NCBI GenBank assembly: GCA_902574475.1
Contig: CACGNZ010000004.1
Coordinates: 16,739-80,738 of the forward strand
Length of the DNA: 64,000 nucleotides
From: an uncultured Alphaproteobacteria bacterium
Lineage (GTDB): Bacteria > Pseudomonadota > Alphaproteobacteria > HIMB59 > GCA-002718135
Reading direction: 5' to 3'
The position numbers were made by a program, and so were the translations under genes. Positions within the stretch are counted from its first letter, which is position 1. Each line of letters begins with the position of its first letter. Of this stretch, positions 1 to 64,000 are shown one piece after another. A model generated the notes under the pieces. That model made no database searches. It saw only the letters and a list, made by a program, of their open reading frames with translations, and was not told the origin of the DNA.

Positions 1-1668
1 CTATCAAGTTATAATTTAACATTTCAACTAGTTATACTTAATTTAATTATTTTATTTTTAGGTTTAGTTTTTTTATCTTATTTCAATTTCCATTTAATTC
101 AAAATAACAAATTTATAGATAATAGAGATCAATCAATAAGATTAAATGTATCTAATATAGCAAAATATTTAGAAAATACTTCAATATTAAGAGTTCCAAT
201 TTTTCAGTATGATTATCGTTGCAGATACCTTGAAGATATTGATGTATATAAGGAGACTTGTAATTTAGATGATAATATAAATCCCATTGAATTGTCAGAA
301 CCTGAATTAGAAAAGTTTACAACTGAACAATTTATATTTCAAAATTATGGTGATAAGGATTTTAATACTAGCATTTATAATGAAAATTGGATCAAGATTG
401 CTGATTCATCAAATCTATTTTTGAGCACTGATGTTGAGGAGATAAATTTAACTGAAACAAATGAAAATATAGTTAATTTACCAAATTTTTTTGAAAATAT
501 TTATATTAATAATTTTAATCATATTAATAATTACATTCTAACAAATAAATTTAATAAAAATTTAGATAAAAATGTTCATGAGATTATTTTAATTATTGAT
601 ACTATTAAAGATAAGCAACAACTCGTTAAAACATTTAAGGATGAAAATAATGATATTACTAGAATTTTAACTTCACCTATAATCCAAGATAGTAAGGTCT
701 ATGGAGTTGTATTAATAAAATATAAATTATTAATAAATAATTATGAACTAGCTAGACAATCTTTGAATTTCTTTAATTTTTTTCTTTTATTTATTGTAGT
801 AACAATTTTATTATCATTTATTTTTCTAAGAGGTCTCATAACACCACTAAGGCAACTAACTAAAATTACTGTTTTAGAGAGAGACAAAACAAATAAGAAA
901 AAATTAATCTACCCTCTAAGATCAGATGAAATTGGTATTTTATCAAACCAAATACAACTAATGTCAAGCGAATTAAAATCACAAATCAATCAATTAGAAA
1001 AATTTAGCTCTGATGTTGCTCATGAACTAAAAAATCCACTAACAGCAATAAAATCTTCGATTGAATTACTAACTAGTAAAAACATAACTAATGAAAATAG
1101 AATTAAGGTAATGAATAATTTTAATAAAGATATCGACAGAATGAATAGATTGATTTCCGACATTTCTCATTTTTCAAAAACTATTGCAGAAATTGAAATA
1201 GAAAATTTTGAACTGACTAATGTAAATAAATTTCTAAAAGAAAATTTTAGTGAAAAATCAGCTAATAAGAAAAATATTAAAATTTTACTTCAAATTGATA
1301 ATAATAAAAACTTAGTACTTCTTAACAAAGATAAATTTTTGCAGGTAATACTAAATTTAATAGATAATAGTATTTCAATTGCCAAAAATAATTCAAATAT
1401 TTTAATTACATCAAATAAAAAAAATGAAAATTGTGTTGAAATCAAAGTTTATGATCAAGGAAAAGGCATAGATTTAAAAGAAAAAAGTAAAATTTTTGAT
1501 AGATTTTATACTGATAGAATAGATAATCGGGACAAACACTCTGGTCTTGGGCTTTCAATATCCTACGAGATAATCAATTCATTCAATGGTTCAATTGAAT
1601 TAACAGAAAGTGACAAATTAGACTTTAGAGGTGCTTGTTTTCTGATTAAATTACCATTAAAAAGCTAA
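1..1668 (+). CDS. chvG: ChvG-like sensor histidine kinase (5' end outside window)
   Basis: Membrane sensor kinase that autophosphorylates and passes phosphate to a partner regulator, which would lie upstream of the window. The ORF track starts at 292, but the same frame is open back to base 1. That extra part encodes a first membrane segment (about nt 25-90) and periplasmic sequence, so the gene is 5'-truncated by the window edge. A second membrane segment lies near nt 765-840, followed by HAMP, the HisKA box DVAHELKNPLTAIKSS (phospho-acceptor His) and an HATPase domain with GKGI and GLGLSIS boxes. The H-box closely resembles ChvG/ExoS, and the ahcY neighbour matches rhizobial chvG-hprK-PTS-ahcY order, but hprK and PTS genes are absent here. 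Family assignment is firm; the ChvG name is inference. Confidence 0.8.
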   Translation, partial: LSSYNLTFQLVILNLIILFLGLVFLSYFNFHLIQNNKFIDNRDQSIRLNVSNIAKYLENTSILRVPIFQYDYRCRYLEDIDVYKETCNLDDNINPIELSEPELEKFTTEQFIFQNYGDKDFNTSIYNENWIKIADSSNLFLSTDVEEINLTETNENIVNLPNFFENIYINNFNHINNYILTNKFNKNLDKNVHEIILIIDTIKDKQQLVKTFKDENNDITRILTSPIIQDSKVYGVVLIKYKLLINNYELARQSLNFFNFFLLFIVVTILLSFIFLRGLITPLRQLTKITVLERDKTNKKKLIYPLRSDEIGILSNQIQLMSSELKSQINQLEKFSSDVAHELKNPLTAIKSSIELLTSKNITNENRIKVMNNFNKDIDRMNRLISDISHFSKTIAEIEIENFELTNVNKFLKENFSEKSANKKNIKILLQIDNNKNLVLLNKDKFLQVILNLIDNSISIAKNNSNILITSNKKNENCVEIKVYDQGKGIDLKEKSKIFDRFYTDRIDNRDKHSGLGLSISYEIINSFNGSIELTESDKLDFRGACFLIKLPLKS

Positions 1669-1679
1669 AACAATCGTAA

Positions 1680-2981
<1,302 letters not shown>

Positions 2982-2989
2982 GAGTTAAT

Positions 2990-4159
2990 ATGAAAAGACC
3001 TTATTTATTTACAAGTGAATCAGTTTCTGAAGGTCATCCAGACAAAGTTTGTGATAGAATTTCAGATATGGTTGTTGATACTTATTTATCATCTGGTGAC
3101 CCACAAACACGCGTAGCTTGCGAGACTTTGACTACTACTAATAAAGTAGTTCTAGCTGGAGAAGTAAGGGGACCTTCAGTTTCTAAAGACCAGATCATAT
3201 CTGAAGTTAGAGATTGTATCAAAGATATTGGTTATGAACAAGATGGCTTTCATTGGCAGAATTGTGATGTTGAAAGCTTTCTTCATGAGCAATCTGCTGA
3301 TATTGCTATGGGTGTTGATTCTGGTAGCAACAAAGATGAGGGTGCAGGCGATCAAGGAATCATGTTTGGTTTTGCTTGTAAAGACACTGAATCATTAATG
3401 CCAGCACCGATACATTATTCTCATCAAATATTATATAAAATGGCACAAGCCCGTAAAGATGGATCTGCATCTGGTCTAGAACCTGATTCAAAAAGCCAAG
3501 TTACAATGCTTTACGAAAACGGAAAACCAAGCAAAGTTACTTCTTTAGTTATTTCTTCACAACATAAAGAAGGTTTATCTCCTGAGGACGTAAAAGAAAT
3601 TGTTAAACCTTACGTATATGAGTGCATACCTAATAACTTGTTAGAAGGTCTTAAAGATGAAGAATTCTATGTTAATCCTACAGGTAATTTTGTAATTGGA
3701 GGCCCTGATGGTGACTCTGGTTTAACTGGTCGTAAAATAATAGTTGATACATATGGTGGTGCAGCGCCCCATGGTGGAGGTGCATTTTCAGGAAAGGATC
3801 CATCTAAAGTTGATAGATCTGCAGCATATGCAGCTAGGTACTTAGCAAAAAATGTTGTTGCAGCTGATCTAGCTGATGAGTGTACTATACAGTTATCTTA
3901 TGCAATAGGAGTATCAAAACCTTTATCAGTATATGTTAATACTAATGGAACAAATAAAGTAGATGAACAGAAAATTGAAAAATCTGTGCAAGATTTATTT
4001 GATCTAAGCCCAAGAGGAATAAGAGAACATTTGAAACTAACAAATGCAATTTATGTTCCAACATCTGCTTATGGGCATTTTGGTAGAGAGCCAAGTGACA
4101 AAGGACATTTCACTTGGGAAAAAACTGATTTAGTAGAAGCTCTAAAAGGTATTGCATAA
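2990..4159 (+). CDS. metK: S-adenosylmethionine synthetase
   Basis: Makes S-adenosylmethionine from methionine and ATP. The 389-aa protein has the family signatures: N-terminal [16 protein letters not shown], the hexapeptide region [10 protein letters not shown] near residue 118, and the glycine-rich [16 protein letters not shown] near residue 262. An AGGAG ribosome-binding site lies just before the ATG. It sits 8 nt after ahcY and 6 nt before tsaE, within a same-strand run. Together with AhcY it forms the make-and-clear sides of the SAM cycle. Confidence 0.97.
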
Positions 4160-4165
4160 CAAAAT

Positions 4166-4612
4166 TTGCAAAAATTAAGTAATCAAATTTTAGATCTTCG
4201 TGAACTTGAAAAACTCACTACTAATTTAAGCAAAGATATATCTTTTGGAGATGTTTACTTATTACAAGGGGAATTAGGTGTTGGTAAAACTACATTTGTA
4301 AGATTATTAATTAAAAATCTTTATGAATTAAATAATCTGCCCAAACCAGCTTCAATTATTAGTCCAACATATCCAATTTTGATTACTTACGAATTAAGTT
4401 CATCACAAATCTATCATTATGATCTTTATAGAGTTAAAAACTTAAAAGAATTAGATGAATTAGATTTTTTTGAAAATCTAAATAACAATATTACATTTGT
4501 AGAATGGCCTGAAATGTTAATTAATTTACCATTAAACAAAAAACACTATTTGATAAATTTAGATATGATTTCTGAAACTAGAAGAAAAATTAATATTAGT
4601 TTTAATCAATAG
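4166..4612 (+). CDS. tsaE: tRNA threonylcarbamoyladenosine biosynthesis ATPase TsaE
   Basis: P-loop ATPase partner of TsaB/TsaD in forming the t6A37 modification of ANN-decoding tRNAs. The 148-aa length is typical. The Walker A GELGVGKTT lies at about residues 35-43; the family SPTY motif and a conserved HYDLYR segment follow, and VEWPE marks the C-terminal part. The start is TTG, only 6 nt after metK. The next gene (AmgK-like kinase) begins 4 nt after the stop, matching the conserved alphaproteobacterial tsaE-amgK-murU order. Confidence 0.92.
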   Translation: MQKLSNQILDLRELEKLTTNLSKDISFGDVYLLQGELGVGKTTFVRLLIKNLYELNNLPKPASIISPTYPILITYELSSSQIYHYDLYRVKNLKELDELDFFENLNNNITFVEWPEMLINLPLNKKHYLINLDMISETRRKINISFNQ

Positions 4613-4616
4613 TCTA

Positions 4617-5534
4617 ATGAATTTTGATCATAATGATTTAGAAAAAATTGAAGACGGATTATCAGAAAAATTAATTTATAGAATTACAGAAAAAGAAAAT
4701 ACCAAAATAATAATTGATTTTTCTAAAGATAAACAAGAGTTTAAAAATTTCCTTAATGTTTATAAAATATTACTAAAGGTTAATGTATTAATTCCTAAAA
4801 TATATGAAGTTAATCAGCAACAATATAAAATATACATGCAAGATTTTGGAAGTGATAAATTTAATAAAATATATAATAAAGATAATCTTTATAAACTTTT
4901 AAAACTAGCTGTAGATAATATAATTGTTATTCAAAATGAAACGAATTTAAATAATTTAAAAAATTTAAAAGAATATACATTTGAAGATTTAAAAATTGAA
5001 CTCAAAGAGTTTGTTAATTATTATATTCCTGGCAACAAAAATTTAAATTTTCCAACTTCAAAATTTTATGAATTATGGGAAAATATATTTTATTCTCAAA
5101 ATTTTAATATGAACAATTTTGTTCACAAAGACTTTGAATTTGTTAATTTATTTTTTTTAGAAAATTATGAATCACATTTACAATGTGGAATTATTGATTT
5201 TCAAAGTGCCTTTACGGGATTTATAGGATGGGACCTATTATCATTATTAGAAAATCCAAGAATCAATTTTACAAGAGAATACAATGATAAATTAATTAAA
5301 TATTTCTATAATAACATGCCAATTATTGATAATCTTAATACTTTTCGGGAACAGTATTATATTTTAAGTTTAGCTCGACAGTCTCGATTACTTGGGAGAT
5401 GGAAAAAATTACTCAGCACAAATAATGATAATCAATACTTAAATTATTTAAAAATAACTAAATCTAGAACAATATCTATATTGAATAATATTAAAAATTA
5501 TGAACTAAGATCAATTTATGAAAAGTATTTATAA
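4617..5534 (+). CDS. amgK: AmgK-like sugar kinase (aminoglycoside phosphotransferase fold)
   Basis: Protein of 305 aa with the choline/aminoglycoside kinase fold. The catalytic loop reads VHKDFEFVN near residue 170 (Brenner-type HxDxxxxN) and the Mg-binding segment is GIIDFQSAF near residue 193, followed by WDLLSLLENPR, as in cell-wall sugar kinases of the AmgK family. Known AmgK phosphorylates N-acetylmuramate/N-acetylglucosamine at the anomeric carbon for peptidoglycan recycling. The following MurU-like gene, 3 nt downstream, would use that product to make UDP-MurNAc. The fold is certain; the substrate is inferred from family resemblance and this pairing. Confidence 0.8.
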   Translation: MNFDHNDLEKIEDGLSEKLIYRITEKENTKIIIDFSKDKQEFKNFLNVYKILLKVNVLIPKIYEVNQQQYKIYMQDFGSDKFNKIYNKDNLYKLLKLAVDNIIVIQNETNLNNLKNLKEYTFEDLKIELKEFVNYYIPGNKNLNFPTSKFYELWENIFYSQNFNMNNFVHKDFEFVNLFFLENYESHLQCGIIDFQSAFTGFIGWDLLSLLENPRINFTREYNDKLIKYFYNNMPIIDNLNTFREQYYILSLARQSRLLGRWKKLLSTNNDNQYLNYLKITKSRTISILNNIKNYELRSIYEKYL

Positions 5535-5537
5535 TTT

Positions 5538-6218
5538 ATGAAGAATTTTACGTTAATGATTTTATGTGCAGGTTTTGGATCAAGAATGCTGAATTTGACA
5601 CGCAGTACCCCAAAACCTCTGTTAAAATATAAAAATAAAGTATTATTAAAGAACACAATTGATTTCTTTACTAATATTGGATGTGATGAAATCTTAATAA
5701 ATACACATTACTTACATCATAAAATTAAAAAGTATTTGGATAAAAATTTTAAAAAATATCCCATTCAGATTATTTATGAAAAAACAATACTTGGCACAGG
5801 TGGCGGGATAAAAAATATCTATAATCATACAAAAAGAAATAAAATCTGTGTTGTTAATTCTGATATTTTTTGGACAAATAAAAATAAATCACAAATCAAA
5901 TATTTTCTTAGCAATTATCAAGATGTATCTCACTGTAAAATGTTGTTGTCTAAAGATATTAATTTTTTAGGTTTAAAAAAAGAAAATGGCGACTTTAATT
6001 TAAAAAGAAATGTAGTCATAAATTGGAAAAGTAAAAATGAGAAATTGTATTATTCCGGTCTTCAAATCGTATCTAAAAATATCTTTAATAATAGAAAAAA
6101 AATATTCACTATGAATGAAATTTGGACAAAACTAATAAAAAAACATCAAATCAAAGGTTATGTTATTTCTTCCAAAATTAGACATATTGGGGATAAAAAA
6201 TCAATTTTAGAAAATTAG
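5538..6218 (+). CDS. murU: MurU-like nucleotidyltransferase
   Basis: Sugar-1-phosphate nucleotidyltransferase of 226 aa. The N-terminus carries LCAGFGSRM and the lysine-containing TPKPLLKYK (residues about 10-31), GTGGG follows in mid-protein, and a VVNSDIFW metal/sugar segment is present. Placement directly after the AmgK-like kinase supports MurNAc-1-phosphate uridylyltransferase, bypassing de novo UDP-MurNAc synthesis. In many alphaproteobacteria addB-addA come next; here they are missing and trxA follows. A different sugar-1-phosphate substrate cannot be excluded. Confidence 0.78.
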   Translation: MKNFTLMILCAGFGSRMLNLTRSTPKPLLKYKNKVLLKNTIDFFTNIGCDEILINTHYLHHKIKKYLDKNFKKYPIQIIYEKTILGTGGGIKNIYNHTKRNKICVVNSDIFWTNKNKSQIKYFLSNYQDVSHCKMLLSKDINFLGLKKENGDFNLKRNVVINWKSKNEKLYYSGLQIVSKNIFNNRKKIFTMNEIWTKLIKKHQIKGYVISSKIRHIGDKKSILEN

Positions 6219-6223
6219 ATTTA

Positions 6224-6246
6224 ATTTATCTTGATTATAGATAAAT
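6224..6246 (+). terminator. Inverted repeat after murU, possible terminator or trxA control site
   Basis: A perfect 8-bp inverted repeat (ATTTATCT / AGATAAAT) with a 7-nt loop fills most of the 46-nt gap between murU and trxA. It is followed by a T-rich stretch (ATATTTCTT). The stem is all A/T except one G-C pair, so it would be a weak terminator. It could instead be a protein-binding dyad for trxA. Confidence 0.4.
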
Positions 6247-6264
6247 ATTTCTTACATATTATTT

Positions 6265-6585
6265 ATGTCTACTCTTAAAACAAACGATCAAACTTTTGAT
6301 AAAGATATATCTAATAATGACCTTCCGGTGGTAGTTGATTTTGGTGCAGAATGGTGTGGTCCATGTAAAGTACTTGACCCAATTTTAGAAGAAATTGCTG
6401 TTCAAAATAAAGACAAAGTTAAAATATATAAAATGAACATTGATGAGAACCCTATGACACCTCAAAAATATGGTATTAGGGGTATTCCTACAATAATGCT
6501 TTTTAAAAAAGGTGAGTTAATCGATACTAAGGTTGGCAGTCTTCCTAAAACAGCATTGGAAACCTGGATAGAATCTAATTTATAA
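6265..6585 (+). CDS. trxA: Thioredoxin 1
   Basis: Cytosolic disulfide reductase of 106 aa with the redox site WCGPCK at about residues 30-35 and the cis-proline segment GIPTIMLFK. Full length, with no signal peptide. Its stop abuts the convergent folC stop: the two frames meet in TTATAA (6580-6585). Synteny with trxA-folC-accD of rhizobia is preserved apart from strand handling. Confidence 0.96.
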   Translation: MSTLKTNDQTFDKDISNNDLPVVVDFGAEWCGPCKVLDPILEEIAVQNKDKVKIYKMNIDENPMTPQKYGIRGIPTIMLFKKGELIDTKVGSLPKTALETWIESNL

Positions 6586-7839
6586 TAATCTTTTTCTAAT
6601 TTTTCCTATCAAATACAAAGAGCCAGTAACTAGATATATTTTTTGTTGATTAGATCTAAAATATTTTAGAGCATCATTTATATTATTTATTTTCTCACAT
6701 TTAATAGAATGAAATTCACAAATTTCATTAATTTGTTTAGTTTTAAATGCATTTTTTTCATCTGGAATTTTTATAGCCAAAACTTTGGATACTCTTTTTT
6801 TTATTTTGTTTAAAAATAAACTTGCTTTCTTATTATTTAACATTCCAAACAAGACTGTAGGTTTTATTCTTTTACTTTTTAAAAATTCATTTAGTTTATA
6901 AGCTCCATCAATATTATGTGATCCATCAAGAATTATTTTTTTATTTTTATATTTAATAATTTCTAATCTTCCAGGCCAAATTGTTTTTTTTATCGCTGAA
7001 TTAATTTCTTTTGTATTTAATTTATATCCCATTTTTTTCATAATTTTTGCAAAATATATAGATATTGATGCGTTTTCTTCTTGATGTTTTCCGTTTAATG
7101 AAGGTTGAGTATAGAGATATTTTTTACCATCTATTTTTATTTCAAACTTATTTTTTAATGATTTTGTTACTTGAAATTCTTTCCCATAAAAATATTTATT
7201 TTCAAACTTATTTAATTTCTTTTGAATGTGATCTTTTAATTCTTTTTTTTGTTTACCAACTAAAACAAAATCAGAATTCTTCACTATACCTAATTTTTCA
7301 TTAGCAATTTTCTTAAGTGTTTTTCCAAGAAATTCCTCATGATCAAAACTAATTGGCGTTAAAATACTGCAAATCTTTTTTGGTATTATATTAGTTGCAT
7401 CTAATCTGCCTCCTAATCCTGTTTCTAAAATGAGAAAGTCAGATTCCGATTGTTTAAATAATATGAAGGCTGCAGCTGTTGTTATTTCAAAGAAAGTTAT
7501 TGGTTTATTATTATTTATTTTTTTTACAAATATAAGAGTTTCGTATAATTTCTTTGTACTTACTTCTTTACCATTTAGAATTATTCTTTCATTAAATCTA
7601 GATAAATGAGGTGAGATATATGCATCACATTTATACCCATTCTTTAACAAAATATTTCTTATAAAACTTTGTACAGAACCTTTCCCATTTGTTCCTGCGA
7701 TATGGATGGTTTTTGGCAGATGATCTTGAGGATTATCTAATTTTTTTAATAATAATTTTAATCTGTCTAATGAAAGGTCAATATATTTAGGATGAAGTTT
7801 AACTAGTTCATCTAACAACTTTTCTGTTTTAGATTTCAC
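6580..7839 (-). CDS. folC: Bifunctional folylpolyglutamate / dihydrofolate synthase
   Basis: Adds glutamate to dihydropteroate and folates in the cytosol. The 419-aa protein shows the Mur-ligase type P-loop IAGTNGKGSV (about residues 47-56), an ETGLGGRLDATN segment, and the C-terminal ligase part with GSHNIDGA. It is the last gene of the long minus-strand run, 3 nt after accD. Its stop overlaps the end of convergent trxA. Confidence 0.95.
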   Translation of the reverse strand: MKSKTEKLLDELVKLHPKYIDLSLDRLKLLLKKLDNPQDHLPKTIHIAGTNGKGSVQSFIRNILLKNGYKCDAYISPHLSRFNERIILNGKEVSTKKLYETLIFVKKINNNKPITFFEITTAAAFILFKQSESDFLILETGLGGRLDATNIIPKKICSILTPISFDHEEFLGKTLKKIANEKLGIVKNSDFVLVGKQKKELKDHIQKKLNKFENKYFYGKEFQVTKSLKNKFEIKIDGKKYLYTQPSLNGKHQEENASISIYFAKIMKKMGYKLNTKEINSAIKKTIWPGRLEIIKYKNKKIILDGSHNIDGAYKLNEFLKSKRIKPTVLFGMLNNKKASLFLNKIKKRVSKVLAIKIPDEKNAFKTKQINEICEFHSIKCEKINNINDALKYFRSNQQKIYLVTGSLYLIGKIRKRLL

Positions 7840-7842
7840 TTA

Positions 7843-8685
7843 TTAACTTATGTGATCTAATATTTTATATAAAGTTTCTTTAAGATCTTTTCTATGCGAA
7901 ACAATATCTACCATCCCATGATCTTTTAGATATTCAGCTTTTTGAAAATCTATAGGTAATTCTTCTCTGATGGTGTCTTGTATAACTCTTTTACCTGCGA
8001 AACCAATTGTAGCGCCTTTTTCTGCTATTGTTATATCACCTAACATCGCGAAAGATGCTGTTACTCCGCCAGTAGTAGGTTCAGTAAGAACAACTATGTA
8101 AGGTATATTATTTTCATTTAACAGATCAACAGCAGCAATTGTTCTAGGCATTTGCATTAAGCTTACAATTCCTTCCTGCATTCTTGCCCCACCAGATGAA
8201 GTAACAATTACATAAGGCAATTTGTTTTCTATAGCAATTTTAGCTCCTTTAACTATTGCTCCACCAACTGCTCTACCCATAGAACCTCCCATGAATTCAA
8301 AATTCATTAGTCCCGAGATAATTTCTTTGTCTTTAATTTTTCCCTTTATTAGAATAAAAGCATCATCCCTATTTGTTTTTTTTCTGTATTCTTTTAATCT
8401 ATCTTTATATTTTTTTTTATCTGTGAATTTCAGTGGATCATCTGAGATTTTATCTGGGATAATTTCACTATAATCACCATCATTGAAGAACAACTTTATC
8501 CTATCTTCTGCAGACATTCTAAAATGATAATTGCAATTTACACAAACATATAAATTTTCTTTTAAATCTTTATGATGAATCATATTTCCACATGACACAC
8601 AATTATTCCATAATTTCTCTGGAACACTTCTTCTTTTTACAAGTGAGGATAGTTTAGGTTTTACAAAATTTGTTAACCAATTCAT
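7843..8685 (-). CDS. accD: Acetyl-CoA carboxylase carboxyltransferase beta subunit
   Basis: Zinc-binding half of the carboxyltransferase that makes malonyl-CoA for fatty acid synthesis. AccA must be encoded elsewhere. The 280-aa protein has the four-cysteine zinc ribbon (C29, C32, C48, C51) and the carboxyltransferase core with SSGGARMQEG and GGVTASFA oxyanion-loop glycines. Its ATG overlaps the trpA stop by 4 nt, so translation is probably coupled. The trpBA-accD-folC order is classic for alphaproteobacteria. Confidence 0.97.
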   Translation of the reverse strand: MNWLTNFVKPKLSSLVKRRSVPEKLWNNCVSCGNMIHHKDLKENLYVCVNCNYHFRMSAEDRIKLFFNDGDYSEIIPDKISDDPLKFTDKKKYKDRLKEYRKKTNRDDAFILIKGKIKDKEIISGLMNFEFMGGSMGRAVGGAIVKGAKIAIENKLPYVIVTSSGGARMQEGIVSLMQMPRTIAAVDLLNENNIPYIVVLTEPTTGGVTASFAMLGDITIAEKGATIGFAGKRVIQDTIREELPIDFQKAEYLKDHGMVDIVSHRKDLKETLYKILDHIS

Positions 8686-9476
8686 ACTTTAGTTCCATCT
8701 TTTAAATCTTTTGAAAATTTATTAATTTCTGATAACATCTTATCTTTATTATTTAAATTCTCTTCAATAATTTTAATTATACTTGAGCCAACAACTGCGC
8801 CATCAGCTATTTTGCATATATTGTTTACATCGGTTGAGTTTTTGATACCAAATCCTGGCACAACTGGTAAGTTCGTATGTTTTTTGATAAATGCTACTGA
8901 TTTTTTAAGTTCATTAAGATCAGCAGATTTTTGTCCAGTAATTCCCATAACACTAACATAATATAAAAAACCACTAGCATTTTTTAATATTAACTTAAGC
9001 CTTTCTTCGTCAGTTGTAGGAGTAATTAATCTAATTAAATCAATTTCATTTTTTTTAAGCTCATTGATCAAATCTTCATCTTCTTCTGGTTGTAAATCTA
9101 CAATAATTAAACCATCAACACCATTTTCTTTGCATTTTTTTACAAACTTCTCAATTCCAAAATATAGAATCAAATTATAGTAACCCATTAAAATAATAGG
9201 GAGATCACTTTTTATTTTTTTTGCCTCAGAGGCTAAAGAGAAAATATTTTCTAAATCAATTCCTCTACTTATAGCTCTGTTACTAGATAGCTGAATTGTT
9301 GGGCCATCAGCCATTGGATCAGAAAATGGCATTCCAATTTCCATAATATCAGCCCCATTATTAATTATTGTCTTAATAATTTGTAAACTTGTTTCAAAAT
9401 CAGGATCACCACCAGTAACAAATGTTACTAATTTTTTTTCATCATTTTTAAATGTCTGACTAATTAGATTAGTCAT
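8682..9476 (-). CDS. trpA: Tryptophan synthase alpha subunit
   Basis: Cleaves indole-3-glycerol phosphate and channels indole to TrpB. The 264-aa TIM barrel carries the catalytic pair Glu46 (MEIGMPFSDP) and Asp57 (MADGP), equivalent to E49/D60 of the enteric enzyme, and a phosphate-binding GFGI near the C-terminus. It starts directly after the trpB stop with no spacer. trpC and trpD are not in the window. Confidence 0.97.
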   Translation of the reverse strand: MTNLISQTFKNDEKKLVTFVTGGDPDFETSLQIIKTIINNGADIMEIGMPFSDPMADGPTIQLSSNRAISRGIDLENIFSLASEAKKIKSDLPIILMGYYNLILYFGIEKFVKKCKENGVDGLIIVDLQPEEDEDLINELKKNEIDLIRLITPTTDEERLKLILKNASGFLYYVSVMGITGQKSADLNELKKSVAFIKKHTNLPVVPGFGIKNSTDVNNICKIADGAVVGSSIIKIIEENLNNKDKMLSEINKFSKDLKDGTKV

Positions 9477-10685
9477 TTAAATGTTTATGTTTAATTCATC
9501 GGCTATTGTAAAAATATCTTTATCTCCTCGGCCACACATGTTCATGACAATAATTTTATCTTTACTATAGTTTTTTGCTATTTTCTTTAATGCAGCTAAT
9601 GCATGCGCTGGTTCTAAGGCTGGAATTATGCCTTCTAATTTACAACAATATTGAAAAGCCTCCAGCGCTTCTTTGTCTGTTGCCGACATGTATGTAACTC
9701 TTTTTTCTTCAAATAAAAATGAATGCTCCGGTCCAATTCCTGGATAATCTAAGCCTGCTGAAATGGAATGTGCTTCCTGAATCTGCCCAGATTTTGATTG
9801 TAATAAATATGTTTTATTTCCATGCAACACACCTGGTTTACCACCTGTTAAACTTGCTGCATGCTTATCAGTTTTTATCCCATGCCCTGCTGCTTCAACA
9901 GCAATCATTTCAACATTTGAGTCATCTAAAAATTCATGAAACAACCCTAAAGCATTTGAACCACCACCAATACATGCCATTAATAAATCTGGAGCCTTTC
10001 CTTCCAGTTCTTCAAGTTGTTTGCGAACTTCTTTACCAATTATAGATTGAAAATCTCTAACCATAGCTGGGTAAGGATGTGGTCCTGCAGCAGTCCCAAT
10101 TATATAAAAGGTATCTTTAACATTTGTTACCCAATCTCTTAATGCTTCATTCATAGCATCTTTAAGTGATTTTGATCCAGTAGAAACTGATCGTATTTCT
10201 GCGCCGAGTAATTTCATTCTGAACACATTTGGAGATTGTCTTTCGATATCCTTTTCTCCCATATAAACTATGCATGGTAAACCAAATAGAGCACAAACTG
10301 TTGCTGTTGCGACGCCGTGCTGTCCTGCTCCTGTTTCAGCTATTATTCTAGACTTACCCATTTTTTTTGCCAACAAAATTTGTCCCATGCAATTATTTAT
10401 TTTATGGGCACCTGTATGATTTAATTCATCTCTTTTAAAATAAATTTTTGGACCTCCAAGATCATTACTAATTCTTTCAGCAAAGAAAAGAGGACTTGGT
10501 CTACCAACATATGTTTTTAAATAATGATTAAATTCATCTATAAAGTTTTTATCATTTTTTATTTTTTCATATTCTTTTTCTACTTCAAGAATCAAGGGCA
10601 TTAAGGTTTCTGAAACATATCTTCCTCCAAATTGACCAAAATAACCTTTTTCATTTGGGTAACTTTTATATGTATTTTTAAGCAT
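9477..10685 (-). CDS. trpB: Tryptophan synthase beta subunit
   Basis: PLP enzyme joining indole and serine to give tryptophan. The 402-aa protein shows the Schiff-base lysine in HTGAHKINN (Lys95), the GAGQHGVA loop and the phosphate-binding GGGSNA. The length matches TrpB1-type subunits that pair with TrpA. The start overlaps the end of trpF by 8 nt, indicating translational coupling of trpF-trpB-trpA. Confidence 0.98.
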
Positions 10686-11307
10686 TTTTTAATTTATCGA
10701 TAAAATTATTTATAATGTGATTATCTTTAATGCCAAGCTCTTTTTCTACTCCAGAGGATAAATCTACACCAAACGGATTGATATCATTAAGAATTTCCTG
10801 AATATTTTTTACACTAATCCCACCTGATAAAAACCATGGTTTGTTAGTATTTAGATTTTTTAATATATTCCAATTAAAACTTTTTGCATTACCACCAGGT
10901 AACTCATTTTTCATTGGTTTATAATCAAATAAAAAATAATCTGAACTATTGTAGTTACTAATATTTCTTAAGTCATTTATGTCACTAATAGATATTGACT
11001 TAATTACTTTCACTCCAATTCTTTTTAAAGTTTTAATATATTCCTCATCTTCTGTTCCATGTAATTGAACGTATTTCAATCTAACTTTTTTTATTATATC
11101 TTCTATTTCATTAATATTTTTATTAACAAAAACACCCACACCATTAATGTTTAAATGTTCAGATTTTTTTTGTAAATTACTTGCATCTTCAATTGAAATA
11201 TTTCTAGGGCTTTTAGAATAAAATATCATTCCAAAAAAATCTACATTATTCTCATCACAGCAGATTAGTGTATCTTCATTTTTTATTCCACAAATTTTAG
11301 TTATCAT
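10678..11307 (-). CDS. trpF: Phosphoribosylanthranilate isomerase
   Basis: Isomerises N-(5-phosphoribosyl)-anthranilate in tryptophan synthesis. The 209-aa TIM-barrel protein begins with the conserved KICGIKN containing the catalytic Cys. It continues with VQLHG, a DYKP segment and the closing phosphate site GVDLSSGVE. It lies 2 nt after pyrF and overlaps trpB. Confidence 0.95.
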
Positions 11308-11309
11308 TA

Positions 11310-11993
11310 TTAAATCAAACTTTTATTAATTTCTTTTAAAGTTTTAAGTGGATCTCTGGATTTAGTTATAGGTCTTCCAATGACTAAATAATTTGCTCCT
11401 AGTTTTATAGCTTTTTTTGGAGTTTCAACTCTCTTTTGGTCATCACTTTTTAATTTATTAGTAATCCTAATACCAGGTGTGACAATTATAAAATTTTCCC
11501 CAACTATTTTTCTTATATGTTTTATTTCCTGAGGACTGCATACAACTCCGTCAAGTTTATTTTTTTTTGCTTCTTGAGCAAATTTTTTTACTAATGTTGA
11601 CACATTTTTTTGATTATAATATTTTTTAGTTTGGTCGCTGTCTAAGCTTGTTAAAATTGAAACTCCTAAAATCATTGTATTTTTTTTATTTGCTGTGGAC
11701 CCTATCATCATATCATCACCACCAGATATATGAATTGTAGTAAAAAGAGGTTTAATTTTAATTAAAGCCTCCAATCCCTTCACTACTGTATTAGGTATAT
11801 CATGTAATTTTAAATCAAGAAATATTTTGGGACAGATAGAATAAACTTTTTTATAACCCTCTAAGCCAAAATTATAAAAAAATTGGTAACCAATTTTAAA
11901 AGCGTAAACATCTTTTTTTAGTCTAGAAACTAACTTCAATGATTTATCAAAATTATCACTATCTAATGCAACAATAATTTTATTTGAACTCAT
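11310..11993 (-). CDS. pyrF: Orotidine 5'-phosphate decarboxylase
   Basis: Last step of UMP synthesis. The 227-aa protein has the catalytic array DLKLHDIPNT (D60, K62, D65), an N-terminal ALDSDNFD substrate segment and the phosphate-binding end LVIGRPIT. It sits between ihfB and trpF in a same-strand run with 14 and 2 nt spacers, so it is probably expressed with them. Complete. Confidence 0.96.
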   Translation of the reverse strand: MSSNKIIVALDSDNFDKSLKLVSRLKKDVYAFKIGYQFFYNFGLEGYKKVYSICPKIFLDLKLHDIPNTVVKGLEALIKIKPLFTTIHISGGDDMMIGSTANKKNTMILGVSILTSLDSDQTKKYYNQKNVSTLVKKFAQEAKKNKLDGVVCSPQEIKHIRKIVGENFIIVTPGIRITNKLKSDDQKRVETPKKAIKLGANYLVIGRPITKSRDPLKTLKEINKSLI

Positions 11994-12007
11994 GATTTAA
12001 ATTAAGT

Positions 12008-12289
12008 TTAAACTTTATTAATCTTTTTATGCAATGTCTTTCCTGTTTTAAAATGCAATTTAAAAGTTTCTTTTTTATAAATTCTTTCGTTAGTTTTTGG
12101 ATTTCTAACAAATTTTTCTTTATTTATTTTTTTACTAATTGTTCCAAATCCTCTAAGTTCGATGTTGTTACCATTTTTAAGTGAGTTTGTAATTTTTCTA
12201 ATAAATAAATTAAAAATTGTTTCTATATCTTCTGATGGAAAATTTTTATGTTTATTGCTTAGAATAACAAGGATTTCAGATTTTAACAT
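12008..12289 (-). CDS. ihfB: Integration host factor beta-type DNA-binding protein
   Basis: Small HU/IHF-family DNA-bending protein (93 aa). The central FGTISKK turn and the beta-arm with RNPKTNE are typical; the lysine-rich tail contains FKTGKTLH. Position immediately downstream of rpsA (5 nt) matches the near-universal proteobacterial rpsA-ihfB pair, which favours IHF-beta over HU. The alpha partner is not in the window. Confidence 0.9.
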   Translation of the reverse strand: MLKSEILVILSNKHKNFPSEDIETIFNLFIRKITNSLKNGNNIELRGFGTISKKINKEKFVRNPKTNERIYKKETFKLHFKTGKTLHKKINKV

Positions 12290-12294
12290 TAATC

Positions 12295-13983
12295 CTATTT
12301 TTTTAAAACTGATCCTAAAATATCACCTAATGAAGCTCCAGAAGTACTAGATCCATATTTTGAGAGCGCTTCTTTTTCATCTTGTATTTCAAGTTCTTTT
12401 ATTGAAAGATTAATATATCTTGTTTTAGAGTCTAAAGACAATATTACCGAGTCAATACTTTCATCTAATGCAAAGCGTTCGATTTTTTGCTCATTTTTGT
12501 CTTTTGATAAATTAGATTTTTTAATAAATCCAAAAATCTTATTTTCTTTATCTAATTCTATTTTTATACCTTTTTCATCTGTATTAATAACTTTACCAGT
12601 TACTTTAGACTTAATTGGATTTTTGTCTAAGAAGTCCTGAACAGGGTCATTATTTAGATGCTTAATTCCTAAACTAATTCTTTCTTTTTCAACATTTATA
12701 TCTAATATTTTAACTTTAACTTTATCGCCTTTTTTGAAATCATTAAGAATTTTTTCACATTCTTTTTCGTCCCAACTTAAATCTGAAACATGTACCATAC
12801 CATCTATTTCATCTTGTACTTTTACAAAAATACCAAAATCCACGGTGTTTACAACTTCTGTGTCCAGCGAGTCATTAATGTTGTAGTTATCCTTTAATTT
12901 ATCCCATGGATTTTCTTTAGTTTGTTTTAGACTACAATTTACTCTTCTTTTTTCTTGATCTATCTCAAGCACTTTTACTTCTAAGGTATCTTGTAAATTT
13001 AATATTTTTGAAGGATGAGGTGGTTTTTTCAACCATGTTAACTCATTTAAAGTTATTAGACCATCATACTTATCATTAATAATTATATTAACACTATTAT
13101 CACTAATATTAATTACCTTTGAATTAATATTTTCATTTATTTTTATGTCTTCATTAACTTGATCCCAAGGATCTTCAGAAAGTTGTTTAATACCAAGACT
13201 TAATCTTGATAACTCTTCATCAAATTTAAGAACTTTTACCTTTATTGTTGAATTCAGATCTAAAATATCATTTGGGTTATTAATTTTAGTCCAAGAAATA
13301 TCTGTAACATGTACCAAGCCGTCTAGACCGCCTAAATCAATAAAAGCTCCATAATCAGTTATATTTTTAACCTTACCTTCAATAATTGAACCTTCTTCAA
13401 TAGTGCTTAAGAGCTCTTGTCTTTGTTCTTTTAATTCATTTTCTGTAATTGCTTTTCTAGATACAACTATATTTCCTCTATATTTATCCATCTTTAAAAT
13501 CATTAATTCGATGGGTTTATTTAACAATTCTTTTGTATCTTTAACAATTTGTCTATTGTCGATTTGGCTTCCAGGAAGAAATGCAGTTACTCCATTTAAG
13601 TCAACACTCATGCCACCTTTTACTCTATTATATGGAACTCCAGTAACCACTTTATTTTCTGCAAAGCTTTCTTGTAAATTATGCCAAGCTTTTTGCTTTA
13701 CTGCTTTTTCTCTAGATAATTTTGTCTCCCCATAAGCATTATCTACATTTTCAATATAAACTTCAGTTTCATCGCCAACTTCTATATCTATGTTTTGACC
13801 AGGTCTTGTAAATTCGTTAACTGGTACGCGTCCTTCACTTTTTAGACCAACATCAATGGTAACAATATCATTCTCAATTGAGATAATTTTTCCCTTTGCA
13901 ATGCTTTTTTCTTTAACATTAGTATCTTTAAATGTTCCTTCAATTAATTCATCATATTGAATGTTAGAAATTTTCTGACTCAT
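12295..13983 (-). CDS. rpsA: 30S ribosomal protein S1
   Basis: RNA-binding ribosomal protein that draws mRNA onto the 30S subunit. At 562 aa it has room for the six S1 (OB-fold) repeats; copies of the motif family (YGAFIDLGGLDGLVHVTDISW, FGIFVKVQDEIDGMVHVSDLSW) are easy to see. The first two repeats are the divergent ribosome-binding type. There is a single nucleotide between cmk and rpsA, so no space for a separate leader; expression probably depends on upstream genes or promoters inside cmk. Confidence 0.97.
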   Translation of the reverse strand: MSQKISNIQYDELIEGTFKDTNVKEKSIAKGKIISIENDIVTIDVGLKSEGRVPVNEFTRPGQNIDIEVGDETEVYIENVDNAYGETKLSREKAVKQKAWHNLQESFAENKVVTGVPYNRVKGGMSVDLNGVTAFLPGSQIDNRQIVKDTKELLNKPIELMILKMDKYRGNIVVSRKAITENELKEQRQELLSTIEEGSIIEGKVKNITDYGAFIDLGGLDGLVHVTDISWTKINNPNDILDLNSTIKVKVLKFDEELSRLSLGIKQLSEDPWDQVNEDIKINENINSKVINISDNSVNIIINDKYDGLITLNELTWLKKPPHPSKILNLQDTLEVKVLEIDQEKRRVNCSLKQTKENPWDKLKDNYNINDSLDTEVVNTVDFGIFVKVQDEIDGMVHVSDLSWDEKECEKILNDFKKGDKVKVKILDINVEKERISLGIKHLNNDPVQDFLDKNPIKSKVTGKVINTDEKGIKIELDKENKIFGFIKKSNLSKDKNEQKIERFALDESIDSVILSLDSKTRYINLSIKELEIQDEKEALSKYGSSTSGASLGDILGSVLKK

Positions 13984-13984
13984 A

Positions 13985-14617
13985 CTAATTATCTAAATAA
14001 CATTTCAATTGCTTAATGGTTCTAATAAAGTTGCCATTATTATTAATAATTACAGACCCTTTTGGTATTGTCAAAGGTGAATTCTTTCTTGTTTTATCTT
14101 TCTTATCTCTCAAAATAATATCCTTCAAAATTTTTTGGTATATAGACTTTTCACCACTATCAATCAACTGTTTATATCTCCTTTTTGCTCTAATTTCTGG
14201 CTCAACATCTATATATAGTTTTATATTTGCATTTTTAAAAACAACTGATCCAATATCCCTCCCATCAATTACAAATCTATTGTATTCTAAATTTTCTTTA
14301 ACAAAGCTATTTTGTACTCTGTTTATAAATAAACGGACTATGGAATGTATAGCGATTTGAGACGAGGCTTTACTAACTGCCTGAGATCTAAGATATTTGT
14401 TATTTCTAAATGAAATTCCATTTAATTTATCCAATTTAACTTGAATTTCTTTTGGATTTTTTATGTTTATATTATCTTTTATTAAAATATAGGCTAGACG
14501 CCTATAAAGCATACCAGAGTCTAGATGTTTTAGTTTCCATTTTTTACTTATATATTTTGCAATTCTTCCCTTTCCAGAAGCTGCTGGACCATCTACAGAT
14601 ACAATATAGGGTTTCAA
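13985..14617 (-). CDS. cmk: Cytidylate kinase
   Basis: Phosphorylates CMP and dCMP. The 210-aa protein has the P-loop GPAASGKG (residues 10-17), the LDSGMLYR CMP-binding segment and the DGRDIG signature. Its start overlaps aroA by 4 nt. The aroA-cmk-rpsA-ihfB order is a conserved proteobacterial block. Confidence 0.95.
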   Translation of the reverse strand: MKPYIVSVDGPAASGKGRIAKYISKKWKLKHLDSGMLYRRLAYILIKDNINIKNPKEIQVKLDKLNGISFRNNKYLRSQAVSKASSQIAIHSIVRLFINRVQNSFVKENLEYNRFVIDGRDIGSVVFKNANIKLYIDVEPEIRAKRRYKQLIDSGEKSIYQKILKDIILRDKKDKTRKNSPLTIPKGSVIINNNGNFIRTIKQLKCYLDN

Positions 14618-15912
14618 ATAATTTTTCCACCAACTGATTTGAATTCATTAATAAATGATGGAAAGCTAGTATTTATACTTTCTGCGTCGTTAATTTTCAA
14701 TGGCCCTATCTTAGTTCCCATAACACAAAAAGACATAGCAATTCTATGATCGTAATCAGTTCTAATATTATTATTCTTAATTTCAAATTTTTTTGATGGA
14801 TTTATAATTAAATCATCTTCAATAATATTACAATCAACACCACAATTTAATAAATTTAAATAAATAAGATTTAGTCTATCACTTTCTTTAACTCTTAATT
14901 CTTTTAATCCACGAAAAATACTCGGGGAATCAGCAAATGCGGCAGCAACTGAAAGAATTGGATATTCATCAATCATTAAATCAGCAAAACTGTTATCTAA
15001 TTCACAACCTTTCAAGTTGGAGCTTGAGATTTCCATATCACAAACATTCTCATCATTGCTTATTCTTCTGTTTAAATAATTTATTCTAGCACCCATTTTT
15101 TCTAGAGCTAAAAGTAAACCATTTCTTGTTGGGTTAATATTAATATTTTTTAAAGTAATTTTTGAATTTTTATTTATTAATGCTGCAACAATAAAAAAAG
15201 CACTACTAGATAAATCACATGGAACATCAATATTTTTAGCTTTTAACTCTTTTAATCCATTTATAGTGATTAATTTTTTACGACCTTTAGAATCTATATC
15301 TATATCAGCACCAAATGCTTTAAGCATTATTTCTGTGTGATCTCTTGTAACCTTACTTTCTGTAATAGTTGATTTTCCATTAGTATTTAAAAAAGCAAAT
15401 AATAAAGCCGATTTTATTTGAGCTGAAGGAATTGAGATTTCAATATTTGAAGATTCTAATTGTTTTCCTTTAATTTCGATTGGCAATGATCCATTTGAAG
15501 TGAAAATTTCTGCCTTCATCGCACTCAAAGGATCTGCAATTCTATTCATAGGTCTTTTTGAAAGTGATTTATCACCAGTAATTTTTGTATCAAAATTTTG
15601 TGCAGCTAATAAACCGGTAAGTAATCTTGCACTTGTACCTGAGTTACCAAGATAAATTTCTTTTTTCGGTTTTTTTAGAGATTTTAGACCATTTCCATAA
15701 ATTATTAATTTATCTTCATTATCAATTATTTTTACTCCCATTTCTTTAAAAGCCTCTAAAGTATTATTTACATCTTCAGATTTTAGAATATTTGTTATTT
15801 CAGTAACTCCATTTGATATTGATGGAATTATAATTGCTCTATGAGAAATAGATTTATCACCTGGTATAATTGGACATCCATTAATACCATGGTCTATTTT
15901 ATGACTAATCAT
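14614..15912 (-). CDS. aroA: 3-phosphoshikimate 1-carboxyvinyltransferase (EPSP synthase)
   Basis: Sixth step of the shikimate pathway. The 432-aa protein carries PGDKSISHR at the N-terminus, LGNSGTSARL at the PEP/glyphosate-binding turn, DKSLSKRPM, and RVKESDR near the C-terminal active site. The spacing and wording resemble the class II enzymes more than enteric class I, but class is only suggested by eye. It begins 1 nt from the lptB stop (shared base) and overlaps cmk. Confidence 0.96.
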   Translation of the reverse strand: MISHKIDHGINGCPIIPGDKSISHRAIIIPSISNGVTEITNILKSEDVNNTLEAFKEMGVKIIDNEDKLIIYGNGLKSLKKPKKEIYLGNSGTSARLLTGLLAAQNFDTKITGDKSLSKRPMNRIADPLSAMKAEIFTSNGSLPIEIKGKQLESSNIEISIPSAQIKSALLFAFLNTNGKSTITESKVTRDHTEIMLKAFGADIDIDSKGRKKLITINGLKELKAKNIDVPCDLSSSAFFIVAALINKNSKITLKNININPTRNGLLLALEKMGARINYLNRRISNDENVCDMEISSSNLKGCELDNSFADLMIDEYPILSVAAAFADSPSIFRGLKELRVKESDRLNLIYLNLLNCGVDCNIIEDDLIINPSKKFEIKNNNIRTDYDHRIAMSFCVMGTKIGPLKINDAESINTSFPSFINEFKSVGGKII

Positions 15913-16655
15913 TATAGTTTAAATTCAGACCCTAAATAAAACTTCTTGATTTTTTCATCATTTGTTGCAGAAATTGGATCGCCTTCATAAAATATTGCTC
16001 CTTCGTTAACAATATATACTTTATCTACTATCTTTAGTGTTTCTCTAACATTGTGATCAGTAATTAAGACACCAATATTTTTATCTTTAAGCTTCTTAAT
16101 AATAATTTTAATTTCCTCAATAGATACTGGATCGATACCAGTTAAGGGTTCGTCTAATAGTAAATATTTTGGCTTAGAGGCTAATGTCCTTGCAATTTCT
16201 AGTCTTCTTCTTTCACCACCTGACAAAACTATGGATTTAGATTTTCTTACATGATTTATATCAAATTCATTTAAAAGATTTTGAAGAATTATTTCTTGTT
16301 TATTTTTATCTTTTTCTTTTATTTCAATTATTGATAAAAGATTATCTTCAACATTCATTCCTCGAAATATCGAAGCTTCTTGTGGAAGATAGCTAATTCC
16401 TAGTTTACCCCTAAGGTATATAGGTTGATTTGAAATATCTGTTTTGTCTAATATAATTGATCCTCTGTCTGGCTTAACTAAACCTACAATGGTGTAAAAG
16501 GTTGTTGTTTTGCCGGCACCATTTGGTCCGAGTAAACCAACAATTTCTCCACGCTTGATAGATATATTAATGTCTCTTATTACATCTTTATTACCATAAC
16601 TTTTTGAAATTTTTTTAACAATTAATCCATCATCCAAAACACTAAACTTATTCAT
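15912..16655 (-). CDS. lptB: LPS export ABC transporter ATP-binding protein LptB
   Basis: Cytoplasmic ATPase that powers LPS extraction by LptFG. The 247-aa protein shows Walker A GPNGAGKTT (43-51), the Q-loop region LPQEASIFRGM, signature LSGGERRR, and Walker B LLLDEPLTGIDP, all typical of LptB. It overlaps lptA by 8 nt. In many proteobacteria rpoN follows; here aroA follows directly. Confidence 0.97.
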   Translation of the reverse strand: MNKFSVLDDGLIVKKISKSYGNKDVIRDINISIKRGEIVGLLGPNGAGKTTTFYTIVGLVKPDRGSIILDKTDISNQPIYLRGKLGISYLPQEASIFRGMNVEDNLLSIIEIKEKDKNKQEIILQNLLNEFDINHVRKSKSIVLSGGERRRLEIARTLASKPKYLLLDEPLTGIDPVSIEEIKIIIKKLKDKNIGVLITDHNVRETLKIVDKVYIVNEGAIFYEGDPISATNDEKIKKFYLGSEFKL

Positions 16656-17412
16656 CGTTGTTTGATATAACCACTCTAACTTTCTTTGAATTATTTGATT
16701 TTATTTTATATGAATTGTTTTTTGTATCAAGTGTCCCGTAGTCTCCAGTTATTGTTTCTCCGTCTCGAATTATCTTAACACTTTCTTCTAACAGAATAAT
16801 AGAGGTTTTCTCATCAAATTTGATATTTTTAGCATACATTTCTGTATTATTATTTTTTATATACGCAATTGTTTCATCATAAACATTTAAAAATACTATT
16901 TGATTTTTTCCTTCAATACTTTGATAAACTCCTTCAATAAATACTGCTTCAATGATTATATCATCATTAATAATTTTTGAATTTGGTCCTTTAAGTAAAA
17001 AATTTCCTGATAAGTTGTTTACTTTAATAAATTTATCTGAAAACATTGTAATATCTTTTGTAATTAATTCAGAATTAATACCTTGAATATTTATAATTTC
17101 TTCATCAATAGAAAAGTCTAGTTTTTCACCCATTCCTTCAATATTATATGTATTGGAAAACAAGCTTACATTACCATTCGCTTCAATATAATTAATATCA
17201 TAGAGATCTTCATTAAATAAAATTTTAACATTATCTCCATTAAGCACAAAATCATCTGAATTGATTTTTACATTTTTCTTTAATAAATAATATTTTTCAT
17301 TCTGATAAACTTCAATTCCATTTTCAGTTGTAATTTCTGTCTCTCCAATTTCCCTAGCATATATCGCAATTGTTAATTGAAAAAAAAATATTAAATATAA
17401 AAAAAATCTCAT
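16648..17412 (-). CDS. lptA: LptA-like periplasmic LPS-bridge protein
   Basis: Protein of 254 aa with an N-terminal signal peptide (hydrophobic run ending near IYA) followed by repeated beta strands of the OstA/LptA type, e.g. KKNVKINSDDFVLNGD. LptA carries LPS across the periplasm between LptC and LptD. It is longer than the enteric protein, adding extra beta-jellyroll turns. Position between lptC and lptB makes the assignment secure despite low sequence conservation. Confidence 0.85.
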   Translation of the reverse strand: MRFFLYLIFFFQLTIAIYAREIGETEITTENGIEVYQNEKYYLLKKNVKINSDDFVLNGDNVKILFNEDLYDINYIEANGNVSLFSNTYNIEGMGEKLDFSIDEEIINIQGINSELITKDITMFSDKFIKVNNLSGNFLLKGPNSKIINDDIIIEAVFIEGVYQSIEGKNQIVFLNVYDETIAYIKNNNTEMYAKNIKFDEKTSIILLEESVKIIRDGETITGDYGTLDTKNNSYKIKSNNSKKVRVVISNNDE

Positions 17413-17858
17413 TTTATTTTAACTGATGAATTCCCATAGAAAATAATTTTATTTCCTTTATCATAAATATCAAATCCTTCTGAAATGATTGTTGTATTTT
17501 TTGATTTAAAAAAAGATTGAGTATCACTGTATGCATTTTGTTTTTTTCTATCAAAAATAACACTATTTGTTTTAATACTAAACTCTTTAGATTTAAATCT
17601 AACATTACTTTTTAACAAAATCTCATCTTTATTAATAAAATTTCCTTGCTTTGCAGTTATAAATATTTTTTGTTTGTCGCTATTAATTGCAAATTTAGGA
17701 TTGGTAATGTCAACGTTTGATATTTTTGGTTTATTTTGTTCTATTTCTTTATCGACTGAATTTAGAATTGTTAACAAAATAAATCCTGAAAAAAAAATAA
17801 TTGAAGAAACTAATAAAAATATTATATATTTTTTATTAATTGATAAAAAAAAGTTCAA
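17409..17858 (-). CDS. lptC: LptC-like LPS export protein
   Basis: Inner-membrane anchored 149-aa protein with one N-terminal membrane segment (about residues 12-33) and a beta-rich periplasmic part (KSNVRFKSKEFSIKTNS). LptC receives LPS from LptBFG and passes it to LptA. Sequence conservation is weak, so the call rests on topology, length and position between kdsD and lptA, which it overlaps by 4 nt. Confidence 0.82.
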   Translation of the reverse strand: MNFFLSINKKYIIFLLVSSIIFFSGFILLTILNSVDKEIEQNKPKISNVDITNPKFAINSDKQKIFITAKQGNFINKDEILLKSNVRFKSKEFSIKTNSVIFDRKKQNAYSDTQSFFKSKNTTIISEGFDIYDKGNKIIFYGNSSVKIK

Positions 17859-17859
17859 T

Positions 17860-18819
17860 TTAGCTCGTTAACCTTAGCAAATCATGGATATGCACTATTC
17901 CTAATGGTATTTTTTTTTCACAAATAAATAAGCTTGTTATTTTTTTTCTATTCATTAAATTTATAGCTTCACCAACTAACATATTTTTATCTGCTAAAGT
18001 TGGATTTTTTGTCATTACTTCTGATGCTTTTTTTTCAAAAAATTTAGCATTTAATTTTCTTCTCAAATCACCATCTGTAATGATCCCTACTATTTGTTTT
18101 TTGTTATTAATTACTCCAATACATCCAAAACTTTTTTTAGTCATAGTAATTAGAGCTTTAGACATTTTTTCATCTGATTTTGCCAAAGGCAATTCATTTC
18201 CTAAATGCATAACATCACTTAAATTTTTTAGATCTTTACCAAGATTCCCTCCTGGGTGTAGACTTTTAAACTGTGTGCTTTTAAAGCCTCTCAATTCTAA
18301 TAAAGATATTGCTATGCAATCTCCAATAATCATAGTCATCGAAGTAGAGCTTGTGGGTGCTAAATTTAGAGGACATGCTTCGATTGGTTTTTTGAATAAA
18401 ATTCCTACAGTAGCATTTTTGTGAAGTATACTTTTTGAATTACTTGTTATGCTTATAAGTTTAATATTAAATCTTTTAGTAAACTGAATTATATTATTTA
18501 GCTCTGATGTTTCACCTGAATTTGAAATTCCAATTACACAATCATCTTTTTTTATACTTCCTAAATCACCATGACTAGCTTCAGTTGCATGTATAAAGTA
18601 AGAAGGTGTTCCAGTTGATGTAAGTGTAGCTGATATCTTGTTACCAATGTGTGCACTTTTGCCAACACCAGTAATCACAACTTTGCCCTTTGTATTAAAT
18701 ATTAAATTAATTGCTTCACAAAAACTGCTATTAAATGTGGATTTCAAATTTTTTATACTGCTGAGTTCTTTTGCCAAAGTTCTATTTGCACTATTAATTA
18801 TTTTTTTTTTATTTTTCAT
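17860..18819 (-). CDS. kdsD: Arabinose-5-phosphate isomerase (KdsD/KpsF family)
   Basis: Converts ribulose-5-phosphate to arabinose-5-phosphate, the first step of Kdo synthesis. The 319-aa protein has an N-terminal SIS domain (GVGKSAHIG, ATEASHGDLG, SNSGET) and two C-terminal CBS repeats (from about residue 200; ITDGDLRRKL). It is immediately upstream of lptC as in many proteobacteria. KdsB, which activates Kdo, is encoded at 53.8 kb in the same window. Confidence 0.94.
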   Translation of the reverse strand: MKNKKKIINSANRTLAKELSSIKNLKSTFNSSFCEAINLIFNTKGKVVITGVGKSAHIGNKISATLTSTGTPSYFIHATEASHGDLGSIKKDDCVIGISNSGETSELNNIIQFTKRFNIKLISITSNSKSILHKNATVGILFKKPIEACPLNLAPTSSTSMTMIIGDCIAISLLELRGFKSTQFKSLHPGGNLGKDLKNLSDVMHLGNELPLAKSDEKMSKALITMTKKSFGCIGVINNKKQIVGIITDGDLRRKLNAKFFEKKASEVMTKNPTLADKNMLVGEAINLMNRKKITSLFICEKKIPLGIVHIHDLLRLTS

Positions 18820-19427
18820 TAATGTTTAAATATATCTTGCTCTGACCAACCATTAATATCTAAATCTGTCCTATATTGAATGAAATCAAAGCAGGCCTTA
18901 GCTAATTTATTTCTTTTTTCCCTTAATAACATTTTATCAAGTTTATCTTTTATCCTGTGCAGATAAAATACGTCTGTAGCAGCGTATTTTTGTTGATCTT
19001 TAGTTAATTCACCACCCCAATCAGAAGATTGTTCAGTTTTTGAAATTGATTTTCCTAATAATTCACTGCAAAGATCTTTGTAACCATGTTTATCAGTATA
19101 AGTTCTAACAAGTTTAGATGCAATTTTTGTGCAGTAAATATTTTTAATATTAATTTTGAAGTTATGTTTGAATACAGCTACATCAAACCTTGCATAATGA
19201 AATATTTTTTGAATTTTATTATTCTTAAGAATTTTAATTAAATTATGAGGTTTTTCAGTAGATAGGTCAATTTTTACTAAGTGACATATTTCATCACCAT
19301 TTGAAATTTGGACTAAACATAATTTATCTCTTTTTGGATTTAATCCCATTGTTTCACTATCAAAAGCGATAATATTAGTTGGTTCAAAACTTGCTGGTAG
19401 ATCGCCTCTATAGAAATTTATTTTCAT
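18819..19427 (-). CDS. rnd: Ribonuclease D-like 3'-5' exonuclease
   Basis: DEDDy-type exonuclease of 202 aa. The acidic residues appear in order: FDSETMGL, FHYARFDVAV, and YAATDVFYL (Tyr-x3-Asp). There is no HRDC domain; this short form is usual in alphaproteobacteria. It heads the long minus-strand run and its stop overlaps the kdsD start by one base. RNA-processing role is inferred from family. Confidence 0.88.
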   Translation of the reverse strand: MKINFYRGDLPASFEPTNIIAFDSETMGLNPKRDKLCLVQISNGDEICHLVKIDLSTEKPHNLIKILKNNKIQKIFHYARFDVAVFKHNFKINIKNIYCTKIASKLVRTYTDKHGYKDLCSELLGKSISKTEQSSDWGGELTKDQQKYAATDVFYLHRIKDKLDKMLLREKRNKLAKACFDFIQYRTDLDINGWSEQDIFKH

Positions 19428-19444
19428 TTTGATTTTATTACCTG

Positions 19445-19450
19445 TATAAT
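19445..19450 (+). promoter_or_regulatory. Possible -10 box for the NDUFA9-like gene
   Basis: A perfect TATAAT, preceded directly by TG, lies 39 nt before the 19490 ATG in the 62-nt gap between two divergent genes. No convincing -35 box is visible. The setting favours a promoter but the sequence is AT-rich, so chance is likely enough to keep confidence low. Confidence 0.35.
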
Positions 19451-19489
19451 TTATATTTTTTCTCTATATCACTTATTTAATTAAAGGTC

Positions 19490-20395
19490 ATGAAATCAAT
19501 AGTAATTTTTGGAGGTGCGGGTTTTGTAGGTAAACATTTAATAAGGCGTCTTGCTAAAAAAGGCCACAAAATCATTGTTCCATATCAAAGATCTGTTCAA
19601 GAGGCTAAAATTCGACTTTTAGGTGTAACAGGACAAGTAATTCCATTTCGTTACTCTTCATTAGAAGATAAAAGGCTTAAATCTGTCATAAATAATGTCG
19701 ATGTATGTATTAATTTGAAAACTACATATGACAAAAAGAAGGGTGATTTTAACAATACAATTTTTAAGTTTAATCAGAAACTTATTAAGATATTAAAATC
19801 TAGTAAGGAATTAAAACAATTCATTTTTTTTTCTGGTCTTGGTGTAGATATTGATAAAAATTCAACGAGAAGTACTGCAGTTCATAAATCTGAAAAGGAA
19901 GCTTTTAAAAAACTTGATAATGTAATTATTATCAGGCCAGGTGTTATTATAGGTGGTGGTGATATTTTCATGAAAAGACTTTTACCAATATTTAAAGCTT
20001 CATTTTTTGTCCCACTTTTTGGAGATGGTTCAAAAAAATTCCAACCAGTATTTATTGATGATGTATCTCTAGCTGTCGATGAAATAATTAATTCTAAGAT
20101 CAATGGGAAAAATATTTACGAACTTGCTGGCCCTAGGATCTATTCTTACAAAGAATTCTTTAATCATATTTCTAATTTTTTAAACAAAACTAGAGTCTTA
20201 GTTCCTGTTCCTATGGCAGTAATGAAACCTATGATAAATATTGCTGAAAAAACTCCAATTTCGCCTCTTACGTCAGAACAGTTAACATTATTTGAAAAGG
20301 ATAATCTTGTCGTAAATATCGATAAATCATTCCAAAATCTTGATATTAATCCACAGGATACACTACAAATACTTAAAAATATTGTTGTAAATTAG
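19490..20395 (+). CDS. NDUFA9-like complex I-associated NAD(P)-binding protein
   Basis: Atypical short-chain dehydrogenase of 301 aa with the dinucleotide site GGAGFVGKH (residues 8-16) and a FSGLGVD strand; no clear Tyr-x3-Lys catalytic pair is evident, as in complex I accessory subunit NDUFA9 and its alphaproteobacterial relatives. IIRPGVIIGGGDIF and the FQPVFIDDVS region fit that subgroup. It reads alone between the divergent rnd gene and gltD. Role in complex I is known for the mitochondrial homologue and only inferred here. Confidence 0.8.
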   Translation: MKSIVIFGGAGFVGKHLIRRLAKKGHKIIVPYQRSVQEAKIRLLGVTGQVIPFRYSSLEDKRLKSVINNVDVCINLKTTYDKKKGDFNNTIFKFNQKLIKILKSSKELKQFIFFSGLGVDIDKNSTRSTAVHKSEKEAFKKLDNVIIIRPGVIIGGGDIFMKRLLPIFKASFFVPLFGDGSKKFQPVFIDDVSLAVDEIINSKINGKNIYELAGPRIYSYKEFFNHISNFLNKTRVLVPVPMAVMKPMINIAEKTPISPLTSEQLTLFEKDNLVVNIDKSFQNLDINPQDTLQILKNIVVN

Positions 20396-20410
20396 AGGTT
20401 TTCTCAGTTT

Positions 20411-20429
20411 TAGTACATAAGTGGTACTA
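20411..20429. promoter_or_regulatory. Dyad symmetry upstream of gltDB
   Basis: TAGTAC and GTACTA form a perfect 6-bp inverted repeat around a 7-nt centre, 16 nt after the NDUFA9-like stop and about 85 nt before gltD. It could be a weak terminator for the upstream gene (T/A-rich tract follows) or an operator for glutamate synthase. Nothing in the sequence decides between these. Confidence 0.4.
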
Positions 20430-20460
20430 TTATTATAAAATTATTGTTTCCTTTTTTATC

Positions 20461-20489
20461 TTGAATGTGTATTTGGTTCGATCTAGATA
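20461..20489 (+). promoter_or_regulatory. Candidate sigma-70-type promoter for gltD
   Basis: TTGAAT (20461-20466), a 17-nt spacer and TAGATA (20484-20489) match the housekeeping consensus reasonably well and would start transcription about 18 nt before the gltD ATG. No strong Shine-Dalgarno follows. Confidence 0.4.
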
Positions 20490-20513
20490 AAATAGTAAAC
20501 AAATGATAACTAA

Positions 20514-21959
20514 ATGCTAAAATTTACAAAAATAAATAAGGAAAATCCTAGTAAAATATCTGCCAAGGAGAGGGTTAAATCATTTGATGAAATTTACGCT
20601 AAATATGCTTCACAAAAGGCCGAAGAACAAGCTTCCAGATGTTCTCAATGCGGTGTTCCTTTCTGCCAAGTTCATTGTCCTTTACACAATAATATTCCAG
20701 ATTGGTTAAAGTTAACTGCTGAGGATAGAATGCAGGAGGCATTTGAAATTTCCAGCTCTACAAATAACATGCCTGAAATTTGTGGTCGTATATGTCCCCA
20801 AGATCGTTTGTGTGAAGGTAACTGTGTAATTGAACAATCTGGCCACGGTACTGTTACTATAGGATCGATAGAAAAATATATTACGGATAAAGCTTGGGAA
20901 GAAGGTTGGGTAAAAAATATAGAACCAGTTGAAGAAAGAAATCAAAGTGTTGGAATTATCGGTTCTGGTCCTGCTGGATTAGCTGCAGCAGAAGAACTTC
21001 GTAAAAAAGGATTTCAAGTTACAATATATGATCGCTACGATAGACCAGGAGGTCTTTTAATTTATGGTATCCCAAATTTTAAACTAGAAAAAGATATTGT
21101 TATAAGAAGAACAAATCGACTTAAAGAAAGTGGAATTAAGTTTGAATTAAACTGCGATATTGGAAAAGACATTACTTTTGAAGATATTAAAATTAAGCAT
21201 GATGCAGTTCTTATAGCAACCGGGGTTTACAAATTTAGAGAAATCAATCTAAACACATCTAATTTTAATAATGTTGTACCAGCTTTAGATTTCCTAATAG
21301 CAAGTAACAAGACTGGTTTAAAAGATAAAGTTGAAGATTTCACAAATGGAAGATTAAACGCAAATGGAAAAAATGTAGTTGTCATTGGTGGTGGTGATAC
21401 CGCTATGGACTGCGTTAGAACGGCTGTAAGACAAGGAGCAAAATCCGTTAAGTGTCTTTACAGACGTGATAAGACAAACATGCCTGGTTCGCAAAGAGAA
21501 GTTCAAAATGCAATAGAAGAGGGCGTCGATTTTCAATGGTTGACTTTACCAACTGAATATTCGGGAAACGGGTCATTGAAAAATGTCAGAACCGTTTTAA
21601 TGCAACTTGGAGAACCAGATGAGTCAGGTAGAAGGAAGCCAGAGCCAAAAGAAGGTACGGAAAAAGACCTAGATGTTGATTTAGCTATAGAAGCTTTGGG
21701 TTTTGAACCTGAAAATTTACCCAAGCTTTTTGATTATAATGACCTGACAGTTACAAGATGGGGTACACTAAAAATTAATTATAAAAATATGATGACATCA
21801 ATTGATGGAGTATTTGCTGCTGGAGATATTGTTCGCGGTGCAAGTTTAGTTGTTTGGGGAATAAAAGATGGTCGTGATGCAGCAAAAAATATTAATGAAT
21901 ATTTAGAAAACAATTTTTCCGATCAAAATAATATCAATAAGAAAGCAGTAAATGCCTAA
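20514..21959 (+). CDS. gltD: Glutamate synthase (NADPH) small subunit
   Basis: Supplies electrons from NADPH through FAD and iron-sulfur centres to the large subunit. The 481-aa protein has N-terminal cysteine clusters (CSQCGVPFCQVHCP and CGRICPQDRLCEGNC) for [4Fe-4S], an FAD site GSGPAGLAAAE and an NADPH site GGGDTAMDCVR. A C-terminal AAGDIVRGASLV FAD segment completes it. It precedes and overlaps gltB by 8 nt, so the subunits are translationally coupled. Confidence 0.97.
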   Translation: MLKFTKINKENPSKISAKERVKSFDEIYAKYASQKAEEQASRCSQCGVPFCQVHCPLHNNIPDWLKLTAEDRMQEAFEISSSTNNMPEICGRICPQDRLCEGNCVIEQSGHGTVTIGSIEKYITDKAWEEGWVKNIEPVEERNQSVGIIGSGPAGLAAAEELRKKGFQVTIYDRYDRPGGLLIYGIPNFKLEKDIVIRRTNRLKESGIKFELNCDIGKDITFEDIKIKHDAVLIATGVYKFREINLNTSNFNNVVPALDFLIASNKTGLKDKVEDFTNGRLNANGKNVVVIGGGDTAMDCVRTAVRQGAKSVKCLYRRDKTNMPGSQREVQNAIEEGVDFQWLTLPTEYSGNGSLKNVRTVLMQLGEPDESGRRKPEPKEGTEKDLDVDLAIEALGFEPENLPKLFDYNDLTVTRWGTLKINYKNMMTSIDGVFAAGDIVRGASLVVWGIKDGRDAAKNINEYLENNFSDQNNINKKAVNA

Positions 21960-24900
21960 TCACTTTATTGAAAAGTATAAAAAGGATAAAAAATTCTTAG
22001 AAGAAAATCATCTTTATAATGAACAAGATGAACATTCATCATGTGGTGTTGGATTAATAGCATCTTTAGATGGATCTGAGACAAGAGAAATAGTCGAGTT
22101 AGGAGTTCAAGCTTTAAGAGTTTTGTATCACCGGGGAGCAGTTGATGCTGATGGCAAAACAGGTGATGGTGCAGGAATACAGTTATCCATACCAAAGAAT
22201 TTTTTTACTCAACAAATAGAAAGAACTGGTCACACTCCTAATGATCTACCTTTCGGGATTGGCATGATTTTTTTACCACGTACAGATTTTGCGGCTCAAG
22301 AAAATGCTCGTACAATTGTTGAATCTGAAATAATTAAAGAAGGTTTGAAAATATATGGTTGGAGACACGTTCCAATTAATTCATCGATTATTGGTGATAA
22401 AGCAAAAGCAACAAGGCCAGAAATAGAACAAATACTAATTTGTAATGAAAAACTAGAAGATGAAAAGCAATTTGATAATAAACTTTATATAATTAGAAAA
22501 AGAATAGAAAAAAAAATAAGAAATCAAAATATTTCAGACTTTTATATTTGCTCACTATCTTGCCAGTCTATTGTTTATAAAGGTATGTTTTTAGCAGAAC
22601 AGCTTTCCAATTTTTATCCAGACATCCAAAATGAGAATTTTATTTCTAGATATGCAGTTTATCACCAGCGTTATTCAACTAATACATTTCCTACATGGTC
22701 TTTAGCACAGCCTTTTAGAGTGATTGCGCATAATGGTGAAATAAATACACTTAAAGGTAATAAAAATTGGATGGCTGCTCATGAGCCAAGAATGGAACAT
22801 AAAAATTTTGGTAATAATGTTGATGATTTAAAACCCATAATTGATGCTAAAGCGTCTGACTCTGCTGCATTAGACTCAACAATAGAGTTATTAGTTAAAG
22901 CTAATCGTTCTTTACCTATGGCTAAAATAATAACAATTCCAGAAGCTTGGTCCCACAGAAGAGATTTTCCAAAAAAAATTAAAGATTTATACGCTTATGG
23001 TGGAGCAGTTATGGAGCCATGGGATGGTCCAGCAGCAATATGTGGCGCGTACGGTGATTGGGCTATTGCTGGAATGGATAGAAATGGCCTTAGACCTATA
23101 AGATATACACTGACAAAAAATCTTCTTATTGCGGGTTCTGAAACTGGAATGGTTGATATTAAAGAAAATGAAATAGTAGAAAGAGGTAGGGTAGGACCAG
23201 GTCAATTAATAGCAGTCAACTTTAAAGAGAAAAAATTTTTTAAAGATCATGAGATAAAAAAGTATTTGGCAGAAACTAAACCATTTGGTGATTGGACTAA
23301 AAAAATTACGTATATTGACAAACTTGTTAAATCTGTTGACGAGGAATTTAGAGATTTAGACTCTGGAGATCTACGAAAAAGAATGGCATGCTTTGCATGG
23401 TCAGTAGAAGACATCGAATTAATACTTCATCCTATGATTGCCGAAAAAAAAGAAGCAACGGGATCGATGGGAGATGACACTCCACTAGCTGTGCTTTCAA
23501 ATAAATATAGAGGACTCCATCATTTTTTTAGACAAAATTTTAGTCAAGTTACAAATCCACCAATTGATTCATTAAGAGAAAGAGTTGTTATGAGTCTTCG
23601 GACTAGAATTGGAAACTTAAGTAATATTCTTGATGAAGATGAAGATCAATGCGATCATTTACAATTGAACACCCCTGTTCTTTCAATTGAGCAATTCAAA
23701 TCTATGCGTAGATATATGAAAGATACCGTGAAGATCATTGACACTACAATGGATAAAACAAATCCTGAAAATAATTTTGAGACAGAAATTTCAAGAATAA
23801 ACCGAGAAGCAGAACAAGCTGTTAGAGAAGGGTATGTTCATATAATTTTAAGTGACAAACAAATGTCTAAAACAAGAATAGCTCTTCCTATCATATTAGT
23901 TACAAGTTCTGTTCATCATCATTTAATTAAACAAAATCTTCGAACTTTTATTTCCTTAAATGTTCAATCTGCAGAATGTTTAGATGTACAATATTTCGCT
24001 GTGCTTATCGGAGTAGGAGCAACAAGTGTGAATGCGTATATGGCACAACAAGCGATAGCGGAAAGACATAAAAAGGGATTATTTAAAGATCTCTCATATG
24101 AAGAATGTGTAGAAAGATTCATTAATTCCATAAATAATGGTTTGCTTAAGACTATGAGTAAGATGGGAATATCAGTGATTAATTCATATCGAGGTGGTTG
24201 TAATTTTGAAGCGATTGGCCTTAGCAGAAATTTAATGAGTAAATATTTTCCTTCTATGAGTTCTAAAATATCTGGTATTGGAATCAGTGGTATTGAAAGA
24301 AGATCAAGATTAGCTCATGATAATGCTTATGAAGAAAGCGTTATTACGCTGCCAATTGGAGGAAATTATCGCTATAGATTTGGCGGTGAAAAACATGCTT
24401 TTGAAGCAAGATCAATTCACATGCTTCAAACTGCAGTAACTTCTAATAATTATTCTTTATTTAAAAAATATTCTTCGATGATTGATGAAATGGATCCTAT
24501 AAATATTCGTGACCTTTTAGACTTCAAAAAGAATAACGATAACAACAACTCAAACACAGTAGAACCTTCTCAAGAAATTAGAAAAAGACTAGTTGCACCA
24601 GGGATATCACTTGGAGCCTTAAGCCCAGAAGCTCACGAAACTCTTTCTGTAGCAATGAACAGGATAGGAGCTAAATCAGATTCAGGTGAGGGTGGTGAAG
24701 ACCCAATTAGATTTAAACCCAAGTCAAATGGAGATAATGCATCATCAAAAATTAAACAAATTGCAAGTGGACGATTTGGTGTAACCGCGGAGTATTTAAA
24801 TAATTGTGAAGAAATTGAAATTAAAGTTGCACAAGGTGCAAAACCTGGTGAGGGTGGACAATTGCCAGGAGGAAAAGTTACAGAATTAATTGCTAAACTA

Positions 24901-26469
24901 AGACATTCAACTGAAGGTGTGACGCTTATTAGTCCTCCTCCTCATCATGATATTTATTCTATCGAAGATTTAGCTCAGCTGATTTACGATTTGAAACAAA
25001 TAAATCCAAAAGCTAAAGTATGCGTTAAGTTAGTTGCTCAGTCAGGTATTGGAACAGTTGCTGCTGGTGTAGCAAAAGCAAAAGCTGATACGATACTCAT
25101 TTCTGGTCACAATGGTGGAACTGGAGCAAGCCCACAAACAAGCATTAAGTATGCAGGACTTCCTTGGGAACTTGGATTAAGTGAAGTACATCAAGTTTTA
25201 TCTCTAAATAACCTAAGGGATAAAGTTGTTCTTAGAACTGACGGAGGTTTGAAAACAGGAAAAGATATAGTTATTGCGGCTATGCTTGGAGCAGAAGAAT
25301 ATGGAATTGGAACAGCAAGTTTAGTTGCAATGGGTTGTATTATGGTTAGACAATGTCATTCAAATACATGTCCTGTTGGAGTTTGCTCACAGGATGAAAA
25401 ACTTAGAGAAAAATTTACTGGAACACCAGAAAAAGTAATTAATCTTTTTAGTTTTATTGCTGATGAAGTAAGAGAAATTTTAGGATCACTTGGCTTTTCT
25501 TCTCTTGATGAAGTAGTTGGGAGATCTGATCTTTTATATCAAGTCAGCAGAGGAAGTTCTGATCTTGATGATTTAGATTTAAATCCAATTATTCAAACTA
25601 TTGATTCATCAGTTGGAGAATTTGAGATAAAGAAAAATACAATTAATAAAGTTAGTGATAGTCTCGATCTTAAAATCATAAAGGACGCCAAATCTTTTTT
25701 TGAAACAGATCAAAAAGTTGAACTAAACTATAATATAAAAAATACTGATAGAGCTATTGGTACAAGACTTGCATCTGAAATTACTACTACAAAAGGAATG
25801 AGTTCTCTTCCAGAGGATTTCTTTACTGTTAATTTTCATGGCTCTGCAGGACAATCTTTTGGAGCCTGGAGTGTACAAGGAACTACACTTAGAATTTTCG
25901 GAGACGCTAATGACTACGTAGCAAAAGGATTATCGGGTGGTAAAATTGTCATTCAACCAAGTTCGTCTTCACAGCTACAAACAAACAAAAACGTTATCAT
26001 TGGGAATACTGTTCTATATGGCGCAACACGTGGTAAACTTTTTGCAGCTGGTACTGCTGGTGATAGATTTGCTGTTAGAAACTCCGGCGCACATGCTGTT
26101 ATTGAAGGATGTGGCGATAATGGATGTGAATACATGACTGGAGGAAGTGCAGTTATTCTTGGCGAAGTAGGAAATAATTTTGGAGCTGGAATGACAGGAG
26201 GTATGGCATTTGTTTATGACAAAGAAGGAACTTTACCACTTCGAATTAATCTTGAAGATATTTTCTATCAGCAACAAATGACAAGTTATTGGGAGAAAAT
26301 TTTATATCAAAAAATTGAGGAACATATCAAAGAAACAAATTCACGGTACGCAAAAAATTTTCTTGAAAATTGGGAAAATGAAAAATTACTCTTCTGGCAG
26401 ATTGTGCCAAAAGAAATGATTAATAAATTTGATCAGCCTGTCTTAATACAAGAAGAAAAATCTGCTTAG
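21952..26469 (+). CDS. gltB: Glutamate synthase large subunit
   Basis: Main ammonium-assimilation enzyme with GltD: transfers the glutamine amide to 2-oxoglutarate. At 1505 aa it holds a class-II glutaminase domain whose catalytic Cys follows a 30-residue propeptide (HSSCGVGLIASL), a central domain, an FMN-binding synthase domain (SGHNGGTGASP) with the 3Fe-4S cluster CHSNTCPVGVC, and the C-terminal beta-helix (GGSAVILGEVG). The propeptide implies maturation by cleavage. The stop shares TTAG with the convergent hydrolase stop. Confidence 0.98.
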   Translation: MPNHFIEKYKKDKKFLEENHLYNEQDEHSSCGVGLIASLDGSETREIVELGVQALRVLYHRGAVDADGKTGDGAGIQLSIPKNFFTQQIERTGHTPNDLPFGIGMIFLPRTDFAAQENARTIVESEIIKEGLKIYGWRHVPINSSIIGDKAKATRPEIEQILICNEKLEDEKQFDNKLYIIRKRIEKKIRNQNISDFYICSLSCQSIVYKGMFLAEQLSNFYPDIQNENFISRYAVYHQRYSTNTFPTWSLAQPFRVIAHNGEINTLKGNKNWMAAHEPRMEHKNFGNNVDDLKPIIDAKASDSAALDSTIELLVKANRSLPMAKIITIPEAWSHRRDFPKKIKDLYAYGGAVMEPWDGPAAICGAYGDWAIAGMDRNGLRPIRYTLTKNLLIAGSETGMVDIKENEIVERGRVGPGQLIAVNFKEKKFFKDHEIKKYLAETKPFGDWTKKITYIDKLVKSVDEEFRDLDSGDLRKRMACFAWSVEDIELILHPMIAEKKEATGSMGDDTPLAVLSNKYRGLHHFFRQNFSQVTNPPIDSLRERVVMSLRTRIGNLSNILDEDEDQCDHLQLNTPVLSIEQFKSMRRYMKDTVKIIDTTMDKTNPENNFETEISRINREAEQAVREGYVHIILSDKQMSKTRIALPIILVTSSVHHHLIKQNLRTFISLNVQSAECLDVQYFAVLIGVGATSVNAYMAQQAIAERHKKGLFKDLSYEECVERFINSINNGLLKTMSKMGISVINSYRGGCNFEAIGLSRNLMSKYFPSMSSKISGIGISGIERRSRLAHDNAYEESVITLPIGGNYRYRFGGEKHAFEARSIHMLQTAVTSNNYSLFKKYSSMIDEMDPINIRDLLDFKKNNDNNNSNTVEPSQEIRKRLVAPGISLGALSPEAHETLSVAMNRIGAKSDSGEGGEDPIRFKPKSNGDNASSKIKQIASGRFGVTAEYLNNCEEIEIKVAQGAKPGEGGQLPGGKVTELIAKLRHSTEGVTLISPPPHHDIYSIEDLAQLIYDLKQINPKAKVCVKLVAQSGIGTVAAGVAKAKADTILISGHNGGTGASPQTSIKYAGLPWELGLSEVHQVLSLNNLRDKVVLRTDGGLKTGKDIVIAAMLGAEEYGIGTASLVAMGCIMVRQCHSNTCPVGVCSQDEKLREKFTGTPEKVINLFSFIADEVREILGSLGFSSLDEVVGRSDLLYQVSRGSSDLDDLDLNPIIQTIDSSVGEFEIKKNTINKVSDSLDLKIIKDAKSFFETDQKVELNYNIKNTDRAIGTRLASEITTTKGMSSLPEDFFTVNFHGSAGQSFGAWSVQGTTLRIFGDANDYVAKGLSGGKIVIQPSSSSQLQTNKNVIIGNTVLYGATRGKLFAAGTAGDRFAVRNSGAHAVIEGCGDNGCEYMTGGSAVILGEVGNNFGAGMTGGMAFVYDKEGTLPLRINLEDIFYQQQMTSYWEKILYQKIEEHIKETNSRYAKNFLENWENEKLLFWQIVPKEMINKFDQPVLIQEEKSA

Positions 26470-27197
26470 TTTTTTATTATTGATTGAATAGACTCATTTA
26501 TTATTTTTAAATCAAACGGTTCTGATAATCGATGATCACCATTTTTTAATAATTTAATTTGTATTTGCTTTCCTTTAATTTTTTTTACTATTTTTTCTGG
26601 AACATCTGGAGTGACAACATTATCTTTTAAGCCTTGTATTAAAATTAAAGGCTTATTCCATTTGAATTCTTTATTTAAAATTTTATTTTTTCTACCATCA
26701 ACAATATATTTTTTTTTAATAAGATAACTAAAGCCATAGGAGGAATATTTAATAATTCCCTTTTTCCTCATTTCTTGTTTTTTCTTTAAAGGGAGTTTTT
26801 TATAAAATTCATCGATATAATCAGGTGCTGCTGCTAGACCAATTAATCCAGCAATTCTTTTTGGTCTGGCTTTGGCAGCTAAAAACATCAACCATCCACC
26901 CATGCTACTACCAACAAGTATTTGTGGCCCTTTGGCAATATTATCAATGATGTCAATTAAGTCTTTCTTCCAATCTGAAATTGTAAAATCTTCGAATTTT
27001 CCATCAGATTTGCCATGACCACGGCACTCAAAACGAATAAACCTCAATTTATTTTTTCGAGCAAATCTCTCTAAAGACATAGCTTTTTGACCACTCATAT
27101 CTGAGTTAAGGCCATGGATAAAGATCATACCAGGCCCCTTACCCTTTATAGATTTATAACAAATTTTTTCTTTTTTCTTATTAATAAAGTAAGGCAT
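26466..27197 (-). CDS. Alpha/beta hydrolase (ABHD10-like)
   Basis: Cytosolic serine hydrolase of 243 aa. The oxyanion region FIHGLNSD, nucleophile elbow GSSMGGW, an Asp in GLKDNVV and a His in NGDHRLSEP complete the catalytic triad. FECRGHGKSDG is typical of the family related to ABHD10 thioesterases. Substrate unknown. It is a single gene, convergent with gltB and only 30 nt from the divergent glycosyltransferase. Confidence 0.85.
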   Translation of the reverse strand: MPYFINKKKEKICYKSIKGKGPGMIFIHGLNSDMSGQKAMSLERFARKNKLRFIRFECRGHGKSDGKFEDFTISDWKKDLIDIIDNIAKGPQILVGSSMGGWLMFLAAKARPKRIAGLIGLAAAPDYIDEFYKKLPLKKKQEMRKKGIIKYSSYGFSYLIKKKYIVDGRKNKILNKEFKWNKPLILIQGLKDNVVTPDVPEKIVKKIKGKQIQIKLLKNGDHRLSEPFDLKIINESIQSIIKN

Positions 27198-27227
27198 CTT
27201 TGATACAAATACTTATATTTTAACAAA

Positions 27228-28355
27228 ATGTCATCATTTAATGTCGCTCAAATTCTTCCTTCTTTAGATTCTGGTGGTGTCGAAAGAGGTACTATTGAAG
27301 TCGCAAATTATTTATCTGAATTAAATTTAAAAAATAATATTATTTCTAATGGAGGTGATTTAATCAAGGAGATTGATAAAAATTATACCAATCATTTTCA
27401 ACTACCAGTTAACTCAAAAAATTTTTTTATTTATTCATTAATTGCTAATCAATTAAAAAAATTAATTATTAATCAAAATATTAATGTTGTTCATGTACGA
27501 TCAAGAGCACCAGCATGGATTTTAAGTTTTATAAAAAATAGAAACTTCAAAACAATATCTACATTTCATAATGTATATAGTGGTAATTCTTATTTTAAAA
27601 AAATCTATAATAAGCAATTATCTAAAGTTGATCAGATTGTTGCGATTTCAAATTATGTAAAAAATGAAATTAGTAAAAAATACAATTTAGATTCAAATAA
27701 AATTAAAGTGATCAATAGAGGAGTTGATGTTAAATATTTTGAAAAACCAATTTTAGATTCTAAAATAGAAAATATAATAAGTAAGTATCAAATTGATACT
27801 TCAAAAAATATTATTTTATATCCAGCGAGGCTAACAAACTGGAAAGGTCAAATTGAGTTTTTAGATATATTTAATAAGATACAAAATGATAATTTTTTAC
27901 TTTTTTTTGCAGGTGATACAAAAAATCAATCTTATACAGAAAAATTACAAAATAAAATTCAAAGTTTTAACCTTAGTCATAAATGTAAGATTATAGGTAA
28001 TCTACTTAGAGATGATTTGAAAACTTTATATTATCTATCATCAATTATTACCTCTTTTCCTTTACAAGCTGAAGGGTTCGGAAGAACTATAAGCGAAGCA
28101 TTAATAATGAAAAAAAAAATACTTGCTTTTAACTATGGTGGTGTCAAAGATCAGCTTGATAAATTAGATGATATTTATAAAGTAGATCCTCATAAATATA
28201 ATGAAATAGATATAAAACTTCAAAATATTATAAAAATAGATAAAGAAAAATTTTCTAATATTTCTTTAGATAGTAAAGACTACATATCAAAAACATTTTC
28301 AAAATACCAAATGGTACAAAGTTACGTAGACTTATATGAACAGCAATCAATTTAA
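27228..28355 (+). CDS. Glycosyltransferase family 4
   Basis: Cytosolic GT-B glycosyltransferase of 375 aa. The N-terminal domain opens with QILPSLDSGGVERG and the C-terminal donor-binding domain carries the E-x7-E motif EGFGRTISEA near residue 285. It overlaps a GT9 heptosyltransferase-like gene by 20 nt, so LPS core assembly is the likely job. Acceptor and donor sugars cannot be told from sequence. Confidence 0.88.
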   Translation: MSSFNVAQILPSLDSGGVERGTIEVANYLSELNLKNNIISNGGDLIKEIDKNYTNHFQLPVNSKNFFIYSLIANQLKKLIINQNINVVHVRSRAPAWILSFIKNRNFKTISTFHNVYSGNSYFKKIYNKQLSKVDQIVAISNYVKNEISKKYNLDSNKIKVINRGVDVKYFEKPILDSKIENIISKYQIDTSKNIILYPARLTNWKGQIEFLDIFNKIQNDNFLLFFAGDTKNQSYTEKLQNKIQSFNLSHKCKIIGNLLRDDLKTLYYLSSIITSFPLQAEGFGRTISEALIMKKKILAFNYGGVKDQLDKLDDIYKVDPHKYNEIDIKLQNIIKIDKEKFSNISLDSKDYISKTFSKYQMVQSYVDLYEQQSI

Positions 28356-29271
28356 CAAAATACTAGTTGTAAAGCATGGATCACTTGGTGATATTGCATT
28401 TTCTATACTTGCAATGGCATCGATTAAGCAATTTTTTAGTAATGCCACTATTGACCTACTCACTGAAGAAAAATACGTAAATTTTTTAAGCAATTCAAAT
28501 TATTTTAATTCAATTTTTAAAGATAATAGAAAAGGAATAATAGATTCACTAAATGTTATATTAAAAATTAATCAAAATAAATATGATCTAATCATAGATT
28601 TACAGAATTCTAAAAGAACAAATAATTATTGGTCATTATTAAAATTTATTTCAAAAGTAAAAGTTAACGGATCTCGTTCTAATTGTGATATTCAATATGT
28701 AATTCCTCCACAAGGAACTGAATCTCCGCAACAAGGTTTATACAATCAATTAAAGTTGATTGGAGTAAATGAAATTAATAAAAATGTAGATTGGCTTTTC
28801 AAAAATATTACAGCAATTAATGGAGACAAAATAATCTTAATGATACCTGGTGTTTCTAAATCAGGTAAAGACAAGCAATGGTCTCCGGATAAATTTGCAA
28901 TACTTGCGAGCACTCTAGAAAAAAAAGGATATCATATTTGTGTTGTTGGGCAAAAATCAGATAAAGAAACAGTAGAAACGATCAATAATGCATGTCAGAA
29001 GGTTTTTGATTTAAGTGATAAATCTCCTCCTGAAATCATCTACTCCGTAGCTAAAAAAAGTAATTTTATAATAAGTAATGATACTGGCCCAGGTCATATA
29101 GCAGCTCTAAGTAATTCACCTATTCTTTTTTTAGCTAAAGACAATGTTATCTCAAAATCAAACTTATCTGAATATAAAAATGCTTACACAATCCTAAGTG
29201 ATAAAATGGAGTCAATTTCAGTAAAAAAAGTTTTAGATTTTTTAAATGATAGTAAATTAACTAATAAATGA
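28336..29271 (+). CDS. Glycosyltransferase family 9 (heptosyltransferase-like)
   Basis: Protein of 311 aa with the family start KILVVKHGSLGDIAFS and the C-terminal nucleotide-binding segment SNDTGPGHIAALS near residue 250. WaaC/WaaF-type enzymes transfer heptose onto the Kdo-lipid A core. It overlaps the GT4 gene upstream, and its 3' end overlaps by 15 nt that of a second, convergent GT9 gene. Confidence 0.87.
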   Translation: MNSNQFNKILVVKHGSLGDIAFSILAMASIKQFFSNATIDLLTEEKYVNFLSNSNYFNSIFKDNRKGIIDSLNVILKINQNKYDLIIDLQNSKRTNNYWSLLKFISKVKVNGSRSNCDIQYVIPPQGTESPQQGLYNQLKLIGVNEINKNVDWLFKNITAINGDKIILMIPGVSKSGKDKQWSPDKFAILASTLEKKGYHICVVGQKSDKETVETINNACQKVFDLSDKSPPEIIYSVAKKSNFIISNDTGPGHIAALSNSPILFLAKDNVISKSNLSEYKNAYTILSDKMESISVKKVLDFLNDSKLTNK

Positions 29272-30264
29272 AATTATTTCTTTTTCTAAATTTTGGTTAT
29301 TAGAGAATAGTTTAGTATATTTTTTCTTCCACGGTGAATATTCTTTTGCTATCATATCTGGAACATTATCTGAATCATAAATAACACAAAGTTTAGTTTC
29401 ACAAAGTGATGCAATATGCGTACATCCACATTCAGGTGTAATTACATATGTTGAAGAATTTATTAGTGATGTCCAATTATCAAAATTTAATTTATCTAAG
29501 ATTATAACATTATTTATAGTTTTAAGGTTTTCAAACCTTTCATTAGTAATAATCTCATATTTTTTAAATATTTCATAGAATACATTTTTTGATGTACCGT
29601 CAGTTGTCATTACAATATTGATTTCTAAATTTCTAAGATTGTCTAACAGATTGATAAACTTTTCTTCTGAAAAATATTTATTGACCCATTTTGAAGATAA
29701 ATGAATCAAACATAATTTCTTAGAATTTAAGTCTATTTTACCAAATTCAATTAAACTCTTAATCTCTGCATTATTATTTAAATTTAATCCATTTTTAGTA
29801 ACTAATTCCATCATAATCTCTGTTTGATGAATTGAAATATTTTGTGAATATCTAAATTGGCGATCAATTATTATGCAGTTATTAAAAAAGATTTTAGCCA
29901 AGATCCTATCAAGAAATTTACTCATGTAATTATTTTTGTATCTAGATTTAAAAATTAATAATGATTTTGTTCTACTTTTAGAAAAAATTGATACTAAAAT
30001 ACTAATTAACCCGGGACTGAATGTGAAAATATAATCATAATTTTCATTTTTTAATTTTGAAATCGTTTTTAAGATTTGATAAAATTTATTTTGAAGTAAA
30101 AAAACTTTGTTAATAGGTTTAAAATTTTTACACACCTTCTGATTTTTTGTAGAACATACAATATCAATTTGATAATTCTTATTAACTTCTTTTAATCCTT
30201 GAATAATTGGGAGAGTAAGTATCATATCTCCCATTTTATCGTTCCTAACTAAACAAATTCTCAT
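29257..30264 (-). CDS. Glycosyltransferase family 9 (heptosyltransferase-like), second copy
   Basis: Protein of 335 aa beginning MRICLVRNDKMGDMILTLP, the N-terminal signature of the family, with a C-terminal TPECGCTHIASL that matches the GT9 donor site loosely. It is much more divergent than the neighbouring GT9, so a different donor or acceptor is likely. It runs opposite to the neighbouring GT9 gene and meets it tail to tail. Confidence 0.8.
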   Translation of the reverse strand: MRICLVRNDKMGDMILTLPIIQGLKEVNKNYQIDIVCSTKNQKVCKNFKPINKVFLLQNKFYQILKTISKLKNENYDYIFTFSPGLISILVSIFSKSRTKSLLIFKSRYKNNYMSKFLDRILAKIFFNNCIIIDRQFRYSQNISIHQTEIMMELVTKNGLNLNNNAEIKSLIEFGKIDLNSKKLCLIHLSSKWVNKYFSEEKFINLLDNLRNLEINIVMTTDGTSKNVFYEIFKKYEIITNERFENLKTINNVIILDKLNFDNWTSLINSSTYVITPECGCTHIASLCETKLCVIYDSDNVPDMIAKEYSPWKKKYTKLFSNNQNLEKEIISFIS

Positions 30265-30315
30265 AAAGTGTATTTAATAACTTAAAAACAATTAATTTTT
30301 TTTTAAAATCAGCTC

Positions 30316-30344
30316 TTGAATTTAATTTCATTTGAGATTATATC
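30316..30344 (+). promoter_or_regulatory. Candidate promoter for infC operon
   Basis: TTGAAT (30316-30321), a 17-nt spacer and TATATC (30339-30344) lie in the only sizeable gap (156 nt) before infC. Transcription would start near 30351, leaving a leader of roughly 70 nt. Consensus match is moderate in AT-rich DNA. Confidence 0.4.
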
Positions 30345-30381
30345 CTAAAAAAATATGACAAAAGACTTAATTTCCTAATAT

Positions 30382-30397
30382 GCTATTAAATAATAGC
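30382..30397 (+). promoter_or_regulatory. Palindrome in infC leader
   Basis: A perfect 16-nt dyad, GCTATTA-AA-TAATAGC, sits about 20-25 nt before the infC start. In RNA it could form a short hairpin near the ribosome-binding area; as DNA it could bind a dimeric regulator. Function is inference. Confidence 0.4.
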
Positions 30398-30420
30398 TTT
30401 AACTCAATCTTTATATAATT

Positions 30421-30960
30421 TTGGCCGTAAACTTTAAAACTAAGAAAGATATTGGTCCAAGAATCAATGAGCAGATTACTGCAAGCGAAGTGAGACTTAT
30501 ATCCAGTAATGGAAAACAGCTAGGTATATTAAGCATCCGTGAAGCACTCATACAAGCTGAAGATGAGGGATTTGATTTAGTTGAAGTTTCACCAGAAGCT
30601 AACCCACCAGTATGTAAAATTATTGATTATGGAAAGTTAAAATACAGAGAGCAAAAAAGTAAAAAAGAAGCAAAGAAAAAACAAAAAACTATAGAAGTAA
30701 AAGAAATTAAGATGAGGCCTGGAATTGATACTCATGATTATAATGTAAAAGTTAAAGCATTATCAAAGTTTATTGGCGGTGGAAACAAGGTTAAAGTTTC
30801 AATGCGTTTTAGAGGCCGTGAAATGGAGCATCAAAACTTAGGTTTTGATTTGCTTAAAAAACTTACAACTGAAGTAGAAGAATACGCTAAAGTTGAAGTA
30901 GCACCTAAATTTGAGGGAAAACAAATAATGATGATACTTGTCCCTCAAATTGTTAAGTAA
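30421..30960 (+). CDS. infC: Translation initiation factor IF-3
   Basis: Binds the 30S subunit and checks start-codon and initiator tRNA choice. Two-domain protein of 179 aa with GPRINEQITASEVRLI, a lysine-rich linker, and the C-terminal MRPGIDTHDYNVK and FRGREMEHQ signatures. No ATG is available: the frame runs ATA-ATT-TTG-GCC after an upstream stop at 30400, so the start is TTG (30421) or the preceding ATT (30418). Non-AUG starts are the known basis of IF3 self-regulation. The rpmI-rplT-pheST genes follow. Confidence 0.95.
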   Translation: MAVNFKTKKDIGPRINEQITASEVRLISSNGKQLGILSIREALIQAEDEGFDLVEVSPEANPPVCKIIDYGKLKYREQKSKKEAKKKQKTIEVKEIKMRPGIDTHDYNVKVKALSKFIGGGNKVKVSMRFRGREMEHQNLGFDLLKKLTTEVEEYAKVEVAPKFEGKQIMMILVPQIVK

Positions 30961-31009
30961 TTCTTCATATTGCAAAAAATTTAATTATCAGTATAAGCCT
31001 ACAAAACTT

Positions 31010-31034
31010 GTTACGGCCTGCGGGGCAGCCTAAC
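31010..31034 (+). promoter_or_regulatory. GC-rich stem-loop in rpmI leader, putative ribosomal-protein leader
   Basis: In the 103-nt gap between infC and rpmI, RNA can fold as GUUA-c-GGC-c-UGC, loop GGG, GCA-GCC-UAAC. That gives ten base pairs with two single bulged C residues. It is strikingly GC-rich for this genome and ends 19 nt before the AGGAG ribosome-binding site. A further CCUA (30998-31001) could pair with the UAGG that overlaps the AGGAG. No U-run follows, so it is not an ordinary terminator. Control by L20, known for rpmI-rplT in other bacteria, is the natural guess. Confidence 0.55.
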
Positions 31035-31063
31035 GGGTAAACTTTAAATAATAGGAGATAGTA

Positions 31064-31264
31064 ATGCCCAAGCTAAAAACTAAAAGTAGTTTAAAAAAAA
31101 GATTTTCTAGAACAGGTACTGGTAAAATTAAATTCAAACCTGCTGGAAAAAGACACGGGATGAGTAAACGTTCCAACAAATTTATCCGTAACACTAAAAG
31201 ATCTGCGATTATGTCGCCAGGCGACTCAGCTTTAATTGATCATATGTTACCATACAACAAGTAA
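31064..31264 (+). CDS. rpmI: 50S ribosomal protein L35
   Basis: Small basic ribosomal protein, 66 aa, beginning [14 protein letters not shown] and containing [11 protein letters not shown], the family signature. Preceded by AGGAG with good spacing and by the stem-loop described in the leader. rplT follows after 10 nt. Confidence 0.97.
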
Positions 31265-31274
31265 GGGGAAATCA

Positions 31275-31628
31275 ATGGCAAGAGTATCACGAGGTGTTAC
31301 AGCAAGAGCTAGACATAAAAAAGTAATTAAAAGAGCAAAAGGTTATTACGGTAGAAGAAAAAATGTCTTTCGAGTTGCTGTACAAGCAGTTGAAAGAGGT
31401 ATGCAATATGCATACAGAGACCGTAAAAAAAGAAAAAGTGATTTTAGAGGTTTATGGATTCAAAGAATCAATGCTGGTGTTAGACTTCATGGTTTAACAT
31501 ATTCACAATTTATATCTGGTCTTAAAAAATCATCTATTGAAATAGATAGAAAGATTTTAGCGGATCTTGCAGTTAACCAGCCAGAGGCTTTTAAAGCCTT
31601 AGTTGATAAAGCTCAATCTGCTAGATAA
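31275..31628 (+). CDS. rplT: 50S ribosomal protein L20
   Basis: 23S rRNA-binding assembly protein, 117 aa. The ORF track starts at 31236, inside rpmI, but the true start is the ATG at 31275: it follows AAGGGGAA and begins the family N-terminus [16 protein letters not shown]. The [14 protein letters not shown] and [11 protein letters not shown] segments are conserved. In other bacteria L20 represses this operon by binding the rpmI leader. Confidence 0.97.
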
Positions 31629-31657
31629 TTTTAATTAATAAAATATAATATATATTG

Positions 31658-32716
31658 ATGGCATTTGCTGAAGATAAAATTGATATTCTTAAAAAAATTA
31701 AAGCTTCAAAATCTTTTGAAGAATTAGAAAAACTTCGATTATATTATTTAGGTAAAAAAGGATTAATACCTGAAGCTTTAAAGGGATTAAGTTTCTTGTC
31801 GATTGAAGAAAAAAAATCCAAAGGCCAGGAATTAAATATTATTAAAAAAGAAATTGAAGAAGGTATTAAAAACCAAAGAACAGAAATTGAAAATATAGAA
31901 ATTGCAAACAAGATTAATTTAGAATCAATTGATGTTACTCTACCACCTAATATATCTGAAAAAGGAAAAATACACCCAATTAGTCAAACAATATTTAATA
32001 TTATAGAAATTTTTGGAAATTTAAATTATGCAGTGGAAACAGGTCCAGATATAGAAACAGATTTTAATAATTTTACAGCTTTAAATATACCAGAACATCA
32101 TCCAGCAAGAGAAATGCAGGATACTTTTTATGTTCAAGATAATGGAGACAAAAATGTTCTTCGAACCCATACCAGTCCTGTTCAAGTGAGAACAATGCTA
32201 AACACAAAACCTCCTATTAAAATTATTGTGCCTGGCAGAACTTACAGAAGTGATTCTGATGCTACACATGCTCCTATGTTTCATCAGGTAGAAGGTTTAG
32301 TCGTTGATACAAGTTCTACTATGGTTGATTTAAAATCAACACTCGTTTCATTCTTAGAAGAATTTTTCGAAGTAAAAAACTTACAATATCGTTTTCGCCC
32401 TAGCTACTTTCCTTTTACCGAGCCTAGTGCAGAAATGGATGTAGCTTATACCAAAGTAAATAATAAAATAAAAATTGGTGAAGGAGATAAATGGTTAGAA
32501 ATATTGGGTTGTGGAATGGTCAATCCTATAGTTTTAGACAATTGTAATATAGATTCAAAACAGTATCAGGGTTTTGCTTTTGGTATGGGAATTGAGCGTT
32601 TGTCGATGCTTAAATATGGTATTACAGATTTAAGAAGTTTTTTTGATCCAAATTATAGATGGCTGGATCATTATGGTTTTAGTATATTGGATAACCAAAC
32701 AAGATCAGGGCTATAA
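31658..32716 (+). CDS. pheS: Phenylalanyl-tRNA synthetase alpha subunit
   Basis: Catalytic subunit of the class II alpha2beta2 synthetase, 352 aa. It has an N-terminal coiled coil, motif 2 around GRTYRSDSDATHAPMFHQVE, and motif 3 GFAFGMGIERLSMLKYG. I prefer the ATG at 31658; the track uses an adjacent TTG at 31655. The pheT ATG follows the stop directly with no spacer. Confidence 0.97.
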   Translation: MAFAEDKIDILKKIKASKSFEELEKLRLYYLGKKGLIPEALKGLSFLSIEEKKSKGQELNIIKKEIEEGIKNQRTEIENIEIANKINLESIDVTLPPNISEKGKIHPISQTIFNIIEIFGNLNYAVETGPDIETDFNNFTALNIPEHHPAREMQDTFYVQDNGDKNVLRTHTSPVQVRTMLNTKPPIKIIVPGRTYRSDSDATHAPMFHQVEGLVVDTSSTMVDLKSTLVSFLEEFFEVKNLQYRFRPSYFPFTEPSAEMDVAYTKVNNKIKIGEGDKWLEILGCGMVNPIVLDNCNIDSKQYQGFAFGMGIERLSMLKYGITDLRSFFDPNYRWLDHYGFSILDNQTRSGL

Positions 32717-35107
32717 ATGAAATTTACACTAGACTGGCTAAAAGATCATTTAGATACTTCTGAAAATTTAAATACCATAACAGATACTCTAACCAATATT
32801 GGTTTAGAGATTGAAAGTGTAGAAGATAAATCAGAAATATTTAAGAATTTTACAGTAGCTAAAATTTTAAAAGTAGAAAAACATCCAGATGCAGATAAGC
32901 TTAAAGTATGTCAGGTTGAAACAATAAATGGAAATTATCAAGTTGTGTGTGGTGCTCCAAATGCAAGAGAAGGCATGCTTGGAATTTTTGCACCAGAAAA
33001 TAGTTACATTCCTGGAACTGACTTACATTTAAAGAAAACTAAAATTAGAGGAGTTGAGTCTTGCGGAATGCTTGTATCAGAAAGAGAGATGGGTATTTCT
33101 GATGAACACGATGGAATTATTGAACTTAAAGATAATTATAAAATTGGTGATCTATTTAGTAAAATTTTTGCAATAGATGAACCTGTTATTGAAATTAATT
33201 TAACACCAAATAGATCTGACTGTTTATCAGTCAGAGGTATCGCAAGAGATTTAGCAGCAGCAGGAATTGGTAAATTAAAAGAATTAAATTATAAAAAATC
33301 AAAAGAATCATTCAAAAGCCCAATTACGTGGAAAAAAGAATTTCAAAATAATAATCTATGTCCTGGAGTAGCAGGTCGATATTTCAAAAATGTCAAAAAT
33401 GTAGAAAGCCCTAAATGGCTTCAAGATAGATTAACCGCAATCGGATTAAGACCCATTTCAGCTCTTGTTGACATTACAAATTATATTACCTTTGACTTAG
33501 GAAGACCACTTCATGTTTACGATGCTGATAAAGTGTCAGGCAATTTAACAATGCGATTAGCCAACAAAAATGAGGAATGTTTAGCATTAAATGAAGTTAA
33601 TTATAAATGTGACATTGACATGATTGTAATTTCTGATGACGAAAAAAAACTTCATGGAATCGGTGGAGTTATGGGTGGTCTCGATAGTGGTTGTAGTATG
33701 GAGACTAAAAATGTCTTTCTAGAAGTTGCCTTATTTGATCCGATTTCTGTAACTAAAACTGGAAGAAAACTAAATCTTCAAAGTGATGCACGTTACCGTT
33801 TTGAAAGAGGGATTGATACTGATTCTATCTATTGGGGTGTCGATGCAGCAACTCAAATGATTTTGAAATTATGTGGAGGAGAAGTAAGTGAGTTCGTTTC
33901 TTCAGAAATCAATATAGATAAAACTAAGCCATTCATGTTTGATACAAATAAAGTGAAAACTTATGGTGGTATAGAAATTAATAATAAGGAACAGGAAAAA
34001 ATATTACTTTCACTTGGTTTCTCTGTTAATGAAAAAAAATCAAAATTTGAAATTCAAAGTCCTACTTTTAGACCAGATATTGTTGGTGAGGCAGATATCG
34101 TCGAAGAAATAATTAGAATTTATGGTTATAATAAAATTCCTCTAAAAAAAGTAACTAATCAAGAAGAAAAAAAGCAGATTTTAAATACTAAAACTAAAAC
34201 TTTTTATAAAAGCAAAAAAACTATAGCTCATAATGGATATTCTGAAGTTGTAACATGGTCATTTATGGATGAAAAAAAAGCAAAAATTATTTCAGATGAA
34301 ATAATTAGTTTAAAAAATCCAATAAGTACCGATTTGAACACAATGAGACCATCAACGCTTCCAAATTTATTAGAAGCAATAAATCAAAATAAAGCAAGAA
34401 TGTACTTGAGAGCTAAAATATTTGAAGTAGGTCCAAACTTTTCTAAATCATTACCAGACCAACAAGAAAATGTTGCTACTGCTATAGCTTATGGCTCATC
34501 TGATGAACAAAACTGGTTATCGAACAAAAAAAATATTGATGTCTTTAGTATAAAGGCTGATTTATTTTCTATATTAGCAAACTTAAATGTACCTATAGAT
34601 AATTTGTTATATGAAAAACTTGAAGGTCAAATCTATCATCCTGGTAAGTCATCTTCTTTAAGGCTTGGTAAAAACAAAATAGCTAATTTTGGAGAGCTGC
34701 ATCCAATTCTATTAAAAACAATGGATGTTAATTTTAAGGTATTTGGTTTTGAAATATATTTGGAGAATATTTCACAATTTCAAGAAAATAAATCTTTCTC
34801 TAAAGGTGGTTTTGCTAATAATCCTTATCAAATGGTTGAAAGAGATTTTGCCTTTCTGTTTCCAAAAGATGTTAAGGCTAGTGAGATAATTAAAAAAGTA
34901 AAAAAAATAGACAAAAATATAATTCAAAATGTAACAATATTTGATGTTTATGATGGCGATAAACTTCCAGAAAATAAAAAAAGTATTGCTTTTAGGGTAT
35001 TACTGCAACCTCAAGATAAAACATTCAACGATCAAGAAATTGAGGAATTATCAAATAAAATAATAGATGAAATATCTAAATCACTTGATGCATCTATAAG
35101 AAACTAA
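32717..35107 (+). CDS. pheT: Phenylalanyl-tRNA synthetase beta subunit
   Basis: Structural and editing subunit, 796 aa, usual length. In order: N-terminal EMAP-like tRNA-binding domain ([15 protein letters not shown], residues about 50-65), B3/B4 editing domain, B5 domain ([20 protein letters not shown]), and C-terminal ferredoxin-like anticodon domain (VERDFAFLF). Directly joined to pheS; its TAA overlaps the lepA ATG by one base (TAATG). Confidence 0.97.
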
Positions 35108-36909
35108 TGACAGAACTTACTTCTATTCGTAATTTCTCCATAGTTGCTCACATAGATCATGGGAAATCAACTTTAGCCGATAGGCTCATACAGTTTTGTG
35201 GAGGTCTAACTGATAGAGAGATGAAAGAACAGGTTTTAGACTCAATGGAATTAGAAAGAGAAAGAGGTATTACAATTAAGGCTCAAACAGTGAGACTTTC
35301 GTACAAATCAAATGATGGCAAGACTTACATACTTAATATTATGGATACCCCAGGTCATGTTGATTTTTCTTATGAGGTATCCAGATCCTTAGCTGCATGT
35401 GAGGGATCTTTATTAATAGTAGATTCTACACAAGGTGTTGAAGCTCAAACATTAGCTAATGCCTATCAAGCAATTAATAATGATCATGAAATACTGACTG
35501 TCCTAAATAAAATTGATCTTCCTTCCTCTGAGCCAGATAAAATAAAATCACAAATTGAAGATGTGCTAGGTATTGAAACTGAAAATGCTTCTCTTGTTTC
35601 AGCTAAAACAGGTGCAGGCATTGAAGATTTATTAAATAAAATTATAACACTTCTTCCATCTCCATCAGGTGAAAAAAGTAAAGAATTGAAATGTATGTTA
35701 GTTGATAGTTGGTATGACAGCTATCTTGGTGTGGTTGTACTTTTAAGGGTTATAAATGGAGAGCTAAAAAAAGGTCAGAAAATTAGATTTATGGCAACAG
35801 GTGCCACATACACAATTGATAGAGTAGGAATATTTTCTCCTAAGGCAACTGAAGTTGATAGACTAGGGCCTGGAGAAATAGGTTTTATAAATTCAGGTAT
35901 TAAAAGTGTTTCTGATTGTAAAGTTGGCGACACAATAACAGATGATAAACTTCCAACTGAAGAAGTGCTTCCAGGTTTTAAACCATCCCAACCTGTAGTT
36001 TTTTGTGGAATGTTTCCTATTGATTCAGATGACTATGAACATATGCGAGATAGCATGTCTAAACTTGCTTTGAATGACTCAAGTTTTTCTTATGAACCAG
36101 AAGTAAGTCCTGCATTAGGGTATGGTTTTCGTTGTGGTTTTTTGGGCTTACTTCATTTAGAAATTATCAGAGACCGATTTGAAAGAGAATTTAATCTAGA
36201 ACTTGTTACTACAGCACCATCAGTAGTTTATAAAATATTGATGAAAGATGGATCAACTATAAATCTTCATAATCCCACTGATATGCCTGATCCAGTAAAA
36301 ATTGAAAATATTTCTGAGCCTTGGATAAAGGCTACAATAATAGTACCTGAAGAATTTTTAGGATCAGTCTTAGAGTTATGCACTTCTAAAAGAGGTATTC
36401 AGCTAAATATGAGTTATGCAGGTAACAGACCATTAGTTGAGTATAAACTTCCACTTAATGAAGTTGTTTTTGATTTTTATGATAGACTAAAATCAATTAC
36501 AAAAGGTTACGCAAGTTTTGATTATGAAATTACAGGTTATGAAGTGAATAATTTAGTTAAGGTAGGCATACTCATTAATGGAGATCCTGTTGATGCATTA
36601 TCATTAATTGTTCATAAAGATAGGTCTGAGCAAAGAGGTAGGGCACTTTGTGAAAGATTAAAAGATTTAATTCCTAGACAACAATTCAAAGTTGCAATCC
36701 AAGCAGCTATTGGGGGTAAAGTAATTGCACGTGAAACTGTTGCTTCTTTTAGAAAAGATGTAACTCAAAAACTTTACGGCGGTGATGTAACAAGAAAAAA
36801 TAAACTTTTAGATAAGCAAAAAAAAGGTAAAAAAAGAATGAGACAGTTTGGAAAAGTAGATATTCCACAAAACACTTTTTTAAATGCATTAAAAATGAAT
36901 AATAATTAA
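35107..36909 (+). CDS. lepA: Elongation factor 4 (LepA)
   Basis: Ribosome-binding GTPase, 600 aa. G1 AHIDHGKST (14-22), switch [11 protein letters not shown]4 NKIDLP and G5 SAKTG are intact, followed by domains II, III and the LepA-specific C-terminal domain ([21 protein letters not shown]). Translation is probably coupled to pheT. Its stop shares TTAA with the first gene of the glycan island on the other strand, so it marks the island border. Confidence 0.98.
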
Positions 36910-38408
36910 AAATTAATTCTTTCTATAACTTGTCCATTTATTATTGGTGGCCATATACTATATCTTTTTTCATACCAAAAAATTTTAAAAATATTTTCTA
37001 ATACAAAGTATAATAAAACTAATAAAAGAATTGTTCTTATATATACTTTTATTGATTTAAAATTTTCTCTCATTAACTTTAACCAAAAAGGAGTTAAAAT
37101 TACAATGATAAGTGTTAAATTATAAAATATACCAAATCGATATGCTGGTGCAAAAATAAACCAAATAAGATTAGCAATAATAATTAAAATAAATAATGTT
37201 AAATAACTATATTTTTTTTTAATATTGAAAAATAAAGCTTCCTTCTCTTTCTTTAATTTAATATGAAAATAAAATATGGGCATTAATAATATAATGAAAT
37301 AAATTAAGTAAGTTTCTAGTATTTTATTAAAATGATTATGAAACCAGATACTTATCCAACTAAAACCTTCAACGCTAATTTTGGTATTAATGTCCCCTTT
37401 GGCGAAAGATTCTATATTATATGTTTCCTGTATTGCTAACTCATTATTTTGAAAACAAGTTATCTCTTGAGGCCATATTAAACAACCACTTATGTTATAA
37501 TTTTGAAAAAACCAAATAACTATTATCAAAAAAGGTATTAATAAATTCAATAAATTTATTTTATAATAATCAATTTTATGAATTATTATAAATAGATAGA
37601 GAAATATTAATGTATTTGTTATTTTAAACACAAAAGCACTAAATGATAAAATCAATACAATAAATAAAAGATTATTTGAGTAATTTTCATTTCTATCAAA
37701 ACTTTTATAAAAAATTATATAAAATACGTAAATTAATATAAGAAAACCGGGAATATCTGTGCCAAAATCTTTGTAATTATTAAGAACACCCAAAAGAAAA
37801 ATTAGAATAAATAAGGCACTAATTCCAAGATTATAATTTTGTTCTTTTATAGATCTTTTGTATAAGTAATAACTATCGTAAACAGTCATTGAATACAAAA
37901 TTGAACCCAACACAAAGTAAGTACTAGTAAAAATATTATAAGTGTATACTCCATTTAAGAAAAGCCAGAATGAGTTATAGCTAATTCTTCTATCATGCTC
38001 AATTTCGAATAACGTTTTAGATTTAAAGTTATTAATTGTCTCTAAATGATAATTAAAATCATCACTTACTCCAGCATATATAGATAAGATTGATGCAAAT
38101 AAAACTATAAAGAAAATAAATAATAAATTTTTTTTTCTAAAATATTCTTTATCTGAAGAATAAATATAAAAAAAAAATCCAAGAAATAAAATAACTAATG
38201 TTATATTGTTTGTTAAAGGAAAAAAAAAATTTACAATTCCTGATATAATTCCAACAAAAAATAAACCTTGAACGAAGATTGTATTTTTTAAACATAAAAT
38301 ATTATAATTATTATTAATAATTTTTGAAAATACAATTCCGTATCCTAAGAGACTCAATAAAGTAAAAAAAATATATATTGGTAAAATAATAATATTTACA
38401 ATAAACAT
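36906..38408 (-). CDS. Polytopic membrane protein, GT-C-like
   Basis: A 500-aa, very hydrophobic protein with about 12 predicted membrane segments. An acidic loop ([16 protein letters not shown]) follows an early membrane helix, as in GT-C lipid-linked sugar transferases and related LIC_10190-type membrane proteins. No family is recognised with certainty. Its place at the end of a minus-strand run of sugar-modifying genes supports a role in surface glycan assembly. Very AT-rich, rich in Asn/Lys/Ile. Confidence 0.6.
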
Positions 38409-38421
38409 AAAAGTTATTTTA

Positions 38422-39321
38422 TTAGCAATTATAATATTTTTCTAAAATTTTTACAGTTTTACATGATGAATCTATCAAACTGTCACAATAATTGTGGTCA
38501 TTTTGTTCAATTAATTCATTAAATTTTGTTAGTAATGAATTAAGAGGAGTTTCTGAATTCTTATAAATTAAGTTATCATCTAAATATACTTTATGATTAA
38601 TAAGATCACATTTTAAATACTTACCATTATCTAAAATTATCTTTAATACTCTACTTTTATTTTTAAATAAATTTCCCGTCAATATTCTAACATTTATTTT
38701 TTTATTAATATTAAAATTAAATTTAGCAACGATTCCATTGCCATATAAATTATTCTTACGAATTTCTTTAAAATTACTTTCAAATAATTTATCTTCAGGA
38801 AACAAATTATGTATTAGTGATATGGAGTGAAATCCCCAATCCCAAATTGGATTTATTTTATTTCTAAATTGACCAAAACTACCTTCATTTATTAGCACTC
38901 TTTTAATTTTATTTTTATTGAAATTAACAAATTTTTTTATCTCATTAAATGAACTTGAAAAAACGTTGCTTAAATTTGGTAAAATTATACTCTTATTTGC
39001 TTTATATATTTTCTTTATTTCTAAACTTGACTGATAAGAATTACTTAGAGGTTTTTCTAATATTAATGGTATTTTTTTAAAATTACTTAACTTTATTACT
39101 TCTAAATTGGTCTCTGGTAAAGCAGCTATATATATACAATCTAAATCTTTATTATCTAACATTTCATTAATACTATTAAATATATTTATATTTTTAGAAA
39201 TGTTATTGTTTCTTTTTCTACAGACAATACTTTTCAAATTAAAATTTATATGTTTTTCAATTTCTTTAGAAACAATTTTTGACCAATTTCCACAACCGAC
39301 TAAACCAATGTTATACGGCAT
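38422..39321 (-). CDS. Gfo/Idh/MocA family oxidoreductase
   Basis: NAD(P)-dependent sugar oxidoreductase of 299 aa. The Rossmann start IGLVGCGNWSK and the EKPLS motif (near residue 90) with the catalytic-type Lys are clear; the C-terminal half is short and divergent, with FGQFRNKINPIWDWG in place of the common domain. It probably oxidises or isomerises an NDP-sugar for the surface glycan. It lies 7 nt after the epimerase gene. Confidence 0.78.
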   Translation of the reverse strand: MPYNIGLVGCGNWSKIVSKEIEKHINFNLKSIVCRKRNNNISKNINIFNSINEMLDNKDLDCIYIAALPETNLEVIKLSNFKKIPLILEKPLSNSYQSSLEIKKIYKANKSIILPNLSNVFSSSFNEIKKFVNFNKNKIKRVLINEGSFGQFRNKINPIWDWGFHSISLIHNLFPEDKLFESNFKEIRKNNLYGNGIVAKFNFNINKKINVRILTGNLFKNKSRVLKIILDNGKYLKCDLINHKVYLDDNLIYKNSETPLNSLLTKFNELIEQNDHNYCDSLIDSSCKTVKILEKYYNC

Positions 39322-39328
39322 ATAAATA

Positions 39329-40360
39329 TCAGAATTTATAGTTTTCAGAAGCCCATAACAAATAATTCTTTAATCCTTTTTGTAATGTTACTTTTGGTTT
39401 GTATTTTAAATCTTTAATGGCTTTATTTATATTCGGACTTCGTCTTTGAGGCTCATCTTTAGGATATGAACTAGGATATTTAATTATTTTTGATTTAATT
39501 TTATTTTTAGCTAGATTTTTGAAAATTTTCACTATTTCTTTAACTGATATTTCTGGTTTTGTATTTCCAATATTATAAGCCTCTCCTGATTTTCCTAGAG
39601 CAGTAACTCTTAAAAAACCTTCAATGGCATCACTAATATAACAATAAGTTCTTGTTTGATTTCCAGTGCCATAAATTCTAAGTGCTTTATTATTTAAAAT
39701 ATTGCTTATAAAATTAGGAAATATCCTGTAATCATTTTGTCTCATTCCAGGTCCATAAACATTAAATGGCCTTATTATGTTTGTATGTATATCAAAATAA
39801 TTTTTATAAATATAACAATAAGTTTCTCCTAATCGCTTACTTTCATCATAGCATGACCTTGGGCCCATCGAAGTAAGATTTCCATTATAATTTTCATTTG
39901 TAGGGACATTTTTAGAATCAGGGTCTCCATATATTTCACTTGTACTAAAATAAATTAATTTTGATTTATTTTTTTTTGCTAAAGCAAGGCAATTTTTTAT
40001 ACCTTGTATTGTTACTTCAATTGTTTCAAGAGGTTCCTTTCTATAATAAAAAGGACTTGCAATACCAGCGGCATGAATAATTACATTAAATTTTTTTTTT
40101 GAATAAAATTTTTTAGAAACATCTTTTTTCACAAAATGAATATTTTTATCGTTAGCTGATTTGTCTATATTTTTATCAAATACAGTTAGATTAATCGGGT
40201 TTTTAATGATTTCGTTGTATCTTCTAAAAACTTCTACAAAATATCGTCCTAAAAAACCATTACCTCCTGTTAATAGAATTTTTTTCCCTTTGTAGAATGG
40301 TAAAATATCGTATGTATTTTTAATTATTTCATCAATATCCGAATCTATAAAATGTTTCAT
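39329..40360 (-). CDS. NAD-dependent sugar epimerase/dehydratase, UXS-like
   Basis: Extended short-chain dehydrogenase of 343 aa with the NAD site TGGNGFLGRY (31-40) and the Tyr-x3-Lys in GPRSCYDESKRLGE. That string and NVYGPGMRQNDYRIFPNF closely resemble UDP-glucuronate decarboxylase (UDP-xylose synthase). It likely makes a UDP-sugar for the island's glycan. Overlaps the upstream methyltransferase by 4 nt. Substrate specificity is inferred. Confidence 0.82.
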   Translation of the reverse strand: MKHFIDSDIDEIIKNTYDILPFYKGKKILLTGGNGFLGRYFVEVFRRYNEIIKNPINLTVFDKNIDKSANDKNIHFVKKDVSKKFYSKKKFNVIIHAAGIASPFYYRKEPLETIEVTIQGIKNCLALAKKNKSKLIYFSTSEIYGDPDSKNVPTNENYNGNLTSMGPRSCYDESKRLGETYCYIYKNYFDIHTNIIRPFNVYGPGMRQNDYRIFPNFISNILNNKALRIYGTGNQTRTYCYISDAIEGFLRVTALGKSGEAYNIGNTKPEISVKEIVKIFKNLAKNKIKSKIIKYPSSYPKDEPQRRSPNINKAIKDLKYKPKVTLQKGLKNYLLWASENYKF

Positions 40361-41541
40361 TTTAAAGTTTTAAAAGGAATTGGTTTAAAAAAAGTTACCT
40401 TGTATTTTTTAAATTTATTTTTTATATCTTTAAAATATTCGTAAGCAAACACAACAACAATATCTATTTTATTGTTAATATTACCTTTTCTTGGTAGAAT
40501 TTTTATATGAGAACCTGGTGTATATTTATTTTGTTTAATTGGGCTATCATCAATAATGTATTCTATTAATTTATCATTTATTTTTGCAAAATTTGTAATA
40601 GTTGAAACTCTGGCTGGAGATCCATATCCAATAATTTTTTTTCCTTTAGATCTCAATTCTTTAAGACTGTTTCGTAATTTATTTGATTCTAACAACATTC
40701 TTGTATTAATTTTTTTAAAATTCTTAATATTTAATTGTAAGTTTTCTCTTTTTAGAATTTTCACACACCTTTGTGTCATTTTTGTAAATTTTGAATTTTT
40801 AATATACAATCTTAAGGAGCCTCCATGAATATCAATAATCTCAATATCATATAGGCTCATATCAAACTTCTTAAACATATAATTGATCGTATTTGCAGAG
40901 TAATAAAATGGTCTATCAAAATAAAATCTTTCATACTCTAAGTTTTTTAAAAAATTATATAAATATTCTATTTCAATAATTAGGGTGCCTTCTTTCTTAA
41001 GAAAAAATTTGGTATTTTTTACAAACTCAATTGGATTTTCAAGATGAGTTATAACACTGGATGCTACAATTGCATCTGGTTTGGAATTATTTTTCAATAT
41101 TTTTCTAATAATATTTTTATCATAAAAACCAATATAGGTTTCTAACCCCCTATCATTTGCAATTTTACCAACATTTATAGATGGATCTATTCCTATGGCC
41201 TTTACTTTATTTTTTTTAAGAGGCTCAAGCAATATTCCATCGTTTGAACCTATATCTATTACAAATTTATATTTTTTAAGTTTTTTAGCTAAATTAAAAA
41301 AATGTCTTTTAAGACTTTTATTTATTGAAGATAAATAAAAATATTCATTGAACATTAATTTTCTACTAATAATATTTTTGATTTGAGCGCATTTACATTT
41401 TTTACAAAAATAAACTGATAATTTATATTTTTTTTCTTTTTTAACTTCTAATTTATTTTTTGGGTATTTATTTGCTAATGGTTGTCTATTTAAATTAAAT
41501 ATTTCAAAAGTTTTTTTTGTATTACAAATTCTACATTCCAT
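40357..41541 (-). CDS. NDP-sugar C-methyltransferase-like protein
   Basis: Three-part 394-aa protein: an N-terminal zinc-type cysteine cluster (CRICN and FCKKCKCAQ), a central SAM-binding methyltransferase fold (VIDIGSNDGILLEPLKK), and a C-terminal domain with GYGSPARVSTITNF. This layout matches the sugar C-methyltransferase family (TylC3/NovU type). It probably methylates a deoxysugar nucleotide used by the local glycosyltransferases. Located between GT2 (1-nt gap) and the UXS-like gene. Confidence 0.82.
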   Translation of the reverse strand: MECRICNTKKTFEIFNLNRQPLANKYPKNKLEVKKEKKYKLSVYFCKKCKCAQIKNIISRKLMFNEYFYLSSINKSLKRHFFNLAKKLKKYKFVIDIGSNDGILLEPLKKNKVKAIGIDPSINVGKIANDRGLETYIGFYDKNIIRKILKNNSKPDAIVASSVITHLENPIEFVKNTKFFLKKEGTLIIEIEYLYNFLKNLEYERFYFDRPFYYSANTINYMFKKFDMSLYDIEIIDIHGGSLRLYIKNSKFTKMTQRCVKILKRENLQLNIKNFKKINTRMLLESNKLRNSLKELRSKGKKIIGYGSPARVSTITNFAKINDKLIEYIIDDSPIKQNKYTPGSHIKILPRKGNINNKIDIVVVFAYEYFKDIKNKFKKYKVTFFKPIPFKTLK

Positions 41542-41542
41542 T

Positions 41543-42247
41543 TTAAAATAATGTTTTAAATCTTGTTATCAAAATCCAATAAACCACTGAAAACACATGA
41601 TAGTATCTTATTTTTTTACCTTCATCATATCTTCTAGCATCATAATTTATACCTATTTCATAAATTTTTTTAGAATTTTTCATTAAGAAAGTTAGAATCT
41701 CTGCATGCTGACCCCATTTAAATGATTTCAATTTTTCTACCATTAGATTATTTTTTTTATAAACAATGTAACAACAATATATATCTGAGAATGTTGTATT
41801 ATTTAGAACATTAAATAATATTGTTATAAATTTGTTACCAACCATATGCCAAAAATTTAGCACACTTCTTTGATTACCTATAAACCTACTACCTATAACA
41901 AGATCTGCATTATATTTCTCGATTTTAGTTAAAAACATTTTTAGGTCAAAAGGATCATACTCTAAATCAGCATCTTGAAATACAACATATTCAAAATTTG
42001 CTGATTTTAACCCCTCTATTACTGCTTTACCTTTTCCACTATTTTTTGAAAGATTAATAAGTTTTGTATATAATTTTGTATTCTTTTCTAAAATCTTCTG
42101 AGTGTTATCAGTCGATCCATCATTTATAATAATTATTTCAATCTCTGCATCATTTTTGAGAACACTTATTTTTTGAAGAATGCTCAAAATAGTTTTTTCT
42201 TCGTTAAAAACTGGTACAATTATACTTAATCTAATTTTATTTTTCAC
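41543..42247 (-). CDS. Glycosyltransferase family 2 (DPM1-like)
   Basis: Protein of 234 aa with the GT-A fold: SIIVPVFNEEKTI at the N-terminus, IIINDGSTDNT, and the DxD-type FQDADLEYDP. No C-terminal membrane helices, so it resembles polyprenyl-phosphate mannosyl/glucosyl synthases of the soluble DPM1 type. Such enzymes feed lipid-linked sugars to GT-C membrane transferases, which fits the GT-C-like protein in the same run. It is divergent from the adjacent tRNA. Confidence 0.85.
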   Translation of the reverse strand: MKNKIRLSIIVPVFNEEKTILSILQKISVLKNDAEIEIIIINDGSTDNTQKILEKNTKLYTKLINLSKNSGKGKAVIEGLKSANFEYVVFQDADLEYDPFDLKMFLTKIEKYNADLVIGSRFIGNQRSVLNFWHMVGNKFITILFNVLNNTTFSDIYCCYIVYKKNNLMVEKLKSFKWGQHAEILTFLMKNSKKIYEIGINYDARRYDEGKKIRYYHVFSVVYWILITRFKTLF

Positions 42248-42293
42248 TAGATAACAATATTTTAATTTTCTATAAAGTAAACAAATTAGTAAA

Positions 42294-42383
42294 GGAGAGA
42301 TGTGAGAGCGGTTTAATCAGCACGCTTGGAAAGCGTGTGTAGTAGTAATACTACCGAGGGTTCGAATCCCTCTCTCTCCGCCA
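42294..42383 (+). tRNA. tRNA-Ser(GGA)
   Basis: A complete 90-nt class II tRNA. Acceptor arms GGAGAGA and TCTCTCC pair perfectly, discriminator G precedes an encoded CCA, the anticodon stem is CACGC/GCGTG with loop TTGGAAA (anticodon GGA, reading UCC/UCU), a long variable arm is present, and the T-arm is GAGGG-TTCGAAT-CCCTC. An SGNH protein gene starts only 13 nt after CCA. A decayed second copy lies at 43525-43594. Confidence 0.97.
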
Positions 42384-42396
42384 GATATAAATCGTA

Positions 42397-43524
42397 ATGA
42401 AAAATTTTGTTTCTAATATATTTTCTATTTTGATCATTACTATATTGCTAGATTTATTTCTTACATATTTTATATTTTCTAAATTTAATTTTAATGAAAA
42501 AATTTATCCAAAGCTAGATCATAGGATCGCCAATATAAACTACCATCATTCATTTAGAGAAAATGTTTCTACTTATGATTATTGGGGTACATACAGATAT
42601 ATTTTTAAAACTAATTCTCTTGGTTTTAAGGATAGATATAATAGAGAAATTAAAAAACTTACAAATTCAAAAAAAAGAGTAATTATTATAGGAGATTCAT
42701 TTACTGAAGGGATAGGTTATGAATATGACAATACGTTTGTTGGACTTTTAGATAATCATATGCTTAATAAAAATATTGAAATACTAAATGCTGGTGTGGC
42801 CAGTCAATCACCTATAATTTATTTTAAAAAAATAAAATATCTACTTGAGGAAAAAAATATTAATTTCGATGAACTGATAGTTTTCTTGGATATTTCTGAT
42901 ATACCTGACGAATACTATTATAATATTGATTTCAATAATTATCAGAATAAACATTTTAATTTAAGGGAATTTCTTCAAGAATTTTTAATTAAAAAATCGA
43001 CATTATATTTATTTTTTGATGTAATTTTTGATAAAATAAATTTAAAAAAAGAAAAATATATTTCAAAATATAAAGCATCTAAAGAATTTAATTTAGATTT
43101 TTTTAAAACTAATAATGAGAAAATCAATTTATACAAATCTTTAAATGTTAAACGTGGCATGTGGAGTCATGATATTAATGCGTGGAATCTACATGGTACA
43201 AAAGGAAGAGAGCTTGCAGATCTATATTTAAGTAAACTTTTTGATTTATGTAAAAAAAATAAAATCAAATTTACGCTTGCAATATATCCGTGGCCAATTC
43301 ATATCTTTTATGATCACGACTCAAGTTTTCACAGAGATTATTGGGCTGATTGGGCAAAAAACAAAAATATAAAATTTATTGATTTTTTTAATTATTTTTT
43401 GAATGATAATTCTGAAGAAACAATTGAAAATTTTTTTATCAGCGGTGATATACATTGGAATAAAGATGGTCATATTTTTGTTCACGAAATAATGATGAAA
43501 GAATATTTTAAAAATATGGAATAA
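42397..43524 (+). CDS. Membrane-anchored SGNH/GDSL-family protein
   Basis: A 375-aa protein with an N-terminal membrane segment (about residues 8-30). Block I is IIIGDSFTEG near residues 96-105 with the nucleophile Ser. The C-terminal block SGDIHWNKDGH near 348-358 supplies the Asp/His pair. Such proteins often act as O-acetyl esterases or acetyltransferase partners on polysaccharides. It starts 13 nt after tRNA-Ser, leaving no room for its own promoter. It ends one base before the tRNA remnant. Substrate unknown. Confidence 0.75.
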   Translation: MKNFVSNIFSILIITILLDLFLTYFIFSKFNFNEKIYPKLDHRIANINYHHSFRENVSTYDYWGTYRYIFKTNSLGFKDRYNREIKKLTNSKKRVIIIGDSFTEGIGYEYDNTFVGLLDNHMLNKNIEILNAGVASQSPIIYFKKIKYLLEEKNINFDELIVFLDISDIPDEYYYNIDFNNYQNKHFNLREFLQEFLIKKSTLYLFFDVIFDKINLKKEKYISKYKASKEFNLDFFKTNNEKINLYKSLNVKRGMWSHDINAWNLHGTKGRELADLYLSKLFDLCKKNKIKFTLAIYPWPIHIFYDHDSSFHRDYWADWAKNKNIKFIDFFNYFLNDNSEETIENFFISGDIHWNKDGHIFVHEIMMKEYFKNME

Positions 43525-43594
43525 TTTCTAATCAGGATGCTTGTTAATAGTGTATAGTAGCAACTGCGGGGTTCAACTTCCTCTCTTTAAACCA
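43525..43594 (+). pseudogene. Decayed partial copy of tRNA-Ser
   Basis: About 70 nt align with the intact tRNA from the D-arm to CCA. Shared runs include TAATCAG, GCTTG, TAGTAG, GGGTTC-type T-arm sequence, CCTCTCT and the terminal CCA. Substitutions break the anticodon stem and the acceptor pairing, the acceptor 5' strand is missing, and the position matching the anticodon reads GTT. By eye about two-thirds of positions agree. Not a working tRNA; either an old integration scar or a duplicate. Confidence 0.7.
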
Positions 43595-43659
43595 AAACTT
43601 TGTTATTTAAATGGTATTTTAATATACTTTTTTAAAGATACTTACTTTAGAATTATAAT

Positions 43660-44730
43660 GTGATTAAAATTTTCAAGGTAATTACTATTAATTTAATTAT
43701 TTTATTTATATTACTAATTGTAATTGAATTAATTTTTGGAAGCTGGTTTAAAAAAAATAATATTGGCAGTTTATTAATTCCAAAACAACAATCTAATTTA
43801 ATTACAAATTTTCCATATAAATCTGAAGATGTTGGAATTTATACAAGAGATCAATATGGTTTTAGAGCAAATAATTATGATTTAAAAGATATAAATATCC
43901 TAATACTTGGAGGTAGCACAACAGAAGAAAGAGAAGTAGATGATCAAAAAATTTGGACAAAAATTTTTGAAAAAAATCTCAAAAAAAACTTGAAAGTATT
44001 AAATGCAGGAATTGGAGGTCAAACATCATTAGGTCATAAAGAAATGTTTAATTTGTGGTTTAATAAATTTGATACATTATCTCCAAATTTTATTGTTGTT
44101 TTTTTAGGAATAAATGATGCGTTATATTTAGTAGAAACTATGACCCAGCAAAAAAATTTAAATATTTTTCCTCCCAGTAAATTAGAAATTGGAAGAAATA
44201 TTAATAACTCAAATAGAGATGCATTAATACATATCAGACAATCAGATAAAATTATTCAATATATAAAAAATAATAGTATACTTCATACATTATATCTAAT
44301 CATAAAAGGAAATTTAATATCTAATAAGTATAAAATAAATTATAACGATGATATTAAAACTTTTGAACCTTACAAAACTAAATCGCCAAAAAATGTAATG
44401 TTAAGTGAGGGTTACTTAGATCAATTTGAAAATTATTATCATAATAATTTATTAAAAATTTATAATTATACTAATGAATACAATTCTAATCTTATTTTAG
44501 TAACTCAATTAGTATCAAGTAAACATTGGATTAAAGAATATTTAGAAATAATAAACAAATTTACAATATCTTTTTGTAAAATAAAAAAAATAAATTGCAT
44601 TGATCTAGAAAAAAAAATATTAGGTCTTAATGATAATTCCTTTTATGATGGTATTCATACAGATACAAATGGTTCTAAGATTATTGGTGAGTTTATTGCT
44701 AAAGAGTTCAATAAATTAATTATGGAGTAG
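43660..44730 (+). CDS. Membrane-anchored SGNH-hydrolase-like protein, second gene
   Basis: A 356-aa protein with one N-terminal membrane segment (about residues 6-27). Block I is ILILGGSTTEE near residue 83, block III is FLGINDAL, and block V is DGIHTDTNG near residue 330, giving the Ser/Gly/Asn/His set of SGNH hydrolases. The start is GTG. It is only distantly similar to the preceding SGNH gene. Likely works on surface glycan in the periplasm; inferred from context. Confidence 0.75.
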   Translation: MIKIFKVITINLIILFILLIVIELIFGSWFKKNNIGSLLIPKQQSNLITNFPYKSEDVGIYTRDQYGFRANNYDLKDINILILGGSTTEEREVDDQKIWTKIFEKNLKKNLKVLNAGIGGQTSLGHKEMFNLWFNKFDTLSPNFIVVFLGINDALYLVETMTQQKNLNIFPPSKLEIGRNINNSNRDALIHIRQSDKIIQYIKNNSILHTLYLIIKGNLISNKYKINYNDDIKTFEPYKTKSPKNVMLSEGYLDQFENYYHNNLLKIYNYTNEYNSNLILVTQLVSSKHWIKEYLEIINKFTISFCKIKKINCIDLEKKILGLNDNSFYDGIHTDTNGSKIIGEFIAKEFNKLIME

Positions 44731-44772
44731 TTCTTTAAATTTTAAGAAATAAATAATCAAATTTTTATATTT

Positions 44773-46749
44773 TTAAATTTTTTTACACCAAAACTGATAC
44801 ATACCAGAAAAAATTCTAGGATTATTTTTTTCATACTCTTCCCATTTATTTAAATTATAAATATCATTATTTTCATCATAAACTTCTTTGAATTTTTTTA
44901 TTACGTATGTATCTTCAAAACCCAAAAATTTTATATTTAAATCTTTCATATATTTTTCTATTTTTGGAATAGTAAACCTATGTTCTTTAATATGAAATAG
45001 TAAATCCCTTACTCCACTAGTTGAATAAAAATCTGGACTATATTTAATACTGTCCCATTTCGTATTAGGATTATCAAAAATATCTTTTCTAAAATTAATA
45101 ATATTTTTTTGTGTAGTTTTGATTTTTGAACTATTTATTTTTTCTCTTATATTTGCAATATTTTCTCGAGCTTTTTCACTATATAAACCAATTAACATTA
45201 AAGCATCTTTTTTTAAACAATCAGTCAAGCTCTTCCATCCTGCTAGTGGATCATCCATATGATGCAGAACACCAACTGACTCTATTATATCGAATTTTTT
45301 ATCTAATTTTCTTAAGTCTAATAAATCTCCTTGAATAAAATTTATATTTTGACAATTTAATTCTTCAGCTTTTCTTTTTGCATATGCTAAACTATTAAAA
45401 CTAAGGTCTAAGGCAAAAATTTCTGCGTTTTTGTATTTAGAAGCTGTAGTTATAGCGTGTTGTCCAGTACCACATCCCGCAATTAAAATTTCTGTATTTT
45501 TAGAAAACTTTATTTTTTTCAAATCTAAGTCTAAATTTATATCCGAAATTACTTCTTTTATAACTTTAGGCTCAATACTTAAACCAAGATTAGTCCATCT
45601 AGGATATGGATTTTCTTCATATTGATTTTTGACTTTTATTGAGACACTATCATTAATCTCTTTAATTGATTTTATTTTTTGAATATGTTTTTTTTCTTCA
45701 TTATAATTTCTATATTGTAATATAAATGTTTCTTTTAATTCATTTGAAGGATTTATTTTTTTACACCAATCAAAGCTAAATAATGGAGAATAACAAGATA
45801 AGATAAGTATCTCTAAATCATTTATTTCTTTGCTATTAATATTATTTTTAATTCTTTCGTTAATCATATTAACTTTAAATTTTTCTTCATCTGTTTCAAA
45901 ATATACATATTCATTTAAAAAACATTGTGCTGATAATGAAATTAAGAAATTCAAATAAATTTTTTTAAAATTTAAATTATAAATCTGATTTAAAATTTCA
46001 TTTCTAATTTTTATGAAATTTTTTTCAAAATAATAATTAGGAATAGGACAAACTTTCATAAATTGTAACAAAAGTTTATTCTCATTTAACAACTCTATAA
46101 TTTTATTTAAATTTTTTGGATAGTTTTTATTTTTTATTAACGAAAAACTATCTTTCAAATTTGTATTTAAAAATAAACCATTTATTACATTTGTAGCTAT
46201 AGCACTTGGCCTAACAATTATTTTTTTTTCAAGAAGATATAAAAAAAACTTGTTTATGTATTTATTCTTTTCATCTAATATGAAATGCTGCAGTACCCCT
46301 GCTAAATTATAAAATGCTCTAACATAGTTTGGATTTATTTTTATAGTTAATATATAATATTCTAATGCCTTCTTATTTAAATTTTTTTTTCTAAAAATAT
46401 TTCCTAAATTATTGTATGCTTTGTAATAGTTTTGATCTATATCAATTACTTTTTTATAATTTTCTATTGCTTTATCTTCTTCGCCCAGCTTATTATAAAT
46501 ATTTGCTAGATTATAATAACCATCATTGTATTTTGGACTTAAACTAACAACTTTAATAAATATTTTTTTTGCTAAAATATAATTTTTAAGTTCAGTGTGA
46601 ATTACACCTGAAATATTATTAACTAAAATCGAATCAGGATATTCTTTAAGAATTTTACTAGAAAAATTAATGGCTTCTAAATAATTTTTTTGATTATAAA
46701 GGAGTATAATTTTTTCAATTGTTTTTTTATCAGGTTCTTTTTTAATCAT
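44773..46749 (-). CDS. TPR-repeat protein fused to SAM-dependent methyltransferase
   Basis: A 658-aa protein in two parts. Residues about 5-160 hold roughly four TPR repeats (GYYNLANIYNKLGEEDKAIENYKKV and similar). A middle region without recognised motifs follows. From about 415 a class I methyltransferase carries ILIAGCGTGQHA and SVGVLHHMDDP. TPR-methyltransferase fusions occur in marine alphaproteobacteria, often near surface-glycan genes, but the acceptor is unknown. It lies 1 nt after the yejF-like stop side of the transporter run, on the same strand. Confidence 0.75.
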   Translation of the reverse strand: MIKKEPDKKTIEKIILLYNQKNYLEAINFSSKILKEYPDSILVNNISGVIHTELKNYILAKKIFIKVVSLSPKYNDGYYNLANIYNKLGEEDKAIENYKKVIDIDQNYYKAYNNLGNIFRKKNLNKKALEYYILTIKINPNYVRAFYNLAGVLQHFILDEKNKYINKFFLYLLEKKIIVRPSAIATNVINGLFLNTNLKDSFSLIKNKNYPKNLNKIIELLNENKLLLQFMKVCPIPNYYFEKNFIKIRNEILNQIYNLNFKKIYLNFLISLSAQCFLNEYVYFETDEEKFKVNMINERIKNNINSKEINDLEILILSCYSPLFSFDWCKKINPSNELKETFILQYRNYNEEKKHIQKIKSIKEINDSVSIKVKNQYEENPYPRWTNLGLSIEPKVIKEVISDINLDLDLKKIKFSKNTEILIAGCGTGQHAITTASKYKNAEIFALDLSFNSLAYAKRKAEELNCQNINFIQGDLLDLRKLDKKFDIIESVGVLHHMDDPLAGWKSLTDCLKKDALMLIGLYSEKARENIANIREKINSSKIKTTQKNIINFRKDIFDNPNTKWDSIKYSPDFYSTSGVRDLLFHIKEHRFTIPKIEKYMKDLNIKFLGFEDTYVIKKFKEVYDENNDIYNLNKWEEYEKNNPRIFSGMYQFWCKKI

Positions 46750-46750
46750 T

Positions 46751-48328
46751 TTATATAACTGAAGAAATTAGTTTCTTAGTGTATTCTGACTTGGGTGAAT
46801 TAAAAATATCTTTACTTAAATTTTCTTCAACAATTAATCCTTCTTTTAAAACAATAATTTTATTAGCAATAGCTCTTATAACTCGCATATCATGACTTAT
46901 AAAAATGTAACTTAAGCTTAATTCTTTTTGTAGTTTATTTAATAGACTTATTATTTGATTTTGAATTGTCACATCTAAAGCAGAAGTAGGTTCATCTAAA
47001 ATTAGTATCTTAGGTTCTAAAATTAAAGCTCTCGCAATTGCAATTCTTTGTCTTTGACCTCCAGAAAACTCATGAGGATATTTTTCTATTGTACTTTCAT
47101 ACTCTAAACCAACTTTTTCCAAAATATTTTTTAATTTTATTTTTTTTTCTACCAAGCTAATATTTGGATAATGAACCATTAAACCCTCTGATAAAATATC
47201 TTCGATATTCATTCTTGGACTTAGAGATGAAAATGGGTCTTGAAATACAACTTGAATGTCTTTTCTTAATTCTAATACCTCTCTTTTATTTAAATCATTT
47301 AAATTTTTATTATTTATTATTATTTCTCCTTTAGACTTTATTAATTTAAGAATTGCCAAAATAAGAGAAGTTTTTCCTGATCCTGATTCGCCTACAACAC
47401 CAATAGTTTCGCCAATTCCTAAATTAAAGCTAACATTCTTAATTGCTTTTACATAATCAATTGTCCTTTTAAGTAATCCTTTTTTTATAGGATACCAAAC
47501 GTTTAGATTCTTAATATTTATTATTGATTTATTTTTTTGATTAATGTTATCTTTAATATTATTTTGAGTTGATACTAATTCTTTTGTATATTTATTTTCA
47601 GGATTATTAAATATTTTTTCTTTTGTTCCAAATTCAATTACTTTGCCATTTTTCATAACATATATGTAATCTGATAATTTTTTCACAACAGAGAGATCAT
47701 GGCTTATGAAAATCAAAGACATACCCATTTTTTTTTGAATATTTTGTAATAACTCTAAGATTTGTAATTGTATTGTTACATCTAAAGCTGTAGTTGGCTC
47801 ATCTGCTATTAATACATCTGGTTCATTTGCAATACTCATCGCAATCATAACCCTTTGTCTTTGTCCACCAGATAGTTCATATGGATAAATTTTTGGTCTT
47901 GATGAAATATCACTAAGTCCAACTTCATTTAGTAATTTTATAGTTCTGTTTTTTGCTTCTTTTTTACTTAAAGAATTATGAGTAGTAATAATTTCTTCAA
48001 TTTGTTTATTTATTGTATGTAAAGGATTTAAACTTGTCATTGGTTCCTGAAATATTGTTGAAATTTTATTTCCTCTTATATTTTGAATTTCTTTTTGACT
48101 TAAATTTAATAAATTTTTGTTATTATATTTTATTTCTCCTGTCTTGATGTTGGCTCCATTAGGCAATAATTTTAATATACTTAGAGCTGATAATGTTTTA
48201 CCTGACCCAGATTCTCCAACAATTGCTGTAGTTTTACCTTTTACTACATCAATATTTACATTTTTAACTACTTCAGTAAATTTATTAAAAGCTATACTTA
48301 AATTATTTATTGATATTACTTTTTCCAT
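46751..48328 (-). CDS. yejF: Peptide ABC transporter, duplicated ATP-binding protein (YejF-like)
   Basis: A 525-aa fusion of two ABC ATPases. Each half has Walker A GESGSGKT (38-45 and about 315-322), signature LSGGQRQR or FSGGQRQR, and Walker B ADEPTTALD or LDEPTSALD. This double ATPase is typical of the YejABEF system for oligopeptides and microcin C-like compounds. It energises the YejB/YejE pore and follows yejE after 1 nt. Confidence 0.93.
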   Translation of the reverse strand: MEKVISINNLSIAFNKFTEVVKNVNIDVVKGKTTAIVGESGSGKTLSALSILKLLPNGANIKTGEIKYNNKNLLNLSQKEIQNIRGNKISTIFQEPMTSLNPLHTINKQIEEIITTHNSLSKKEAKNRTIKLLNEVGLSDISSRPKIYPYELSGGQRQRVMIAMSIANEPDVLIADEPTTALDVTIQLQILELLQNIQKKMGMSLIFISHDLSVVKKLSDYIYVMKNGKVIEFGTKEKIFNNPENKYTKELVSTQNNIKDNINQKNKSIINIKNLNVWYPIKKGLLKRTIDYVKAIKNVSFNLGIGETIGVVGESGSGKTSLILAILKLIKSKGEIIINNKNLNDLNKREVLELRKDIQVVFQDPFSSLSPRMNIEDILSEGLMVHYPNISLVEKKIKLKNILEKVGLEYESTIEKYPHEFSGGQRQRIAIARALILEPKILILDEPTSALDVTIQNQIISLLNKLQKELSLSYIFISHDMRVIRAIANKIIVLKEGLIVEENLSKDIFNSPKSEYTKKLISSVI

Positions 48329-48329
48329 A

Positions 48330-49358
48330 TCAATTAAAAGTCTTTCTTGGATCTAAAGAGTCTCTAATTGCTTCACCAACAAAAACTAGAAGGCCTAACA
48401 TTAGTCCTAAAGTTAAGAAACTTGTAATTCCAAGCCAAGGAGCTTGTAAATTATTTCTTCCTTGATTAACCATTTCTCCCAAGGATGCAGATCCTGGAGG
48501 GAGACCAAAACCTAAAAAATCAAGACCTGATAATGCTGTTACTGATGCACTTAAACTAAAAGGAAGAAAAGTAACAGTAGCGATAGTTGCATTTGGTAAC
48601 ATGTGTCTTATTATAATTTTTGTATTTGAAACTCCTAATGCTCTTGCTGCTCTTATATAATCAAAATTTCTTGCTCTTAAAAATTCTGCACGAACTACGC
48701 CAACATAGCCCATCCAACTAAAAAGTAATAATATAATTAGTAGCCACCAAAAATTTGGTTGAATTACACTAGCTAAAATTATTAAGACATACAAAGTTGG
48801 TATAGCTGACCAAACTTCCATAAATCTCTGAAAAAATAAATCTGTTTTTCCACCAAAATAACCTTGGATAGCTCCAGCTGAAACTCCAATAATCATTGAA
48901 AAAAATGTTAGAGTAAATCCAAACAAAACCGATATTCTGAAACCATATATTAATCTTGATAGTACATCTCTTGCTTGATCATCAGTGCCAAGCCAATTTT
49001 TATTTGAAGGTGGCGAGGGCGCAGGTGCAGATAAATCTCTTATTATAGTATTATAAGAATAAGGAATCAGAGGCATAATTATCCATCCTTTTTCTTCAAT
49101 CAAATTTTTTACATATGGATCCTTGTAATCAGCTTCAGTTTCAAAATCTCCACCAAATGTTGTTTCTGAATAAAAAGAAAATACTGGATAATAAAAGTTT
49201 GAATCATATTTTACTAATAATGGCTTCTCATTTGCAATAAAATCAGCAAAAAGAGAAACAAAAAATAAAAAAGAAAATATCCAAAAAGAATAGTAACCTC
49301 TCTTATTACTTCTAAAGTTATTTAATCGTCTTTGATTTAATTTAGATAATTTCTTCAT
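48330..49358 (-). CDS. yejE: Peptide ABC transporter permease (YejE-like)
   Basis: Inner-membrane permease of 342 aa. It has a first membrane helix, a long periplasmic insert with aromatic-rich YPVFSFYSETTFGGDF typical of YejE, and five further helices with the EAA-type loop RAARALGVSNTKIIIRHMLPN. LGTDDQARDVLSRLIYG is a family hallmark. It shares one base with yejB, so the subunits are translationally coupled. Confidence 0.94.
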   Translation of the reverse strand: MKKLSKLNQRRLNNFRSNKRGYYSFWIFSFLFFVSLFADFIANEKPLLVKYDSNFYYPVFSFYSETTFGGDFETEADYKDPYVKNLIEEKGWIIMPLIPYSYNTIIRDLSAPAPSPPSNKNWLGTDDQARDVLSRLIYGFRISVLFGFTLTFFSMIIGVSAGAIQGYFGGKTDLFFQRFMEVWSAIPTLYVLIILASVIQPNFWWLLIILLLFSWMGYVGVVRAEFLRARNFDYIRAARALGVSNTKIIIRHMLPNATIATVTFLPFSLSASVTALSGLDFLGFGLPPGSASLGEMVNQGRNNLQAPWLGITSFLTLGLMLGLLVFVGEAIRDSLDPRKTFN

Positions 49359-50458
49359 TATCTTGATTCAAAATCTATTCTTGGATCGATGATTGAGTAC
49401 ATAAAGTCACCAATGATTCCCATAACTAAACCTAGTAATGAAAAAAAATACAGCGTTGCAAATATGACAGGATAATCTCTAGTTAAAGCAGCTTCGTATC
49501 CAAGTAACCCTAGTCCATCTAAGGAAAAAATAACCTCTATAAACAGTGAACTTGAAAAAAGAATTCCAATAAATGCTGATGGAAACCCAGCAATTACTAT
49601 TAACATTGCATTTCTAAATACATGACCATAAAGAACCTTTCTTTCAGTTAAACCTTTAGACCGTGCTGTAATTACATATTGTTGATTTACTTGATCAAGA
49701 AATGAATTTTTTGTTAAAAAAGTCAATCCAGCAAACCCACTTACAATCATTGCTGTTAAAGGCAGTGCTAAATGCCAGAAGTAATCTACTATTTTTTGAA
49801 GAAATGTTAACTCATCAAAATTTTCAGAAAATAAACCTCTTAAAGGAAAAATATCATAAAATCTTCCTCCTGCAAAAAATACGATCAGTATTACGGCAAA
49901 TAAAAAATTTGGAATTGCATAACCAATAGTTACAATAGAACTTGATATTATATCGAACTGTGATCCATCCTTTATCGCTTTTCTTATACCGAGGGGAATA
50001 GATATTAAATATACTAATAAAGTTGTCCATAAACCAAGTGATATAGAAACTGGCATTTTATCTAAAACGATAGAAGTAACTTTTTGATCTCTAAAAAAAC
50101 TTTCACCAAAATCAAAAGTTAAATAATCTTTTAACATTTTCATGAACCGTTGATGCGCTGGTTTATCCATGCCATACATCTTTTCTATTTCTTTTATAAT
50201 ATCTGGATCGAGGCCTTGTGCTCCTCTATATTTACTATCGTTAACTGAACTAGAATTATCTCGATTAAATTCTAAGGTCTCACCCTCACCGCCCCCTGAA
50301 AAACGAGCTGTTGACTCAACAGCTGTACCAGTCATTTGTGCAATCATTTGCTCTACTGGGCCTCCAGGAACAATTTGGATGATTGCAAAATTTATAACCA
50401 TTATTCCAAAAAGTGTTGGGATAATTAAAAGAAGTCTTTTTATTAAGTAAGCACCCAT
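49358..50458 (-). CDS. yejB: Peptide ABC transporter permease (YejB-like)
   Basis: Inner-membrane permease of 366 aa beginning [20 protein letters not shown]. The Gly/Ser-rich insert ([12 protein letters not shown]) after the first helix and the EAA loop [20 protein letters not shown] are characteristic of YejB. Forms the pore with YejE. Gap to yejA is 39 nt. Confidence 0.94.
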
Positions 50459-50497
50459 ATTGTGCTATTTTATATTATTTCTAATAAACTTTAATAA

Positions 50498-52324
50498 TTA
50501 GTTTGATGTTCTATTTGATTGGATTGTTTTAAATTGCTTCTGATTAATCCACCATGTATCAAAGCCTAAAGAATATTTTGGTTTTATTTTAGGTTGATCA
50601 AAAAAATCCCAATATAAAACTCTGTATGAGGAGATGTGCCATTGTGGAATAACATAATAATTCCATAGAAGTACACGGTCTAGAGCTTTGGTTATTGTAA
50701 TTAACTCTTCTCTATCACTAGCATTAATTAGACTTTCAATTAATCCATCTACAGCATAATTTTTTATACCAACAACATTTCTAGAGCCATCAGTATCTGC
50801 TGCATCAGAACCCCAAAAATTTCTTTGCTCGTTACCTGGAGATAAAGATTGACCAAAGGTTTGCACAACCATATCAAAATCAAATGTTTCCATTCTTTTT
50901 TGATATTGTGCACTATCAATTGTTCTTACTACAGCTTTTATTCCTAATTTTTCAAGATTATCTTTAAATGGAAAAACTATTCTTTCAAAAGCTGGTGATC
51001 GTAATAAGATTTCAAATTCAAAAGGTTCTTTTGTACTAGAATGTAGAAGTTTACCATCAGCTAATTCCCATCCAGATTCTTCTAAAAGTTTTGAAGCTTC
51101 TTGCAATTGCATCCTCATATAACCGGAACCATCTGTAACTGGATTTGTATATTCTTCTGTAAATATTTCTTTTGGCAGTACATCAAAATATGGATTTAAA
51201 TAATTTAATTCTTCTTTTGAAGGAAGGCCAGAGGAAGCAAGTTCTGAATTTTCAAAAAAGCTATCTGTTCTTTTATATGCATCAAAGAATAAATTTTTAT
51301 TAGACCACTCAAAATCAAAAGCATAAGAAAGAGCCTTTCTTACTCTCCTATCTTTAAATTTATCTTTTCTAATATTAAATGCAAAACCTTGCATGCCTTG
51401 AGGATTTTCATGACTTATTAATTCTTTTTTAATTAAGCCTTCATTCACAGCGTTTATATCATACGCAGTTGCCCATTCTTTTGATGAATTTTCTGAGAAG
51501 AAATCAATCTCACCAGATTTAAAAGCTTCTCTTTCAATACCTCTGTCTTTGTAATAATCATATCTAATTGTACCGAAGTTATCTTTACCAATTTTAATTG
51601 GTATTGATGCACCAAAACCCCAATAATTTTGATCTAATTCATAAGTAATTGATCTTCCACTATCAAATGACTTAATTTTATATGGACCACTTCCGATTGG
51701 TATTTCCAGAGATGTTTCTTCAAAGTTTTTATTTTCCCAATAATGTTTTGGTAGTACAGGTAATTGACCAACAATTAATACTAATTCTTTATTCGTATTT
51801 GTTGTAAAATTAAATCTCACTTTATTTTCTTGTTCTTTAATAACCTCTTTTACATCTCCATAGTAGTATTTATAAAATGGGTGACCTTTCTCCATTAGGG
51901 TATTAAATGTCCACACAACATCGTCAGCTGTAATTTTTTTTCCATCGTGCCAATACGCTTCGTTTCTTAATGTAAATGAAACCCAAGATCTATCATCTGG
52001 CCATTCAATCGTTTCTGCCAATAATCCGTATTCCGTAAATGCTTCATCACTTGATCCCGTTGTTAATGTTTCATACAATCCTCCAATTCCGGCTGCTGAG
52101 GTACCTTTTAAAATAAATGGATTAAAACTGTCGTACGTTCCAATGGCACTTCTTACTATTGATCCACCCTTTATTGAATTTGGATTAATGTATTCAACAT
52201 TTTCAAAATCTTTTGAGTATTTTGGCTCACCATGCATTGCAATTGCATGTGAAATATTAGTATTTGCTTGTGCTTTTAATTGAAAAATTAGAGTAAACGT
52301 AAAGATCAATGTGAGTATTTTCAT
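50498..52324 (-). CDS. yejA: Periplasmic peptide-binding protein (YejA-like, family 5)
   Basis: Solute-binding protein of 608 aa with a signal peptide (hydrophobic core LTLIFTFTLIFQL, likely cleavage after QA near residue 19). The family 5 signature appears in YNPFILKGTSAAGI- and EAYWHDGKKITADDVVWTF. It delivers peptides to YejBE. First gene of the minus-strand transporter run; a 41-nt gap separates it from the hisN-like gene. Confidence 0.93.
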   Translation of the reverse strand: MKILTLIFTFTLIFQLKAQANTNISHAIAMHGEPKYSKDFENVEYINPNSIKGGSIVRSAIGTYDSFNPFILKGTSAAGIGGLYETLTTGSSDEAFTEYGLLAETIEWPDDRSWVSFTLRNEAYWHDGKKITADDVVWTFNTLMEKGHPFYKYYYGDVKEVIKEQENKVRFNFTTNTNKELVLIVGQLPVLPKHYWENKNFEETSLEIPIGSGPYKIKSFDSGRSITYELDQNYWGFGASIPIKIGKDNFGTIRYDYYKDRGIEREAFKSGEIDFFSENSSKEWATAYDINAVNEGLIKKELISHENPQGMQGFAFNIRKDKFKDRRVRKALSYAFDFEWSNKNLFFDAYKRTDSFFENSELASSGLPSKEELNYLNPYFDVLPKEIFTEEYTNPVTDGSGYMRMQLQEASKLLEESGWELADGKLLHSSTKEPFEFEILLRSPAFERIVFPFKDNLEKLGIKAVVRTIDSAQYQKRMETFDFDMVVQTFGQSLSPGNEQRNFWGSDAADTDGSRNVVGIKNYAVDGLIESLINASDREELITITKALDRVLLWNYYVIPQWHISSYRVLYWDFFDQPKIKPKYSLGFDTWWINQKQFKTIQSNRTSN

Positions 52325-52365
52325 ATTTGTAATATATGTCTATTTATTAAAAATTAAAATAAATT

Positions 52366-53139
52366 TTAGTTTATTAATTTAATTATTTCATCATGAAGAG
52401 ATCTTGTACTGGAGGCAACTAAACTGCCATCTGAGTCTAGCGATATATCTTGTCCAAACTTATCAGTAATTACTCCACCAGCACCTTCAATTACATTTAC
52501 AAGAGCCATATAATCATGCACTTTTAATGTATCTTCTAAAACAATATCAATCAAACCTGAGGCTAACATCCCATACATATAACAATCACCACCAAGTCTA
52601 TAGTATCTTGATTTTTCTTTGAGTAATTCTAACCCTTTTTTAATTTGAGGCTCATCAAAATATAATCCAGATGTAAAAAGATATGCATCTTTGATTTGTT
52701 TAATTGCGGAAGTTTGAACATCTTTTCCATTACATTTTGTGTTTTGATTTTTTATTCCCATCCATCGCTCATTGTGTGCTGGACAATTAATAATTCCTAA
52801 AACTGGTTTTTTGTTATGAAGTAATGCAATTAAATTACCAAAATCTTTATGTCCAGCTATATAACTTCTTGTCCCATCTATAGGATCTAATACCCATAAA
52901 AATTCAGAGTCTATTTTTTCATTTTCATACTCTTCACCTAAAATTCCATGATGAGGATATTCTTTTCTTATTTTCTCTCTTAATACTTGTTCTGTTTCTT
53001 TATCTGCTAAAGTTACAGGACTTTCATCATCTTTAATTTCTATTTCAATTTTGTTTCTAAAATAATGCATCGAAGTTTTAGATGCATCATCGGCTAAAGA
53101 GTTTGCAAATTTTGGAAACTCGTCTGTGTTTAAAATCAT
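52366..53139 (-). CDS. hisN: Inositol monophosphatase family phosphatase, HisN-like
   Basis: A 257-aa Mg-dependent phosphatase. Metal ligands appear in GEEYENE and LDPIDGTRSYIAG (motif A), with VHDYMALVNVIEGAGG (motif B) near residue 210. The motif DPIDGTRSY and linkage to this gene neighbourhood resemble alphaproteobacterial histidinol-phosphatase HisN; a general inositol phosphatase is the alternative. It starts 9 nt after the cytochrome gene's stop, on the same strand. Confidence 0.85.
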   Translation of the reverse strand: MILNTDEFPKFANSLADDASKTSMHYFRNKIEIEIKDDESPVTLADKETEQVLREKIRKEYPHHGILGEEYENEKIDSEFLWVLDPIDGTRSYIAGHKDFGNLIALLHNKKPVLGIINCPAHNERWMGIKNQNTKCNGKDVQTSAIKQIKDAYLFTSGLYFDEPQIKKGLELLKEKSRYYRLGGDCYMYGMLASGLIDIVLEDTLKVHDYMALVNVIEGAGGVITDKFGQDISLDSDGSLVASSTRSLHDEIIKLIN

Positions 53140-53148
53140 TACTTAAAT

Positions 53149-53694
53149 TTATGGCAGTGGAGCTGGATTATCTGAGTGTTCTCTTAGGAAATAAACTAAG
53201 TCTGCTCTATCTTTTACTTTTTTCAAACCAGCAAAGTTCATTTTTGTTCCTTTTATATATTTTTTTGGCTTATATAAAAATTCTGCCAATTCTTCATATC
53301 CCCATTCTCCACCGTATTCAGCTAAAGCTTTAGAGTATGCAAAACCTTCAACATTTGCTTTTGGTCTGTTAATGATATTCCATAAGTGAGGGCCTACTTT
53401 ATTGGCACTACCCTTCTCATAATTATGGCATGTTGCACATTTCTTGAATAATTTTTCTCCATTATCAAGAGAAGCACTTGCTAGTAAAATAGAAATTGGT
53501 TCAATTACCTCTTCTTTTTTTTCTACTACTCCTACACCAGTAGAATTCTCTGGGACATCTATTTTATAAGCAGTTTCTTTTTTCTCATCATGATCAATAT
53601 CAATGACTAAATCTCCAAAATGGCCGATAAGTGTAACAATTAGGACTGCTAATATAATAGATGCTAAAATTTTATTAACTTCAAGCCCAGACAT
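53149..53694 (-). CDS. Membrane-anchored c-type cytochrome (CycM-like)
   Basis: A 181-aa cytochrome with an N-terminal uncleaved membrane anchor (about residues 7-27), an acidic linker, one heme site CATCH (86-90) and an axial Met in KMNFAGL (Met152). The ORF track runs 94 codons further upstream, antisense through kdsB; I place the start at the ATG at 53694. Such cytochromes shuttle electrons from bc1 to terminal oxidase. Divergent from kdsB, with a 91-nt gap. cytochrome c-kdsB-pheA order is common in alphaproteobacteria. Confidence 0.88.
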   Translation of the reverse strand: MSGLEVNKILASIILAVLIVTLIGHFGDLVIDIDHDEKKETAYKIDVPENSTGVGVVEKKEEVIEPISILLASASLDNGEKLFKKCATCHNYEKGSANKVGPHLWNIINRPKANVEGFAYSKALAEYGGEWGYEELAEFLYKPKKYIKGTKMNFAGLKKVKDRADLVYFLREHSDNPAPLP

Positions 53695-53785
53695 GTATAA
53701 GTACATATACAGATTTTTTAGAAGAAAGAATATATTTGTCGTAAGTATGAAATTTAAATTCTCTTGCTTAATTGTCGCATAAATT

Positions 53786-54520
53786 ATGAAAAGCGTAGTA
53801 ATTATACCCTCACGAATGGCTTCCACTAGACTGCCAGGCAAACCATTAATGGAGATAAATGGTATTCCAATGATACAACGAGTATGGCAACAAGCAATTG
53901 AGTCAAATATTGGAGAAGTCTTTGTTGCTTGCTCGGAAATTGAAGTGCATGATTTAATCGTAAATAATGGTGGCAAAGCTATTATGACAGATCCAAATCT
54001 CCCCTCTGGAACTGATAGAGTTCACTCCGCTTTTTTAAAGATAAAAAATAAAAAAGACATTGATGTAATAATCAATCTACAAGGTGATATGCCTCTTATA
54101 AATCCAGAACATATTCTTAAAGTCATTGACCCAATAAAAAGAAATTTTGCTATTGGTACACTCGCAACAAACTTAAATGATAATGAATTAAATAATCCCA
54201 ATGTAACAAAAGTTGAAGTTGATTTTAAAAAAAATGAATTAGCGCGGGCGTTGAGTTTTTATAGAGAAGTTACGATAGAAAATAAAAACTTATACCATCA
54301 TGTTGGTATTTATAGTTATACTCCAGATTCAATAAATACATTTATCAATCTACCTAAATCAAAAAATGAAATAGATCTAAGCTTAGAACAAATGAGAGCT
54401 ATGGATTCTAACATTCCAATTGGAGTTACGTATGTTCCTGAAGTTCCAATAAGTGTAGATACAAAAGAGGATTTAATAAATATTGAAACTAATATAAGAG
54501 AGCACAATGATAAAAGTTGA
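53786..54520 (+). CDS. kdsB: 3-deoxy-manno-octulosonate cytidylyltransferase
   Basis: Activates Kdo as CMP-Kdo for lipid A core assembly. The 244-aa protein begins with IIPSRMASTRLPGKPL and contains NLQGDMPLI and the HVGIYSYT segment, all conserved. It overlaps pheA by 14 nt. With kdsD, lptABC and the heptosyltransferase-like genes it indicates a Kdo-containing LPS. Confidence 0.96.
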   Translation: MKSVVIIPSRMASTRLPGKPLMEINGIPMIQRVWQQAIESNIGEVFVACSEIEVHDLIVNNGGKAIMTDPNLPSGTDRVHSAFLKIKNKKDIDVIINLQGDMPLINPEHILKVIDPIKRNFAIGTLATNLNDNELNNPNVTKVEVDFKKNELARALSFYREVTIENKNLYHHVGIYSYTPDSINTFINLPKSKNEIDLSLEQMRAMDSNIPIGVTYVPEVPISVDTKEDLINIETNIREHNDKS

Positions 54521-55349
54521 TAGTTTTTCATTTCAAGGTGTAAATGGTGCTTATAGTGAACAAGCTGGAAAAAATATTTTTCCAAACGCAACAAGTATAC
54601 CATGTGCAACTTTTGAAGATATGTTTGATCATGTTAGATCAGGAAAATCAGAAGCAGCAATGGTTCCAATAGAAAACTCACTTGCAGGCAGAGTAGCGGA
54701 TACTCAAAGATTGATACCCGATTCTAATTTAAAAATAACTTATGAATATTTTCATGAGGTAAATCATAACTTACTTGGAATTAGAGGTGCAAAAATCTCA
54801 GATATCAAAAGAATAAGAAGTCATGAACAGGGAATTGCTCAATGTCGAAACAAAATTTTAAAACTAGATAAACAAATGATTGTTGAAGCTGATACAGCTG
54901 GATCTGCTAAACTAATTTCAGAGTTAAACAATATTGAAGATGCTGCTATCGCATCTGCACTTGCTGCTAAGATCTATGATCTTGATATTTTGGAAAAAAA
55001 TTTCCAAGATAACCAAAATAATGTAACCCGATTTCTTGTTATGCAAAAAAATTTATTAGATATAAATCCAGATACAAAGGATATTCTTACAACATTAGTA
55101 TTTACAGTTAGAAGTATTCCAGCGGTTTTATATAAATGTCTTGGTGGATTTGCTAGTAATGGTGTTAATATAACTAAGCTCGAGAGTTACATTCACCCAC
55201 AGGGTTTTGATGTTGCACAATTTTATGTAGATTTTGAGGGACATCCTGAAAATACATCTGTAAAATTAGCATTAGAAGAGATGAAATTTTTTTGTAAGAA
55301 GATAGAAATCCTTGGAGTATATGAGAAATCTTCATTCAGGAAAAAATAG
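54507..55349 (+). CDS. pheA: Prephenate dehydratase
   Basis: Converts prephenate to phenylpyruvate for phenylalanine synthesis. The 280-aa protein has the catalytic domain (FQGVNGAYSEQA at the start; a VTRFLVM segment carrying the conserved Thr near residue 172) and a C-terminal ACT domain (NITKLESYIHPQG) for phenylalanine feedback. No chorismate mutase domain is fused. Follows kdsB with overlap. Confidence 0.95.
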   Translation: MIKVDSFSFQGVNGAYSEQAGKNIFPNATSIPCATFEDMFDHVRSGKSEAAMVPIENSLAGRVADTQRLIPDSNLKITYEYFHEVNHNLLGIRGAKISDIKRIRSHEQGIAQCRNKILKLDKQMIVEADTAGSAKLISELNNIEDAAIASALAAKIYDLDILEKNFQDNQNNVTRFLVMQKNLLDINPDTKDILTTLVFTVRSIPAVLYKCLGGFASNGVNITKLESYIHPQGFDVAQFYVDFEGHPENTSVKLALEEMKFFCKKIEILGVYEKSSFRKK

Positions 55350-55403
55350 GATTTTTTGAAAAGTCTATTTATATTTTATTTACATTAATGTTATATTACT
55401 ACA

Positions 55404-55491
55404 GGGAGGATTGAGGGCAAATAAATTGCTAATCCAGTCAGATCTGAAAAGAAGCAGCTGTAACAATCTTGTTTGGGTCTCAACTCCTTCC
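55404..55491 (+). ncRNA. ffs: SRP RNA (small bacterial 4.5S type)
   Basis: The conserved apical core GTCAGATCTGAAAAGAAGCAGC plus TAAC is present almost letter for letter (55437-55464), containing the Ffh-binding symmetric and asymmetric loops. The ends GGGAGGATTGAG and CTCAACTCCTTCC pair to close a single long hairpin of about 88 nt. A TATATT at 55392-55397 sits 6 nt before the likely 5' end. ffs directly before dnaX is common in alphaproteobacteria. The ORF track missed it and extended dnaX into it. End positions are estimates. Confidence 0.9.
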
Positions 55492-55501
55492 ATTGATTAT
55501 A

Positions 55502-57190
55502 ATGACAGAAGAAAAAAAATATAAAGTTTTAGCTAGAAAATACAGACCTCAAAAATTTGAAGATTTAGTTGGTCAAGAATTATTAGTAAAAATTCTATCA
55601 AACGCTATAAATAATGATCGGCTAGCTCATGCTTATATTCTGACCGGTGTCAGAGGTGTTGGAAAAACCACAACTGCCAGACTTATAGCAATGAGTATTA
55701 ATTGTAAAAATAGGGATAAAAAAAATTGTGAACCATGCGGAAATTGTGATTCATGCAAATCAACAACTTCAGACAGCAATCTTGATGTTATTGAGATTGA
55801 TGCAGCATCGAATACTGGAGTTGATGACATTAGAGAAATAATTGACAATGTAAAATATAAACCCGTTATTGGAGATTATAAAATATTTATAATTGATGAA
55901 GTTCATATGCTTTCAAAAAGTGCATTCAATGCGCTGCTTAAAACTTTAGAAGAACCACCAGAACATGTTAAATTTATTTTTGCCACAACAGAAATTAAAA
56001 AAGTACCAATAACTGTTTTATCGAGGTGTCAGAGATTTGATTTACATAGAATAGAGAATAAAATTTTATCAGATCATTTATTAAAAATTTCCAAACTTGA
56101 AAATATTGATATTGATTTAGACGCTATTTCGTTAATTGTTAGATCGGCAGATGGATCTGTAAGAGATGGTCTTAGTTTATTAGATCAAGCAATAACTAGC
56201 CCAAATGAAAAAGTTGACTCGCAAACTGTAATAAGCATGCTTGGATTAGCTGATAGAGAAAAAATATTTAACTTAGTTGAAATTATTTTAGAAGGAGATG
56301 CGCTTGGTGCAATTAACAAATATAAAGAATTGTATGAATTAGGAGCAGATATAGCAATGATATTTGATGAACTATTAAACGTATTACATTTCCTAGTACA
56401 AATAAAAATAGCACAAGATTTAAAAGATGACATTTATATTCCTGAATTTGAAAGAAATAAGGGAGCTGAATTGTCATCAAAAATGACATTAAATAATTTG
56501 AATATTATATGGCAAATTTTATTCAAAGGTTATCAAGAATTACAAAATAGCTCTCATTTATATCAACATGGGGAAATGATTATTTTAAGAATAATTTATT
56601 TACATGATGGTCCAAGTCCAGAAGATTTAATTAAAAAAATGGACAGAGAAGTTGTAGAAAAAGAACCCTTAGAAAAAAATCTTGAACTACAAAATGAAGC
56701 TAATGAAAGTAGCAAAGTTCTAAATTTTAATGAAAATAAAAAAGAAATTTTACCAAAAGTAAATGTAGATATAATGCATGTTCAAGACTTCAGAAATTTT
56801 GTCGATATGTTTTTTAAAAATAGAGAAGGATTACTCCACACTAAGTTGTACAATGATGTGAAGTTAGTCTCTTTTAAAGAGGGAGAGGTTACTTTAAATA
56901 CATCTAAAATTAATGACACAGCCTTCAATAGAACAGTTGCAAAATTAATCTCTAAGTGGACAGGAAGAATATGGCAGATACATTCATCTACAGGTAATAT
57001 TGGAAAAAGTTTACATGATGAGGATATTATTAACCAGCAAAAAGAAATTGAATTAATGAAAAATCATCCAGAAGTAAAAAAAATATTAAATGAATTTCCT
57101 GAAAGTAAAATTCACTCTATTACAGAACTAGGTGAAATAAATGATGATGAAGCAGATATAAATCAACCAAAGATGAAAAAGGAGAAATAA
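55502..57190 (+). CDS. dnaX: DNA polymerase III subunits tau/gamma
   Basis: Clamp-loader ATPase, 562 aa. The ATG at 55502 is preferred because the track's 55469 start lies inside the SRP RNA. It shows Walker A GVRGVGKTT (about 49-57), the zinc cluster CEPCGNCDSC, DEVHMLSKSAFNALLKTLEEPP, and the sensor-1 FATTE. The shorter C-terminal domain ends in an acidic/lysine tail. TAA overlaps the ybaB ATG. Confidence 0.96.
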   Translation: MTEEKKYKVLARKYRPQKFEDLVGQELLVKILSNAINNDRLAHAYILTGVRGVGKTTTARLIAMSINCKNRDKKNCEPCGNCDSCKSTTSDSNLDVIEIDAASNTGVDDIREIIDNVKYKPVIGDYKIFIIDEVHMLSKSAFNALLKTLEEPPEHVKFIFATTEIKKVPITVLSRCQRFDLHRIENKILSDHLLKISKLENIDIDLDAISLIVRSADGSVRDGLSLLDQAITSPNEKVDSQTVISMLGLADREKIFNLVEIILEGDALGAINKYKELYELGADIAMIFDELLNVLHFLVQIKIAQDLKDDIYIPEFERNKGAELSSKMTLNNLNIIWQILFKGYQELQNSSHLYQHGEMIILRIIYLHDGPSPEDLIKKMDREVVEKEPLEKNLELQNEANESSKVLNFNENKKEILPKVNVDIMHVQDFRNFVDMFFKNREGLLHTKLYNDVKLVSFKEGEVTLNTSKINDTAFNRTVAKLISKWTGRIWQIHSSTGNIGKSLHDEDIINQQKEIELMKNHPEVKKILNEFPESKIHSITELGEINDDEADINQPKMKKEK

Positions 57191-57513
57191 TGGTTAATTT
57201 AGGTAATATGATGAAGCAAGCTCAACAGTTGCAAAAGAAAATGGCTGAAGCACAGAATAAATTAAATGATATTGAAGTTGAAGGTACTTCTGGAGGTGGT
57301 CTTATTAAAGTAACAGCTACAGCAAAAGGTATATTCAAAAGAATTTCAATTGATGACAGCTTGATTAAACAAGATGAGAAAGAAATACTTGAAGATCTGA
57401 TCGTCGCTGCAATAAATGATGCCAAAGAAAAAGGAGAAGCTGCAGCCCAAGAAGAAATGAAAAATCTCACAGGTGGCCTACCATTACCTCCAGGAATGAA
57501 ACTTCCTTTCTAA
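57190..57513 (+). CDS. ybaB: YbaB/EbfC nucleoid-associated protein
   Basis: Small DNA-binding protein of 107 aa, conserved between dnaX and recR in most bacteria. It has the N-terminal helix with MMKQAQQLQKKM, the VEGTSGGGLIKVTATAKG beta sheet and a LPLPPGMKLPF C-terminus. Likely a dimer acting on DNA organisation; exact role in this organism is unknown. Confidence 0.95.
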   Translation: MVNLGNMMKQAQQLQKKMAEAQNKLNDIEVEGTSGGGLIKVTATAKGIFKRISIDDSLIKQDEKEILEDLIVAAINDAKEKGEAAAQEEMKNLTGGLPLPPGMKLPF

Positions 57514-57515
57514 AA

Positions 57516-58115
57516 ATGGAGCAATCCCCAATAGATAAATTAATAAACGATATTTCAAAACTTCCAGGATTAGGAAGAAGATCGGCTCAAAGAATTGCTC
57601 TTTTTTTACTAAAAAATAAAGATAAAAATTTATCTCCTTTAATTGAGAGTTTAAACTTATCTTATAATAAAATTATTGAGTGTTCAGAATGTGGAAATAT
57701 AGACATGGTTAATCCATGCAATATTTGTGCAAATCCTAAAAGAGATAAAGCAACAATTTGTGTTGTTGAGGATGTGTCAGATTTGTGGACATTAGAAAAA
57801 GTAGGATTTTATCGTGGCCTCTATAATGTTTTAGGTGGTTCATTATCAGCGATTCAAGGTATAGGAACTGATGAATTAAAAATAGAACATCTACTAAAGA
57901 GAATTGAAATAAACAATGTTAAAGAAATTATTCTTGCCTTAAGTACAACTATGGAAGGACAAACAACATCTTTTGTTATTGCAGATAAGCTGGAAAAATT
58001 TAAAGATTTAAATGTAACAAGACTTGCACAAGGAATCCCTATGGGTGGAGAAGTACACTACTTAGATGAAAACACATTAAATACAGCATTCCAATCTAGA
58101 AAAAAAATTACATAA
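57516..58115 (+). CDS. recR: Recombination mediator RecR
   Basis: Ring-forming repair protein that works with RecO and RecF, 199 aa. An N-terminal helix-hairpin-helix (LPGLGRRSAQRIA), a C4 zinc finger (CSECGNIDMVNPCNICANPKRD) and the Toprim domain (CVVEDVSDLW, then TMEGQTT) are intact. Two nt after ybaB. RecFOR may be the main presynaptic route if addAB is truly missing. Confidence 0.96.
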   Translation: MEQSPIDKLINDISKLPGLGRRSAQRIALFLLKNKDKNLSPLIESLNLSYNKIIECSECGNIDMVNPCNICANPKRDKATICVVEDVSDLWTLEKVGFYRGLYNVLGGSLSAIQGIGTDELKIEHLLKRIEINNVKEIILALSTTMEGQTTSFVIADKLEKFKDLNVTRLAQGIPMGGEVHYLDENTLNTAFQSRKKIT

Positions 58116-58121
58116 ATAAAA

Positions 58122-58634
58122 ATGGATAAATTACTTTACGTACCAAATCCACTATTACGCCAAAAAGCAGATAAAATTCAGTCTGTTGGAATTAAGGAAA
58201 AAGAAATTGCGAAAAAAATGATGCAAATAATGATAAAAGCACCAGGAGTAGGTTTAGCAGCAAATCAAATTGGAATTCTAAAACAAATTGTGACTATATT
58301 CTTTGTAGATCAACAGACTAAAAAAGAAACACAATATACATTATTTAACCCAAATATTGTTTCATACTCTCAAGAAAAAATTGTTATGGAAGAGGGTTGT
58401 TTATCTCTTCCTGAACAATTTGCAGAAATTGAGAGACCTCAAAATATAGTAGTCGAGTATTTAGATGAAAATAACAAACAAATAACAAAAGAAGTTAGTG
58501 GAGTGGAATCAAGAATTTTACAACATGAAATTGACCATCTTTCTGGAAAATTATTTGTAGATTATCTTTCTTCATTAAAAAGGAATATAATGATCAAAAA
58601 AGTACAAAAAATTTTAAAAAACAAAAAAAAATGA
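58122..58634 (+). CDS. def: Peptide deformylase
   Basis: Removes the N-formyl group from new proteins; 170 aa. The three motifs are complete: GVGLAANQIG, EEGCLSLP with the metal-binding Cys, and QHEIDHLSG (HExxH). It has a lysine-rich tail. Its TGA overlaps the fmt ATG, so it is coupled to formyltransferase, the enzyme making its substrate. Confidence 0.97.
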   Translation: MDKLLYVPNPLLRQKADKIQSVGIKEKEIAKKMMQIMIKAPGVGLAANQIGILKQIVTIFFVDQQTKKETQYTLFNPNIVSYSQEKIVMEEGCLSLPEQFAEIERPQNIVVEYLDENNKQITKEVSGVESRILQHEIDHLSGKLFVDYLSSLKRNIMIKKVQKILKNKKK

Positions 58635-59554
58635 ATAATAAAAAAATAGTTTTCATGGGTTCACCTAAAATAGCTTCTGAATATCTTGAGGCTTTAATTA
58701 AAAGTAATTTCATAATTTCCGCAGTATTTTCACAACCCCCAAAAAAGAAATCTAGAGGAATGAAAATAATTGAATCCGAAGTCCATCAACTTGCAAATAA
58801 AAATAACATTGAAGTTTTTTGTCCAAATAAGTTTGATAAAAATAATATTGAGATAGTGAAAAAATTAAATCCTGATTTAATTATTGTTATGGCATATGGT
58901 AAAATATTGCCAAAAGATATTCTAGATCTACCGCCATTTGGTTGTATCAATATACATGTATCCTTGTTGCCTAAATGGAGGGGTGCAGCCCCAATAGAAC
59001 ATTCTTTAATGAATGGCGATAAAGAAACGGGTATATCAATAATACAGCTAATCGAAAAATTAGATGCTGGACCAATTATTAATCAAAAAAAAGTAGATAT
59101 AGAAGATGATTGTAATAAAAATGAATTAAGTCAAAAATTAACAGAGGTTGGAATCAAATTATTAGTGGATACTATTCCTCTTATATTTGATAAAAAAATT
59201 TCTTATTCTGATCAGGATGATAATGATGCAACATATGCAAATAAAATTTCTTCACTAAATAGAAAAATTAATTTTAATAAATCTGTAAATGAAGTTTTAA
59301 ATCTTATAAGGGCACATTCACCTAAACCTGGTGCTTGGTTTACTATACAAAATGAAAGAATTAAGATCATTAAAGCAAGAAAATCAAACTCTAACGGTAA
59401 TGCATCGACAATTCTTAACGAGACATTTGACATTGGTTGCAATGATGGAAGTATTGAACCACTAATTTTACAAAGAGAAGGTAAAAATATTATTTCTAAA
59501 GATGATTTTCTTCGTGGCTATAGCTTTAATATTAATGAAATAATAAATGCCTAA
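58631..59554 (+). CDS. fmt: Methionyl-tRNA formyltransferase
   Basis: Formylates initiator Met-tRNA; 307 aa. It shows an N-terminal Rossmann start IVFMGSPKIA, the folate-binding and catalytic region FGCINIHVSLLPKWRGAAPIE, and a C-terminal OB-fold domain. Overlaps def by 4 nt and truA by 8 nt. Confidence 0.96.
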   Translation: MNNKKIVFMGSPKIASEYLEALIKSNFIISAVFSQPPKKKSRGMKIIESEVHQLANKNNIEVFCPNKFDKNNIEIVKKLNPDLIIVMAYGKILPKDILDLPPFGCINIHVSLLPKWRGAAPIEHSLMNGDKETGISIIQLIEKLDAGPIINQKKVDIEDDCNKNELSQKLTEVGIKLLVDTIPLIFDKKISYSDQDDNDATYANKISSLNRKINFNKSVNEVLNLIRAHSPKPGAWFTIQNERIKIIKARKSNSNGNASTILNETFDIGCNDGSIEPLILQREGKNIISKDDFLRGYSFNINEIINA

Positions 59555-60281
59555 CTACAAGATAACATTAGAATATGATGGGACTAATTATGTTGGTTGG
59601 CAACGTCAAGAAAATGGCCCCTCTATTCAACAATTGGTTGAAGAAGCAATAGAAAAACTATCAAAACAAAAAATAACACTTTTTGGAGCTGGTCGAACAG
59701 ATGCAGGCGTTCATGCAAGAGGACAGGTAGCTAATTTTGAATTAGAGCAACATTTTGATAGTGATACCATTAGAGATGGCATCAATCATTATCTAAGACC
59801 CCAACCCATATCTATTTTACATGCTGAAGAAGTAGATAAAGATTTTAATTCAAGATTTTCAGCAAAATTGAGATGGTATGAATACAAGATCTTAAATAGA
59901 AGATCACCAATTACGTTAGAGCAAAACAAAGCTTGGTGTGTACATAAAAAAATAGATACCGAAAAAATAATAAAACAATCACAACAATTTATAGGCAAGT
60001 TTGATTTATCTGCTTTTAGGTCAATAAATTGCCAATCAAAATCTCCAATTAAATCTATTAATTCACTAGAAATAAATTTTGATCGTGATGAAATAAACTT
60101 TTTAATATCAGCTAAATCCTTTTTACATTCTCAAGTTAGAATCATGGTCGGAACACTAGTCGACATAGGATTAAATAAAATAGAAAAATCTATTTCAGAA
60201 ATTATTCAATCCAAAAAAAGAGAATATGCAGGAGTTACTGCGCCACCTGAAGGATTATATTTAATCAAAATAGATTATTAA
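59547..60281 (+). CDS. truA: tRNA pseudouridine synthase A
   Basis: Makes pseudouridine at tRNA positions 38-40; 244 aa. The catalytic Asp is in GAGRTDAGVHARGQV; an N-terminal YDGTNYVGWQRQ and a C-terminal FLHSQVRIMVGTLVDIG are family signatures. Its stop shares TTAA with the convergent CIA30-domain gene. Confidence 0.96.
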   Translation: MPNYKITLEYDGTNYVGWQRQENGPSIQQLVEEAIEKLSKQKITLFGAGRTDAGVHARGQVANFELEQHFDSDTIRDGINHYLRPQPISILHAEEVDKDFNSRFSAKLRWYEYKILNRRSPITLEQNKAWCVHKKIDTEKIIKQSQQFIGKFDLSAFRSINCQSKSPIKSINSLEINFDRDEINFLISAKSFLHSQVRIMVGTLVDIGLNKIEKSISEIIQSKKREYAGVTAPPEGLYLIKIDY

Positions 60282-60841
60282 TAAAAGCCAATTTCTGATA
60301 AACAAATATCTGCTTGAAAATCTTTAAATCCAGCAACTAGCCCTAATGTCTTGATATTCTGACCAACTAATTTTTTTGGTTGATAAGCATTTGATTTTTT
60401 AAATTCACTAAACGGTGCTTTTATTATTATCCACTCAGAATTAGTTTTAAAACTATATTTATAATATTGCCATGGAGCCATCGTTAGAGAGGTTCTTACA
60501 TGAATTGAATACTCTTCATTATTACCAAACACTTTAAAATAAACACCTTCAAACTCCTCTGTTGATATTGAAGGTCTTAATTGATTTCTTATTTGAATAA
60601 ATCCACCGTTATTTTCAGTCGTTACATCTCCTGTCATATGATAACAATTAACGTCATTAACTTTTGATATAATCGCTTTACCCTGTGATAATCCACCCAT
60701 TACGCCATCAGTAAAAAAGGCCCAATTTTGACCTTGAGAAGAAATTCCAGGTGTTTCTAAGTTATCAAGTATCATTTTATTCTGAGATTGAAGATTGAAT
60801 GAAAAAAATAAAATAAAAACAAAAATTATTAAACTTTTCAA
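60278..60841 (-). CDS. Secreted CIA30-domain protein
   Basis: A 187-aa protein with a signal peptide (FVFILFFSFNLQSQ) and a CIA30/galactose-binding-like jelly roll: DGVMGGLSQGKA and ENNGGFIQIRNQL match the domain named after complex I intermediate-associated protein 30. The bacterial role is unknown and periplasmic location is predicted. The start overlaps the DUF1289 gene end by 4 nt, so the two are co-expressed. Confidence 0.8.
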   Translation of the reverse strand: MKSLIIFVFILFFSFNLQSQNKMILDNLETPGISSQGQNWAFFTDGVMGGLSQGKAIISKVNDVNCYHMTGDVTTENNGGFIQIRNQLRPSISTEEFEGVYFKVFGNNEEYSIHVRTSLTMAPWQYYKYSFKTNSEWIIIKAPFSEFKKSNAYQPKKLVGQNIKTLGLVAGFKDFQADICLSEIGFY

Positions 60842-61110
60842 TTTTTACGATTTTCTGCTAATTTTTTTTTGATAAGAGATAAACCCGTTTCAACTTTTGA
60901 TTTATATGATTCTTCAAATGCCTTTAGCTGCCAATCTGAAAATCTAGATTTTAGTTCAGATAAATTATTTTGTTTCCATTCATTAGAAGTATTTTCATCT
61001 TTCCAAATATCTTTTTCTTCATTGGTTCTTCCACAACCGTAGCAATACCCTGAGATTGGGTCAGTTTTACATACGCTAATGCAAGGCGAAGTTACTTTGT
61101 TCTGTTCCAT
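60838..61110 (-). CDS. DUF1289 small cysteine-rich protein
   Basis: A 90-aa protein with the DUF1289 pattern SPCISVCKTDPISGYCYGCGRT, a four-cysteine cluster that probably binds a metal or iron-sulfur centre, then an acidic, helical tail. I prefer the ATG at 61110 over the track's 61122, which adds MYII only; neither has a clear ribosome-binding site. Function unknown. Confidence 0.8.
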   Translation of the reverse strand: MEQNKVTSPCISVCKTDPISGYCYGCGRTNEEKDIWKDENTSNEWKQNNLSELKSRFSDWQLKAFEESYKSKVETGLSLIKKKLAENRKN

Positions 61111-61171
61111 GATAATATACATATATTTTTTTTTAGTTTATTCCATTAAAACGATATAAAACTTTAAAATT

Positions 61172-62137
61172 ATGACTGATTTTAGCTATTTAAATGTTGA
61201 TAATGCTTATAAATTAATCAACCAAAAGGTAACAAAAACTCCTTTGGTAACTAATGATTATATAAATAATCTTATAGAAGCTGAAATTTATTTTAAACTT
61301 GAGAATTTACAAAATACTGGATCATTTAAACTACGTGGAGCTACACATAAAATTACAAAATTAATAGAAACTATAAAAGACTCAGGTGTAGTAGCATATT
61401 CATCAGGTAATCATGCACAGGCTGTTGCCTATGCATCTATGATTAATACTATTAGTGCAAAAATAATAATGCCTAAAACTGCACCTCAAATTAAAATTGA
61501 AAATACAAAAAAATATGGAGCAGAGGTAATATTATATGACACTTACTTTCAAAGTAGAGAAGAGATAGGAAATGAAATTCAAAAGAAGGATAATAGAGCT
61601 CTAATTAAACCCTATGATGATGAAGATATAATTGCTGGTCAGGGAACTGCAGCTATCGAAATTGTAAATGATTTGAAAGAGCAATCAATTGAACCTGATC
61701 TGTATTTATGTTGTTGTGGAGGTGGAGGGCTTATTGCAGGAACATCAACATACTTAAAACATATTTACCCAAATATAAAATCATATTCTGTAGAGCCTGA
61801 AGAATTTGATGACACAAAAAGATCTTTAGAAGCTGGTAAGCTTATAGAAAATAAAAAAAATGCTAAATCTTTTTGTGACGCACTATTAGCACCTCAACCT
61901 GGCAATATAACCTTTCAAATTAATTCAAATAATCTTGAAGGAGGACTAAGTGTTTCTGATGAAGAAGTAACAAAGACCATAATTTTACTAGCTGAACAAC
62001 TTAAAATAGTAGTAGAACCAGGTGGAGCAGTTGCAGCAGCTGCAGTATTAAATAATAAAATTGATATCAAAAATAAAAAAATTATAGTTATGATTTCTGG
62101 TGGTAATATCGATTTAAGTTTATTTAATAAGTTATGA
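61172..62137 (+). CDS. PLP-dependent threonine/serine dehydratase family protein
   Basis: Fold-type II PLP enzyme of 321 aa. The Schiff-base Lys is in NTGSFKLRGA, the substrate loop is SSGNHAQAVA, and the phosphate-binding turn is CCGGGGLIAG. No C-terminal ACT regulatory domain, so it is the catabolic/racemase type (serine racemase, threo-3-hydroxyaspartate ammonia-lyase or TdcB-like) rather than biosynthetic IlvA. It overlaps the peptidase gene by 4 nt. Substrate not decidable by eye. Confidence 0.85.
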   Translation: MTDFSYLNVDNAYKLINQKVTKTPLVTNDYINNLIEAEIYFKLENLQNTGSFKLRGATHKITKLIETIKDSGVVAYSSGNHAQAVAYASMINTISAKIIMPKTAPQIKIENTKKYGAEVILYDTYFQSREEIGNEIQKKDNRALIKPYDDEDIIAGQGTAAIEIVNDLKEQSIEPDLYLCCCGGGGLIAGTSTYLKHIYPNIKSYSVEPEEFDDTKRSLEAGKLIENKKNAKSFCDALLAPQPGNITFQINSNNLEGGLSVSDEEVTKTIILLAEQLKIVVEPGGAVAAAAVLNNKIDIKNKKIIVMISGGNIDLSLFNKL

Positions 62138-63900
62138 TGAATCTATCAAATTTAAAAAAATTACAAAATCTATTAAAAGAAAAAGATATCGATATTTTTG
62201 TCATTAATAGAAGTGATGAATATTTAAATGAGTATATTTCTCCAAATGCAGAAAGATTAAATTTTATAACAAACTTTTCTGGTTCAGCGGGAAGAGCAAT
62301 TATAACACCAAGAAATGCATTTTTGTATGTTGATGGACGATATACTTTTCAAGCGAATACTCAAATTAATGCCAAAGAGATTCACGCAAAACATTTAAAT
62401 AGCTTTTGGACAGATTTAGAAAAAATTTTATTAGAAAAAAAATTAAAAATCGCATTAGATCCAACTCTTCATTCAATTATAGAAATTGAAAAAGTGGAAA
62501 AAATGTTAGAGAATTCAACATCTCAACTCCAACTAATAGATAAAAATTTTGTTGATTTAATATGGGAAAATCAACCAAAAACTCAGTATACAGATATATT
62601 CGATCATCCAACAAGTTTTGCTGGTCAGGGCAGAAGTGAAAAACTAGATATTTTAAAAAAATTTTTAGATCAAAATGAGATTGATCATTACTTTGTTTCT
62701 GGGCTTGATAATATTGCTTGGCTATTAAATTTAAGAGCAGATGATATTAAATATACACCACTGCTTTATTCTTATCTTCTAATTTCAAAAAATAATAAAC
62801 ACTCTTTGTATATTAAAGAGTCTGCAATGCCAGAAATACTAAAAAAGGAAATCCAAACATTAATAAATATTAATAATATTGAAAACATCGGATTAATTTT
62901 TAATAACATTAATTCATCTGATTCAATAGGTTTAGATTTTAATTCCACCACTTATTATTTTTTAGATCTTTTAAGAAAACAAAAAATAAATATTAAAAAT
63001 TTAGCAAATCCATGTATTTTGTTAAAAGCTATCAAAAATGAAACTGAACTAGATGGAGCCAAAAAAGCACATATAAGAGATGGTGTTAGTATTACTAAAT
63101 ATATTTATTGGTTGAAAAATATCATGGATCCTAAATCAAATGATGAAATAAGTGTTGCACAACATTTAGAAAATCTTCGAAGAAAAAATGAATTATTTCA
63201 TTCTCCATCTTTCGATACAATATCAGCAATTGATAAAAATGCAGCACTTCCTCATTACCGTGTTACTAAAGAAGGAAAATCATCTTTCTCAGATAATAAT
63301 ATTTACCTTGTTGACTCAGGAGGGCAATATTTTGATGGAACAACCGATATAACAAGAACTATAATTTTAGGTGAAGCAACAACAGAACAAAAAGATAGAT
63401 TTACGAGAGTTCTTAAAGGTCATATTGCCTTATCAAATCATGTTTTTGACAAAGGAACAAAAGGAACTGACATTGATTATCTAGCAAGAAAAAGTTTGCA
63501 AGAAATTAATTTAGATTATGATCATGGGACTGGTCACGGTATAGGAAGTTTTTTAAGCGTTCATGAAGCCCCACAACGTATTGCAAAAAAATCAATGTTT
63601 GATAGCGTTGAGTTACTTCCAGGAATGATTTTATCTAATGAACCTGGATACTATAAAGAAAATGAATATGGCATAAGAACAGAAAATTTAGTCGTGATAA
63701 AAGAGAATAATGATAAAAAATTATACTTTGAAAACATCTCGTGGTGTCCAATAGATTTGGATCTCATTGACATTAGTATGCTCGATCAAATTGAAAGACA
63801 TTGGTTAAATAAATATCATAAAGAAGTGTATGATACATTGAAGACACATCTTGCAAATGATGAGAGAAATTGGCTTAATGAAGTAACCGCTGAGGTTTAA
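62134..63900 (+). CDS. pepP: Xaa-Pro aminopeptidase (M24B, aminopeptidase P long form)
   Basis: Removes N-terminal residues before proline; 588 aa, the long form with two creatinase-like N-terminal domains and a pita-bread catalytic domain from about residue 305. Metal ligands are visible in LVDSGGQYFDGTTDITRT (two Asp), HGTGHGIGSFLSVHE (His), LSNEPGYY (Glu) and GIRTENLV (Glu). No signal peptide. A strong terminator follows. Confidence 0.93.
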   Translation: MMNLSNLKKLQNLLKEKDIDIFVINRSDEYLNEYISPNAERLNFITNFSGSAGRAIITPRNAFLYVDGRYTFQANTQINAKEIHAKHLNSFWTDLEKILLEKKLKIALDPTLHSIIEIEKVEKMLENSTSQLQLIDKNFVDLIWENQPKTQYTDIFDHPTSFAGQGRSEKLDILKKFLDQNEIDHYFVSGLDNIAWLLNLRADDIKYTPLLYSYLLISKNNKHSLYIKESAMPEILKKEIQTLININNIENIGLIFNNINSSDSIGLDFNSTTYYFLDLLRKQKINIKNLANPCILLKAIKNETELDGAKKAHIRDGVSITKYIYWLKNIMDPKSNDEISVAQHLENLRRKNELFHSPSFDTISAIDKNAALPHYRVTKEGKSSFSDNNIYLVDSGGQYFDGTTDITRTIILGEATTEQKDRFTRVLKGHIALSNHVFDKGTKGTDIDYLARKSLQEINLDYDHGTGHGIGSFLSVHEAPQRIAKKSMFDSVELLPGMILSNEPGYYKENEYGIRTENLVVIKENNDKKLYFENISWCPIDLDLIDISMLDQIERHWLNKYHKEVYDTLKTHLANDERNWLNEVTAEV

Positions 63901-63905
63901 GTAAA

Positions 63906-63929
63906 GCCGCCGATTATGCGGCCTTTTTA
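63906..63929 (+). terminator. Rho-independent terminator after pepP
   Basis: GCCGC and GCGGC form a 5-bp GC stem around a CGATTAT loop, immediately followed by CTTTTTATT. It lies 6 nt after the pepP stop. It is the clearest intrinsic terminator in the window and overlaps the final codons of the minus-strand gene at the window edge, so it may serve both. Confidence 0.85.
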
Positions 63930-64000
63930 TTAATATCAAATTCAGTTCTTAGGAGATGTTTGTCTAATTCAATTTTCCATTCCTTACCGTATTCAGATTT
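63914..64000 (-). CDS. C-terminal end of unidentified protein (5' part outside window)
   Basis: On the minus strand a frame is open from the window edge to TAA at 63914-63916. It encodes 28 residues ending in LLRTEFDINKKAA, with EYGKEWKIELDK before. The codon choice and composition look coding, and it sits where a convergent gene would end. The fragment is too short to identify. Its stop lies within the terminator hairpin. Confidence 0.55.
   Translation of the reverse strand, partial: KSEYGKEWKIELDKHLLRTEFDINKKAA

What the first reader, a model, noticed from the sequence alone, without database searches (positions are those of the whole stretch)
42294..43594. Intact tRNA-Ser and a decayed tRNA-Ser copy bracket one SGNH gene
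The intact tRNA-Ser(GGA) ends at 42383. A degenerate 70-nt copy, from D-arm to CCA, lies at 43525-43594. The SGNH gene fits exactly between them (13 nt after the tRNA, 1 nt before the remnant). Integration at tRNA 3' ends leaves such partial copies, but no integrase is visible and the copy is longer than a usual att core. A second model is tandem duplication of tRNA plus gene, then decay. The two SGNH genes are too different for a recent duplication, which favours repeated cargo exchange at a tRNA hotspot.
Basis: partly seen in the sequence, partly recalled or inferred. Interest (0 to 1): 0.8.

Follow-up and report, generated by a model that had tools for sequence, protein, structure and literature searches.

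The report
Decayed gene cassette beside a tRNA
An old tRNA fragment next to a working serine-tRNA gene marks the far end of a small mobile gene unit that once inserted there, and relatives of this ocean bacterium carry rows of such units, each with the landing signals of a phage-type integrase but, at this tRNA, no intact integrase gene.

Summary
The 70-nt stretch at 43525-43594 is a dead copy of tRNA-Ser(GGA) nt 19-90 (score 55; best of 20,000 shuffles 37). Tandem duplication is not supported; insertion is. In 75 congeners (HIMB59/MarineAlpha5-type marine Alphaproteobacteria) the lepA-yejF tRNA is an insertion hotspot. Two genomes have nothing between tRNA and yejF; 32 carry 1-4 extra 3' fragments, mostly starting at nt 19 or 21 and ending at CCA; six carry 5' fragments upstream. 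Better-preserved units have fixed anatomy: tRNA, 45 nt, a pair of 11-bp-spaced direct repeats, cargo, a matching repeat pair 78-80 nt before the fragment, fragment. That is a P2-type attP with both arms. Related integrases at tRNA-Gln have the same repeats just before their start codon. At tRNA-Ser no intact integrase was found in 162 genomes; only truncated starts remain. Units are mobile: one gene is 98.5-99.3% identical across divergent hosts, and a 12.2-kb unit is about 99% identical end to end across genera. tRNA halves are shuffled, with breakpoints in the anticodon arm. The window's SGNH gene is a degraded unit that lost its arms; a homologue in G071 keeps them. This is a variant of known "additive islands". 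Mobilisation by an integrase in trans is inferred.

The parts
35107..36909 (+). lepA, conserved left anchor of the locus in most relatives
36906..42247 (-). five-gene surface-glycan block (DUF6056-like membrane protein, GFO/IDH oxidoreductase, NAD-dependent epimerase, C-methyltransferase, GT2); the same block lies upstream of the tRNA in about 18 relatives
42294..42383 (+). intact tRNA-Ser(GGA): the attachment-site gene, only GGA copy found in this assembly
42397..43524 (+). cargo of the decayed unit: SGNH/GDSL hydrolase-like protein, 375 aa, N-terminal hydrophobic segment; homologue in G071 (65.5% aa) lies between two tRNA fragments with arm repeats
43525..43594 (+). decayed tRNA-Ser 3' fragment (nt 19-90), the displaced end of an integration event
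43660..44730 (+). second SGNH/GDSL gene, different family (cluster 20); older neighbour, also next to the TPR-methyltransferase in G067; no fragment after it
44773..46749 (-). TPR-methyltransferase, 658 aa, right neighbour in about 50 relatives; directly follows the tRNA (about 12 nt) in G051
46751..48328 (-). yejF-type ABC transporter ATPase, conserved right anchor; 8 nt from the tRNA in the empty site of G054

Best explanation
The window holds an old, degraded integrative unit at tRNA-Ser(GGA). A circular element carrying an attP (arm repeats, a copy of the tRNA from the D-loop to CCA, arm repeats) recombined with the chromosomal tRNA at the anticodon arm. The new tRNA uses the element's 3' half; the host's displaced 3' half (nt 19-90) stayed beyond the cargo and decayed. 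The cargo, an SGNH-type surface hydrolase gene, was kept, while about 100 nt on the left and 70 nt on the right, with the arm repeats, were deleted. Relatives show the intact state: tandem rows of units with zero to a few genes and matched P2-type arm sites, but no integrase. Shown: hotspot, empty sites, fragment boundaries, arm repeats and their pairing, transfer between genera, swapped tRNA halves. Inferred: an integrase supplied from elsewhere (phage or a sister element) moves them.
For: (1) Fragments at the locus in 32 of 75 congeners, all in the tRNA's orientation; of 50 alignments tabulated, 32 start at nt 19 or 21 and 37 end at nt 90. (2) Sites without cargo downstream of the tRNA in G054 and G060. 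(3) Arm repeats at +43 to +47 after CCA and mostly 75 to 81 nt before nt 19; the two arms of one unit match better than shuffled pairings (17.4 against 14.25, sd 0.46; 0 of 20,000; 18 non-redundant units). The strict repeat pattern gives 16 sites in 102 genomes and 0 for the reversed control, 12 of the 16 at this locus. (4) The same repeat directly precedes integrase genes at tRNA-Gln in 3'- and 5'-type elements; these integrases are nearest to P2-like Mannheimia phage integrases among deposited phages, 29% identity, and P2-type integrases bind two arm sites of two direct repeats each (PMC3931495). (5) Zn-dehydrogenase unit 98.5-99.3% nt identical where yejF ends are 44-93% identical; 12.2-kb unit 98.9-99.7% identical end to end in G042, G105, G106. 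(6) Intact tRNAs combine two 5' halves and two 3' halves in all four ways, breakpoint nt 27-45. (7) A homologous SGNH unit with both arms in G071.
Against: The window copy itself has no arm repeats, so its membership rests on the fragment and on the G071 homologue. In G025 and G056 SGNH homologues lie in a different block (with clusters 24 and 25), so the gene may also have entered the old unit by ordinary recombination. No intact integrase for tRNA-Ser was found, and no excised circle or transfer was observed. Genomes are incomplete single-cell assemblies or MAGs; contig ends could hide an integrase.
Confidence: 0.88

Rival explanations
1. Cargo moves by ordinary homologous recombination between conserved flanks or between tRNA fragments, and the fragments are passive relics of a few ancient integrations.
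For: Glycan blocks upstream of the tRNA look like replacement islands, and 70-nt repeats could support recombination. The window's SGNH family also occurs in a block without tRNA fragments (G025).
Against: The 12.2-kb unit is shared end to end between G042 and G106, whose sequence upstream of the tRNA differs (lepA end against a transporter gene). Arm repeats sit at fixed distances and match within units. Units differ between neighbours in one array.
Confidence: 0.2
2. Tandem duplication of tRNA plus SGNH gene followed by decay.
For: Two SGNH genes flank the remnant.
Against: The two SGNH proteins fall in separate sequence clusters; the remnant lacks tRNA nt 1-18 like dozens of others and is closer to remnants elsewhere than to its own tRNA; many cargoes, one boundary.
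Confidence: 0.02
3. The remnant is a chance resemblance or a selected RNA element (for example a terminator or tRNA-like regulator) rather than an integration scar.
For: It still ends in CCA.
Against: Alignment far above shuffles, no stable fold, same boundaries as fragments that delimit mobile units.
Confidence: 0.02
4. Each unit once carried its own integrase and is only a decayed ordinary island, never mobile without it.
For: 5'-type elements keep 43-106 codons of an integrase start after the arm repeat (G094, G020, G026, G102).
Against: 3'-type units of 0.1-1.5 kb show no integrase trace, keep both arms intact and spread recently at about 99% identity across genera. Recent movement without an integrase inside implies help from outside.
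Confidence: 0.3

Closest known systems
Additive flexible genomic islands with tRNA direct repeats (Ca. Actinomarinales, PMC7771536; Alteromonas, PMC4119200; Methylopumilus tRNA-Lys repeats, PMC10872708)
   Same: [quoted passage not shown] streamlined aquatic hosts
   Different: The passages read describe no arm sites; here each better-preserved unit has a full P2-type attP, two orientation classes and an inferred crossover in the anticodon arm
tDNA genomic islands as defined by Islander (PMC4383910)
   Same: intact tRNA plus displaced fragment, correct side and orientation, anticodon-centred site
   Different: no integrase inside and many units under 2 kb, so Islander's filters would reject them; three or more fragments in a row, while that database lists only 4 tandems of three or more
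Cis-mobilisable elements and ssrA islands of Dehalococcoides (PMC3146451)
   Same: tandem array at one RNA gene in which about half the islands lack the integration module
   Different: there a serine recombinase module is present in the same array; here a tyrosine integrase family is implied and no intact copy is found at the locus
Tycheposons (described second-hand in PMC10872708)
   Same: tRNA-bordered cargo elements in streamlined marine bacteria
   Different: 4-200 kb with tyrosine recombinase; units here are 0.1-12 kb without it
P2-like phage integrase/attP systems (PMC3931495)
   Same: two arm sites, each of two direct repeats, flanking a tRNA core; integrase homologues 29% identical
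   Different: arms retained without the integrase or any phage gene
Integron gene cassettes
   Same: array of small, mostly one- to few-gene units with a common recombination end
   Different: no integron integrase at the locus; the end is a tRNA half plus arm repeats; excision chemistry not tested

Membership tests
tDNA-integrated genomic island (Islander definition) | intact tRNA plus displaced fragment, same orientation, 3' fragment downstream | tested here: met
tDNA-integrated genomic island (Islander definition) | integrase gene inside the island | tested here: not met
   No PF00589 hit at the locus in 102 genomes; only truncated starts
tDNA-integrated genomic island (Islander definition) | length 2-200 kb | tested here: not met
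   window unit about 1.2 kb; relatives 0.1-12 kb
Additive flexible genomic island | variable cassettes added at a tRNA, ended by partial tRNA repeats, same genomic position in relatives | tested here: met
P2-type attP | two arm sites of paired direct repeats flanking the core | tested here: met
   met in relatives; absent from the window copy
P2-type attP | binding and recombination by a cognate integrase | not testable with these tools
   needs biochemistry
Tycheposon | tyrosine recombinase on board and size 4-200 kb | tested here: not met
   definition from PMC10872708
Cis-mobilisable element | flanked by att sites, no recombination genes | tested here: met
   (relatives); window copy only partly, arms lost
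Cis-mobilisable element | moved by a neighbouring or helper element | not testable with these tools
   recent spread implied by about 99% identity
Integron cassette array | integron integrase and attI with attC sites | tested here: not met
   no tyrosine recombinase at the locus; attC folding was not tested

The most novel reading that the evidence does not exclude
A tRNA-based cassette system: tRNA-Ser acts as the platform and many integrase-free units, each little more than attP arms around a cargo gene, are shuffled between genera by P2-like integrases acting in trans, with arm-repeat specificities that differ between unit lineages. It would be an integron-like gene-exchange network without a resident integrase in a streamlined ocean lineage.
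Probability: 0.4. Interest if true: 0.82.

Novelty: new variant of a known kind. Interest (0 to 1): 0.6.

Why it matters
How streamlined ocean bacteria acquire genes is an open question. A published survey of this clade noted no tRNA at the borders of the phosphate islands it studied and suggested homologous recombination (PMC10734472). Here one tRNA gene collects small units with recognisable integrase sites, and the same sites name a candidate enzyme family. That makes the route testable: the arm repeats predict which integrase should move which unit. Islander's filters for size and integrase would miss such units, so they may be common.

Tried and rejected
Viral contigs: no match for the tRNA core, the strict arm repeat, or the repeat plus integrase start, and no integrase relative, so no helper virus was identified. 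Deposited phages gave only P2-like and other integrases below 60% identity. Defence-system scan of ten cargo proteins: no hits. Tandem duplication rejected (see rivals). A sensitive search for a fragment beside the SGNH homologue in G025 found nothing convincing. My first count of 5'-type genomes (7) included a decayed full-length copy in G067; the corrected number is 6.

Full report
OBSERVATION. The intact tRNA-Ser(GGA) is at 42294-42383. The stretch 43525-43594 aligns to tRNA nt 19-90; score 55 against a shuffle mean of 16.0 (sd 3.1, best of 20,000: 37), and the next best place in the 64-kb window scores 32. It does not fold as a tRNA and is not called by ARAGORN or Rfam. The SGNH gene fills the space exactly.

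HOST. Exact-pattern hits in named genomes are mostly marine single-cell genomes titled uncultured Alphaproteobacteria (AG-xxx series) and MarineAlpha5_Bin5. From my own knowledge these correspond to the HIMB59/AEGEAN-169 order; no tool named the window's genome. The genome held is 1.30 Mb in 59 contigs, 84% complete, with one GGA tRNA-Ser found and a second, 78% identical match elsewhere.

COMPARATIVE TEST. lepA, tRNA-Ser and yejF were located in 102 congeners and the interval fetched. In 75 genomes with the locus, 32 carry one or more extra 3' fragments between tRNA and yejF, 15 carry two or more, and G007 carries four. Fragments are always in the tRNA's orientation, most often start at nt 19 or 21 and end at nt 90. 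In G054 the tRNA lies about 15 nt after lepA and 8 nt from yejF: an empty site; G060 is also empty downstream but has one 233-aa gene upstream. Six genomes carry the opposite type, a 5' fragment (nt 1 to 40-52) upstream of the intact tRNA (G036, G094, G020, G024, G026, G001).

ANATOMY OF INTACT UNITS. Between tRNA and fragment the units carry zero to eleven ORFs. A pair of direct repeats spaced 11 bp, for example CGGCACACATACGGCACACTT, lies 43-47 nt after the CCA and a second pair 75-81 nt before the fragment. The sequence of the repeat varies between units (GGCTACACATAGGCTACAC, GATCACACATAGATCACAC, GGTTGCACATGGGTTGCAT) but the two arms of one unit match each other: 17.4 matching positions against 14.25 for shuffled pairings, 0 of 20,000 shuffles as good, 18 non-redundant units. 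A scan for such repeats gave 65 in the fetched loci against 10 in shuffled sequence. A strict form of the motif occurs 16 times in 102 genomes and never as its reversed control; 12 of those 16 are at this locus. Two of the other four lie beside a tRNA-Gln (G005, next to an integrase gene; G006, with a 53-nt direct repeat and a 1.7-kb integrase-less unit), the other two near a tRNA-Arg (G076, G086). Minimal units with one repeat pair and no gene exist (G067, G009; 5'-type in G024).

INTEGRASE LINK. In G005 and G050 (3'-type) and in G059 and G103 (5'-type) an integrase gene starts directly after the arm repeat next to tRNA-Gln or its 5' half. The 5'-type units at tRNA-Ser have the same layout, but the integrase is cut after 43-48 codons (G094, G020, G026) or 106 codons (G102). 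The integrase belongs to PF00589 and its best matches among deposited phages are P2-like Mannheimia phages, 29% identical. P2-type integration uses two arm-binding sites, each of two direct repeats (PMC3931495), which is the layout seen. No PF00589 gene lies at the tRNA-Ser locus in 102 genomes, and the G005 integrase finds only the truncated G102 copy there among 162 genomes of the order.

MOBILITY. The Zn-dehydrogenase gene is 98.5-99.3% identical at nucleotide level in six genomes whose yejF ends are 44-93% identical. A 12.2-kb unit (histidinol-dehydrogenase-like, SnoaL, cupin, sugar ABC transporter, LacI) is 98.9-99.7% identical from tRNA end to fragment end in G042 and in G105/G106 of another genus; G105 has an extra 1.1 kb near the left arm, and the sequence upstream of the tRNA differs between G042 and G106. 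Identity below 100% argues against cross-contamination. G105 shows a row of at least five units, several with different repeat specificities.

tRNA PATCHWORK. Intact tRNA-Ser genes fall into two 5'-half and two 3'-half haplotypes, and all four combinations occur, with the breakpoint between nt 27 and 45, the anticodon arm. This is what insertion of 5'- and 3'-type elements should do. The window remnant matches foreign remnants better (67) than its own tRNA (55) and carries a variant 3'-half base, as expected if the element brought the present 3' half.

THE WINDOW UNIT. The SGNH protein (weak PF13472 match) has homologues in G025 (77%), G071 (65.5%) and G056 (57%). In G071 it lies between two tRNA fragments with arm repeats on both sides. 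In the window the leader is 13 nt instead of about 110 and the trailer is absent instead of about 70 nt, so both arms were deleted (inference). In G025 and G056 the gene sits beside two other shared genes, so its earlier path is not settled.

WHAT IS SHOWN AND WHAT IS INFERRED. Shown: real remnant, hotspot, empty site, boundaries, paired arm repeats, link to an integrase family, recent transfer, swapped tRNA halves. Inferred: crossover by that integrase family, supply in trans, identity of the carrier, and benefit of the cargo.

NOVELTY. Tandem cassettes with tRNA repeats are known as additive islands in streamlined marine bacteria (PMC7771536, PMC10872708), and integrase-less tandem islands are known in Dehalococcoides (PMC3146451). 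The new parts are the complete arm architecture on sub-kilobase units, the two orientation classes, the tRNA half-swapping and the missing resident integrase. I found no report of this in the HIMB59 papers searched, but the library is not complete; the original tycheposon paper was not available.

Noticed in passing
L046 1346-13543, L159 1895-15165, L160 2630-14826: A 12.2-kb integrase-less catabolic unit about 99% identical in two genera; gene content (histidinol-dehydrogenase-like, SnoaL, ABC transporter, LacI) suggests uptake and breakdown of an unidentified organic substrate.
   Followed up: partly
L040 1270-1650, L069 30-350, L073 4809-5100, L158 2026-2500: 5'-type elements keep only the first 43-106 codons of an integrase, right after the arm repeat, in several genomes; the short reading frame ends near the same codon in two of them and might be a separate product.
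   Followed up: partly
L072 1116-1400, L036 223-490, L080 1525-1791: Empty units: a bare attP with one repeat pair and no gene sits at the tRNA.
   Followed up: partly
L084 4545-6308 (G006): The same kind of integrase-less unit at tRNA-Gln with a 53-nt tRNA repeat and arm repeats at both ends.
   Followed up: partly
window 42338-42380, minus strand: Rfam family RF04351 (plastid psbL-rps4 3'UTR) matches the antisense strand of tRNA-Ser; the family model may describe an antisense tRNA-Ser.
   Followed up: no
window 36906-42247: Five-gene glycan block directly upstream of the tRNA, shared by about 18 relatives and absent or replaced in others: a second, replacement-type variable region beside the cassette site.
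   Followed up: no
L052 4280-4369 (G034): A second full-length tRNA-Ser copy (86% identical, anticodon loop altered) 8 nt from yejF at the far end of the array.
   Followed up: no
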